Of a stretch of DNA of 42,666 nucleotides, positions 1-42,666 are shown in pieces. The position numbers and the translations under genes were made by a program. The stretch's first letter is position 1; every line of letters begins with the position of its first letter. This stretch comes from a bacterium (GTDB taxonomy: Bacteria; Sysuimicrobiota; Sysuimicrobiia; Sysuimicrobiales; Segetimicrobiaceae), in contig DATGJN010000044.1 of assembly GCA_035295165.1 (NCBI GenBank), positions 1 through 42,666 of the forward strand. The letters are read 5' to 3'. Under the pieces are notes generated by a model. That model was not told the DNA's origin, ran no database searches, and worked only from the letters and a program-made list of their open reading frames with translations.

Positions 1-18
1 GCTGTCCTCGAGGGTCAC
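1..18 (-). CDS. Possible first codons of a gene that runs off the left edge
   Basis: Read on the minus strand, a strong ribosome-binding site (GGAAGGAGG) lies about 8 bases before a GTG codon at position 18. The codons that follow would begin Met-Thr-Leu-Glu-Asp-Ser before the window ends. Six codons are too few to name a product. The call rests only on the ribosome-binding site and the spacing. Confidence 0.3.
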
Positions 19-480
19 GTCCGTCTCCCTCCTTCCGAAACCCGCCAGGTCTCGGTTGGAGTATTCGGAGGCTGGACTGTGACCCTCTTGCTGTCACGGG
101 AGGTAGCCCTCCAAGTGTTAACACTACGTCCAAACAGTACATTCTAGGGCGACGGTGACGAACGCCGGGACGTGCGGCGACAAGCACTCTGCAGGACGTG
201 TGGTTGGATTGGCTCCTCGACCAACTTTCACTCGCGGCTCCTTACGAAACGGCGATACGAGCTCGGTGGAGATCGCGAGTCAGTTCGCTGATGAGATGCT
301 TCGCTCCCTATGCTTGGTTTGTTCTGCGGGTAACACTCGTACTTATGCTTGCGACCCGGTGCAACCTGGTCAAATGGTTACCGACGAATCTGCTGGATGT
401 CCAATACCTCTACTGCCTTCCCTTTTGCATGGTGTTTTCTTCAGATGACCTTTTGCATCAGACCCTCGCACCGCTGCTTC
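19..480. other. Intergenic stretch with a 12-bp palindrome
   Basis: No convincing gene is seen here; the reading frames that are open carry no recognisable protein. At 114-125 there is a perfect 12-bp palindrome (AGTGTTAACACT), preceded by a short hairpin (GGAGG-TAGC-CCTCC). Both lie upstream of the possible minus-strand gene start at position 18, so an operator is conceivable. This is inference only. The right part, up to about 480, may be DNA into which the IS remnant inserted or against which it was truncated. Confidence 0.4.
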
Positions 481-1530
481 CGGTATCAGGAATGCGGCAT
501 TCATGGGCTCACGGACCGCAGCCGGCGTCCGTATCGCTACGCCAACCAACTGCCCTTTCAAGTCGAGAACTACATTCTCAATGTGAAGCGCGAGCACGCC
601 AGCTGGGGGGCGCGGAAAATTCGCGAGCGCTTGACGCGCCGGTTCTCAGGGATTCCCCTCCCCGCGAAGAGCACGATCCATGCGGTGCTGGATCGCCACG
701 GCCTGGTGGCGCGTCGCGGTCGGAGGCGTCGTCAGGCTCAGGGCACCCCCTTGTCGCTCGGGCACCGCCCGAACGAATTGTGGTGCACCGATTACAAAGG
801 CGAGTTCCTCCTGGGGAATCACCACTACTGCTATCCGCTAACGGTCACCGACCACGCCAGCCGGTTTCTGCTGGCCTGCGAAGCGCTCTCGTCCACCAAA
901 GAAACCTACGCGTTTACGGTGTTTGAGCGGCTGTTTCACGAGCACGGGCTCCCCGCCAACATCCGGAGCGATAACGGCATCCCGTTCTCGTCTGCGCACG
1001 CCTTATTTAACTTGAGTGGGCTGGCGGTCTGGTGGTTACGCCTCGGCATTGGCATCGAACGCGTCCAGCCCGGCCATCCCCAACAGAACGGCCGTCATGA
1101 ACGCATGCACCTCACGTTGAAGAACGAAGCCACCAAGCCCGCCGCGGCCAACTTCCTTCAGCAGCAGGCCCGCTTTGACACATTCATCGACATCTTCAAC
1201 AACGAACGCCCGCACGAAGCGCTGGATATGAAATGTCCGGCGGAAGCCTACCACCCTTCCCCACGTCCCTATACGGGCTTGCCGGATATCGATTATCCTT
1301 TCCACGACAAGACCATCGTGGTCACGCGGTGCGGTCGCATCTGTCTGGGCACCACGAAGATCAACTTCAGCCAGGTCTTTGCGGGACAAGCCGTCGGCAT
1401 GAAAGAAGTGTATGATGACATCTGGCTGGTCAGCTTTATGGATTATGCCTTGGGATACTTTGATCTGGAGACACGAGTACTCGAACCGCTCGAAAATCCG
1501 TTCGGCCCGAAAGTGTTACCCATGTCTTAG
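481..1530 (+). pseudogene. IS481-family transposase, N-terminally truncated
   Basis: Recognisable protein starts at RYQECGIHGL, the linker after the N-terminal helix-turn-helix of IS481 transposases. It continues through an integrase core: first Asp in CTDYKGEF, second Asp in RSDNGIPF, catalytic Glu in QQNGRHERMH. The frame then stays open to a TAG at 1528-1530. The usual first 40-50 residues with the DNA-binding helix-turn-helix are absent. An ATG at 349 is in frame, but the residues it would add resemble nothing. The element is therefore probably unable to transpose on its own, although the catalytic triad is intact. Confidence 0.8.
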
Positions 1531-1552
1531 GTACAAAGTGTCACCTATGTCT
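1510..1552 (+). repeat. Imperfect direct repeat at the IS481 right end
   Basis: AAAGTGTTACCCATGTCT (1510-1527) and AAAGTGTCACCTATGTCT (1535-1552) differ at two positions and are 25 bases apart. The first copy overlaps the last codons of the transposase. In IS481 elements such copies are the transposase-binding part of the terminal repeat. Confidence 0.6.
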
Positions 1553-1573
1553 CCGGGTTGGACCTACTAGGTC

Positions 1574-1649
1574 TGGCGCGCCCGGAGGGATTCGAACCCC
1601 CGACCCGCTGCTTCGAAGGCAGCTGCTCTATCCCCTGAGCTACGGGCGC
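1574..1649 (-). tRNA. tRNA-Arg (anticodon UCG)
   Basis: A 76-nt cloverleaf can be drawn. The 7-bp acceptor stem GCGCCCG/CGGGCGC has a G discriminator and an encoded CCA. The anticodon loop is CTTCGAA, giving anticodon TCG (reads CGA), and the T-loop is GGTTCGAATCC. It is transcribed on the minus strand, with its 3' end facing the IS481 remnant. tRNA 3' ends are common integration targets, but I see no second copy of this 3' end in the window. Confidence 0.97.
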
Positions 1650-2002
1650 GGAAGCCCTTGCTGTTATTGAGTTTCCGAAGGGATGGATAGACAGGCCGCC
1701 CTATTTTGGCGTGAGCGTCTGTCTCTTTTTCACCCCTCTTCATCTGCCATTGTATCAAAAAGCCATCCACCGCCAGGGTATGTCCGTTCCTCGACATTGA
1801 CACCCGGATCGCGAATGTGGTCTCGCCATCGATGGGCGTTGCCACTACCTACCCGCTCAACATGCGCTAAAACCTGATCGCAACTAGCGCGCGTAGATTA
1901 CTCGTCTGGTTACCGCTCGCAAGTGACGACGGTAGTTGTGTTTGTAACTAGCAGGTCACTCCAGTTCGGGCTGGCCACCACAACTGTGTCTGCGGGAATC
2001 CC
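1650..2002. other. Intergenic region between tRNA-Arg and the GGDEF gene
   Basis: No supported gene. The only longer minus-strand frame (ending at 1567) reads straight through the tRNA and gives the typical mistranslated-tRNA peptide. The base composition is less GC-rich than in the neighbouring genes. A stem-loop near 1934-1985 is listed separately. Confidence 0.5.
1934..1985 (-). terminator. Weak stem-loop downstream of the GGDEF gene
   Basis: AGTTGTG (1934-1940) can pair with CACAACT (1979-1985), enclosing a smaller hairpin CCAG-TTCGGG-CTGG (1961-1974). It begins 17 bases after the stop codon of the diguanylate cyclase. There is no T-run, so if it ends transcription it is not a classical intrinsic terminator. 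Confidence 0.25.
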
Positions 2003-3568
2003 CTACACCGCCACTTCTACCCGCGCACGGCCATTCTGCTTGGCGCGGTACAACGCCGAGTCAGCGGCCCGGAGGAGCGCCTTACCGTTCGTCCCATGCG
2101 TGGGGAACACAGCGACGCCGACGGAAATGGTGATGGAGCCAAGCGCCTCGCCCCGGTGCCGTACGTGAAGGTCCGCCGCGACTGTGCGAAGCTGTTCGGC
2201 GCGGTCGAGCGCCTCCTTGTGTGTCGCCTCAGACAGGATCAGGGTGAACTCTTCACCACCGTAGCGGCACGCGATGTCCTCCTTGCGGCTATTGGCTAGG
2301 AGAAGCGCCCCGAAGGCTGAGAGCACTGCATCACCGGCCTCGTGCCCGTAGGTATCATTAAAGAGCTTGAAGAAGTCGATATCGAGCATTACCACCGCCA
2401 TGCCGGCGGATCGCCGCAGCGACCGGTGGATCTCGCGCTCGAGCGACTCTTCCATATAGCGGCGATTGAACAGTCCGGTGAGCGGGTCCCGGATGGACTG
2501 TGCACGAAGGGTGTCCCTGAGTCGCAGGTTGGTGATCGCCGGTCCGATCTGGCTGGCGAGCGTGACAGCCAAGCGCTCGCGGGCTGCCCAGACGCCGTCG
2601 TGGACGTCGTTGCGTCCCGACTGAGCAGTCCATTTTAGATGCAGCAATCCGAGGCTCTCGTTCTGCGCCGCGATCGGCACGCAGAGCGAGATTCCGGGGG
2701 CGTCGCCGAGGTGGGGACAGACGACGCCGGCGGCGCGTTCGCTGAAGTGAGCATGACCTCGGCGCAACGCCCAGCAATCGTCCGGCGTCATAGTCGCCGC
2801 CCGACCGTCGGACTCGCCCCAGGCAGAGACCTGCTCCAAGACGTCTCGCGACGGACTCACGATGAAGAGCGTGCCTGCCGCCTCCGGGAAGCACTGCGGG
2901 CCGAACCGTTCGAACACCGCGTACGCCTCCGTGGTCGTCATCGAAGTTTGCAGCAGCTCCGCGAGTTCGTCCAGGAGCGCCGCCTCACGGTTTCGCTGCT
3001 CGCGCTCGAGCACGCGGCCGATCTGCGTACCGGCGATTGCGATCGTCTCGAGAAACACGCGGTCCTGCTCTCTGATTTCGGCCGAGAAGAACTCCATGAC
3101 CGCAGCCATTTGGCCTGCCGCCTCAACCGGGATCGCGCACCCGGTCTTGAGACCGGCGGCCTCGAGCGACTGACAGCGCGGGTCTTGCGGCTCACTCAAG
3201 GCCGCCGCCCAGGTCGGCCGGCCGGTCGCCAGGACCTGTCCGGGCAGCCCCTCGCCGGGAGCCAGACGTAGCGTCGCGGTCGCCTGCCGGAAGAGGCGGC
3301 GCCGATGGGGCTCGTCCGTGTACCAGGCTTGCGCGGACTCCAACGTAACACCGTCCGTCTGTTTGGACACGAGCCACACGTGCCCGACGGCCCAGCCCGT
3401 GGATCGGCAGATCAGCTCAAGCACCGATCGGAACACTTCGCTGGACGTCCCGCCCTCGTTGGCTATGGTAGCAGCTTCCTCGAGTAATCGCACCAGCGCG
3501 GATTCACGCCTGAGCGCCTCCTCAGCCCGCTGCCGCTCCTGAGTCCGCGTCGACACGCGCTTGCGCAC
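2003..3568 (-). CDS. Diguanylate cyclase with two GAF-like domains, probably missing its N-terminal sensor
   Basis: The 521-residue frame makes cyclic di-GMP from two GTP. A short helical stretch (about 1-35) is followed by two GAF-like sensor domains (about 40-190 and 200-345) and a GGDEF domain (about 355-521). DPLTGLFNRRY is at 361-371 and an intact GGEEF active site at 437-441. RKED at 428-431 matches the RxxD inhibitory site, so product feedback is likely. The start chosen is a GTG. The frame is open a further 28 codons upstream (to 3652, after a TGA) without an ATG, and there it encodes a hydrophobic segment (SFALLLAGLAASF) that looks like the end of a membrane helix. The gene therefore seems to have lost a membrane sensor domain. 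It follows adenylate kinase on the same strand, 165 bp away. Confidence 0.88.
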   Translation of the reverse strand: MRKRVSTRTQERQRAEEALRRESALVRLLEEAATIANEGGTSSEVFRSVLELICRSTGWAVGHVWLVSKQTDGVTLESAQAWYTDEPHRRRLFRQATATLRLAPGEGLPGQVLATGRPTWAAALSEPQDPRCQSLEAAGLKTGCAIPVEAAGQMAAVMEFFSAEIREQDRVFLETIAIAGTQIGRVLEREQRNREAALLDELAELLQTSMTTTEAYAVFERFGPQCFPEAAGTLFIVSPSRDVLEQVSAWGESDGRAATMTPDDCWALRRGHAHFSERAAGVVCPHLGDAPGISLCVPIAAQNESLGLLHLKWTAQSGRNDVHDGVWAARERLAVTLASQIGPAITNLRLRDTLRAQSIRDPLTGLFNRRYMEESLEREIHRSLRRSAGMAVVMLDIDFFKLFNDTYGHEAGDAVLSAFGALLLANSRKEDIACRYGGEEFTLILSEATHKEALDRAEQLRTVAADLHVRHRGEALGSITISVGVAVFPTHGTNGKALLRAADSALYRAKQNGRARVEVAV

Positions 3569-3733
3569 CTCCGCGAAACTCGCCGCGAGCCCTGCGAGGA
3601 GCAGAGCGAACGATCTGGGTTGACCGGGAGTTTCGTGACACCGAGTACTTGTTCAGCGGTCCACGAGACCGTCCTATCAATCCAGGGAACCCGCGCGAGC
3701 GTGACTGGCCGCGCTCCGCCGGTCCGGATGCCT

Positions 3734-4477
3734 CTACGTCAAGCCCGACGGCAAGCCCCGGGCGTTTCGGGATCGCGCGGACTCCCAAATGGCATCGTAG
3801 ACGTCTTCGGGGGATCGCTCGGCGTCCACGGGCAGCAGTAGCCCTCGCTGCCGGTAGTGCTCGATCAGCGGGGCGGTCTGCTCGCGAAACACGCGGAAGC
3901 GGTGAAGTGCGGTGTCTGGCGCGTCGTCCCGGCGAGACACCAATTCCGCGCCGTCAAGGTCGCAGCGCCCCGGGACGGCCGGCGGTCGGAAGTCAACATG
4001 GTAGATGGCGCCGCAGACCGGGCAGAGCCGCCGGCCCGTGAGGCGACGCAGTAACGCGTCCTGACGGATCTCGAAATGCACCACGGCGTCCAACCGGCGG
4101 CCCCGATCTGCCAGGAAGCGGCCCAGAATGTCGGCCTGCGCTGGGGTCCGTGGGTAGCCGTCGAGGACCCACCCACCGCCGCCTTCGGCCGCGAGGAGCG
4201 CGGCTTGAATCACTGCATCGACGATCTCGTCGGGCACCAAGTCCCCCGCCCGCATCGACGCGAGCGCGCGGCGCCCGTATTCCGTATGGTCCCGCACCGC
4301 CTGGCGAAGGATGTCGCCCGGCGAGATATGGCGAAGCCCGGCGCGCGCCTGAAATACCTTGGCGAGCGTCCCCTTCCCCGCACCGGGAGGACCGAGGAAC
4401 ACGAGGCTCGTGGGCGGACGCTGCGCGGGATCGGCCATGCCGGGCGGAGACGAGTCACGTCCCTGCGATTCCGTCAT
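3734..4477 (-). CDS. adk: Adenylate kinase
   Basis: The 247-residue protein interconverts ATP plus AMP and two ADP in the cytosol. The P-loop GPPGAGKGT is at 29-37 and DGYPRT at 106-111. A LID domain has a zinc-binding pattern of C152, C155, C172 and D175, as in many Gram-positive and deep-branching adenylate kinases. The start at 4477 is supported by GGGAGG seven bases upstream. The N-terminal 20 residues before the core are longer than usual. The AMP-site motif normally written STGD reads SPGD (52-55), so a Thr that contacts AMP is replaced by Pro. The gene is not in a ribosomal-protein operon, where adk usually sits, so it may be a second copy. Confidence 0.93.
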   Translation of the reverse strand: MTESQGRDSSPPGMADPAQRPPTSLVFLGPPGAGKGTLAKVFQARAGLRHISPGDILRQAVRDHTEYGRRALASMRAGDLVPDEIVDAVIQAALLAAEGGGGWVLDGYPRTPAQADILGRFLADRGRRLDAVVHFEIRQDALLRRLTGRRLCPVCGAIYHVDFRPPAVPGRCDLDGAELVSRRDDAPDTALHRFRVFREQTAPLIEHYRQRGLLLPVDAERSPEDVYDAIWESARSRNARGLPSGLT

Positions 4478-4745
4478 GGTTGCCCTCCCAACCGGCCGCC
4501 ATCCCTGTGACGAAGACGCCGACTGGCATCTCCGATGCGAGATGGCGCTATCTCGGGATGCGCGTGTGTCGTGGCGATCGCGGCTTGAGAATCGCTGAGA
4601 CTACCTGACTGTACTGATTCTACCCCGGCGGCACCCGGGCTCAATCCACCGGCCGGTCAGAGTTTTCACCAGCGGAGTATCACCGGTCCGCGCGAGCGCC
4701 AGCTCCGCGTCCGCGGGGCCGGGAGGAGCGGCGCGGAGGGCCGCT
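4478..4745. other. Intergenic region upstream of adk
   Basis: Between the adenylate kinase start and the end of the hydrolase gene, both on the minus strand, I see no gene and no strong hairpin. The promoter of adk should lie here, but no consensus -10/-35 pair stands out. Confidence 0.4.
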
Positions 4746-6047
4746 CTAATTCGGTAGAGGCGGCCACGCCAGAGTGACATCGCGGTTCGGGTCATACGGG
4801 ACGACGCTGTACGTCTCGTCCACGCCGCGGGCGATCTGCACGTCCACATAGGTGGTCTCGTTGGGGCGCACGAGCGAGGCCAGCGCCCCCGCGACCGGGT
4901 AATCAACGTCCCGATAGTCGATGAATCGACTCCCGCTCCGCGCCTCAATGTGCACAACGTGCGGGCTCGTGGTCATGAACCGCCCGTAGTTGACGTAGAA
5001 CGCCACCGAGGACGGTTCGGCCTCGTTCTGTATCGGCTGGTGCGGCTCCAGCGCATCGCTCACCGCGGACGCGTTGCCCTGTTGATCGCCGAGCAGAACC
5101 AGGTGGTCGGGCACGGGCCTCGCGCCCCCGTCGCGCACACGGAAGACGATCATCGCGTTGGCCTCGTTCGGGTTCTGCTGCGTCCAGCGCGCGGTCTGCG
5201 CGGCCCAATCGGCGGCGACGGTCTGGTACCCGGCCGCATCGCCCACCGCGAGCGCCTGGAGGAGCGCGGCGAACGGTGGGTCGGTCGCCGCGCGGACGTT
5301 CCCGATGATCCCGCCGTGGGTATACCCCGGCACGACGAGGTGCGGGGTGGGCTTCGACGTCGAAACGACGCGCAGACGGGGAGACGCCGCCTGGGGATCC
5401 GCGTCGACTACCGTGTAGTTGAGGTTGGCGCCGCATATTCGGACGATGCTGTCGGACCCGCGCTCTCCGACCTGCCAGAACACCTCGCCCGCGAACCCGC
5501 CATGGTTGTCGCCGCCGAGACTGAAAGACCATACCGGGTCCAGCCGGCCCGCGTTGGCCGCGTCGAGCCACTCGGTGTTGAGGGTCCACAGAAAGCTGCT
5601 GCCATAGTCGAGATCGGCCAGGACCTGCGCGCCGACCGCGGACTGCTCCACGACGTCGCGAAACAGCCGGGCGATGATGGTGCGTCCGACCTGCGCCAGG
5701 GTGGACCCGTGGTTCGCCCCGGCGAAGGTCACCAGGTGCGACGGCAGCGGCCGTCCCGCGCGCACGCGGTTCAGGATCCACCGCCGCGCGACGATCGCCC
5801 CGGTGGAGTGGCAGAGGACGGCGGTCCGGGTGATCGTCCCCCCGCCGGCTTCGAACTGCGTCACGTGGTCCTCGAGGGCCCCGGCCAGGTCGTCGCACGT
5901 GACGGCGTCGTCGAGCGAGAGGAACGCGGAGAGCAGGATGTTGCTGTTCGGGATCCCCTGTGCGGAGAGCAGCGCCGGGAACTGCCCGTACGCGCTCAAC
6001 TGGCGGACGCTGTACCCGTGCACGAGGAGCACATGATCCACCGCCAT
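4746..6047 (-). CDS. Alpha/beta-hydrolase, lipase/esterase-like
   Basis: 434 residues. The N-terminus (VDHVLLVHGYSV, residues 3-14) is a typical first beta strand with the HG oxyanion motif. The nucleophile elbow is C79-H-S-T-G83, with Ser81 the likely nucleophile; this is a GxSxG variant with Cys in the first position, and AGANHG follows. This resembles class-2 lipase or PGAP1-like esterases. The last 150 residues look like a separate beta-rich domain. No signal peptide is seen from this start. The frame stays open 44 codons further upstream, but the ATG at 6047 has GGGAGG six bases before it, so it is preferred. The gene is divergent from the first creatininase gene. The substrate is unknown. 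Confidence 0.85.
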   Translation of the reverse strand: MAVDHVLLVHGYSVRQLSAYGQFPALLSAQGIPNSNILLSAFLSLDDAVTCDDLAGALEDHVTQFEAGGGTITRTAVLCHSTGAIVARRWILNRVRAGRPLPSHLVTFAGANHGSTLAQVGRTIIARLFRDVVEQSAVGAQVLADLDYGSSFLWTLNTEWLDAANAGRLDPVWSFSLGGDNHGGFAGEVFWQVGERGSDSIVRICGANLNYTVVDADPQAASPRLRVVSTSKPTPHLVVPGYTHGGIIGNVRAATDPPFAALLQALAVGDAAGYQTVAADWAAQTARWTQQNPNEANAMIVFRVRDGGARPVPDHLVLLGDQQGNASAVSDALEPHQPIQNEAEPSSVAFYVNYGRFMTTSPHVVHIEARSGSRFIDYRDVDYPVAGALASLVRPNETTYVDVQIARGVDETYSVVPYDPNRDVTLAWPPLPN

Positions 6048-6261
6048 GCTTGCCTCCCGAGACCCGCGAAAGCGCGGAAGATCCGAACCGGATGCGCCGG
6101 TTTGCGGTCGCTCGGTGTTGTGCCCCGCTCGTTCGCCCCACAGACGGATCGTCGCCGGGCGCGCCGGGAGCAAGGGCACGGCCGCGGATGCGGGGAAGCA
6201 GACACCGATTCACCGCCATCATCCGCCGGACCCCACGCGTCCGCGCACTTAGGAGGAGACG

Positions 6262-7140
6262 ATGTCCACAAGCGTCCGCGAGGCTGTCGCGCGACAGTAC
6301 CGGTACGAGCTCCTGACGTGGCCCGAGATCAACGAGGCCGTGGCACTCAAGAAGGTCGTGATCCTCCCGGTCGGCTCCACCGAACAACACGCCCCTCACC
6401 TGCCGCTGGACGTCGACGCGAAGCTCAGCGCCTCGGTCGTCTACGAGGCGGGACGGCGCGCCCCGGAGGAGATCCTCGTGCTGCCGCCGGTCGCGTACGG
6501 CTACTGCCACCACGTGATGGACTTCCCCGGCACGATCAACATCGAGCCCTCGACGTTCGTCAAGTTCCTGCTCGACATTACGCGCTCGGTCGCCTACCAC
6601 GGTTTCAAACGCATCATCGTCGTCAACGGCCACGGCTCGAACCACCCGCTGGTCGAGGAGGTGGGCCGACAGACGAACCTCCAGACGGACGCGCTGTGCG
6701 TGACGTTGAGCTGGTGGCAACTCGTCGGCGCCTTCTGGAACAAGGAACTGCGTACATCCGTGATCCCGGGCGGGTGCTCGCACGCGTGCGAGCTTGAGAC
6801 CTCGATGTACCTGCACGTGGACAAGGCGAACGTCCGGGAACCGCTGATCGAGGGGCGCATGCCGGAGTATACGCACCTCCCCGGAGAGAGCGAGTGGCAC
6901 TACACGGATCTCGCGGCCCCGAACGGGCCTGCGACGCTCGTGGAGTGGACGTCCACGTACACGAAGACCGGCGTGATCGGCGAGGCGGACAAGGGGACGC
7001 CGGAGAAGGGTCGCCGCGTGTTCGACCACGCCGTCACGCGGACGCTCGAGATGGTGCGCTGGTTTCGGACGCGCTCGGCGCCGCCGCGCCACGACCACCA
7101 CGCGGTCGCGCCGACGTTCCCGCTGCCGTTCGGCTGGTAG
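6262..7140 (+). CDS. Creatininase-family amidohydrolase (paralogue 1)
   Basis: 292 residues, the usual length for the family of metal-dependent amidases that includes creatininase, the FAPy deformylase ArfB and the mycofactocin protein MftE. Conserved blocks seen are GSTEQHAPHLPLDVD (metal-binding Glu, His, Asp), DFPGT, VNGHGSN (His ligand) and SHACELETS. AGGAGG lies six bases before the ATG. It ends tail-to-tail with paralogue 2, only six bases apart. Together with the peptide-type transporters and deacylases on the other strand it suggests breakdown of small cyclic amides or N-formyl compounds. The exact substrate cannot be read from the sequence. Confidence 0.93.
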   Translation: MSTSVREAVARQYRYELLTWPEINEAVALKKVVILPVGSTEQHAPHLPLDVDAKLSASVVYEAGRRAPEEILVLPPVAYGYCHHVMDFPGTINIEPSTFVKFLLDITRSVAYHGFKRIIVVNGHGSNHPLVEEVGRQTNLQTDALCVTLSWWQLVGAFWNKELRTSVIPGGCSHACELETSMYLHVDKANVREPLIEGRMPEYTHLPGESEWHYTDLAAPNGPATLVEWTSTYTKTGVIGEADKGTPEKGRRVFDHAVTRTLEMVRWFRTRSAPPRHDHHAVAPTFPLPFGW

Positions 7141-7146
7141 ATCGGG

Positions 7147-8004
7147 CTACGTCTTCGCGATCCAGGGCGGCTGCTGCGGCTGGACCTGGTGCGGCACCCG
7201 GGGCTTCACCGGGCGGGCGCGGAGCTCGCGGCAGATCTCGACGAGCTCCCGGCCGCCGGCCTCGATGATGTGTTGGCCCTTCGCCTTGGTGCCCTTGGTC
7301 GGGTCGCCCTTGACGCCGTTCCGGGTGTCCATGCTCCAGTACTCCGTCATGTAGACGGGGTTCTTGAACGACGGATCCGGCTTGCGGCCGGCGAGGTCGC
7401 CCCAGAAGTGCGGCGACCGGGTGTACGTGGCGTCCTTGGCGGCGCGCGCCATCTTGACCCGCGTCTCATCCACGGCCAGGTACACGGATGTCTCGGCCTC
7501 GCACGCGTGGGACGTGACGTCGGACTCGCGCTCGGCGTTGAAGACGTCGCGGACGTCCTGCAGGTCCCACCAGGACGTGTAGGCACAGTGCACGTCCGGC
7601 CGCTCCACGATCGTCAGGCGCGCCGCCATGTCGAGGAGCGGCCGGTTGCTGCCGTGGCCGTTGACGATCAGGATCTTTCGGAAGCCATGATGCGCGAGAC
7701 TCCGCGTGATGTCCACGACGTACTCGACGAACGTGGTCCAACGGATCGTAAGGGTGCCCGGGAAGTCGATGTGGTGCGGGCTGTAGCCGAATCGGACGCA
7801 CGGCAGCAGCACAATCTCGTCCGGCGCGAGCTGCGCGGCGCGCTCGCAGATCGCCGAGACGATGACGACGTCCGCGTCCACGGGCAGGTGCGGCCCGTGG
7901 TCCTCGATCATGCCCGCCGGCAGCAGCGCGACCCGTCCCGCCCGCACGGCGTCGTTGATCTCTTCCCACGTCAGGTGCTCGTATAGGTACGGCAGTTTCG
8001 CCAT
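7147..8004 (-). CDS. Creatininase-family amidohydrolase (paralogue 2)
   Basis: 285 residues, clearly homologous to the neighbouring convergent gene (shared HxxDFPGT, TFVxxxxDITRSxAxHGF, VNGHGSN, SHACExETSxYLxVD). The first metal-binding block reads PAGMIEDHGPHLPVDAD, with Glu, His and Asp kept but the usual GS(T/x)E opening changed to GMIE. It is the last gene of the minus-strand array and starts 112 bp after the stop of the upstream DppC-like permease, so it is probably co-transcribed with the transporter. A purine-rich GGGGG ribosome-binding site precedes the ATG at 8004. The divergence between the paralogues suggests different substrates or two steps of one route. Confidence 0.93.
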   Translation of the reverse strand: MAKLPYLYEHLTWEEINDAVRAGRVALLPAGMIEDHGPHLPVDADVVIVSAICERAAQLAPDEIVLLPCVRFGYSPHHIDFPGTLTIRWTTFVEYVVDITRSLAHHGFRKILIVNGHGSNRPLLDMAARLTIVERPDVHCAYTSWWDLQDVRDVFNAERESDVTSHACEAETSVYLAVDETRVKMARAAKDATYTRSPHFWGDLAGRKPDPSFKNPVYMTEYWSMDTRNGVKGDPTKGTKAKGQHIIEAGGRELVEICRELRARPVKPRVPHQVQPQQPPWIAKT

Positions 8005-8116
8005 CGTCGCCCCCTTCTGCGTTCAGTCGGTGCGCAACCGGACGACCGCTGCGGCGGCCGCCGAGCGGGAGCCGGCCTCCGCGTGAACCCGCAGCGCGAC
8101 CCGCCGGAGGGTCGGC

Positions 8117-9010
8117 CTACAGCGTGCGAAGCCTGGGATCGAGCACGTCGCGGAACCCGTCCCCCAACAGGTTGAAGCCGAGCACGGTCACGGCGATCGC
8201 ACATCCGGGCAGCACGGCGATCCAGGGATCGATCAGCATGTACTGTCGGGCGTCGCTCAACATCAGACCCCACGACGGAATCGGCGGCTGCGTGCCGAGC
8301 CCGAGGAAGCTCAGCGCCGCCTCGGTCAGGATCGCGGTGGAGAGCGACACCGTGGTCTGCACCAGCAGCGGCGCCGAGATGTTCGGCACGACGTGTCGCA
8401 GCAGGATCGCAGGGTTGGACGCGCCGATCGCGCGGGCGGCCTCGATGTAGGGGAGCTGCGCGACCGCGAGGGTCGGCCCCCGGGCGACCCTCGCGAACGT
8501 GGGCGCGTACACGATTCCGATCGCCAGCATGACGTTCGTCAGACTGGGTCCGAGCACCGCGGTGATTGCGATCGCCAGCACCAGCGCCGGGAGTGCGAAC
8601 AACACGTCCATCGCCCGCATCGTCACGTTGTCCAGCCAGCCTCCATAGAACCCGGCGAGCAACCCGGACAGCCCCCCGATCCCGAGCGCGATCGCGACCG
8701 ACAACACGCCGACGTACAACGACACGCGGGCGCCGAAGATGAGCCGGCTCAGCTCATCGCGCCCCAACTCGTCCGTGCCCGCGAGAAACGCTGCGCCCGG
8801 CGCGAGCAGCGGCTTGGCGATCTGGGCGACGGGGTTGTGCGACGCAAGCAGGGGCGCCGTGACCGCGATGACGACGACGCACGCGACCAGGGTCGCGCCG
8901 ATCATCGCCGCGGGCGTCCGGCGCAGTGCCCGCAGCCACTTGGCGCCGCCCCACCCGTCCCGCGCGGGGGCCACGGCGGCCGCGCGGGGCCCGGCGTGGC
9001 TTTCACTCAT
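8117..9010 (-). CDS. Peptide/oligopeptide-type ABC transporter permease, DppC-like (set 1)
   Basis: 297 residues. An N-terminal cytoplasmic stretch of about 35 residues leads into a first membrane helix, a periplasmic segment with the DppC-type GTDELGRDELSRL block, and five more hydrophobic helices. The cytoplasmic EAA loop (EAARAIGASNPAILLRH) contacts the ATPase. The C-terminus NLLGDGFRDVLDPRLR is diagnostic of this subfamily. The ATG overlaps the last 8 bases of the DppB-like gene, so the two are translationally coupled. No DppD or DppF ATPase gene follows. Confidence 0.95.
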   Translation of the reverse strand: MSESHAGPRAAAVAPARDGWGGAKWLRALRRTPAAMIGATLVACVVVIAVTAPLLASHNPVAQIAKPLLAPGAAFLAGTDELGRDELSRLIFGARVSLYVGVLSVAIALGIGGLSGLLAGFYGGWLDNVTMRAMDVLFALPALVLAIAITAVLGPSLTNVMLAIGIVYAPTFARVARGPTLAVAQLPYIEAARAIGASNPAILLRHVVPNISAPLLVQTTVSLSTAILTEAALSFLGLGTQPPIPSWGLMLSDARQYMLIDPWIAVLPGCAIAVTVLGFNLLGDGFRDVLDPRLRTL

Positions 9011-9950
9011 ACCGGATCCGCGGGTCGAGGTAGGTGTAGATCAGGTCCACGCTGAGGTTCACCACGATGAACGCCAGGGCAAACAGCATCACGGTGCCCT
9101 GGACCACCGGGTAGTCGCGCTGGTACACCCCGTTGAGGAGCATCCACCCCAACCCGGGCAGCCCGAAGATCTGCTCGGTGATCACGACCCCACCGAGCAG
9201 GTACCCCATCTGCAAGCCGAGGACCGTCACGATCGGGATGAGCGCGTTGCGCAGCGCGTGGCGCAGCAACACGCCCATCGGCGGCACACCTTTCGCCTGC
9301 GCCACCTTCACGTACTCCTGTCCGAGCACCTCGAGCATCGAGGACCGTGTCATGCGCACGACGACCGCGGCCAGCCCGAGCGCGAGCGACAGCACCGGCA
9401 GGAACATCTGCTGGAGGTTCACCCACGGCTGCGCCCACGGCGGCACATAGATGAGGGCCGGCAGCCAGCGAAACAGGTAGGACGCCGTGATGATCAGGAG
9501 CACCGCGATCCAGAAGTTTGGCACGGAGAGGCCGAGCAGGCCGACGATCTGTACGAGGGTCTTGACCCGGACGCTCCGTGAGACGCTCGCCAGGATGCCG
9601 AGCGGGATGCCGACCGCGGCGACACCGACGACGGCGAGCACCGCGAGTTCAACGGTGATCGGCAGCCGCGACACCAGGAGCTCGCCGACCGGCTGCCCCG
9701 ACCGGAACGACACGCCAAAGTTGCCCTGCGCCATGCTGCCGAGCCAGTACGCGTACTGGACCGGGAGCGGCCGGTCGAGGCCGAACTCGTGCACCACCGC
9801 GGCGCGTTGCGCGGCGTTGAGCTGGCCTTCGCCCCCGCTCAGGATGTCGACGATCGTCCCCGGCAGCAGCCGCACGAGCAGAAAGATGACGACCGAGACG
9901 CCAAGCAGAGCGGCCACTGTCCAAAGCCCGCGCCGGATGAGATACCGCAT
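9003..9950 (-). CDS. Peptide/oligopeptide-type ABC transporter permease, DppB-like (set 1)
   Basis: 315 residues, starting MRYLIRRGLWTV as DppB/OppB proteins do. After the first membrane helix comes a periplasmic segment with FGLDRPLPVQY and GNFGVSFRSGQPV. The EAA loop is EYVKVAQAKGVPPMGVLLRH, and the C-terminus VDLIYTYLDPRIRY is typical. It forms the second half of the channel with the overlapping DppC-like protein. It is separated from the upstream binding-protein gene by 67 bp that hold a strong hairpin, which probably lets the binding protein be made in excess. No good ribosome-binding site is visible before the ATG. Confidence 0.95.
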   Translation of the reverse strand: MRYLIRRGLWTVAALLGVSVVIFLLVRLLPGTIVDILSGGEGQLNAAQRAAVVHEFGLDRPLPVQYAYWLGSMAQGNFGVSFRSGQPVGELLVSRLPITVELAVLAVVGVAAVGIPLGILASVSRSVRVKTLVQIVGLLGLSVPNFWIAVLLIITASYLFRWLPALIYVPPWAQPWVNLQQMFLPVLSLALGLAAVVVRMTRSSMLEVLGQEYVKVAQAKGVPPMGVLLRHALRNALIPIVTVLGLQMGYLLGGVVITEQIFGLPGLGWMLLNGVYQRDYPVVQGTVMLFALAFIVVNLSVDLIYTYLDPRIRYE

Positions 9951-9965
9951 CCCGTGAGAAGCTAC

Positions 9966-10003
9966 GTCGTACCGGGGCGCGGTCGACCCGCGCCCGGCAC
10001 GAC
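9966..10003 (-). promoter_or_regulatory. Strong hairpin between binding-protein and permease genes
   Basis: GTCGT (9966-9970) pairs with ACGAC (9999-10003), and inside it CCGGG/CCCGG and CGCGG/CCGCG pair around a small loop, giving a nearly complete GC-rich 38-nt stem. No T-run follows on the minus strand. Hairpins of this kind between a binding-protein gene and its permease genes often protect or partly terminate the mRNA. That role is inferred from position. Confidence 0.55.
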
Positions 10004-10017
10004 AGCAGGCTAACGCC

Positions 10018-11634
10018 TCAACTGGCGATCCAGGCCTTCTTGAGAAGGAACCGACGGCCGGTGAACGACTGCGCGTACCCTTGGACCTTCGACGACAGCG
10101 CTTCGATGTTGATCTTCGCGTACCACCACCAGTTCGGCGACTCGTCGAGCAGCGTGCGCTGGATCTGCACGTACAGGCTCCGGCGCTGATCGTGGTTCGA
10201 AATCGCGCGCGCCTCGTCCATCAACGGGTCGAGCTTGGGGTTCCGATAGCCGCCGTCGTTAATCGTGCCCTTGGAGGAGAAGTACGGGTAGATGTACCCG
10301 TCCGGGCCAGGCCGGAACGTGTTGGCGGACGCGAAGACGGTTCCGCCTTGCTTCCCGCCCGTTGCGATCTCCTGGTTGTGCGCCGCCACGAACGCGCCCC
10401 ATTCCATCTGCACGACGTTCGCGGTCACATTGAGCTTGCGCGCCGCGTCCTGGACGATCAGCGTGCTCGCCACGAACTCGGGGTACTGCGGCGAACAGCT
10501 CAGCTCGACCGTGAAGCCGCCGTTCGGGAAGCCCGCCTCGGCGAGCAGTTTCTTCGCGCCGTCGAGGTCCGGCTTGAGGTAGGGCAGCGTCTTCGGATCG
10601 AGTGACCAATCGCCGTACCCGGTCGGGATCGGGCCCGAGGGGACCGCCGCCCCGTACGTGGCCTTCTGGATCACCTCGCTCGTGTCCACCGCCATCCGGA
10701 GCGCTCTGCGCACACGGGCGTCGTCGAGCGGTTTCTTGCTGACGTTGATGTAGTGCAGCGCCACCCAGGCGTTTGGCGCCTTCATGACGGTGATCCCGGG
10801 CGCGTTCTGGAGCTGCGCGACACCCTGCGCGCTCAACGTGGCGTACTGGACTTGGCCGGCGCGGAGGGCCGCGAGCCGCGCGTTCTCCTCCGTGAGGACC
10901 TTGAAGGTCATGCCGTCAAAATAGGGCAGCGGCTTGTCCCAGTAGTCCGGATTCCGCACGTACGTGATGTGATCTTGTGGCACGTACTCGACCAACTTGA
11001 ACGGGCCGGTCCCGACCGCCTTGATCTTCAAGTTTTCCCGTTCGGCGTACCCCTTCGGCATGATCCCGGAGGCGCGCATGCCGGCGAACGCGCCCAGCAG
11101 ATCCGGGTACGGGGCGTCGAGGTTCATCTGCACGGTCATCGGATCGACGACCTTGATCTCCTTGATCGCGGAGAACCAGGAGAGCCACGGCGAAGCGGTC
11201 TTCGGATCCAGAACGCGGTCCATGCTGTACTTGACGTCGTCCGCGGTCAGCGGCTGGCCGTTGTGGAACTTCACGTTGGGCCGCAGGTGGAACGTGTACT
11301 GCTTGCCGCCGTTCGCGATCTCCCACTTCGTGGCCAGCGACGGAACGACGTTCGTCTTCTCGTCGTAGCCGGTCAGGCTCTCGTAGATGTGCTCGAACCC
11401 CTGCGCAGCGGAGAAGTTCGAGTCCGTGTGCGGGTCCAGACTGACGAAATCGATCTCCTGCGCGGCCACGAACGTTCCCCCGCGCTTCGGTGCCGCCGCC
11501 GCCCCGGCCGACGTCAGACCCCACGGCGCGCCGAGCAGGTCGAGCCCGGCCATCCCTCCGCCGAGCGCGAGGCCCCCTGCCAGGAGCTCGCGCCGGCTCA
11601 ACTTCCCCTGCGAGCGTGATCCGAATCGTGCCAT
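10018..11634 (-). CDS. Peptide-type ABC transporter substrate-binding protein (SBP family 5, set 1)
   Basis: 538 residues from the preferred ATG at 11634, which has AAGGAGG upstream. The N-terminus carries a twin-arginine signal (LSRRELLAGG, then a hydrophobic stretch to about residue 48), so the protein is exported folded. The mature part begins PKRGGTFV and shows family-5 landmarks: SLDPHTDSN, FHLRPNVKFHNGQPLTADDV, and VGTGPFKLVEY. Family members bind peptides, but also opines, nickel or other small solutes. It sits upstream of its DppB/DppC partners and downstream of an amidohydrolase, so the ligand may be the amidohydrolase substrate. Confidence 0.95.
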   Translation of the reverse strand: MARFGSRSQGKLSRRELLAGGLALGGGMAGLDLLGAPWGLTSAGAAAAPKRGGTFVAAQEIDFVSLDPHTDSNFSAAQGFEHIYESLTGYDEKTNVVPSLATKWEIANGGKQYTFHLRPNVKFHNGQPLTADDVKYSMDRVLDPKTASPWLSWFSAIKEIKVVDPMTVQMNLDAPYPDLLGAFAGMRASGIMPKGYAERENLKIKAVGTGPFKLVEYVPQDHITYVRNPDYWDKPLPYFDGMTFKVLTEENARLAALRAGQVQYATLSAQGVAQLQNAPGITVMKAPNAWVALHYINVSKKPLDDARVRRALRMAVDTSEVIQKATYGAAVPSGPIPTGYGDWSLDPKTLPYLKPDLDGAKKLLAEAGFPNGGFTVELSCSPQYPEFVASTLIVQDAARKLNVTANVVQMEWGAFVAAHNQEIATGGKQGGTVFASANTFRPGPDGYIYPYFSSKGTINDGGYRNPKLDPLMDEARAISNHDQRRSLYVQIQRTLLDESPNWWWYAKINIEALSSKVQGYAQSFTGRRFLLKKAWIAS

Positions 11635-11742
11635 CCTACACCCCCTCCTTACCCCCGCCGTCAGGCGAGGTTCGGTGTTGATTCCATGCACCGCCCCGAT
11701 CCCCTTGTACGGACGGTCCGGATGCCATGGGTCGGGGCCCGC

Positions 11743-12960
11743 CTACCCTCCTCGCCGCCCGGCCGGGACGGGATCGCCCGAATTGATCGACACGCTGCCG
11801 TGCCCGCGATCGGTGTCTCGCGCCGCCTCCCACACCGTCGTTCCGAGGACCGTGTGCCGTGGTTCGAAGAACCGCCGGATCGTCTCCAGGTTGCCGTAGG
11901 AGTCCGGGAGCGCCTCCGCGCCGTCTGCGAGGTCGAACACCGTGAACCGCGCCGGGGCCCCGGCGGTGCAGCCGCCCCACCCCTCGAGTCCGAGAAACCG
12001 CGCCGGCGCGGTCGTCGAACGCGCAACGACATCCTCGACCGTCATGCCCACGGTGAGCATTTTGCTCATCGTCGTCGCCATGTCCCACACCGGACCGGCC
12101 GCGTTGCCGATATGGAGGTCCGTGCTGATCGTCGTCGGCAGGAGCCCGTGCGCGATCGCAAACCGCGCCGTCCCGTAGTGGAAGCTCCCCTGTCCGTGCC
12201 CCACGTCGATCCAGACGCCCGCCTGCACCAGCTCGCGCATCCGACGGAAGTGGGGCGGCTGACGGTCGATCGCGTTCGTGAGCTTGCCCGTGAAGCAGTG
12301 GGTGATCATGTCGCCCGGTTCCAGCACGCCGAAGATCTCATCGAGCGTCGGCGGCGCCTCGCCGATATGCACGACGAGCGGCAGCCGAACGGCCCGCGCC
12401 ACCGTCTTCGCCACCCGCACGGGAGTCATCCCCCACTCGCCGACGACCTGGTCGCTCGCCCGGATCTTGATGCCCTTGATGAGGCCCCGATGGGCCTCCG
12501 CGACCTGCGCCGTGCGCGCGGGGTCGAGCACCGCGTCGCCGATCAACTCGCTGACCCGGTTCGCGGCGACCAGGCCGATCGTGCTGATGTTGAGGTACGC
12601 GAGGATCGGAAACGGCGAGGGATCGATCAGGAACTCCTTGAACCCTGCGAAGTTCGCTTCGCCGGCGCTCCCGCAGTCGACGACGAGCCCGACGCCGCGG
12701 GCCGGTCCGACCCGGCCCGGGCGGAGCGACAGCCAGGTGCCGCCGTAGTAGCAGTGGACGTGCAGGTCGATCCACGCGGGCGAAATCCAGGCACCGTTGA
12801 GCGCCACCACCCGGTCGAACGGGCGCCGGCCGTCCCACCGGCCCGCCAGGCCGACCGTCCCGTCGCGCTCGATCCCGATGTCCACCACTTCGCCGTGCGG
12901 CACCCCGTCGAGGTGCATCGCCCGGCCGCCGCGCAGCAGCATGTTCCCCTGGTTCGTCAC
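11743..12960 (-). CDS. Amidohydrolase-superfamily metal hydrolase (deacetylase-like)
   Basis: 405 residues, a TIM-barrel metal hydrolase. Metal ligands can be placed: H67 and H69 in DLHVHCYYGG, a probable carboxylated lysine K165 in GIKIR, H198 in VVHIGE, H221 in ITHCFTG and the catalytic D281 in STDLH. The set and spacing resemble the dihydroorotase-like deacetylases of the EF_0837/Atu3266 group. The gene lies 22 bp after the set-2 DppC-like gene and 108 bp before the set-1 binding protein, linking the two transport sets into one array. It probably removes an acyl or ring-amide group from an imported compound; the substrate is not known. Confidence 0.9.
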   Translation of the reverse strand: MTNQGNMLLRGGRAMHLDGVPHGEVVDIGIERDGTVGLAGRWDGRRPFDRVVALNGAWISPAWIDLHVHCYYGGTWLSLRPGRVGPARGVGLVVDCGSAGEANFAGFKEFLIDPSPFPILAYLNISTIGLVAANRVSELIGDAVLDPARTAQVAEAHRGLIKGIKIRASDQVVGEWGMTPVRVAKTVARAVRLPLVVHIGEAPPTLDEIFGVLEPGDMITHCFTGKLTNAIDRQPPHFRRMRELVQAGVWIDVGHGQGSFHYGTARFAIAHGLLPTTISTDLHIGNAAGPVWDMATTMSKMLTVGMTVEDVVARSTTAPARFLGLEGWGGCTAGAPARFTVFDLADGAEALPDSYGNLETIRRFFEPRHTVLGTTVWEAARDTDRGHGSVSINSGDPVPAGRRGG

Positions 12961-12982
12961 CCGCTCTGCCTCCTTACCCGCG

Positions 12983-13867
12983 CTACGAGTACCGGAGGCG
13001 CGGGTCGAGAAAGTCGCGGAGCCCGTCGCCGAGCAGGTTAAGGCTGAGCACGCTCAGGACGATCGCCGCGCCCGGAAAGATGCTGATCCACGGAGCCTGC
13101 CGGAGATACACCTGGCCCTGGCTGATGATGCCGCCCCACGTTGCGATCTGCGGCGGGATCCCCACCCCGAGGAAGCTCAGCGCCGCCTCGCCGAGCATCG
13201 CGTACGCCGTGATGAACGTCGCCTGCACGATCACCGGCGACGCGCTGTTGACGAGGATGTGCCGCGCGAGGATGCGGACCCCGCGCGCCCCGACCGCGCG
13301 CGCCGCCTCCACGTACTCCTGGGACGCGATCACGAGCACGGCGCCTCGCACGACTCTGGCGACGCGCGGCGTGTAGACGAAGCTCAGCGCCAGGACGACG
13401 TTCCGGGCGCTCGGACCGAGCGACGCCATGAGCGCGATCGCCAGCAGGATGTCCGGAAACGCCATGACGCCGTCCATCACCCGCATCAGGATCCGGTCCG
13501 CACGCGGGTTCGTCCCGGCGACGAGCCCGACCACGATCCCGGCCGCGGTCGCGACCGCGGTCACGACGAGGCCCACCGTCAGCGACAGCCGGGCGCCGTA
13601 GAGCGTCCGGCTCAGGATGTCGCGGCCGAACTCGTCGGTCCCAAACGGATGCCCCCGCGCCGGGCCCAGCAGACGGTCCGGCACGTTCAGCGCAGAGGGG
13701 TCGTACGGGGACAACACGGGCGCCAGGATCGCGGCGACCGCGATCACCCCGAGCACCACCACCCCGACCCCGATGACCCGCCGGCGGACGACCATCCGCC
13801 ACAGGAGCGATCCGATGTTTGGGCGCGCCCCCCGGCCGGCGCGTGCCGTCACCATCTCCCCGGCCAT
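12983..13867 (-). CDS. Peptide/oligopeptide-type ABC transporter permease, DppC-like (set 2)
   Basis: 294 residues with the same architecture as the set-1 DppC-like protein: a cytoplasmic N-terminus of about 28 residues, a first helix, the block GTDEFGRDILSRTLYGARLS, an EAA loop (EAARAVGARGVRILARH) and the ending NLLGDGLRDFLDPRLRYS. It starts 4 bases after the stop of its DppB-like partner. It is clearly a paralogue of set 1 but diverged, so the two sets likely serve different ligands. Confidence 0.95.
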   Translation of the reverse strand: MAGEMVTARAGRGARPNIGSLLWRMVVRRRVIGVGVVVLGVIAVAAILAPVLSPYDPSALNVPDRLLGPARGHPFGTDEFGRDILSRTLYGARLSLTVGLVVTAVATAAGIVVGLVAGTNPRADRILMRVMDGVMAFPDILLAIALMASLGPSARNVVLALSFVYTPRVARVVRGAVLVIASQEYVEAARAVGARGVRILARHILVNSASPVIVQATFITAYAMLGEAALSFLGVGIPPQIATWGGIISQGQVYLRQAPWISIFPGAAIVLSVLSLNLLGDGLRDFLDPRLRYS

Positions 13868-13871
13868 CCTG

Positions 13872-14813
13872 TTAGTACCTCACCCGCGGGTCCACGGCAA
13901 AGTAGAGGAGGTCCACGCCGAGGTTGATGACGACGTAGGCGGTGGCGACCATCAGCACGACCCCTTGGATCACCGGATAGTCCCGGCGCAACACCGACGA
14001 CACGACGAGCTGGCCGATGCCGGGCAGGCTGAACACGTTTTCGGTTACGACGGCGCCCCCCATCAGGGCGGCGAACGTGAGGCCGACGACGGTGAGGATC
14101 GGCACGAGCGCGTTGCGGAACGCGTGCCGGAAAATCACGGCCCGGCCGCGCAGCCCCTTCGCCCGCGCGGTGCGGATGTAGTCGTTGCCGAGCACGTCGA
14201 GCAGGCTGCTGCGCGTGAACCGGATGATCAGCGACGAACTCGGCACACCAAGCGCGAGCGCCGGCAGCAGCAGGTATTCCAGGCTGTGCCACACGCCGGT
14301 GGCCGGCGACTGGTACCCGGACGACGGCAGCCACCCGAGGTCCACCGCAAAGAGGATGATCAGCGACAGCCCCAGCCAGAAGCTGGGCACCGCCGCGCCC
14401 AGCATCGCGAGCGCAAGGCTCAGCTGATCAAGCCACGAGTTTCGGAACACCGCGGAGACCACGCCCACGGGAATACCGATCGCGAGCGCCACGCTGAGGC
14501 CGAGCAGCGAGAGCGTGGCCGTGGGCCCAAGGTGCTGGAGGATGTCCCAGGTCACCGGGATGCGGAGAAACAGCGACGTCCCGAGGTCGCCGTGCAGCGC
14601 GCGGCCGATCCAGAGCGCGAACTGGACCGGCAGCGGCCGGTCCAGTCCGAGATCGTGGCGCAGCGCCGCCACCTGGGCATCGGTGGCATCCTGCCCGAGC
14701 AGGACGCGCGCCGGATCGCCGGGCGTCACATGCACGAGCAGGAACACGACGACCGCCACCACCCCGAGCACGGGGAGGAGCGCGAGCAGCCGCCCGGTCA
14801 GATAGGCCAGCAC
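13872..14813 (-). CDS. Peptide/oligopeptide-type ABC transporter permease, DppB-like (set 2)
   Basis: 313 residues starting at a GTG. The first membrane helix (about 9-30) is followed by HVTPGDPARVLLGQDATDAQ and LGLDRPLPVQFALW, both typical of DppB/OppB. The EAA loop is DYIRTARAKGLRGRAVIFRH and the C-terminus VDLLYFAVDPRVRY. It lies 25 bp after the set-2 binding-protein gene and pairs with the following DppC-like permease. No clear ribosome-binding site is visible, so coupling to the upstream gene is possible. Confidence 0.94.
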   Translation of the reverse strand: MLAYLTGRLLALLPVLGVVAVVVFLLVHVTPGDPARVLLGQDATDAQVAALRHDLGLDRPLPVQFALWIGRALHGDLGTSLFLRIPVTWDILQHLGPTATLSLLGLSVALAIGIPVGVVSAVFRNSWLDQLSLALAMLGAAVPSFWLGLSLIILFAVDLGWLPSSGYQSPATGVWHSLEYLLLPALALGVPSSSLIIRFTRSSLLDVLGNDYIRTARAKGLRGRAVIFRHAFRNALVPILTVVGLTFAALMGGAVVTENVFSLPGIGQLVVSSVLRRDYPVIQGVVLMVATAYVVINLGVDLLYFAVDPRVRY

Positions 14814-14838
14814 CTCTGCGCCGGACGCCCCGGATCCG

Positions 14839-16446
14839 CTACTTGGCCGCCTGCACGTTCCACGGCACGATCCAGTACGATGCGCGGAACCCGGGGAGCC
14901 CCTTGCGATTCAGCTGCAGCAGGTTGAACGCCCCGGGCCGGACGATCGGAGCCTCCTGGTACATCAGCGTCTGCAGCTTGGCCCAGAGTTGGACGCGCTT
15001 CTTCGCGTCCGGTTCCGCGGTGAACTGCGAAAACAGCGTGTTCTTGGTCGGGGTGTCCCACCAACCCGGATAGGCCGAGCTGAACACCGTAATCAGCGCC
15101 GGGTCGGGGACGAACCCGTGCGACGTCACGAAGATGTCGTAATCCGCCGGCTTGTTCCGGTGGTCGAGCACGCTCGCCCAGTCCATGACCTGCATGTCGA
15201 TCTTGAACCCGGCCTGCTGGAGCTGCGCCGCAGCCACGACCGTGCTCTTGAACATGTAGTCGTACTGCTGGGTCGTCAGCCAGCGGATCGGCTGCCCGCT
15301 GTAGCCGGCCTCCTTGGCGAGCTGTTTCGCCTGGTCCACGTTGTGGACGTTGTACAGTGGGGCGCCCGCCTCGGTGTACCACACGGTGCCCTTCGGGTAG
15401 ATGCTCGCGTCGACCGAGTACAGCGCGGGGTTGCCGAAGGTCGCCTGCAAGATCGGCTGCATGTCCATCGCGACTGCGACCGCCTGGCGCAGTTTCTCGT
15501 TCGCCATCATGCCCTGTTTCTTGTTGAAGAAGAAGGTCAGGAACGAGCCGGGAATGATGCCCACGTCGACGCGCGCATCCTTGGCAAGCTGAGTGTACGC
15601 GTCCTGATTGATCCCGTCGGCGATGTCGTAGTCGCCGCTCTGCACGCCGGCGATCCGCGTCGCGACTTGGGAGACCGGATAGAAGAAGATCTCGTCGGCG
15701 ACCGCGTCGCGCCGGCCGGCGTAGCCGTTCTGGGGCTCGGTGCGCGCCGCATACTGGTCGAAGCGCGCGAGGTGGACGTACCGGTCCGGGGCCCATTCCA
15801 CGAACTTGTAGGGCCCGGTGCCGACGAGCTGCTTGATGGGCTGCGTGCCGGCGGCGTCCGCGATCTCCTTCGGCATGATCGCGGCCGCGCCGTTCGGAAG
15901 CGCGAGGAACGCGAGCAACGGCGCGAACGGTTCCTTCAACTTCATCGTCACCGTGTTGCCCGCGCCGGTGACCGAGTCCACGTGCTGGTACACCGAGGGC
16001 CCTCGGGGGCTGACCTTGCCCCACCGGTTCAGCGAAGCCACGACGTCGTCCGCGGTCATCGTCTTGCCGTTGTGGAACGGCACGCCGCTGCGCAGCGTAA
16101 ACGTGTACGTCAGGCCGTCCTTGCTCACCGTCGACCCTGCGGCGAGCCCCGGCTGGATCCGCCAGTTGCTGTCGAACGCGAACAACTCCTCGAACACCGG
16201 CAGCGTGATCGTCGAGGTCAAGTCGGCCGTGGTGGCGGTGGTGTCGAGCGTGAGCGGCTCACCGATCTCGGCGATCTTCAAGGTGCCGCCGCGGCGCATC
16301 GCCTGCGCCGCGGACGCCGTGCCGGTGCCGGTTCCGGGTCCCGCGAACCACCGCGACGCGGCCGCGCCCACCCCTGCGGCCGTCACGGTCTGGAGGAACC
16401 TGCGCCGGGTCACCCGGTTCGTCCGCGAGCGTCCGTCCTTCGCCAT
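14839..16446 (-). CDS. Peptide-type ABC transporter substrate-binding protein (SBP family 5, set 2)
   Basis: 535 residues. The N-terminus has a twin-arginine signal (VTRRRFLQTVTAAGVGAAAS), so it is exported by Tat like the set-1 protein. The mature part shows GGTLKIAEIGEPLTLDT, TFTLRSGVPFHNGKTMTADD and GTGPYKFVEWAP, typical of family 5. It is the first gene of the set-2 transport unit and is preceded by a 238-bp gap after the AstE/AspA-type gene, where a promoter may lie. The ligand is unknown. Confidence 0.95.
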   Translation of the reverse strand: MAKDGRSRTNRVTRRRFLQTVTAAGVGAAASRWFAGPGTGTGTASAAQAMRRGGTLKIAEIGEPLTLDTTATTADLTSTITLPVFEELFAFDSNWRIQPGLAAGSTVSKDGLTYTFTLRSGVPFHNGKTMTADDVVASLNRWGKVSPRGPSVYQHVDSVTGAGNTVTMKLKEPFAPLLAFLALPNGAAAIMPKEIADAAGTQPIKQLVGTGPYKFVEWAPDRYVHLARFDQYAARTEPQNGYAGRRDAVADEIFFYPVSQVATRIAGVQSGDYDIADGINQDAYTQLAKDARVDVGIIPGSFLTFFFNKKQGMMANEKLRQAVAVAMDMQPILQATFGNPALYSVDASIYPKGTVWYTEAGAPLYNVHNVDQAKQLAKEAGYSGQPIRWLTTQQYDYMFKSTVVAAAQLQQAGFKIDMQVMDWASVLDHRNKPADYDIFVTSHGFVPDPALITVFSSAYPGWWDTPTKNTLFSQFTAEPDAKKRVQLWAKLQTLMYQEAPIVRPGAFNLLQLNRKGLPGFRASYWIVPWNVQAAK

Positions 16447-16684
16447 GCTGCACCCCTCCCTGAACTACGCTGGTGCGGAACGATTGCCCGTTTTCGGCTA
16501 AGCCTCAGTTGACCTGGCCCAGTCATTCCGTGTCCCGCCGTACGGTCCTGCTCACGGGGAACGCCGGCCTCGACCGGCTCTTGCCGCACCCCATGACCAA
16601 CTACGGACGAAGCGCTCCGCAGGATCGCACGCTCCCTCCCCGGCGTGCGCACCGCCCGGGGTGTCTCGCCTCCGACCCCGAGCG

Positions 16685-17644
16685 CTACTCCGCGGCGACC
16701 GCGCAGGCCGTCTCGCCCGTGCGGATCGTGCGCAGATGGCGCATCACCCACACGATGCCGGCGTGCGGCGCCCTAACGACTTCGGCGATCTCGCCAAACG
16801 CCGTCAGGACGCGCACCAGCGGGTCGCCCTCGGCGACCGGCTCCCCAACCTCCCGGAGAGGGACCACGTACCCGTCCGCGGTGGCGGGCACGTCGGTCAT
16901 GCGGCGGAACGGGCCGGGAGTCTCTGGCGCCGGCCGGTCCCGGAGCACGCCGAGCCACCGAAGGAGATTCAGTGCGCCGGCGCGGTTCGCGGCGACATCG
17001 GCCTCGAGCGCGGCGCCGGTCCCGGTCATCTCCACGCCGATTGTCGGGATCCCGCGCCGCGCGGTCTCCGCGTTGAACGTCCCCGGATGGTCGCGAAGCT
17101 CCCACAGCGCCGGCAGGCCGAACGCGCGGGCGGCCGCCTGCGATCGGACCGCGTCCCCCAGGCCGCGCCGGTACCCGACCATCGGGTGGAAACGGGAGAG
17201 CACGCCGCCGCTGTGGAGATCCAAGACGAGCGCCGGCCGAAGGCGGAGCACGCAGCCGAGGAGCGCCGCGGCGAGCCGCTGCGTGGGGGAGCCGTCGGCG
17301 TCCCCGGGAAACGTCCGGGCGAGGTTCACCCCGTCGATCGCCTCGGGGGTGGCGCGCCGACCCGCCGCCGCGGCCCAAGGGTTGCAGATCGGCAACGCGA
17401 CGAGCGCCCCGTGCATCTCGTCGGGGCGCAACTCCGCGGCCACGCGCCAGAGCGCCAGCGGGCCTTCGTATTCGTCGCCGTGCACGCCGCCGGTCGCCAC
17501 CAGGGTCGGTCCCGGCTGGACCCCGACCACGGCGAGTACCGGCAGATCCGCGGCGGGCGCGTCCACGGCGCGCGCGAGGCACGCGTGGCGTCCGGGGCCG
17601 AGGCCCGCGAGGTCGAACATGGCGAGCGCGATAGGGTGATTCAT
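16685..17644 (-). CDS. Succinylglutamate desuccinylase/aspartoacylase-family deacylase
   Basis: 318 residues from the ATG at 17644, which has GGGAGG about ten bases upstream; the open frame extends further but without support. This is a zinc carboxypeptidase-fold deacylase. H55 and E58 in GGVHGDEYEG and H144 in DLHSGG are the zinc ligands, DGVNLARTFPG (104-114) holds the substrate-binding Arg, and the general-base Glu lies in GIPTIGVEMTG. The C-terminal 80 residues form the usual small beta domain. It heads the minus-strand array that includes the two transport sets and the amidohydrolase, so it probably deacylates an imported N-acyl amino acid or similar amide. It is divergent from the HdeD-like gene. 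Confidence 0.92.
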   Translation of the reverse strand: MNHPIALAMFDLAGLGPGRHACLARAVDAPAADLPVLAVVGVQPGPTLVATGGVHGDEYEGPLALWRVAAELRPDEMHGALVALPICNPWAAAAGRRATPEAIDGVNLARTFPGDADGSPTQRLAAALLGCVLRLRPALVLDLHSGGVLSRFHPMVGYRRGLGDAVRSQAAARAFGLPALWELRDHPGTFNAETARRGIPTIGVEMTGTGAALEADVAANRAGALNLLRWLGVLRDRPAPETPGPFRRMTDVPATADGYVVPLREVGEPVAEGDPLVRVLTAFGEIAEVVRAPHAGIVWVMRHLRTIRTGETACAVAAE

Positions 17645-17901
17645 CTCACGATCCTCCCGCTCGCGACCCGATGCGTCCGGGGCGCGCGACCATGTCGTGC
17701 GCAGCTGTGACACGGGCTCCCCGCGGGCGGGAACGGTTCCTCGTGCACCCTCGTCCACGGTGCCGCCCGAGCCCCCCGGGTGCCGGGGCCGATGTGCCTA
17801 GCGCAAGGGGGCGGCGTGCCGGTCGAAGAATGAGTCGGGGCACCCGGCAGCACGATCGTTCGCGCACGTGCCCGCTCCGTACCTTCCGTGGAGGTGACAT
17901 C

Positions 17902-18450
17902 ATGATCGGGGTTCTCGAGAGAAACTGGTGGGCTCTTGCGCTCCGCGGCGTCATCGCGATTCTCTTTGGGGGGATCGCGCTGTTCGATTCGGGGATCGCG
18001 CTGTACGCCCTGGTGATCGTGTTCGGCGCCTACGCGCTGGTGGATGGTGTCTTCAACGTCGTCGCGGCCGTGCGCGCCGCGGAGAGCCATCACCGCTGGG
18101 GCTGGCTCCTCTTCTCTGGTCTCGCCGGGATCCTGGCCGGACTCGTCACGTTTTTCTGGCCGGGCATCACCGCGCTCGTGCTGCTCTACGTGATCGCGTA
18201 CTGGGCGATCGTCACCGGCATCCTCGAGCTAATCGCGGGCTTCCGCCTGAGAGCGCACGCGGCCAACGAGTGGACGCTGCTGCTGGGCGGTGCCGCGTCC
18301 ATCATCTTCGGCGTTCTCCTGTTCATCCACCCGCTCGCGGGGGCGCTCGCGGTGTTGTGGTTGATCGGCATCTACGCGTTCATCTTCGGCGCCCTGATGA
18401 TCGTCCAGGGGTTGCGGCTGCGGCATCGCGCGTCGAGCGCGACGACGTAA
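17902..18450 (+). CDS. HdeD-family membrane protein
   Basis: 182 residues with six predicted membrane helices, the length and pattern of HdeD/DUF308 proteins (NWWALALRGVIAILFGGIAL at the start, a central FFWPGITALVLLYVIAYWA, and a last repeat ending IFGALMIVQGLRLR). HdeD is linked to acid resistance in Escherichia coli; its mechanism is not settled. The ATG follows GGAGGTGACATC, a strong ribosome-binding site, so this start is preferred over an in-frame start 77 codons upstream. The sugar epimerase gene follows after 36 bp on the same strand. Confidence 0.9.
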   Translation: MIGVLERNWWALALRGVIAILFGGIALFDSGIALYALVIVFGAYALVDGVFNVVAAVRAAESHHRWGWLLFSGLAGILAGLVTFFWPGITALVLLYVIAYWAIVTGILELIAGFRLRAHAANEWTLLLGGAASIIFGVLLFIHPLAGALAVLWLIGIYAFIFGALMIVQGLRLRHRASSATT

Positions 18451-18486
18451 CCGCTCGGCCCCGACCGGCTGGAGCGGTTCGCGCCG

Positions 18487-19872
18487 GTGGCTGAACTCCG
18501 CGCGCTGCTGAGGCCCGCCGCCCGGAGGGGCCGGCGTTTGATTGGGGGCGCGCTCGAACTCGGGCAGCGGTGCGCGGAGGACGCCTACATCTTCGCGAGA
18601 CTCCCGACGCTCCGCCGCGCCCGAGGCGGCCCGCCGCCGGGGGCGGCCCACTTGGGCGCGATTCGGTCGTGCATCGAGCGGGACTTGGCCGAGAACGTGT
18701 TACCCTTCTGGGCCCGTCACGCTCCGGACCCGGAGTATGGCGGATTCATCACGCATCTTGGCCGCGCCGGCGATCGCCTCGGTCCGACGGAGAAGTACCT
18801 GGTGATGCAGGCGCGGATGATTTGGACGCTTGCGGCCGCCCACCGGTACGGACTGACCGACCAAGGATACTTGGAGCTCGCGGATCAGGGCGTGCGCTTC
18901 CTGGTCGACCGGATGTGGGACGGCGAGCACGAGGGCTTCGTCTGGACGGTGAGCCGAAACGGCTTGCCGCTGGACGACCGCAAGAGTGTGTACGGGCAGG
19001 CGTTTGCGATATACGGGTTGGCGGAGTACGCGTTGGCCACCGGCGACCGGCAGGTTCTCGCGTGGGCAGAGCGGACCTTCGACACCCTCATCGCGAAGGC
19101 GACCGACGGAGCCCTCGGCTTCAGAGAGGAATTCGCACGTGACTGGTCGCCGATCGCGGACTGGCGCGGCGAGCGCAAGACGCTGAACGTGCACATGCAC
19201 GTCATGGAGGCCCTGATCACGCTCGCCGAGGCGTCGGGGCGGGAAGCACATAGTCGCGCGCTCCGCGGACTCGTCGACCTTCTGCTGGCGAAGACGATCC
19301 ACCCCCACCACGGTGGCGCTTGGGACGAATTCGACCGGACCTGGCACGCTTGGGTCCCCCCGCGACGCCGATTGCGGATCTCGTACGGACACGAGGTGGA
19401 GTTGGCGTGGCTCATCCTCCGCGCGATCGATCTCCTCGGCCAGCCGCGCGAACCGATACGCCGACGGGTCCTCGGACTGATCGACCACGCGCTGGTGTTC
19501 GGTTTCGACCATTGGCGCGGCGGGCTGGCGCAGTACGGTCCTCCGGCCGGTGCAGTAGGTCTGGCTGTCTACCTGCCGGCCGACCGTCTGACGAAGCATT
19601 GGTGGCAGCAGGCTGAGATGCTGGTCGCGTCCCTGGAGGCCTATCGCTGGACTGGCGCAGCGAAGTATCTCATCGCCTTCGAAAGACAGTTCGACTGGAT
19701 CTGGCGCTATCAAACCGACCACGACGGTGGGGACTGGTACGAAGCGACCACGTGGGATGGCCGGCCGCTCCGCCTCGAGAAGGGTCACGACTGGAAAGAC
19801 CCTTATCACAACGCCCGCGCGTTGATGGAAGCGTCCCTGCGACTCGGTGCCCTGGGCGTCGACGCGCGCTAG
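18487..19872 (+). CDS. AGE-family sugar epimerase/isomerase
   Basis: 461 residues from a GTG; the first 55 are rich in Arg and Ala and not part of the fold, so the true start may be downstream. The core is an (alpha/alpha)6 barrel of the N-acylglucosamine 2-epimerase family. Landmarks are NVLPFWARHAPDPEYGGF, N234-V-H236-M-H238..E241, SYGHEVELAWLI (H302, E303), WWQQAE (372-376) and KDPYHNAR (H441). This set is closest to cellobiose 2-epimerase and mannose/glucose isomerase types. The enzyme interconverts C2 epimers of a free sugar or disaccharide in the cytosol. It ends 88 bp from the convergent glycosyltransferase operon. Confidence 0.88.
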   Translation: MAELRALLRPAARRGRRLIGGALELGQRCAEDAYIFARLPTLRRARGGPPPGAAHLGAIRSCIERDLAENVLPFWARHAPDPEYGGFITHLGRAGDRLGPTEKYLVMQARMIWTLAAAHRYGLTDQGYLELADQGVRFLVDRMWDGEHEGFVWTVSRNGLPLDDRKSVYGQAFAIYGLAEYALATGDRQVLAWAERTFDTLIAKATDGALGFREEFARDWSPIADWRGERKTLNVHMHVMEALITLAEASGREAHSRALRGLVDLLLAKTIHPHHGGAWDEFDRTWHAWVPPRRRLRISYGHEVELAWLILRAIDLLGQPREPIRRRVLGLIDHALVFGFDHWRGGLAQYGPPAGAVGLAVYLPADRLTKHWWQQAEMLVASLEAYRWTGAAKYLIAFERQFDWIWRYQTDHDGGDWYEATTWDGRPLRLEKGHDWKDPYHNARALMEASLRLGALGVDAR

Positions 19873-19960
19873 CGGCAAAGAGAGGACGTTCGGCGACGGC
19901 CGGCGTTTGCTCGAACCGCGAGGTGCGCGCCCGGCCACGACCCAGCGCAGGATCGACCGA

Positions 19961-20677
19961 TCAGTCCGTCCGGCGCCGCCGATCCAGCGACGCTTTGAGG
20001 ATCTGCACGTAGTCGGCCCTCGCGTCGCGCTCTCGCAACCCGAGGTTGCCGGTGTGCAAACGTCGCAACAGCACGACCTCGGGGAGCAGGACGCTCTTGA
20101 GCCTCTCGTCGTTGGCCCGCGCGTACCAATCGAGAAACTCTCCGACGCGCGTGTGCGTGGGGAACGGCCCCACCCGATCGAACGACGCCCGCGTCACCAA
20201 GAGGGTCCCCAACACGAAGCCCGGGAGCACCGCCCCCGCTCCGGCGATCCTGGCCTTCGTGCGCTCAACCAACTCCGGGCTGTGGAACTGCCGGGCGTGG
20301 CCGAACACCATGTCCAACGCGGGATCCGTCTGAAAGGCCGCGACCTGGCGCGCCAACTTGGTGCGCACCCAGAGGTCGTCCGCGTCGAGAAACGCGACGA
20401 ACGCGCCGCGGGCGAGCGCCACACCTCGGTTGCGGGCGGCCCCCGGTCCGGCGTGGCCCTGCGCGACGTAGCGGACACCGGGGAAGCGCGCGGCGACTGC
20501 CGCGCTTCCGTCCGACGATCCGTCGTCGACCACCACGATTTCCATCGGGGGCACGGTTTGCGCCAGCACGCTCTCGAGGGCGTCGCCGAGGTACCGCTCG
20601 CCGTTGTAGACGGGAATGATGACGCTGACCGAAGACGTTGGTGACGGAGGGCCGGCCGGTTCCGCCGCGCGTGCCAT
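19961..20677 (-). CDS. Family 2 glycosyltransferase (GT-A fold), copy 1
   Basis: 238 residues from the ATG at 20677. VSVIIPVYNGERYLGDALE begins the nucleotide-sugar-binding half, VVVDDGSSDGS follows, and FLDADDLW carries the DxD-type metal site. The C-terminus ends in LKASLDRRRR, a tail shared in varied form with the other two glycosyltransferases nearby. There is no membrane segment. It starts four bases after the stop of copy 2, so it is the last gene of the operon PqqD-like, HprK-like, glycosyltransferase 2, glycosyltransferase 1. It should transfer a sugar to a glycan, lipid or peptide acceptor that is not identified. Confidence 0.92.
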   Translation of the reverse strand: MARAAEPAGPPSPTSSVSVIIPVYNGERYLGDALESVLAQTVPPMEIVVVDDGSSDGSAAVAARFPGVRYVAQGHAGPGAARNRGVALARGAFVAFLDADDLWVRTKLARQVAAFQTDPALDMVFGHARQFHSPELVERTKARIAGAGAVLPGFVLGTLLVTRASFDRVGPFPTHTRVGEFLDWYARANDERLKSVLLPEVVLLRRLHTGNLGLRERDARADYVQILKASLDRRRRTD

Positions 20678-20681
20678 GGCC

Positions 20682-21443
20682 TTACTCGTCCGCCCGCGGA
20701 TCAGACGCACCGATCCCAGGCGCGGCGGGCGGCGTGAGACTCGGGAGCGACGCGGCGGTGCGGCCATGCCGGCGGCGGCGGTCGAGCGACCGCTTGAGCA
20801 CGTCCAAGACCCGCAGCTCCTTCATGGTGCGCCCGCGCGTCATGTTCTGCTCGTGCCGACGGTACAAGAGCGCGATGTCTTCCTCGACGAGAATCGGGAC
20901 GCCGCACTCCCGCGCCCGCATGAACCAGTCGGTGTCCTCACCGTAGCGCAGCGCTTCGTCGAAGGTGCCGACCCGTTCAAACGCGCGACGTCGGAACAGC
21001 GCCGCGGTGGGGGACAGCAACACGAACGGCGGGAAGCACACCTCGAGGCGGTCCGCTCCGCTGGCGCCGGTGTGTCGCACGCACTGGGTTCGGCCGAGGA
21101 CGACATCCACGCACGCGTTGCCGTCGAGCGCCCGCATCTGGCGACGCAGCCGGTCCGCGGGCCACAGGTCGTCCGCATCGAGGAACCCGATCACGTCGCC
21201 CCGAGCCAGCACTAACCCGCGGTTTCGTGCGCGCGCCGGCCCGGCGTTCTCCTGATACACATAGCGGAGCCCGGCCTGCGGGAGCCGGTTGGCGACCTCG
21301 GCGGTTCCGTCGGTCGAGCCGTCGTCGACGATCACAACCTCGAGCCGAGCGCCCGCCTGGTCGCGGACGCTCCCCACCGCCTCGGCGAGGAACGCCGCGC
21401 CATTGTACACCGGGATGACCACGCTGACGCACACGCGGGTCAA
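20682..21443 (-). CDS. Family 2 glycosyltransferase (GT-A fold), copy 2
   Basis: About 253 residues. CVSVVIPVYNGAAFLAEAV, VIVDDGSTDGT and FLDADDLW are the GT2 landmarks, and RYGEDTDWFMRA holds the acceptor-side ED motif. The start is not certain: a TTG at 21443 overlaps the TGA of the HprK-like gene (TTGA) with a G-rich run upstream, and a GTG at 21434 is an alternative. The tail LKRSLDRRRR resembles that of copy 1, and copy 2 has about 25 further Pro/Ala-rich residues. Coupling to the HprK-like gene indicates a joint function. Confidence 0.9.
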   Translation of the reverse strand: MTRVCVSVVIPVYNGAAFLAEAVGSVRDQAGARLEVVIVDDGSTDGTAEVANRLPQAGLRYVYQENAGPARARNRGLVLARGDVIGFLDADDLWPADRLRRQMRALDGNACVDVVLGRTQCVRHTGASGADRLEVCFPPFVLLSPTAALFRRRAFERVGTFDEALRYGEDTDWFMRARECGVPILVEEDIALLYRRHEQNMTRGRTMKELRVLDVLKRSLDRRRRHGRTAASLPSLTPPAAPGIGASDPRADE

Positions 21444-22525
21444 CGTGCGCCCCCCGACACCTGTGCCAGCACGTCTTGGATCGCCGCGGGGATCGCCGAG
21501 AGCGTCGACCCCAAGCGCAGCGCGTAGCACGGCACGCGCCTCACGCAGGCGGCGAGCGTTCCGAGCGTCGAATGGTCCATCCCGGCCAGCTGAAAGATCG
21601 TGCTCGGCGCGAGCGCCTTCAACGCCGCCGCCGGGGAGATCGGCACCGCGGACGTCTCCGGCCGACCCGTGACCTGGGGAACGAGGATCGCGCGCACGGG
21701 AAAGCCGGTCGTGATCCAGTCGCGTTGATCAGGATGCAGGAACAGGAGCGCCTTGTCGATCCCGAGATCGTCCAGCCGGCTCGGGAGGGCCGCGAGGCGG
21801 GGAAACCGCCCCAGGTCCTCGGCGTACACTTTCGCGGAGTTGAACAGGCTGTGCGCGTAGGGAACCGGATCGGTCGACAGCATGCAGTAGTCGTCCGCGG
21901 CGTAGAGCAGCTCCGTCCCGAGGCAGGTCAGCGCGGTCGTGGACTTGCCGGATCCCCCTTTTCCGACGAGCAGCACCCCCCCGTCGGGCCGGCCGACGGC
22001 GGCCGCGTGGACGAGCTGCCCGCCGCGCCCGTGCATCGCCCGCTGGAAGATTGGTTTGAGCGGAGCGCCGATCTCGTATCCCGGAAGCCGACGGGCGTCG
22101 CGCACGCAATACACGGCCAGATCCGCGGCCCCGTCGACCAGCGAGAGCACGCCCGTGCCCATATCGAAGCTCGCGTGGATGCGCTCGTCGCTATAGCTGC
22201 GCGACGCCCGACTGTTGATGTCGTCGTGCATCCGCCACGGCGGAGCGGGAACGCGGGGCAGCAAGGACTCGACGTCCCACAGGCACACGGTCAACGCGGG
22301 CCGGGCGACCGGCGCCGTCGCTAAATGCTCGAGCGCCGGGGCGATGAGCGGGACCAGCGTCGGCCCGGCAAACCGCAGCCGCACTGGGTGGCCGGCCACG
22401 AGATACCAGCGGTCGATCCCTCCGGCCGCGCGTTCCGCACGCCCGAACGCCTGGTGCACGGTCTCAAAGAACGCGGCCGGGTCGGGCGGTGCGACGTCGG
22501 AAGCGCGGGAGTTAAGGGTTCGCAT
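21440..22525 (-). CDS. HPr-kinase-like P-loop protein
   Basis: 361 residues. The C-terminal half is an HprK-type kinase core: HAAAVG (173-178), P-loop GKGGSGKST (188-196) and a Walker-B-like ADDYCML with D211-D212. The N-terminal half is not the DRTGG domain of true HPr kinase. No HPr or phosphotransferase gene is present, so it does not act in carbon catabolite control here. Relatives of this type occur next to PqqD-like and nucleotidyltransferase-like genes in peptide- or exopolysaccharide-linked loci, and in some lasso-peptide loci the HprK relative phosphorylates the peptide. The likely substrate is therefore a peptide or glycan partner. It lies 96 bp after the PqqD-like gene; no clear ribosome-binding site. 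Confidence 0.85.
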   Translation of the reverse strand: MRTLNSRASDVAPPDPAAFFETVHQAFGRAERAAGGIDRWYLVAGHPVRLRFAGPTLVPLIAPALEHLATAPVARPALTVCLWDVESLLPRVPAPPWRMHDDINSRASRSYSDERIHASFDMGTGVLSLVDGAADLAVYCVRDARRLPGYEIGAPLKPIFQRAMHGRGGQLVHAAAVGRPDGGVLLVGKGGSGKSTTALTCLGTELLYAADDYCMLSTDPVPYAHSLFNSAKVYAEDLGRFPRLAALPSRLDDLGIDKALLFLHPDQRDWITTGFPVRAILVPQVTGRPETSAVPISPAAALKALAPSTIFQLAGMDHSTLGTLAACVRRVPCYALRLGSTLSAIPAAIQDVLAQVSGGAR

Positions 22526-22621
22526 GACGGCTGGGAGCCGCCGCCGGATGCCGCACGCGGCGTCCCGGTTCGGCGTATGCGAGACGCACGAACGGCCGGT
22601 CGGTCATCGGTGAGTGACTGC

Positions 22622-23101
22622 CTAGGCCCGGTCCTTCGGCCGCTGCTCGGGTACACCGAGCGGCCGCACCGGCCAGCCGACCTCGTCGACTTCGTGGATC
22701 GGATCCAGCAGCAGCAACTCCTGCATGTCGTTGTATTTCCGGAGCACCGGGGTTTCGAACTGCGGGACACGCGGCGCCACGGTGATCGCTCCGGGGGCGG
22801 CGTCGCGCCCGCGTTCCCGGGAACCCGGCTGCTCGGGCACGATGAGACCCTCCGCGCTCAGCTCGTCGAGGAACGGTCGCACCGACGCCTCGACGTCAGA
22901 GGCGGCCATCGCGTACTGTGACGCAAGGTCGTCGATGATGCCGCCCGCCGTCGCCCCGTCGATCCGAGTCCAGATCTCAGCGGCGAGACCGTTCACGCTG
23001 TAGTAGACGCCCGTGTCAAGGTTGATGATCACGACCTCGTCGTCGAACACTTCGTGAACGACGGTCGGTGTGTTGACCGTGAACCGCAGGACCGTGATCA
23101 T
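22622..23101 (-). CDS. PqqD-like peptide-binding protein with a leader-like C-terminal tail
   Basis: 159 residues from the ATG at 23101, preceded by GGAGGTG at good spacing. Residues about 10-90 form a PqqD/RRE-type winged-helix domain (DEVVIINLDTGVYYSVNGLAAEIW, then a helical half ending ELSAEGLI), written here as DEVVIINLDTG plus VYYSVNGLAAEIW. PqqD domains bind leader peptides of ribosomally made peptides and hand them to modifying enzymes. A Gly/Pro/Arg-rich linker (91-113) leads to a tail, F115-P144, with FETPVL, KYNDMQELLLLDP and HEVDE-GWP blocks. FxxPxL resembles the YxxPxL leader motif that RRE domains recognise, so the tail may be a fused or mimicked substrate. It is the first gene of a four-gene minus-strand operon. 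Confidence 0.85.
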   Translation of the reverse strand: MITVLRFTVNTPTVVHEVFDDEVVIINLDTGVYYSVNGLAAEIWTRIDGATAGGIIDDLASQYAMAASDVEASVRPFLDELSAEGLIVPEQPGSRERGRDAAPGAITVAPRVPQFETPVLRKYNDMQELLLLDPIHEVDEVGWPVRPLGVPEQRPKDRA

Positions 23102-23369
23102 CCCGGACACCTCCACACGTGCCTCCGCGCACACTCCAGCCCGACCGAGCGGGCCGGTGCTCCCCGCAAGATGGACGATATGTTAAGGCTGTGTTTCGTG
23201 AATCGAAAAGGACACGCCTGCCTGGACCAACCCTGCCTTGGTCATCCGAACGATTCTTTCCGGGGCGCAAAGGATCAAAAATCGCGGGTTTGGCGGGTTT
23301 GAAGGATGTTCCGACGGGACCATCGGTGAGCAGGGGCGCCCACCACCGTCCCGGAACCACATCGAGTCG
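23102..23369. promoter_or_regulatory. Divergent intergenic region between the PqqD-like operon and the deacetylase
   Basis: This 268-bp region is AT-richer than its flanks, mainly at 23170-23300. On the minus strand AGCCTTAACATATC could hold a -10 box for the PqqD-like operon. A tandem 9-bp repeat (CGGGTTTGG, CGGGTTTGA) lies near 23285-23302. Small frames exist on both strands (43 and 46 codons), but none has a ribosome-binding site or a RiPP-precursor look, so I do not call a peptide gene. Confidence 0.4.
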
Positions 23370-24128
23370 ATGAACGCCCGCCCTGATCGCCCGACCGCGG
23401 CCCGGCGCGTGCTCGGGCTCTTCCACCGATGGAGCCCAGCGGCCGCGGAATGGGCGCTGGGGACGATCATCCGCGTGTCGACGCAGGACCCCGTCCTCGC
23501 CCTGACGTTCGACGACGGACCGCACCCCTCGTCCACGCCCCGGGTGCTCGAGATACTCCGGGCGCATCGAGCGCGGGCCACGTTTTTCATGCTCGGACAG
23601 GCGGCCGCGCGGTATCCCGCCCTCGTGCGGCAGGTCGCCGATGCGGGCCATGCTATCGGCAACCATTCGTGGGATCACCCCTCGTTTCCGGAGGTGCCGC
23701 GCCGGGAACGCCGCCGACAGATCGGCGCCTGCGGCAGAGCGATCGCCCCGTACGGCGAACGGCTCTTTCGACCACCGTACGGCGACCAGGACGACGCGTC
23801 CAGGCTCGACGCGCTGTGGATGCGCCATGAGGTGGTCGCGTGGGACGTGGACGCCGGAGATTGGCGGGGCGACGCGCCCGCCGTCGTCGCCTATCGCGTG
23901 ATAGCGCGCGTCCGGCCCGGGAGCATCGTGCTCTTCCACGATGGCAGTGAAGCGGCCCTGCGGGGGGATGCGGTCGACCCGTCGTCCATGTTGAAGGCGC
24001 TCGACCTGGTCTTCAACCGCCTGCGCGACACGTTGACGTCCGTCACGGTCCCCGACCTGCTCCGGCGAGGCCGGCCCCGACGCGTGCTCTGGCGTCAGCG
24101 CAACCGATTGGCGCTCGGCGGCGGCTGA
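23370..24128 (+). CDS. Polysaccharide deacetylase (NodB homology domain)
   Basis: 252 residues from the ATG at 23370; the frame is open further upstream, but that part looks non-coding. NodB motifs are present: TFDDGPH (46-52) with the catalytic Asp and metal Asp, H99 and H103 in NHSWDHP as metal ligands, FRPPYGDQ, the DAGDW segment and LFHDG with the catalytic His. The first 30 residues may be a short amphipathic or membrane-proximal segment rather than a clear signal peptide. It should remove N- or O-acetyl groups from a surface glycan. It overlaps the convergent glycosyltransferase 3 gene by 34 bases at the 3' ends, so the two are packed as one locus. Confidence 0.9.
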   Translation: MNARPDRPTAARRVLGLFHRWSPAAAEWALGTIIRVSTQDPVLALTFDDGPHPSSTPRVLEILRAHRARATFFMLGQAAARYPALVRQVADAGHAIGNHSWDHPSFPEVPRRERRRQIGACGRAIAPYGERLFRPPYGDQDDASRLDALWMRHEVVAWDVDAGDWRGDAPAVVAYRVIARVRPGSIVLFHDGSEAALRGDAVDPSSMLKALDLVFNRLRDTLTSVTVPDLLRRGRPRRVLWRQRNRLALGGG

Positions 24129-24811
24129 ACGAAGTGCTCGCGCTTGCGGGCGAGCGATCGCCTGACGACCTCGAGAAGATTTCGGTTCGACGCCGCGTCG
24201 GTGAGGGACAGATTCGCGTCGTGCACGCGCTTGTGGAGCAGCACGCGCTCGACCACGGCCGTGCGGACCCCCAGGTCGTGCGCGCGCGAGAACCAATCGA
24301 CGTCCTCGGCGGTGGACAGGCGCGAGTCGAACCGCCCCACGAGGTCGAACACCGACCGTCGCGCCAGCAGGGTCTCCATGATGTGACCGACGTGGTCGCC
24401 TTCGAGCAGGTCGCGCTTGAAAGCCGGGGGCGCCGCGCACCCCGGTTCGAGGAAGAAGCGCAGCCGCGCCGTCACGTACTGGACCTGAGGCCGGGGGCGG
24501 AGAAACCCAACCTGGGCGCTCAGCTTGTCAGGGGTCCAGAGATCATCCGCCGACAGGAACGCGAGCATGTCGCCACGTGTGACCTCGATACCGGTGTTGT
24601 AGGCGCTCGCGACCCCCGTCCCTGCTTGCGGGACGACGCGCACCGCCGGATACGAGCCGGCGATCGCGGCGCTGTCGTCCGCCGACCCGCCGTCGACGAC
24701 GACCACCTCGACGGGACGCAAGTCCTGCGCGAGCACACTGTCGATCGCCGCGCGCAGAAACCGCGCGCCGTTCTTTACGGCCACAATGACGCTCACCGTC
24801 GAGTCCGCCAC
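24095..24811 (-). CDS. Family 2 glycosyltransferase (GT-A fold), copy 3
   Basis: 238 residues from a GTG at 24811 that has AGGAGG upstream; the frame is open for 193 more codons, but that part has no protein character. VSVIVAVKNGARFLRAAID, VVVDGGSADDS and FLSADDLW mark the GT2 fold; the DxD site reads SADD, a variant common in this family. STAEDVDWFSRA is the acceptor-side ED motif. The C-terminus LEVVRRSLARKREH resembles the tails of copies 1 and 2. It is divergent from the nucleotidyltransferase-fold gene across 257 bp and overlaps the deacetylase gene at the 3' end. Confidence 0.9.
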   Translation of the reverse strand: MADSTVSVIVAVKNGARFLRAAIDSVLAQDLRPVEVVVVDGGSADDSAAIAGSYPAVRVVPQAGTGVASAYNTGIEVTRGDMLAFLSADDLWTPDKLSAQVGFLRPRPQVQYVTARLRFFLEPGCAAPPAFKRDLLEGDHVGHIMETLLARRSVFDLVGRFDSRLSTAEDVDWFSRAHDLGVRTAVVERVLLHKRVHDANLSLTDAASNRNLLEVVRRSLARKREHFVQPPPSANRLR

Positions 24812-25036
24812 CGCTGTCGCCCCTCCTGGATGTCCGGTGCCTGCGTCCGCCCGGTGCGACGCTTGGACGCCCATTCGTCGGCGGGGATGGTACACCCCTG
24901 CCGCGGAGGGCACGGGCGCCCGACCTCCGCTCGCATGATTGTCCTTCTTCAAACAGACATTCCCGTCCCCCAGAAGATCCGCCGGTTCATACCTCCGATG
25001 GGAGCGCCGCGGGCAGGACTCGACGTGAACGCACCG

Positions 25037-25042
25037 TATAAT
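25037..25042 (+). promoter_or_regulatory. Perfect -10 box upstream of the nucleotidyltransferase-fold gene
   Basis: TATAAT lies 26 bases before the GTG start at 25069, in otherwise GC-rich DNA. No convincing -35 hexamer is present at 16-18 bp spacing. Transcription would start about 20 bases before the start codon, leaving just enough room for the GGAGG site at 25054-25058. Confidence 0.45.
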
Positions 25043-25068
25043 GCGATGACGATGGAGGAGACGCGCGT

Positions 25069-26331
25069 GTGAGCATGAGTATCGGATACGCGAAACGAGA
25101 CCCCTGGCCCACGTGGCAAGAGGAACTGCTCTTGCGCGCGGCGCTGTTGCGCGGCCCCGAGGCCCTCGCCGCCTGGGCCCAATGGAAATCCACGATCGAC
25201 TTCGACGACATCGATAGTGAGTCGTACCGGCTGGTCCCCCGACTCTATTGCAGCCTGAGAGACCAAGGCGTCTCCGATCCGCTCTTGGGGAGGCTCCGAG
25301 GCATCTACCGGCGGACCTGGTATCAAAATCAGCTGCGGTTCCACGCGATGGCCCGCCCACTGCGGTTGCTGCACGCAGCGGGAATTCCAAGCATGTTGCT
25401 CAAAGGCGCGGCGCTGGTCTTACAGTACTACCGAGACTATGGCATGCGGCCGATGACGGACTTCGACATCTGTGTTCCGGGGAACCAGGCGTCGAGCGCA
25501 ATCCAGCTGCTGCGGGGCAATGGCTTTACCCCGTGCGGGGCGCCCGAGGACGCGCTGCTCGACGCCACGGCGCATCCTGACCGCCACTCCGAGATGGAAT
25601 TTCACGACGCCGCCGGACACGAGTTCGACGTGCACTGGCGGTTGTTCCCGGAGAGCATCGCGCCCGACGTGAGCGCGCCGTTCTGGCAGGACACGGTCGA
25701 GATGGATGCGCTGGGGACGCCCACCCGGGCGTTGAGACCGGCGGACCAGTTGCTGCACGTCTGCGTGCACGGGATCGTGCGCGGCGCCATCGGGTTCGAG
25801 GTGTCGAGGGTTCGCTGGGTGATGGATGTCATGACCATCCTCAGCACTTCCGGCGAGGCACTCGATTGGACCCGCCTGCTAGCGCAGGCGGGCCGATGCG
25901 GGTTCATCCCGCCGCTGCGGGCCGGGCTGACGTACGTGCGGCGCACACTCGACGGGCCGATCCCCGACCGCGTGCTGCAACAGCTTCGCGCCATGCCCGT
26001 GCCGCTCACCGATCGCATCGTCCACGCGGCGCGGATCGAGCCACCTGAGCGCTGGGGGCCACTGCTGACCGTGTGTGTCGGCTACCTCGACCACTCGCGG
26101 AGCCTACCTCCAGGCACCGGCGCGCTCCGCACGCTTGCCGGGATGCCCGGCTACTACCGCCGCCGGTGGCGAGTCCAGCGGGGCTGGTCCCTGCCGTTCG
26201 ACCTGGCGGTGCGGGGGGTGCGCCGGGTCGGGTGGACGGTGAGGCGGTACGGGCTGGGATGGGCGTCGCGGCGCGCCCGACGCTTGCTTTCGGCGCCCGC
26301 GCGTTTCTCCGCGAAGGCCGAGAAGCGCTAG
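25069..26331 (+). CDS. Nucleotidyltransferase-fold protein (uncharacterised, NTP_transf_5-like)
   Basis: 420 residues. The nucleotidyltransferase core shows LLKGAAL (110-116), RPMTDFDI (127-134) with the paired Asp residues, and EFDVHWRLF (185-193). The flanking regions are helical. Members of this family are found in exopolysaccharide loci and in lasso-peptide loci beside HprK-like kinases, where a role in modifying a phosphorylated peptide has been proposed. The start is GTG at 25069 (GGAGG ten bases upstream); an ATG two codons later is also possible. The basic C-terminal 70 residues (RRRWRVQRGW and similar) may bind membrane or nucleic acid. It ends four bases from the convergent ThDP-enzyme gene. 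Confidence 0.87.
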   Translation: MSMSIGYAKRDPWPTWQEELLLRAALLRGPEALAAWAQWKSTIDFDDIDSESYRLVPRLYCSLRDQGVSDPLLGRLRGIYRRTWYQNQLRFHAMARPLRLLHAAGIPSMLLKGAALVLQYYRDYGMRPMTDFDICVPGNQASSAIQLLRGNGFTPCGAPEDALLDATAHPDRHSEMEFHDAAGHEFDVHWRLFPESIAPDVSAPFWQDTVEMDALGTPTRALRPADQLLHVCVHGIVRGAIGFEVSRVRWVMDVMTILSTSGEALDWTRLLAQAGRCGFIPPLRAGLTYVRRTLDGPIPDRVLQQLRAMPVPLTDRIVHAARIEPPERWGPLLTVCVGYLDHSRSLPPGTGALRTLAGMPGYYRRRWRVQRGWSLPFDLAVRGVRRVGWTVRRYGLGWASRRARRLLSAPARFSAKAEKR

Positions 26332-26335
26332 CGCG

Positions 26336-27997
26336 TTAGCCGCGGTATCCCGGCCGTGCCGCGGCCCGCGGGTCCGGCATCTCCTCCACCGGCACTTCGA
26401 TCAGCGCGGGCCGGTCGTTTGCGAGGGCCTCTCCGAGCGTCCTCCGGAGCGCATCGGGCGTGCCCACGCGGATGCCGTCCATCCCGAACGCCTCCGCGAG
26501 CCTGACGAAGTCGGGATTCAGCAGGTCGGACGCGATGACGCGCCCGCCAAACGACTCCCGCTGGATCCGCCGGACGTTCCCGTACGCGTTGTCGCTGAAC
26601 ACGATCGCCACGACGTTGATCCGGTGCCGCACGGCGGTCGAGAGCTCCTGGACGTTGTACATGAACCCCCCGTCGCCGTTGATCGAGACGACCTTCCGGC
26701 CGGGCGCGCCGACCTGCGCGCCGAGGGCGTTCGCGAACCCGTGGCCGAGCGTGCCCTGATATCCGGAGGTGAGGTACGTCCGGGGCGCGTAGACGGGGAA
26801 CCCGACGTTGGACCAGTAGCCCACCTGGGTCATTTCCGTGACGAGAATCCCATCATCGGGAAGCACGTCCCGGATCGCCGCGGCGTACGCGGCCTGCGGC
26901 TGCACCGTCTCCAGCCGCGCGCGCGTCCGCGCCCGCACCGCTTCTAGGTCATCCCGACGGCTCTCCCGCTTCCGGTTGTGCCGGGGCACGGCGGCCACCA
27001 GCGCGTCGAGTCCCCGCTTCGCATCGGCCGGAAGTCCCAGGGTGACGTCGGAGTTGCGGCCGATCTCGGCGGGGTCGATGTCCAGCTGAATCACCGTCTG
27101 TCCCGCGCGCGGGCCCCAGTCGGACCGGGAGGGCAGGTAGAACCGGGTGCCCACGACGAACACCACGTCCGATGCCGGCACCAGCTCCGCCGCCGCCGTC
27201 ATCGTCTGCGCGAGGTAGTGCCGATCGGACACGGCGCCCTTCCCGTTCTCCGTCATCACGACCGGAGCTTCCAGCATCGCGGCGAGCTGTCGGAGCGGTT
27301 CCCACGCGGCGGATCGCAAAACGCCTCCGCCCGCGAAGATGATCGGGCGCTCCGCGGCCCCGAGCATCCGTGCCGCACGGTCGACCAGGTCCGGGTCTCC
27401 GGCCGGGGGGTCGACCGCCAGCGGCTCCGCCGGTGCCATCTCGGCAGTCTCCCGCAGGACGTCCGGCGGGATCTCGACCGCCACCGGTCGTGGGCGCCCG
27501 GTACGAAGCTGTCGGAACGCCTCGTGGACGATACCGGGGATGTCTTCGGACTTGGTCGCCCCCGCCGTCCACTTGGTGACCGACCGAAGCGCGACGAGCT
27601 GGTCGTTGATCTCGTGCAGCAGCCCGCGACCCGCACCGATCTCGGCGGATGGAATCTGTCCCGTCACGCACAGCACCGGGGACGAGCACGCGTACGCCGT
27701 CGCCAGGCCGGCCATGGCGTTGAGCACGCCCGGGCCGGGCACGGTCAGGCACACGCCGACCCGCCCGGTCACCCTCGCGTACCCGTCGGCCATGTACGAG
27801 ACCGCCTGCTCGTGGCGGGTGTGGTACACTCGGACCGCGTCGCGCGCCGCGTGCAACGCATCGAACGCCCAATCGAGCTGGACCCCGGGGAGACCGAACA
27901 CCACGTCGACCCCTTGGGCGATGAGTCCCTGCACCAGAGCCTGCCCGCCCGTGAGATGTGTCGCCGTGTCTTGTCCTTGCGCGCGTGCGACCGACAC
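26336..27997 (-). CDS. Thiamine-diphosphate-dependent enzyme, acetolactate synthase/benzoylformate decarboxylase-like
   Basis: 553 residues from a GTG at 27997 preceded by GAGGAGG six bases away. The three-domain ThDP fold is visible. The N-terminal domain has VFGLPGVQLDWAFDAL and the catalytic Glu63 in HTRHEQAVSYMADGYAR. A central FAD-like Rossmann domain follows, then a C-terminal domain with the ThDP/Mg motif from NGDGGFM (440-446) to N470 in SDNAYGN. The family includes acetolactate synthase, sulfopyruvate and phenylglyoxylate decarboxylases. No small regulatory subunit is nearby, so biosynthetic acetolactate synthase is less likely than a catabolic 2-oxoacid decarboxylase or ligase. It follows the BtpA-like gene on the same strand after 134 bp with two hairpins. 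Confidence 0.9.
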   Translation of the reverse strand: MSVARAQGQDTATHLTGGQALVQGLIAQGVDVVFGLPGVQLDWAFDALHAARDAVRVYHTRHEQAVSYMADGYARVTGRVGVCLTVPGPGVLNAMAGLATAYACSSPVLCVTGQIPSAEIGAGRGLLHEINDQLVALRSVTKWTAGATKSEDIPGIVHEAFRQLRTGRPRPVAVEIPPDVLRETAEMAPAEPLAVDPPAGDPDLVDRAARMLGAAERPIIFAGGGVLRSAAWEPLRQLAAMLEAPVVMTENGKGAVSDRHYLAQTMTAAAELVPASDVVFVVGTRFYLPSRSDWGPRAGQTVIQLDIDPAEIGRNSDVTLGLPADAKRGLDALVAAVPRHNRKRESRRDDLEAVRARTRARLETVQPQAAYAAAIRDVLPDDGILVTEMTQVGYWSNVGFPVYAPRTYLTSGYQGTLGHGFANALGAQVGAPGRKVVSINGDGGFMYNVQELSTAVRHRINVVAIVFSDNAYGNVRRIQRESFGGRVIASDLLNPDFVRLAEAFGMDGIRVGTPDALRRTLGEALANDRPALIEVPVEEMPDPRAAARPGYRG

Positions 27998-28043
27998 CTG
28001 GTTCCTCCTCACGTTCGCGTTCGAGCCCGGCCGATCGATGATC

Positions 28044-28098
28044 CGGGCGCGGTTAGGCGCCCGCGACCGCCGTGCCCCGTAGGGTGCGGCGGCACCCT
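28044..28098 (-). promoter_or_regulatory. Two perfect hairpins between the BtpA-like and ThDP-enzyme genes
   Basis: CGGGCGC-GGTTAG-GCGCCCG (28044-28063) and AGGGTGC-GGCG-GCACCCT (28081-28098) are each perfect 7-bp stems. No T-run follows on the minus strand. They may slow decay or reduce readthrough into the ThDP-enzyme gene; their role is inferred from position only. Confidence 0.45.
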
Positions 28099-28131
28099 GC
28101 CCGTAGGGATTCGACGCGCTTGGCTGGAGCC

Positions 28132-28941
28132 CTAGCCTCGGCAGCGTTGCACGGCCGTTGCGTAGGCGCGCTCGTCGCTCGGACCTCCCCACACCGCGTC
28201 GATCTTGAAATCGGGTTCCCCGAGGATGAGCCCGTCCGATGCCCGATAGAGCTGCTGCACGTTCGCCAGCCCGACGCCGCTCCCCACTAGGACCGGGAGC
28301 GCGACCGCCGCTCGCACCGTATCCAAGGTCTCCGCCGCCGGCGGGATCGGGCTCCGGGCCCCGGAGACGATCACCGCGTCGGCCCCGCCCCGCTCCGCGA
28401 GGTCGGCCGCGGCGTGCTCGATGGGAACGTCGAAGAGCGGGTGGGCGTGCTTGACGTGGACGTCGCCGAAGATCAGCACGTGGGCGCCGAGCTCGTGCTT
28501 GAGCCGCGCGAGTGCGGCGGCGCACCCCTCGATCACGCCCTGGTCCGTGGCGTACGCGCCGATCATGATGTTGCACCGAATGAAACGCGCGGCGGTCACA
28601 TGCGCGATCGACAGCGCCTCGGCGCAGGCGTTTCTCAGCACGTTCAGGCCGACGGCGAGCTTGGTGTGGGCGACGACTTCCCCGGCGATCGCGGTCATCG
28701 CGGCGATCGTCACCGGCGGCACGCGCTCCTTGAAGAACGGTGTGTCGCCGACGTTCTCGACGATCACCGCGTCGAGCCCGGCGCGCTCCAGTATCCTCGC
28801 TTCCGAGAGCGCGTACCGCACCAGCGCGTCCATGGCGAGCGTGTTCCCTGGGGCGCCGGGGAGCGCGGGCATGTGGATCATCCCGATGAGGGGCTTTTCG
28901 GGGAACCCGTTCGGAAGTTGCCGCGCTCCGTGTCCACGCAT
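28132..28941 (-). CDS. BtpA/SgcQ-family TIM-barrel protein
   Basis: 269 residues from the ATG at 28941 (GGAGG nine bases upstream). The opening PLIGMIHMPALPGAPG and the segments DAVIVENVGDTPF, RFIRCNIMIGAYATDQG, IFGDVHVKHAHPLF and GADAVIVSGARS are hallmarks of the BtpA family. BtpA is required for photosystem I stability in cyanobacteria, and SgcQ is its sugar-operon relative; in bacteria like this one the function is unknown but probably enzymatic, since the fold is a phosphate-binding TIM barrel. It is divergent from the BMP-type transporter genes and co-directional with the ThDP enzyme. Confidence 0.9.
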   Translation of the reverse strand: MRGHGARQLPNGFPEKPLIGMIHMPALPGAPGNTLAMDALVRYALSEARILERAGLDAVIVENVGDTPFFKERVPPVTIAAMTAIAGEVVAHTKLAVGLNVLRNACAEALSIAHVTAARFIRCNIMIGAYATDQGVIEGCAAALARLKHELGAHVLIFGDVHVKHAHPLFDVPIEHAAADLAERGGADAVIVSGARSPIPPAAETLDTVRAAVALPVLVGSGVGLANVQQLYRASDGLILGEPDFKIDAVWGGPSDERAYATAVQRCRG

Positions 28942-29055
28942 CGACGACGCCTCCGGGCACTCCGCGTCCTGAAGTCGTGTTCCGCGTCGGGACCGCTTTG
29001 TTCCTCCACGGGCGAGCAGGGGATCCACTGCCGCCCCGAGTAGTGTGGCACTGGA

Positions 29056-29065
29056 ACGACGTCGT
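29056..29065. promoter_or_regulatory. 10-bp palindrome before the BMP binding-protein gene
   Basis: ACGACGTCGT is a perfect palindrome ending 18 bases before the ATG at 29084, in the 142-bp divergent region shared with the BtpA-like gene. It may be an operator half or chance in GC-rich DNA. Confidence 0.25.
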
Positions 29066-29083
29066 GGGAACGAGGAGCGCGCG

Positions 29084-30097
29084 ATGAGGAGCGTATGCGC
29101 GGCGTTGATCGTCGCGGTGTTGGCAGTCATTCCCGCGGGCACGTCGGCGGCGACACCGGCCAAGGTGGGGTTGGTCACCGATATCGGCGGCCTCAACGAC
29201 CGCAGTTTCAACCAACTGTCCTATGAAGGACTGCAGCGGGCCAAGAGCGAGCTGGGCGTCCAGACCGGCGTCGTGCAGTCCACCTCGCAGAACGACTACG
29301 TGCCGAACCTCACAAACTTCGCGCGCAGCGGCTACCAGCTGGTGATCGCGGTGGGGTTCCTGATGAAAGACGCCACCGAGCAGGTCGCCAAGGACTTTCC
29401 GAAGACCCACTTCCTGCTGATCGACGACGTGATCAAGGACCGCCCGAACGTGACGAGCGCCGTGTTCTCCACCGAGCAGTGCGGGTACCTGGTCGGCGCG
29501 CTCGCCGCGCTCGTGGACCAGGACGCCAGCGTGAAGCTGCCCGGGCTGCGCCACACCGGCACGATCGGCGTGGTCGGCGGGATCCAGATCCCGCCCGTGG
29601 ATAGCTACATCGCCGGGTACTACGAAGGCGCGTGGGCGGTCAACCCGAAGGTCAAGGTCCTCCGGGGCTACACCGGCAACTTCAACGATCCGGCGTCCGG
29701 CAAGGCGCTCGCACTCGCGCAGCACAGCCGCGGCGCCGACATCGTCTTCCAAGTCGCCGGCGGTACCGGCGAAGGCGTGATCGAGGCGGCCAAGGCGGAG
29801 GGCTTCCTGGCGATCGGCGTGGACAGCGATCAGGCGTACCTCGCCCCGAACAACGTGCTCACAAGCGCGATGAAGCGCGTGGACACATCCGTGTTCCTGA
29901 CCGCAAAGCGCCTGCGTGACGGCACGCTGCAGGGCGGGACCGAGACGTTTGATCTACAGAACGGCGGCGTCGGGATCGGCGCCATCCTGAAGGCCGTCCC
30001 GGCAAGGATGACGGCCAAGGTCGACGCCCTAAAACAGCAGATCACAAACGGCACGGTCAAGGTGAGCCCGCAGATGCCGGCGGCGGCCGGAAAGTAA
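29084..30097 (+). CDS. BMP-family substrate-binding protein (nucleoside-type ABC importer)
   Basis: 337 residues. A Sec signal peptide (MRSVCAALIVAVLAVIPAGTSA) is followed by KVGLVTDIGGLNDRSFNQLS, the opening typical of the basic membrane protein family (BmpA/PnrA). There is no lipobox Cys at the cleavage site, so it is a soluble periplasmic protein rather than a lipoprotein. Later motifs include GFLMKDATEQVAKDFP, GTIGVVGG, FQVAGGTGEGVIEAA and AIGVDSDQ. Family members bind purine nucleosides. It is the first gene of a four-gene importer operon. The ATG at 29084 follows GAGGAG at good spacing; the open frame starts 13 codons earlier. Confidence 0.94.
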   Translation: MRSVCAALIVAVLAVIPAGTSAATPAKVGLVTDIGGLNDRSFNQLSYEGLQRAKSELGVQTGVVQSTSQNDYVPNLTNFARSGYQLVIAVGFLMKDATEQVAKDFPKTHFLLIDDVIKDRPNVTSAVFSTEQCGYLVGALAALVDQDASVKLPGLRHTGTIGVVGGIQIPPVDSYIAGYYEGAWAVNPKVKVLRGYTGNFNDPASGKALALAQHSRGADIVFQVAGGTGEGVIEAAKAEGFLAIGVDSDQAYLAPNNVLTSAMKRVDTSVFLTAKRLRDGTLQGGTETFDLQNGGVGIGAILKAVPARMTAKVDALKQQITNGTVKVSPQMPAAAGK

Positions 30098-30117
30098 CGG
30101 GTTCCGCCGGCTCCCGC

Positions 30118-31637
<1,520 letters not shown>

Positions 31638-31641
<4 letters not shown>

Positions 31642-32675
31642 CATCCGAGCGGCTCTGGCCGCTGATCGCCACGGGCTTGGCCATCGTCATGGGCGGCGCG
31701 CTCGTTGCCGGATTCGGACACGACCCGATCGCGGCGTACGGGTCGCTGCTCGCCGGCGCCTTCGGAAGCGGCTACGCGGTCGCGACCACGCTTGCGCGAG
31801 CGCTGCCGCTCATGCTCGCCGGGCTGGCGGTCGCCCTTTCGTTTCAAAGCGGGCTGTTCAACATCGGCGCCTCGGGCCAGTTCTGGCTCGGCGCGATCGC
31901 GGCCGCGTGGGTGGGATTCCGTGTCCAGGCGCCGACGTGGGTGCACCTACCGGGGGCGCTCGTGGCGGGCACCGTCGCCGGCGCGGCGTGGGCGGCGATC
32001 GTTCCGGGGCTCGCGAAGGCGTACCGCGGCGCGAACGAGGTCATCACGACGCTGATGATGACCTACGCCGCCGTGTACTTCGGCCACTACCTGATCGAAG
32101 GCGGACCGATGCAGGCGCCCGGCTTCGTTCCCCAGTCGCCCGAAATCGCGGCGAGCGCGACGCTGCCGACGCTGGTCCTCGGCAGCCAGCTCTCCTGGGG
32201 CCTCGTGCTCGCGCCGCTCGCGGCCGTGGCCGTCTGGTTCCTCATGCAGCGGACGGCGCTCGGCTTCGCGCTGCGCGTGACCGGGCTCAACCCACGCGCC
32301 GCGCGCTACGCCGGGATCAACCCGGCGTGGGCGGTCCTCACCGCACTGGCGCTGAGCGGAGCGATCGCCGGCTTCGCCGGCGCCGTGCAGGTGCTGGGGG
32401 TGGACCATCGCCTCTACGATAGCTTCGGCACCGAGGCCGGCTTTACGGGCATCGTGGTCGCGCTGCTGGCCCGCAACAACCCGTTCGGGGTGCTCGTCGC
32501 CGCGGTGCTGTTCGGCGCGCTCGCGAGCGGCGGCAACACCATGCAGCTCAACGCCGGCGTCCCGTTCCACCTCGTGGACGTGATCCAGGGGCTGATCATC
32601 TTCTTCATCGCCGCGGAGGGACTGCTCCGGTACGTCCGGCCCACCCGCCCTGCGCTCTCTCGCAGGCCGACGTGA
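31638..32675 (+). CDS. Permease 1 of the nucleoside-type ABC importer
   Basis: 345 residues, very hydrophobic, with about nine helices. Landmarks of the YufP/NupP branch are SFQSGLFNIGASGQFWLGA, GANEVITTLMMTYAAVY, LGFALRVTGLNPRAARYAGI and TGIVVALLARNNPFGVL. The GTG start overlaps the ATPase stop (GTGA), so translation is coupled. It forms the channel with the next gene product. Confidence 0.94.
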
Positions 32676-33601
32676 TGTTCGACTGGCTGGTCAACCCGCA
32701 GCTCTGGACCTCGACGCTCGTCCTGGCGGTCCCGATCGCGTTCGCTGCGCTCGGCGGGGTGTTCTCGGAACGCGCGGGGGTCGTGAACATCGCGCTCGAA
32801 GGCAAGATGGCGATCGGGGCTTTCACGGCCGTGGCGATCTCGGCGTTGACGGGAAACGTCTGGCTCGGGCTCCTCGCGGCTCTCGCCGCGGCTGCCCTGG
32901 CCGCGGGCGCGCTCGCGTGGGCGACCGTTTATCTCAGGGCCGACCACATCATCTGCGGGCTCGCGATCAACATCCTGGCCGTCGGGATCACGGGCTTTCT
33001 CTTCAACACGATCTACGGCCCGCTCGGCACCCCGACGAGCACGCCGCCCGTCCCGACGTGGACGCTGCCGGGCCTGAGCGCCGTCCCGTTCATCGGCGAG
33101 GTCCTCGACAATCACCAGGCGCTCGTGTATCTCTTCTTCGGGGTCCTCGTCGTCGCCAACTGGGTCATGTTCCGGACGCCGCTCGGACTACGCTGGCGCG
33201 CCGTCGGCGAGCATCCGAGAGCCGCCGACGCCGCCGGCGTGCCGGTGCTCCGCGTCAAGTTCTGGGCGGTCGTCGCGGCGGGCGCCGTGGCGGGACTCGG
33301 CGGCGCGGACCTCTCGGTGGGCATCTTGAACAGCTTCAGCCCGGACATGGTGGCCGGACGCGGATTCATCGCGCTTGCCGCCGTCATCTTCGGCGGATGG
33401 CGCCCCTGGGGTGCGTTTTGGGCATCGGTGCTCTTTGGCTTCACGACCGCGTTATCGTTTCAACTCCAAGGTGTCTCGAGGATCTCGAAAGACCTGCTCT
33501 TGATTCTTCCGTACGCTGCGACCGTGCTGGTGCTCGCCGGGGTCGTGGGGCGCACGACGCCCCCGGCCTCCGACGGCCTCCCTTACGACCCCGAACGCTA
33601 G
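32675..33601 (+). CDS. Permease 2 of the nucleoside-type ABC importer
   Basis: 308 residues with about nine helices. The blocks FSERAGVVNIALEGKMAIGAF, ADHIICGLAINILAVG, LRWRAVGEHPRAADAAGV and GRGFIALAAVIFGGWRP are those of YufQ/NupQ-type permeases, written here in part. The ATG overlaps the stop of permease 1 (TGATG); a GTG one codon earlier is equally open. It is the last gene of the importer operon and is followed eight bases later by a large stem-loop structure. Confidence 0.94.
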   Translation: MFDWLVNPQLWTSTLVLAVPIAFAALGGVFSERAGVVNIALEGKMAIGAFTAVAISALTGNVWLGLLAALAAAALAAGALAWATVYLRADHIICGLAINILAVGITGFLFNTIYGPLGTPTSTPPVPTWTLPGLSAVPFIGEVLDNHQALVYLFFGVLVVANWVMFRTPLGLRWRAVGEHPRAADAAGVPVLRVKFWAVVAAGAVAGLGGADLSVGILNSFSPDMVAGRGFIALAAVIFGGWRPWGAFWASVLFGFTTALSFQLQGVSRISKDLLLILPYAATVLVLAGVVGRTTPPASDGLPYDPER

Positions 33602-33605
33602 CCCG

Positions 33606-33762
33606 AGGGTACCCCGGTGCGGGATCCCCAGGCGATCCTGCGTCGCCCACGCGGCACCGCGGAAGCCCCGGGGACCCTGCCGGGCGCCCGCCGGATGGAA
33701 TCAGACCGCCCGGCCGGCGGGATCAGGTCGGCACCCGATCCCGGTTCCAACGGGCCCCTGAT
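33606..33762 (+). ncRNA. Highly structured intergenic sequence with three consecutive stem-loops, unrecognised
   Basis: Structure 1 (33606-33678): AGGGT pairs with ACCCT and CCCCGG with CCGGGG, with TGC/GCA and an inner GGCGA/TCGCC hairpin (33631-33647). Structure 2 (33679-33714): GCCGGGCG pairs perfectly with CGCCCGGC around a 20-nt loop. Structure 3 (33722-33762): ATCAGG pairs with CCTGAT around an inner CCCG/CGGG hairpin. The sequence starts after the importer stop and ends 50 bases before the exporter operon. It has no T-run. It could be a 3' mRNA structure of the importer, a riboswitch-like leader of the exporter, or a small RNA. I do not recognise any known RNA family in it. Confidence 0.45.
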
Positions 33763-33812
33763 AGCCTAGTGGCGGGCCGAGCGCCCGGACAGAACGTGTC
33801 GAGGATCCCATC

Positions 33813-35165
33813 GTGCCGGACGATGCACGCGTGTCAGCGGCAACCGAGGGGCCGACAAGAGACGAGGCCCCGAACAGAATCGGCTCGCCACGAGGGCGGC
33901 GGTCAATCCACGTCGCGGTCGCCGGTGGCTTGGTGGTCGCGGCTGCCGCCGTGGGGGTAGGGTGGTGGCTGTATGGGCAATCCCGCGCGCCCGCGCGGAT
34001 CCTGGGCTCCGCCTCGATTGAAGCGACCACCGTGGACGTGACCACCCGTGTCCCGGGCCGGGTGCTCCGCATGATGGCGCGCGACGGGCAGCAGGTCCGG
34101 AGCGGCTCCGCCCTTGCCGAGTTGGAACCGCAGGAGGCGGGCGCGCAGGTCGCGCAGGCCCGGGCCGCCGTGGCGCAGGCCGGAGCGCAGGTGTCACAGG
34201 CCCGCCAGACCGTCGTGGCGCAGCAGCAGACCACCGACGCGCAGGTCGCCCAAGCCGCCGCGCAGGTCACGGCGGCCGGCACCGGCATCCCCCAATCGGA
34301 AACCGCCCTGGCGATCGAAGACCGGACTTCGCGCGAAGCGGTCGCGGCGGCCGAGGCTCGGCTCCGCGCCGCGCAGGCGCAGGTCGGATCGGCCCGCTCC
34401 GGACTGGCCACCGCCGAGCACGACCTCGCTCGCCAGAACGCGCTGTTCGCGCAGGGTGCCGTCGCGGCCGATCAGGTCGACGCCACGCGGGCCGCGTACG
34501 ACGCTGCAGTCGCGCAGGATCGCGGCGCCGGGGAGGCCGTGACGCAGGCGCGCGCGGATCTCGCCGCCGCCCGGGCCAACCTGATGCAGGTCCAGATCCA
34601 GCGCCGCGCGGTGGAAGCCGCACAGGCGAACGTGGCGCGAGCCCAGGCCATCCTCGGCAACGCCGAGTCGGGCTACACGGTCGTGACCCAACAGCGGCAG
34701 TTGCTGGCGGCCGCCGAGGCCGCGCTCGCGCAGGCCCGCGCCAACTTGATGTATGTCGAACTCGTCGCCGGACACAACACGATCGTCGCTCCCCGCGACG
34801 GGGTGATCCAGACCCAAAACGTCGAGGAAGGTGAAGTCGTGCCGGCCGGCGCGGCGCTCTACACCCTGATCAACCCGACGGATCTGTGGGCGCGTGTGTA
34901 CGTACGAGAGGACCAGATCGGCCTCGTCAAGATCGGACTACCGACGCGGACCACGATCGACACGCTCCCGGGCGAGGTGTTCACGGGCCGCGTGACGCAG
35001 GTCAACGACACACCGGAGTTCACCACGGTCAACGTCCAGACGAAGGAAGACCGGGTGAAGCTCGTGTTCGGGGTCAAGGTCCGGATCGCCGACCCCGGGC
35101 ACCGGCTGCAGCCCGGCATGCCGGCGCACATCGAGATTTTGTCGAACGGCGAGGTGACTCCCTGA
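33813..35165 (+). CDS. HlyD/YbhG-type membrane-fusion protein, copy 1
   Basis: 450 residues from a GTG. One membrane helix (about 33-54, VAVAGGLVVAAAAVGVGWWL) anchors a periplasmic protein. The order is a lipoyl half (ATTVDVTTRVPGRVLRMMARDG), a very long coiled-coil hairpin rich in Ala, Gln and Val (about 105-310), the second lipoyl half (APRDGVIQTQNVEEGEVV), a beta-barrel domain (PTDLWARVYVREDQI) and a membrane-proximal end. It should link an inner-membrane ABC-2 exporter to an outer-membrane channel. It is a tandem paralogue of the next gene, whose ATG overlaps this stop (TGATG). Confidence 0.93.
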   Translation: MPDDARVSAATEGPTRDEAPNRIGSPRGRRSIHVAVAGGLVVAAAAVGVGWWLYGQSRAPARILGSASIEATTVDVTTRVPGRVLRMMARDGQQVRSGSALAELEPQEAGAQVAQARAAVAQAGAQVSQARQTVVAQQQTTDAQVAQAAAQVTAAGTGIPQSETALAIEDRTSREAVAAAEARLRAAQAQVGSARSGLATAEHDLARQNALFAQGAVAADQVDATRAAYDAAVAQDRGAGEAVTQARADLAAARANLMQVQIQRRAVEAAQANVARAQAILGNAESGYTVVTQQRQLLAAAEAALAQARANLMYVELVAGHNTIVAPRDGVIQTQNVEEGEVVPAGAALYTLINPTDLWARVYVREDQIGLVKIGLPTRTTIDTLPGEVFTGRVTQVNDTPEFTTVNVQTKEDRVKLVFGVKVRIADPGHRLQPGMPAHIEILSNGEVTP

Positions 35166-36475
35166 TGGCCGCAGATGCCCCACGCTTTCGCACGCCTCGA
35201 CCCCGCGTCCTCGGGGTCACCGCGCTGGTGCTCGCGGCCGTCGGGCTCGCGGCATGGGCCGGCTGGCGCCTCCATGAAGACCACGCCTCCACCGATCGGC
35301 TATTCGCGTCGGGCTCGATTCAGGCGACGGAGATCGACGTCAGCCCCAAGGTGGCCGGCCGCATTATCCGGTTGGTCGTCAACGAAGGAGATCGGGTCCG
35401 GACCGATCAGGTGCTGGCGGAACTGGAGCCCCAGGAAGCCACCGCACAGGTAACACAGGCCCAGGCGGCGGTCGCCCAGGCCGTCGCCCAGGTCGCGCAG
35501 GGGCAGCAGGCGGTCCTGTCCCAGCAGCAGGCGACCACAGCGCAGGTCAGCCAGGCCGCCGCGCAGGTCGCCGCAGCCGGAACCGGCATCCCCCAATCGG
35601 AAACGGCGCTGGCCATCCAGGAACAGACATCCCGGGAGGCGGTCGCCTCCGCCGAAGCGCAACTGCGTGCCGCGCAGGCCCAGGTCGGCTCCGCTCGATC
35701 GACATTGGCGACCGCGCGCAACAATCTGTCCCGTCAGCGGACCCTGTTCGGCGAGGGCGCCGTGGCCGCAACCCAGGTCGACGCGGTACAGGCGGCCTAC
35801 GACGCCGCGGTGGCGCAGAACCACAGTGCCGCGGACGCGGTGACCCAGGCGCAGGCGGCCGTCGCCTCTGCGCGTGCGAACCTCATGCAAGTGGAGATCC
35901 AGCGCAAGGCGGTCGAGGCCGCCCGCGCCAATCTGGCGCAGGCAGAAGCGGGACTCCGCAACGCCGAGAGCGGGTACACGGTCGTCGCCCAGCGCCGACA
36001 GGCACTGGCCGCCGCCGAGGCCGCGCTCGCGCAGACCCGGGCAAATCTGGACTACGTCCGGGTCATCGCTGGCCACAACGTCATCACCGCTCCCCGGGAC
36101 GCGGTGGTGCAAACCAGAAACGTGGAGGAAGGCGAGGTCGTCGCGGCGGGCACGCCGTTGTACACGCTGATCGATCTCAGCGACATCTGGCTGCGGGCGT
36201 ACGTACCGGCAGACCAGATCGCGCGCGTCAAGGTGGGGCAGGTCGCGCACGTCAGCATCGACAGCTTTCCAGGCCGGGTGTTCGAGGGACGCGTCGAGGA
36301 GATCAGCAGCCGCGGTGAGTTCACGCCGGGGAACGTCCAGACGCGGGAGGACCGCGTCAAGCTCGCGTTCGGCGTCAAAATCCGCCTGACCAACTCCGAC
36401 GATCGCCTCAAGCCAGGCATGCCGGCCGACGCAGAGATTGTCGTCGGCACCGAGCCCGGAGGGCCGGCCCGATGA
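35165..36475 (+). CDS. HlyD/YbhG-type membrane-fusion protein, copy 2
   Basis: 436 residues with one membrane helix (about 14-30) and the same domain order as copy 1. Alignment is gap-free over long stretches: both hold AAGTGIPQSETALAI, TSREAVA, LRAAQAQVGSARS and NVEEGEVV. The most conserved stretch is in the tip half of the coiled-coil hairpin. The copies differ most at the N-terminus and in the basal region. They may form a mixed hexamer or serve alternative states of one exporter. The stop overlaps the ATG of the first ATPase (ATGA). Confidence 0.93.
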   Translation: MAADAPRFRTPRPRVLGVTALVLAAVGLAAWAGWRLHEDHASTDRLFASGSIQATEIDVSPKVAGRIIRLVVNEGDRVRTDQVLAELEPQEATAQVTQAQAAVAQAVAQVAQGQQAVLSQQQATTAQVSQAAAQVAAAGTGIPQSETALAIQEQTSREAVASAEAQLRAAQAQVGSARSTLATARNNLSRQRTLFGEGAVAATQVDAVQAAYDAAVAQNHSAADAVTQAQAAVASARANLMQVEIQRKAVEAARANLAQAEAGLRNAESGYTVVAQRRQALAAAEAALAQTRANLDYVRVIAGHNVITAPRDAVVQTRNVEEGEVVAAGTPLYTLIDLSDIWLRAYVPADQIARVKVGQVAHVSIDSFPGRVFEGRVEEISSRGEFTPGNVQTREDRVKLAFGVKIRLTNSDDRLKPGMPADAEIVVGTEPGGPAR

Positions 36476-37443
36476 CCCCAACCGAGGGCCCGGCGATCCT
36501 GGTGCGGGGGCTGACGCGGCGGTTCGGCGGGAGAACCGCGGTGCAGGACCTGTCCTTCGAGATCGCCCGCGGCGAGATCGTCGCGCTGCTCGGCCCCGAC
36601 GGCGCTGGCAAGACCACGACGCTCAGACTGCTTTGCGGCGCGATCCCACCGACAAGCGGCACAATCATCGTCGCGGGCATCGATCTCACCCGCGACCCCG
36701 AGCGGGTGCGGGTGCATCTCGGATACATGCCGCAGCGGTTCAGCCTGTACGGCGACCTGACGGTGCAGGAGAACCTCAACTTCTACGCCGACCTCTACGC
36801 CGTGCCTCGGGCCGCCCGCGAGTCGCGAAGCCGCCGACTGTTCGAGTTCAGCGGGCTCACGGAGTTTCGCAACCGTCTCGCCCAACAGCTGTCGGGCGGC
36901 ATGAAACAGAAACTGGCGCTGGCCTGCACCCTGATCCACGAGCCCGACGTGCTGCTCCTCGACGAACCGACGGCCGGGGTGGATCCGGTGTCGCGGCGCG
37001 AGTTCTGGCGCATTCTCTACGAACTGAACCGAGGCGGCGTGACGATTCTGGTCAGCACGACCTACATGGACGAGGCGGAGCGGTGCACCACCGTCGGGTT
37101 GCTGTTCGGCGGCCAGCTGATCTCCATCGAGGACCCGGGGGCGATGAAACGACGGATCCGCGGGGAAGTGGTCGAGCTCGTCGCGGAACCGAGAGCCGCC
37201 GCCCGCCGAATCCTGCAACGCGCACCGGAGGTCCTCTCCGAGACCGTGATCGGGGACCGATTCCACATCGTGGTCGCGGATGCCGCCGGCGCGATCCCCA
37301 TCCTCACCCGGCGCCTGACCGACGAAGCCATCGAGGTAGGGCGCATCGCACAGATCCCTCCCTCTCTGGAAGACGTCTTCGTCTCCATGATTACCGAACG
37401 ACGCGCGGGGACGCCGCCTGCGCCGGAGACCGCCCGTGGCTGA
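36472..37443 (+). CDS. ABC exporter ATPase 1, lacking the switch histidine
   Basis: 323 residues. Walker A GPDGAGKTT (41-49), Q-loop YMPQRFSLYGDLTVQENL, signature LSGGMKQK (140-147) and Walker B LLLDEPT (161-167, Glu165) are all present. The switch (H-loop) position reads STTYMDEAE with Thr197 where His is expected, so this subunit may hydrolyse ATP poorly. The C-terminal 100 residues are the regulatory extension of drug-exporter ATPases (ending IPPSLEDVFVSMI). It should pair with the next gene product. In Escherichia coli the equivalent YbhF and RbbA have the two ATPases fused. Confidence 0.94.
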   Translation: MTPTEGPAILVRGLTRRFGGRTAVQDLSFEIARGEIVALLGPDGAGKTTTLRLLCGAIPPTSGTIIVAGIDLTRDPERVRVHLGYMPQRFSLYGDLTVQENLNFYADLYAVPRAARESRSRRLFEFSGLTEFRNRLAQQLSGGMKQKLALACTLIHEPDVLLLDEPTAGVDPVSRREFWRILYELNRGGVTILVSTTYMDEAERCTTVGLLFGGQLISIEDPGAMKRRIRGEVVELVAEPRAAARRILQRAPEVLSETVIGDRFHIVVADAAGAIPILTRRLTDEAIEVGRIAQIPPSLEDVFVSMITERRAGTPPAPETARG

Positions 37444-38407
37444 TCGGGGCGTCGCCGTCCGGGCGCACGAGCTCACGCGGAGCTTCGGCACGTTCGTGGC
37501 CGTCGATCACCTGACGTTCGAGATCCCCGCCGGTGCCATCTGGGGGTTTCTCGGCCCCAACGGTTCGGGAAAGTCGACGACGATCCGCATGTTGTGCGGC
37601 ATTCTCCGCCCGACGACCGGGCACGCGGAGGTGCTGGGGTACGACGTGGTGCGCGACCCGGAGCAGATCAAGGAACGAATCGGGTACATGTCCCAGCGCT
37701 TCAGCCTGTACGACGACCTGACGATCCAGGAGAACCTCTCGTTCTACGCCGGAGTATACGGCCTCTCCCGCACCGAGGCGCGCGCGCGCACGGCCGAGTG
37801 GATCGCCCGCGCCGGCCTGCGCGGCCGCGAGCACATGCCCGCCCGCGCACTGTCGGGCGGATGGAAGCAGCGGCTCGCGTTTGGCTGCGCCGTGCTCCAC
37901 CGTCCCCAGATGGTCTTCCTCGACGAACCGACGAGCGGGGTCGACCCCGTCAGCCGCCGGGAGTTTTGGGATCTCATCGGCCAGTTTGCCGAAAGCGGCG
38001 TGACCGTCATGGTCACCACCCACTACATGGACGAAGCGGAACACTGCGATACCCTGGCCTTCATCTTCGCCGGGCGGATCATCGCGATGGGCACGCCGGA
38101 CGAGGTCAAGCGGCGCGCCATGTCCGGCGAGCTCCTGGAAATCGTCACGACGCAGTACGCTCGGGCGCTCGACGTGCTGGCCGCGCGCCCCGGCGTGAGC
38201 GAACCTGCCCTCTTCGGACGGACGATCCACGTGACCGTGGAGAACGGCGACGCGGCGGCGCCGGCCCTCCGGCGAGCGCTCGCAGACCAGGGGGTGGCGG
38301 TCGACCGCATCGCGCCGGTCGCACCGTCGCTGGAGGACGCCTTCGTATCCCTGGTGGAGCGGCTCGGCGGAGCCGCGGACGCGCCGACAACCGGAGGGCG
38401 TCCATGA
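37436..38407 (+). CDS. ABC exporter ATPase 2
   Basis: 323 residues, the same length as ATPase 1 and clearly paralogous. Walker A GPNGSGKST (40-48), Q-loop YMSQRFSLYDDLTIQENL, signature LSGGWKQRLA, Walker B MVFLDEPT (Glu164) and the switch His196 in TTHYMDEAE are all intact. It is probably the main hydrolytic subunit of a heterodimer with ATPase 1. The GTG start overlaps the upstream gene by 8 bases. The C-terminal extension ends APSLEDAFVSLVERL. Confidence 0.95.
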   Translation: MADRGVAVRAHELTRSFGTFVAVDHLTFEIPAGAIWGFLGPNGSGKSTTIRMLCGILRPTTGHAEVLGYDVVRDPEQIKERIGYMSQRFSLYDDLTIQENLSFYAGVYGLSRTEARARTAEWIARAGLRGREHMPARALSGGWKQRLAFGCAVLHRPQMVFLDEPTSGVDPVSRREFWDLIGQFAESGVTVMVTTHYMDEAEHCDTLAFIFAGRIIAMGTPDEVKRRAMSGELLEIVTTQYARALDVLAARPGVSEPALFGRTIHVTVENGDAAAPALRRALADQGVAVDRIAPVAPSLEDAFVSLVERLGGAADAPTTGGRP

Positions 38408-39534
38408 ACATGCGGCGTCTCGGCAGCATCATCCGCAAGGAGATCATCCAGATTCTCCGGGATCGGCGGACACTCGCCACGATCATCACGCTGCCGATCA
38501 TGCAGCTGATGCTCTACGGCTACCTCACGAACGACGTCACGCACATCGCCACCGCGGTCTTCGACGAGTCCCGGACGCCGGAAAGCCGGACGCTGCTCAA
38601 CGCCTTCGCCAACACCACCTATGTCGACCTCACATACTACACCACGGGATTCGATCAGGTCCGCGCCCTGATCGACGGAGGGCAAGCGAAGATCGGCATC
38701 TGGATCCCGCCGGACTACGCGGCCCGCCTTCGCGGCAGACGCGGCGCCGAAGTCGAGGTGATCGTCGACGCCTCCGAGCCGACGTCGGCACGCACGGTGC
38801 TCGCCCTCGCGTCCGGCATCGGGCAGACGCTCTCGACCCAGCTCGTCGTCCAGCAGACGCAACGGCTGACCGGCGTCGCTCCCGGCGCGCTGCCGATCGA
38901 CGTCCGAGCCCGGGCGTGGTACAATCCCACGCTCGACAACGTCAACTTCATCGTGCCGGGCGTCATCGCCATCGTCTTGATGTTCGTCACGACCTTCCAG
39001 GCGATCATCGTGATCGTGCGTGAGCGCGAGTTGGGGACGATGGAGCAGCTCGTGGTGACGCCCATCACCCGCCTCGAGCTGATGCTCGGCAAGGTGATCC
39101 CGCTCGTCGGCCTCGGGTACGTACAGATCACGCTGACGTTGTTGCTGGCCAACCTCTGGTTCCATATGCCGATCAAGGGCAGCCTGGCACTCCTGTATGC
39201 GGTGTCCCTGGCGTTCTTCTTCAGCACGCTCGGGATCGGCGCGCTGATCTCCACGGTCTCGAAGACCTTTCAGCAGGCGGCACAGATGACGCAGCTCATC
39301 CTGATGCCCGGCATTCTCCTCTCCGGATTCATCTTCCCGCGGGAATCGCTGCCCCCCGCCCTCCAAGCCGTAGGCAGCGTGTTTCCGCTCACGTATTTCG
39401 TCATCATCCTCCGTGGCATCCTGATCAAGGGTGTGGGGTTGGAGTACCTCTGGCGGCAGATCATCCCGATGGTCACGATCGGCGTCGCCGTCTTCGCGCT
39501 GGCAATCAACCGGTTCCAGAAGCGCGTCGACTGA
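38404..39534 (+). CDS. ABC-2 type exporter permease
   Basis: 376 residues of the YhhJ/YbhS/YbhR type. RRLGSIIRKEIIQILRDRRT precedes the first membrane helix. A large periplasmic domain (about 50-170) and five C-terminal helices follow, with the cytoplasmic block RERELGTMEQLVVTPITRLE after the second and LILMPGILLSGFIFPRESLP near the end. Its ATG overlaps the ATPase 2 stop (ATGA). Only one permease is encoded, whereas ybhGFSR has two, so the channel may be a homodimer under two different ATPases. The substrate is unknown; family members export drugs, lipids or glycans. Confidence 0.93.
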   Translation: MNMRRLGSIIRKEIIQILRDRRTLATIITLPIMQLMLYGYLTNDVTHIATAVFDESRTPESRTLLNAFANTTYVDLTYYTTGFDQVRALIDGGQAKIGIWIPPDYAARLRGRRGAEVEVIVDASEPTSARTVLALASGIGQTLSTQLVVQQTQRLTGVAPGALPIDVRARAWYNPTLDNVNFIVPGVIAIVLMFVTTFQAIIVIVRERELGTMEQLVVTPITRLELMLGKVIPLVGLGYVQITLTLLLANLWFHMPIKGSLALLYAVSLAFFFSTLGIGALISTVSKTFQQAAQMTQLILMPGILLSGFIFPRESLPPALQAVGSVFPLTYFVIILRGILIKGVGLEYLWRQIIPMVTIGVAVFALAINRFQKRVD

Positions 39535-39592
39535 CGCGCTAGAATCCACACGCGCAGCGGCCACCGCGGGCAGGAGTCGTCTAGACCGCGGA

Positions 39593-39601
39593 TGTTATAA
39601 T
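39593..39601 (+). promoter_or_regulatory. Extended -10 promoter of the tmRNA gene
   Basis: TGTTATAAT is a perfect TATAAT with the TG extension that replaces the need for a good -35; the -35 position (GGAGTC) is poor. Transcription would start near 39608, giving a precursor with about 40 nt of 5' leader before the mature tmRNA. Confidence 0.65.
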
Positions 39602-39648
39602 GAAGAAGGCCGGAGTTGGGGTATGCCGCTTCGGCAACGTCAGCGTTT

Positions 39649-40002
39649 GGGGGCGAACGGTCTCGACTGGGCAGGCAGAAGCAGGGTGGCGCGCCGAGGT
39701 GGTCCAGGCCCTCGTTAAACAACTGGACGGCGCATACACGCCGATAACAACCAGCTAGCCTACGCTGCTTAATAAGTAGCGTCGCTCCCCCCGCAGGGTC
39801 GGCGGGCGGGGAGTGAGCGTCAACAAGCCGGCTGCTCCGGTCCTCTTCGCTCCGAGGGGGCCGGCTAAGACCTAGAGAGCTGGCGGGATCGGGATCCGGC
39901 CTGTGGGAGCCCGGCTCCGCGACATCAAATCACAGGATACGCGCGTAGATGCCCTGCCCTCGCGGCTTCAGGACGCGGGTTCGATTCCCGCCGCCTCCAC
40001 CA
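39649..40002 (+). ncRNA. ssrA: Transfer-messenger RNA (tmRNA)
   Basis: 354 nt. The 5' end GGGGGCGAACGGTCTCGAC pairs with the 3' acceptor CGCCTCC (39992-39998), followed by the A discriminator and CCA (40000-40002). The T-arm GCGGG-TTCGATT-CCCGC is next to it. A tag reading frame ends DNNQLAYAA, followed by a double stop (TAATAA); with GCC at 39740 as resume codon the tag is ADNNQLAYAA. The resume codon is inferred from position. It rescues stalled ribosomes with SmpB, whose gene is not in the window. It lies 114 bp after the exporter operon. Confidence 0.97.
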
Positions 40003-40356
40003 TAAACATTTCCGCGCCTGGTTGCACGGCATCGCCAGAAGTGCCGTCCTGTAAGGGGTCTGGTCCTTGTCCCGATAGAACAGAACTGCACGGTGCTGCA
40101 CCGAGCGGAGCGCCGGACAAGTCCAAATTGAGTGCAGGTTCGAATCTCTCCGGCGGGTTGCTGTCTCGATCAGGTGTCCGTACGTCTGCAGCGTGAACCC
40201 CGCCGAGTAATGTCGCATCTGCCGGGCGACCACATTGGCCGACCCGCGGTGCTGAACGGGAATCTCGACGCCCTCATACCTGACATCGGATCACCTGACG
40301 GCGGGAAACCGATCGACCACGGGCGCAGTCGGTGAAGGGCCTCTAGCGACGGTTTC
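40003..40356. other. Integration-scarred region downstream of tmRNA
   Basis: Apart from the recombinase remnant listed separately, no gene is seen. At 40137-40146 there is a tRNA T-loop-like sequence (GGTTCGAATC) that is not part of any foldable tRNA. It may be a left-over attachment core or a fragment of a tRNA. Confidence 0.45.
40147..40290 (-). pseudogene. C-terminal remnant of a tyrosine recombinase (integrase)
   Basis: Read on the minus strand after an in-frame TGA at 40291-40293, the frame gives ...SANVVARQMRHYSAGFTL followed by QTYGHLIETATRRR. This matches the end of phage/ICE integrases: the (L)GH/RH motif, about 9 residues, then the catalytic Tyr in xTYxHL. The rest of the enzyme is missing, and further reading runs into the tmRNA. 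Its position directly 3' of the tmRNA CCA end is where integrases of tmRNA-integrating islands lie. The match is short, so confidence is moderate. Confidence 0.5.
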
Positions 40357-41619
40357 TTACGGCGACGACAACGTCAGCTGGATGGTCTCGAAGACTGACG
40401 ACCCATAGTCGGGGAACGTGGCAAAACTAGTGAAATAGAGACGCGGTGCGGGCCCACCGATGGTCGGTTCTCCCGTCTCCCCTAAGAGCGTGGGATAGTA
40501 AAGCGTACGTCCAGGCTCTTGGATCGGGGCGCCGATCGGTCCCGACCAGTGGATCAAATCTCTTGAGGCACGTATGCGAATGCCGAGCGCACCGCCGCCG
40601 AAGACGTAGGCCGCCAAGTAAACGTCGAACGCGTGATCATACAACACCGTTGGTTGCCCGCCGGTGTCTTGGGTCCACAGCGGCGCGAACTTCCCGGCCC
40701 CGACGGAATTATCGAGCGTGTCGCTGGTAGCGGGTTGCATCCACGGATCGGGCGAGGCTCCGTCGTACTTGTGGAACGCCTTTGCGACCCTGTGCGGATC
40801 GTTGGATAGTACGGCCTCGACGAGCTCGCCGTACGGGGCGCGCGCGACGGCCAGGCAGGCGGCCGTCGCGCATACGCCCGGCAAGCCGGGAGTGAAGTCG
40901 GTATAGAAGGTGTAAAAATATGCCCGACTCGGATCCGCCGGCGGATTGTCGAGGTGCTTGCCGTCTGCGTCGGCGACGATCAACGAGCCGTAACCGATGG
41001 GCATGCTATTCCCACCGCCCGTGAAATAGGAGCGCGGCGGGCTCGGCTGGACGATCTCCCCTACGACCTTGAAACTTTGGCCGCCGTCGGTAGACATCGC
41101 GAGACCGAGCGAGGAATAGAAACAAGCCGCGCCCGAGCACTTGTGATCCGGTGTATTCGGATTTTGCCACCAGTACTCGCCGTGCAACACCATCAGCCAC
41201 CCCGACTTGCCGCCGCCGGAGAAGCGAACGACTTGGCCGCCGCCCGCGTAGTCCCGAGCGAAGGTCCAAGCCGCTGGACCCGGTGAGGGGCCAAACAGCT
41301 TCTTGCAGCCATCGCCCCCGCTCACGCGATCGAGCGTGCCGGTGAACGCGAATGCTCCCTCGATGATCGGTCCCCTCGTGCGATTGCACGCGAACGCGGA
41401 TCCGCCGGCGCCGTAGAACATGTAGCGCCCCCCTCCGGCAGGGATTGCGCCGAATTCGCCGTCGGAGGGACCCCACGCAAAGTTGTAGCCTGTGAGTTGA
41501 GTGTGCGTCGCGAACGTGGCCGTAGCTCCGGCCACGTATCGGACCGTCGGTAATTTTGGCGGCGCTTGCGCGACGATCAGGATCGGCAGCAGTCCGAGCA
41601 AGACAATACTGCGCAGCAT
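40357..41619 (-). CDS. Secreted Asp-box (BNR-like) protein, probable beta-propeller
   Basis: 420 residues with a Sec signal peptide (MLRSIVLLGLLPILIVAQA). AGGAGG lies seven bases before the ATG. One clear Asp-box (STDGGQSF) and repeated aromatic/Gly-rich strands (YMFYGAGG, AYFYTFYTDF, RLYFTSFATF) point to a five- or six-bladed propeller like those of sialidases and glycosyl hydrolases, but catalytic residues are not identifiable. Several Cys (ACNRTRG, GDGCKK, HKCSGAACF, VCATAACL) suggest disulfides, consistent with export. Codon use and base composition are less GC-extreme than in the exporter operon, and the location beyond an integrase remnant suggests horizontal arrival. Confidence 0.82.
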   Translation of the reverse strand: MLRSIVLLGLLPILIVAQAPPKLPTVRYVAGATATFATHTQLTGYNFAWGPSDGEFGAIPAGGGRYMFYGAGGSAFACNRTRGPIIEGAFAFTGTLDRVSGGDGCKKLFGPSPGPAAWTFARDYAGGGQVVRFSGGGKSGWLMVLHGEYWWQNPNTPDHKCSGAACFYSSLGLAMSTDGGQSFKVVGEIVQPSPPRSYFTGGGNSMPIGYGSLIVADADGKHLDNPPADPSRAYFYTFYTDFTPGLPGVCATAACLAVARAPYGELVEAVLSNDPHRVAKAFHKYDGASPDPWMQPATSDTLDNSVGAGKFAPLWTQDTGGQPTVLYDHAFDVYLAAYVFGGGALGIRIRASRDLIHWSGPIGAPIQEPGRTLYYPTLLGETGEPTIGGPAPRLYFTSFATFPDYGSSVFETIQLTLSSP

Positions 41620-41711
41620 CTTCTGACCTCCTAGCCAATAAACGCTGCCGTCACTGCATCGTGTCGCGGGTGTATGAATGATTCGGGAACCGTGCGTGAA
41701 TTGGCCATGCT

Positions 41712-41837
41712 TCAGAACCGTTGGACCGGTACCGGCGGCATCCCTGCAAAACCTTGCTCCAGCGCAATGGTACCCCGCAGCGCCACGCCGGCACCCGGGA
41801 CGGTCAGATGGACTGCATGCGACCCGTCGTCATTCAT
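41712..41837 (-). pseudogene. Fragment of a secreted-protein C-terminal domain
   Basis: A 41-codon stretch reads MNDDGSHAVHLTVPGAGVAL, then RGTIALEQGFAGMPPVPVQRF, then TGA. The pattern of a small beta strand, tVPxxxxLxG and xxxQ resembles the closing strand pairs of secreted FlgD/CHU-type C-terminal domains. There is no ribosome-binding site and the upstream frame has no protein character, so it may be a remnant. It lies between the secreted Asp-box protein and the small winged-helix-like gene on the same strand. Confidence 0.35.
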
Positions 41838-41896
41838 CCTGGAGAGAGGGCGACGGCCTGTTCGTCCGGCCGCGGAGGCGCGACCGCTACCCGGGT

Positions 41897-42196
41897 CTAT
41901 TGGCTTTGCGGCTCGTCGCGAGGCCACGACGCCGACAACAACGCGGCTGCTTGTACCCCAAGCTCGGTCAGCTCGTAGAGGGAGTCGTATTTGCGTCGCA
42001 CGAGGCCGTGCCGCTCCATCTGATCGAGCGCAGCGCGCCATTCAAGTCCTTGCTCGTCTAGTTTGCCCGCCAGGATTCTCGTTGTATGAGGCGCGTCGAA
42101 TCGAAAAATCCTTCCCTGATTCGGCGTGGCCCGATACGAGACAACCAACAGCCTCTGAGCTCGTTCGCTCAGATCTGATCCCAACGAGCTAACCAT
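41897..42196 (-). CDS. Small winged-helix-like protein of unknown function
   Basis: 99 residues. GGGAGG lies six bases before the ATG at 42196. The segment WRAALDQMERHGLVRRKYDS followed by LYELTELGVQAA has the shape of a recognition helix and beta wing of a winged-helix DNA-binding domain (compare PadR/MarR-like small regulators). The N-terminal part (ERAQRLLVVSYRAT) could be a first helix. I do not recognise the family. It may regulate its neighbours in this accessory region. Confidence 0.6.
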   Translation of the reverse strand: MVSSLGSDLSERAQRLLVVSYRATPNQGRIFRFDAPHTTRILAGKLDEQGLEWRAALDQMERHGLVRRKYDSLYELTELGVQAAALLSASWPRDEPQSQ

Positions 42197-42552
42197 CTCA
42201 ACCTCCCGAAAGCCTCAGACTCCAGGGGATGGCGTTCTTCCTCCGCGCGAGGCGCCCTATTCTCATGGTCAACTTTGTGTCTGTTCACGAGGAACGGGCC
42301 CATTCATCATGCACGACTGCCCAACGTCTCCCGAAAGAGTTCCCGAATTGGCTCGCGCGGTGGACGAAAGAGTGAGCGTTCAGCGTCCCGGGATGGAGGG
42401 CCGAGACGACCTGCCTCCTGATCCCGGAGGTAGCGCGGCGCGGCACCGTCGGCACCGGCCGCATGCCGGGGCGCCTTGAGCGCCGGTGTTCCGTGGCAGA
42501 GACTCCAGCGCGGACCTCCGGAGGATACTAGTGTAGCGTCCTGAAAGTACGG
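42197..42552. other. Intergenic region with no recognised gene
   Basis: No frame on either strand has a ribosome-binding site or a recognisable protein. The right part (about 42528-42552, CTAGTGTAGCGTCCTGAAAGTA and neighbours) is probably the terminal inverted repeat of the IS630-type element that begins here. A CTAG/TA-like sequence at its edge fits IS630 target use. Confidence 0.4.
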
Positions 42553-42666
42553 TTACATAACACGGAGCGGATCTCCCGTGTACGTCCAGGCGAACGGCTT
42601 CGCATCGACGTTGTACTCGGCAATGGCGCGCATGATCGTGTTGATGAGCTCTTGTCGAGAGGGAAA
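42553..42666 (-). CDS. IS630-family transposase, C-terminal end only (runs off the right edge)
   Basis: Read on the minus strand, the last 37 codons end QELINTIMRAIAEYN, then VDAKPFAWTYTGDPLRVM and a TAA at 42553-42555. The pattern AxxxYNxxAKPFxWTYTGxPL is the standard C-terminus of IS630/Tc1-type transposases. The catalytic part lies outside the window. The element's end should be within the 30 bases to the left of the stop. Confidence 0.8.
   Translation of the reverse strand, partial: FPSRQELINTIMRAIAEYNVDAKPFAWTYTGDPLRVM

Follow-up and report, generated by a model that had tools for sequence, protein, structure and literature searches.

A conserved kinase, nucleotidyltransferase and glycosyltransferase module whose PqqD-type RRE protein carries a leader-like C-terminal tail, a candidate cis substrate

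RREs are known as stand-alone domains, and the peptide that each one holds is encoded at another place. In mycofactocin, a PqqD-type RRE (MftB) and a GT2 (MftF) act on a ribosomal peptide product. In the linear polyphosphorylated peptides (LPP), described from Bacillota by Popov et al. 2026 (PMC13381572), a separate precursor, YxxPxVLxHQxIxFETxxS, is phosphorylated on the Ser at +18, and the cluster includes an SpI-like peptidase / MsbA-like transporter. The paeninodin/pseudomycoidin set contains the kinase PadeK/PsmK and the nucleotidyltransferase PsmN, which is of a kind that adds hexoses to phosphorylated peptide; lasso-tailoring kinases carry a His-Lys-Asp-Asp residue set (PMC9266682).

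In the window (the whole stretch of DNA analysed, 42,666 nucleotides), a PqqD gene, an HprK-like gene, two GT2 genes and an NTP_transf_5 gene form a real, conserved module (table below). All the genes named in the first-pass annotation (PqqD, HprK-like, GT2, NodB-type and NTP_transf_5) were found where it had placed them, and the junction sequences reproduce its operon gaps exactly: 96 bp between PqqD and HprK, a 4-bp TTGA overlap between HprK and the adjoining GT2, and 4 bp between the two GT2 genes, so that the ATG of GT2 'a' stands 4 bp beyond the stop of the preceding gene. The PqqD start at ATG 23101 has GGAGG just before it; residue numbering of this protein is counted from the alternative start at 23116. 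The three GT2 genes have Pfam scores of 111, 116 and 64 bits.

Positions of the module genes, their neighbours and the conserved tail in the window
Feature	Position	Strand	Remarks
AGE / cellobiose-2-epimerase-type sugar epimerase	18538..19872	+	PF07221, Pfam 155 bits
GT2 'a'	19961..20677 (alternative longer start 20710)	-	ATG start; FLDADD motif
GT2 'b'	20682..21443	-	TTG start inside the 4-bp overlap (TTGA) with the HprK stop
HprK-like kinase	21440..22525	-	Conserved N-terminal domain and P-loop GKGGSGKS
PqqD/RRE protein with C-terminal tail	22622..23101 (or 23116)	-	PF05402, 59 bits
Conserved tail FETPVLRKYNDMQELLLLDPIHEVDEVGWP	22670..22759, residues 120-149 of the PqqD protein	-	FxxPxL leader-like motif and near-invariant core
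NodB-type polysaccharide deacetylase	23370..24128	+	PF01522, 108 bits
GT2 'c'	24095..24811	-	Third GT2
NTP_transf_5 nucleotidyltransferase	25069..26331	+	PF14907, 146 bits; LLKG...DFD motif intact

The module resembles the LPP clusters in its discrete PqqD-type RRE, HprK-like kinase and PF14907-type nucleotidyltransferase, in an aromatic-xxPx[VL] RRE-binding motif, in its patchy distribution and in the glycan genes that often lie nearby. It differs from them in that motif and core form one protein with the RRE, with a Phe anchor and an invariant Asp; it also has dedicated GT2s and an epimerase, occurs in cyanobacteria and two other phyla, and shows no SpI-like peptidase or MsbA-like transporter among the window module genes. 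With the paeninodin/pseudomycoidin set it shares the His-Lys-Asp-Asp kinase and the type of nucleotidyltransferase, but it is without a lasso precursor or B2 peptidase, and it has several GT2s and a leader-like tail on the RRE protein. The kinase and PqqD pair also recalls the NCBIfam HPr-rel-A system, but the window proteins score far under its cutoffs (25.4 of 200 for TIGR04352 and 21.1 of 35 for TIGR04353). Similarly, they fall under the ScmC and ScmD cutoffs of the SynChlorMet cassette (23.3 of 125 and 38.5 of 100), and no radical SAM gene was recognised. This last feature also separates the module from mycofactocin, with which it shares a PqqD-type RRE together with GT2s, and whose cutoff of 280 compares with scores of 48-82 for the GT2s found here.

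The PqqD profile matches the RREs TbiB1 (5v1u) and PbaB1 (9x90) at 6.7e-16 and 6.4e-13, as expected of a B1-type RRE. These discrete lasso RREs and TfuB1 (6jx3) are the same domain by sequence, and their leader groove residues are conserved in the tailed PqqD; however, they carry Asp/Gln at the aromatic-anchor position, where the tailed PqqD has Ala/Ser, and they lack its extension of about 60 residues beyond the RRE domain. After a variable linker, this extension ends in the conserved tail FxxPxLxKYxDMxxLLLLDPIHEVDxxGWP, whose start, [FY]xx[PA]x[LI], matches the RRE-binding leader motif of lasso peptides and LPPs (PMC13381572). Residue 78 of the pocket contacts the motif aromatic: in all 13 proteins whose anchor is Phe it is Ala/Ser, and in the one with Tyr it is Asp; its LppB equivalent is D70, which holds the leader Tyr. 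This pairing is the one predicted from the crystal structures, and it rests on one evolutionary switch.

The tail was found in 14 PqqD proteins from three phyla, including cyanobacteria and a Crinalium plasmid. Between phyla, identity is 0.86 in the tail core, 0.66 in the whole tail, 0.36 in the PqqD domain and 0.07 in the linker. The tail has no conserved Ser/Thr; 18 residues after its aromatic, where LPPs have the serine that is phosphorylated, stands an invariant Asp. In G844, PqqD, tail and HprK are fused in one 623-aa protein in which the tail is internal. The first-pass annotation saw no substrate gene, and none of the 14 loci has a conserved separate small ORF or a shared small ORF with the leader motif, but the conserved tail within the PqqD gene was overlooked. 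That annotation was probably correct in suggesting that the PqqD-like protein holds a peptide, except that the peptide appears to be PqqD's own tail. Since this tail resembles the peptide that PqqD should hold, the substrate may be built into its holder, and the 'missing' substrate may sit within the PqqD protein itself. Pattern matches to the tail on the viral contigs L055 and L056 were rejected, as the motif is encoded there in no reading frame, and a match in G367 reads LDPIDEVD and was set aside as chance. The AlphaFold model of the tail was too poor for use.

In the HprK-like kinase, His173, Lys194 (in GKGGSGKS) and Asp211-Asp212 are invariant in an alignment of 13 sequences, all of which have the P-loop, His and Asp-Asp of an HprK-type kinase. 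It aligns weakly with the HprK structure 1jb1 across the active site (E 0.006); the predicted structure model was of no use (34). Because its scores lie far under every curated cutoff (16 of 33 for Hpr_kinase_C, besides the TIGR04352 value above), we regard it as a divergent relative.

A full-length kinase of this type accompanies every tailed PqqD in the 14 loci. Among 386 cyanobacterial genomes, 8 carry the tail, at 9 places, and these same 8 are the ones with a strong HprK orthologue (9 genes at E<1e-70), with no strong orthologue lacking a tailed PqqD; among 100 nearer and other genomes, the orthologue occurs in the three tail carriers only. In the Myxococcota-like phylum (G070), 0/195 genomes were positive, and the HprK matches in G082/G084 are part of another set, which includes a radical SAM and a B2-like gene. 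GT2s are present in 13/14 loci, the exception being a truncated contig, and PF14907 in 12/14. The kinase, nucleotidyltransferase and glycosyltransferases thus co-occur across genomes as first proposed, and the PqqD/HprK pair does not occur apart from them in the way that would have told against the module. Orthologues of GT2 'a' reach 65-67% identity in G001/G005 and up to 52% in cyanobacterial loci; the values are 68-69% and about 44% for GT2 'b', and 59% and 50-52% in G001/G005 for NTP_transf_5, whose orthologue has lost the catalytic motif in several cyanobacteria.

The boundaries of the module need revision. The NodB deacetylase, which the first-pass annotation had included, is found in 0/13 other loci and is a local neighbour. 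GT2 'c' is inserted here relative to G001, whose locus is syntenic with the window but without NodB and the third GT2; its subtype does recur in 4 cyanobacterial loci at 43-53% identity, and at 1e-15 the only plasmid records it matches are the Crinalium tailed-PqqD cluster and one Deinococcus. On the other side, the AGE-type epimerase, overlooked at first, has the catalytic-type motifs NVHMHVMEA, GHEVELAW, WWQQ and WKDPYH and belongs to the module in related genomes: a 60% identical homologue adjoins the module in G005, a distant AGE gene is at the equivalent place in G001, and the G844 locus also has an AGE-type gene.

Based on the results presented above, the most likely explanation, which we place slightly below an even chance, is that the RRE binds the tail of its own protein and that the kinase and sugar enzymes modify this tail in cis. 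The cassette could then well be a RiPP-like modification set akin to that of paeninodin and the LPPs (RRE, HprK-like kinase and PF14907 nucleotidyltransferase), enlarged by dedicated GT2s and a sugar epimerase, with an RRE protein bearing its own leader-like and core-like peptide. Read from the sequences, the features that favour it are the cassette conserved with GT2s and PF14907, the tail shared by three phyla with a core far better conserved than the domain, its occurrence in the same genomes as the strong HprK orthologue, the leader-type motif with its matching pocket residue, the intact kinase residues, the single G844 protein uniting PqqD, tail and HprK, and the apparent lack of a separate precursor or, in its own genome, the lasso peptidase PF13471. 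We infer that docking, phosphorylation and glycosylation of the tail would proceed as follows. The FxxPxL strand would be bound by the PqqD domain of the same protein or of a second copy, and this docking would present the neighbouring DPIHEVD..GWP segment to the kinase. Sugars might next be added to the activated tail or to its phosphate by the nucleotidyltransferase and GT2s, while the epimerase would provide or alter a sugar. A more specific form of this proposal is plausible but more tentative: a self-substrate RiPP-like system, in at least three phyla, in which an RRE fused to its own leader and almost invariant core is modified in cis by the three kinds of enzyme, possibly via the invariant Asp that occupies the phospho-acceptor position, and so acquires a protein-bound glycoconjugate or cofactor-like group.

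RiPP cores are usually variable, and the almost invariant tail core weakens the cis-substrate reading, as do the lost nucleotidyltransferase motif in several cyanobacteria and the single evolutionary switch behind the pocket match; moreover, a released C-terminal peptide fits poorly with a tail that is internal in G844. The main rival, unlikely but serious, gives the tail a docking or pseudosubstrate role: its FxxPxL strand would fill the RRE groove and its DPIHEVD..GWP helix would recruit or regulate the kinase, and the real acceptor (protein, peptide or glycan) would be encoded elsewhere. The missing Ser/Thr and the Asp at +18 suggest that the tail could be a pseudosubstrate, as the LPP kinase LppK accepts neither Thr nor Tyr there (PMC13381572), and the near-invariant core, the G844 fusion and a tail that tracks the kinase locus by locus, without exception, also suit this role. 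However, the 14 loci contain no other conserved acceptor, and a permanently filled groove would block an ordinary leader.

It is improbable that the module's target is a surface glycan or its precursor, with PqqD, HprK and the nucleotidyltransferase as the auxiliary switch of a polysaccharide-type cluster. Cyanobacterial loci do hold sulfotransferases, FkbM methyltransferases, sugar dehydrogenases/epimerases and ABC or ABC-2 exporters (ABC exporters in those of Crinalium, G773 and G771), and capsule loci also host LPP and paeninodin clusters (PMC13381572). This explanation nevertheless leaves the tail unaccounted for, and in the window the module is flanked by genes for peptide ABC transporters, a TPP enzyme and BtpA; no polysaccharide polymerase or flippase was recognised there. 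Still less probable is a trans-acting RiPP system of the ordinary LPP-like type, whose small precursor lies unrecognised in another part of the genome: the enzyme set is LPP-like and precursors may be unlinked and very short, yet no linked precursor was found in the 14 loci and the pocket residue suits the tail Phe rather than Tyr or Trp. As the first-pass annotation held, a lasso locus can be rejected: PF13471 is missing from the module's own genome (97.9% complete) and from 9/12 carrier genomes, and none of the 14 loci has a separate precursor gene with a YxxPxL leader. No asparagine-synthetase-like cyclase (PF00733) was recognised among the window genes scanned. A degraded lasso locus lying by chance next to unrelated sugar genes is scarcely credible. 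Although a lasso-like set (B1, B2, a second HprK-like gene and PF14907) adjoins the module in G005, most carriers have no lasso peptidase, and the conservation of the module across three phyla with orthologous GT2 subtypes already contradicts a chance neighbourhood.

If the cis-substrate reading is true, ribosomal peptide or protein modification would gain a new layout: an RRE bearing its own leader-like peptide, which is far better conserved than the RRE and invariably accompanied by one kinase. Mining for separate precursors would overlook it. The question of what HprK/PqqD/NTP_transf_5 sets act on is narrowed to one 30-residue candidate that can be tested by mass spectrometry. In an RRE survey, 21% of PF05402 proteins were above discrete-RRE size without another Pfam match (PMC12710340).

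The genes that the first-pass annotation had named in the window, together with their tight packing, were borne out by gene calls and Pfam scans, and its view of a real module that is no lasso locus agrees with the absence of the lasso leader peptidase (B2, PF13471) from the 4.79-Mb draft genome in which the window, at 42,666 bases, is one contig; the peptidase was likewise not found in 9 of the 12 carrier genomes. The PqqD, HprK, GT2b and GT2a genes form a minus-strand operon in this order, with gaps of 96, -4 (TTGA) and 4 bases, and convergent NodB and GT2c genes lie between PqqD and the nucleotidyltransferase gene. Family scores of the window proteins for HPr-rel-A, SynChlorMet and mycofactocin were far under the cutoffs. 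Near the contig end, the stretch with a transposase-like gene has a GC content of 58%, below the remainder of the window.

Features with coordinates in the window and in related loci
Location	Coordinates	Strand	Feature
Window	445-1530		integrase-core (rve) transposase-like gene
Window	18538-19872	+	AGE-type sugar epimerase, directly past GT2a
Window	23101	-	likeliest PqqD start (best-placed ATG, GGAGG ahead of it)
Window	23116	-	start of the 164-aa PqqD form used for residue numbering
L033 (G005)	17768-20000		lasso-like set
L034 (G005)	66-816		lasso-like set
L036 (contig C70, window's genome)	8800-10603		second, decayed module copy

The first-pass annotation had seen no obvious substrate gene; the question was well put, and the answer likely lies, to judge from sequence, inside the PqqD gene itself. 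The HprK orthologue occurs in 3 of the 12 same-family genomes (the window's own, G001 of the same genus and G005 of a different genus), clustered in each with the PF14907 nucleotidyltransferase orthologue and a PqqD protein composed of a RiPP recognition element (RRE) domain, a variable linker and a near-identical tail, FxxPxLxKYxDMQELLLLDPIH[ED]VDEVGWPxRP. The G001 locus is syntenic with the window, with the same flanks (TPP enzyme, DUF308 gene, ABC transporter), and runs nucleotidyltransferase, PqqD, HprK, GT2b, GT2a, GT2b', AGE-type gene, without NodB or GT2c; the G005 order is nucleotidyltransferase, GT2a, GT2b, HprK, PqqD, AGE. In G005, the module is adjoined by a distinct lasso-like set (a tail-less ordinary lasso RRE, B1; a PF13471 B2; a second HprK-like gene; a second PF14907 gene), which recalls the co-localised clusters for linear polyphosphorylated peptides (LPP) and lasso peptides described in Bacillota.

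When the tail pattern DPIH[ED]VD[DE]xGWP was run with at most one mismatch on 386 genomes from many bacterial families, a sample and not a census, it matched only in these three genomes and in the AT-rich G138 of another phylum, where, on a short contig, a full-length HprK-like gene and then a glycosyltransferase come directly after a tailed PqqD. A looser pattern run on these 386 genomes added one match only, by chance. Among 72,556 plasmids searched in translation, the tail was present in a single record, pCRI9333.04 of Crinalium epipsammum PCC 9333. The gene order there is tailed PqqD, PF14907, HPr kinase, FkbM methyltransferase and GT2; a second GT2, another PF14907 gene and an ABC transporter lie farther along. 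Across 386 cyanobacterial genomes, the tail was found at nine places in eight genomes, each time within a PqqD protein that lies with GT2 genes and a full-length HprK orthologue. When the HprK alignment was searched independently against this cyanobacterial set, nine strong matches (E<1e-70) came back, exactly these nine loci, and all remaining matches were weaker than 1e-34. The GT2 subtypes a, b and c recur there, the window GT2c being 53% identical to its G771 counterpart; among plasmid records, GT2c matched at 1e-15 only in Crinalium and one Deinococcus. Additional genes in the cyanobacterial loci encode sulfotransferases, FkbM, SDR, NAD-epimerase, SMP-30/gluconolactonase, TPR and GH26 proteins and ABC or ABC-2 exporters. 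In G844, PqqD and HprK are fused into one protein of 623 residues, with the tail, here internal, and a further RRE-like stretch between them; the neighbouring genes are of the PF14907, GT2 and AGE types.

Comparison of the 14 tailed sequences between phyla gave an identity of 0.86 for the 16-residue tail core and 0.66 for the tail, against 0.36 for the PqqD domain and 0.07 for the linker; D130, L134, L135, L137, D138, P139, H141, V143, G147, W148 and P149 are invariant. The window PqqD domain matches two lasso RREs, TbiB1 and PbaB1, and has a weaker match to LppB of the LPP system. Structures of complexes show the leader motif [Y/W]xxPx[LV] in the RRE groove, where LppB D70 holds the Tyr of LppA and PbaB1 Q79 (with E75) the Trp of PbaA (PMC13381572). 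Alignment places this position at residue 78 of the window PqqD; TbiB1, LppB, TfuB1 and the G005 lasso B1 have Asp there, and PbaB1 has Gln. Among the tailed proteins, residue 78 is Ala or Ser wherever the FxxPxL-type motif opens with Phe (13 proteins), and it is Asp in G844, the only one with Tyr; the further groove residues Y38, S40 and L86 are nearly fixed. Such pairing would be expected if each RRE were fitted to the aromatic residue of its own tail, and it is suggestive but no proof because it rests on a single switch. The tail was not resolved in a two-sequence AlphaFold model. Overall, it is probable that the tail occupies the groove of its own RRE.

The window epimerase retains cellobiose-epimerase-type motifs. 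The window nucleotidyltransferase keeps the LLKG...DFD motif, which is lost from the orthologues in Crinalium, G912, G719, G705, G646 and G701, several of which have a second PF14907 protein nearby with the motif intact. PsmN of pseudomycoidin is presumably a PF14907 member. PsmN adds hexoses onto the phosphorylated peptide (PMC9266682). The P-loop Lys, His and Asp-Asp shown to be important in lasso-tailoring kinases (PMC9266682) are kept in all 13 aligned kinases. No separate small ORF recurs beside the cassette in the 14 loci, and the tail could itself be the substrate in cis, to which we give slightly less than an even chance. The lasso/LPP cleavage signature, Thr ahead of the core, is not in the tail. 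The LPP kinase phosphorylates a Ser 18 residues past the leader aromatic (PMC13381572), and at this spacing the tail has the invariant Asp138, which could act either as a pseudosubstrate or as an acyl-phosphate acceptor. The [TSN]-D pattern at 129-130 resembles a helix N-cap, which makes a modified Ser/Thr at residue 129 unlikely. A role of the tail in docking or as a pseudosubstrate is the main, less likely alternative to its being the cis substrate.

Several other gene sets were observed. What remains of the decayed copy in the window's genome is a 36-aa piece of HprK (50% identity), a 94-aa piece of GT2b (64%) and an AGE-type gene that is still intact and shares 82% identity with the G001 one. 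Similar PqqD/HprK2/PF14907 sets occur in many relatives (L035-L046), none with a match to the module GT2s; small sets in which HprK2-like and PF14907 genes accompany ABC transporter genes (L035, L037, L039-L043) are common in the same family, some with a short PqqD, and have neither GT2s nor tail. A parallel layout is seen in the cyanobacterial family f283 (L084-L103; genomes of about 1.6-2.5 Mb, probably from Prochlorococcus-like organisms), where a PF14907-like gene neighbours a fused HprK-PqqD protein of about 510 aa with a different recurring C-terminal tail, frequently ending in ENKNELCIK. In two other families, HprK-like, radical SAM and B2-like genes are clustered (L047 in G084, which has a PqqD gene, and L048 in G082), and this is a different RiPP-like set.
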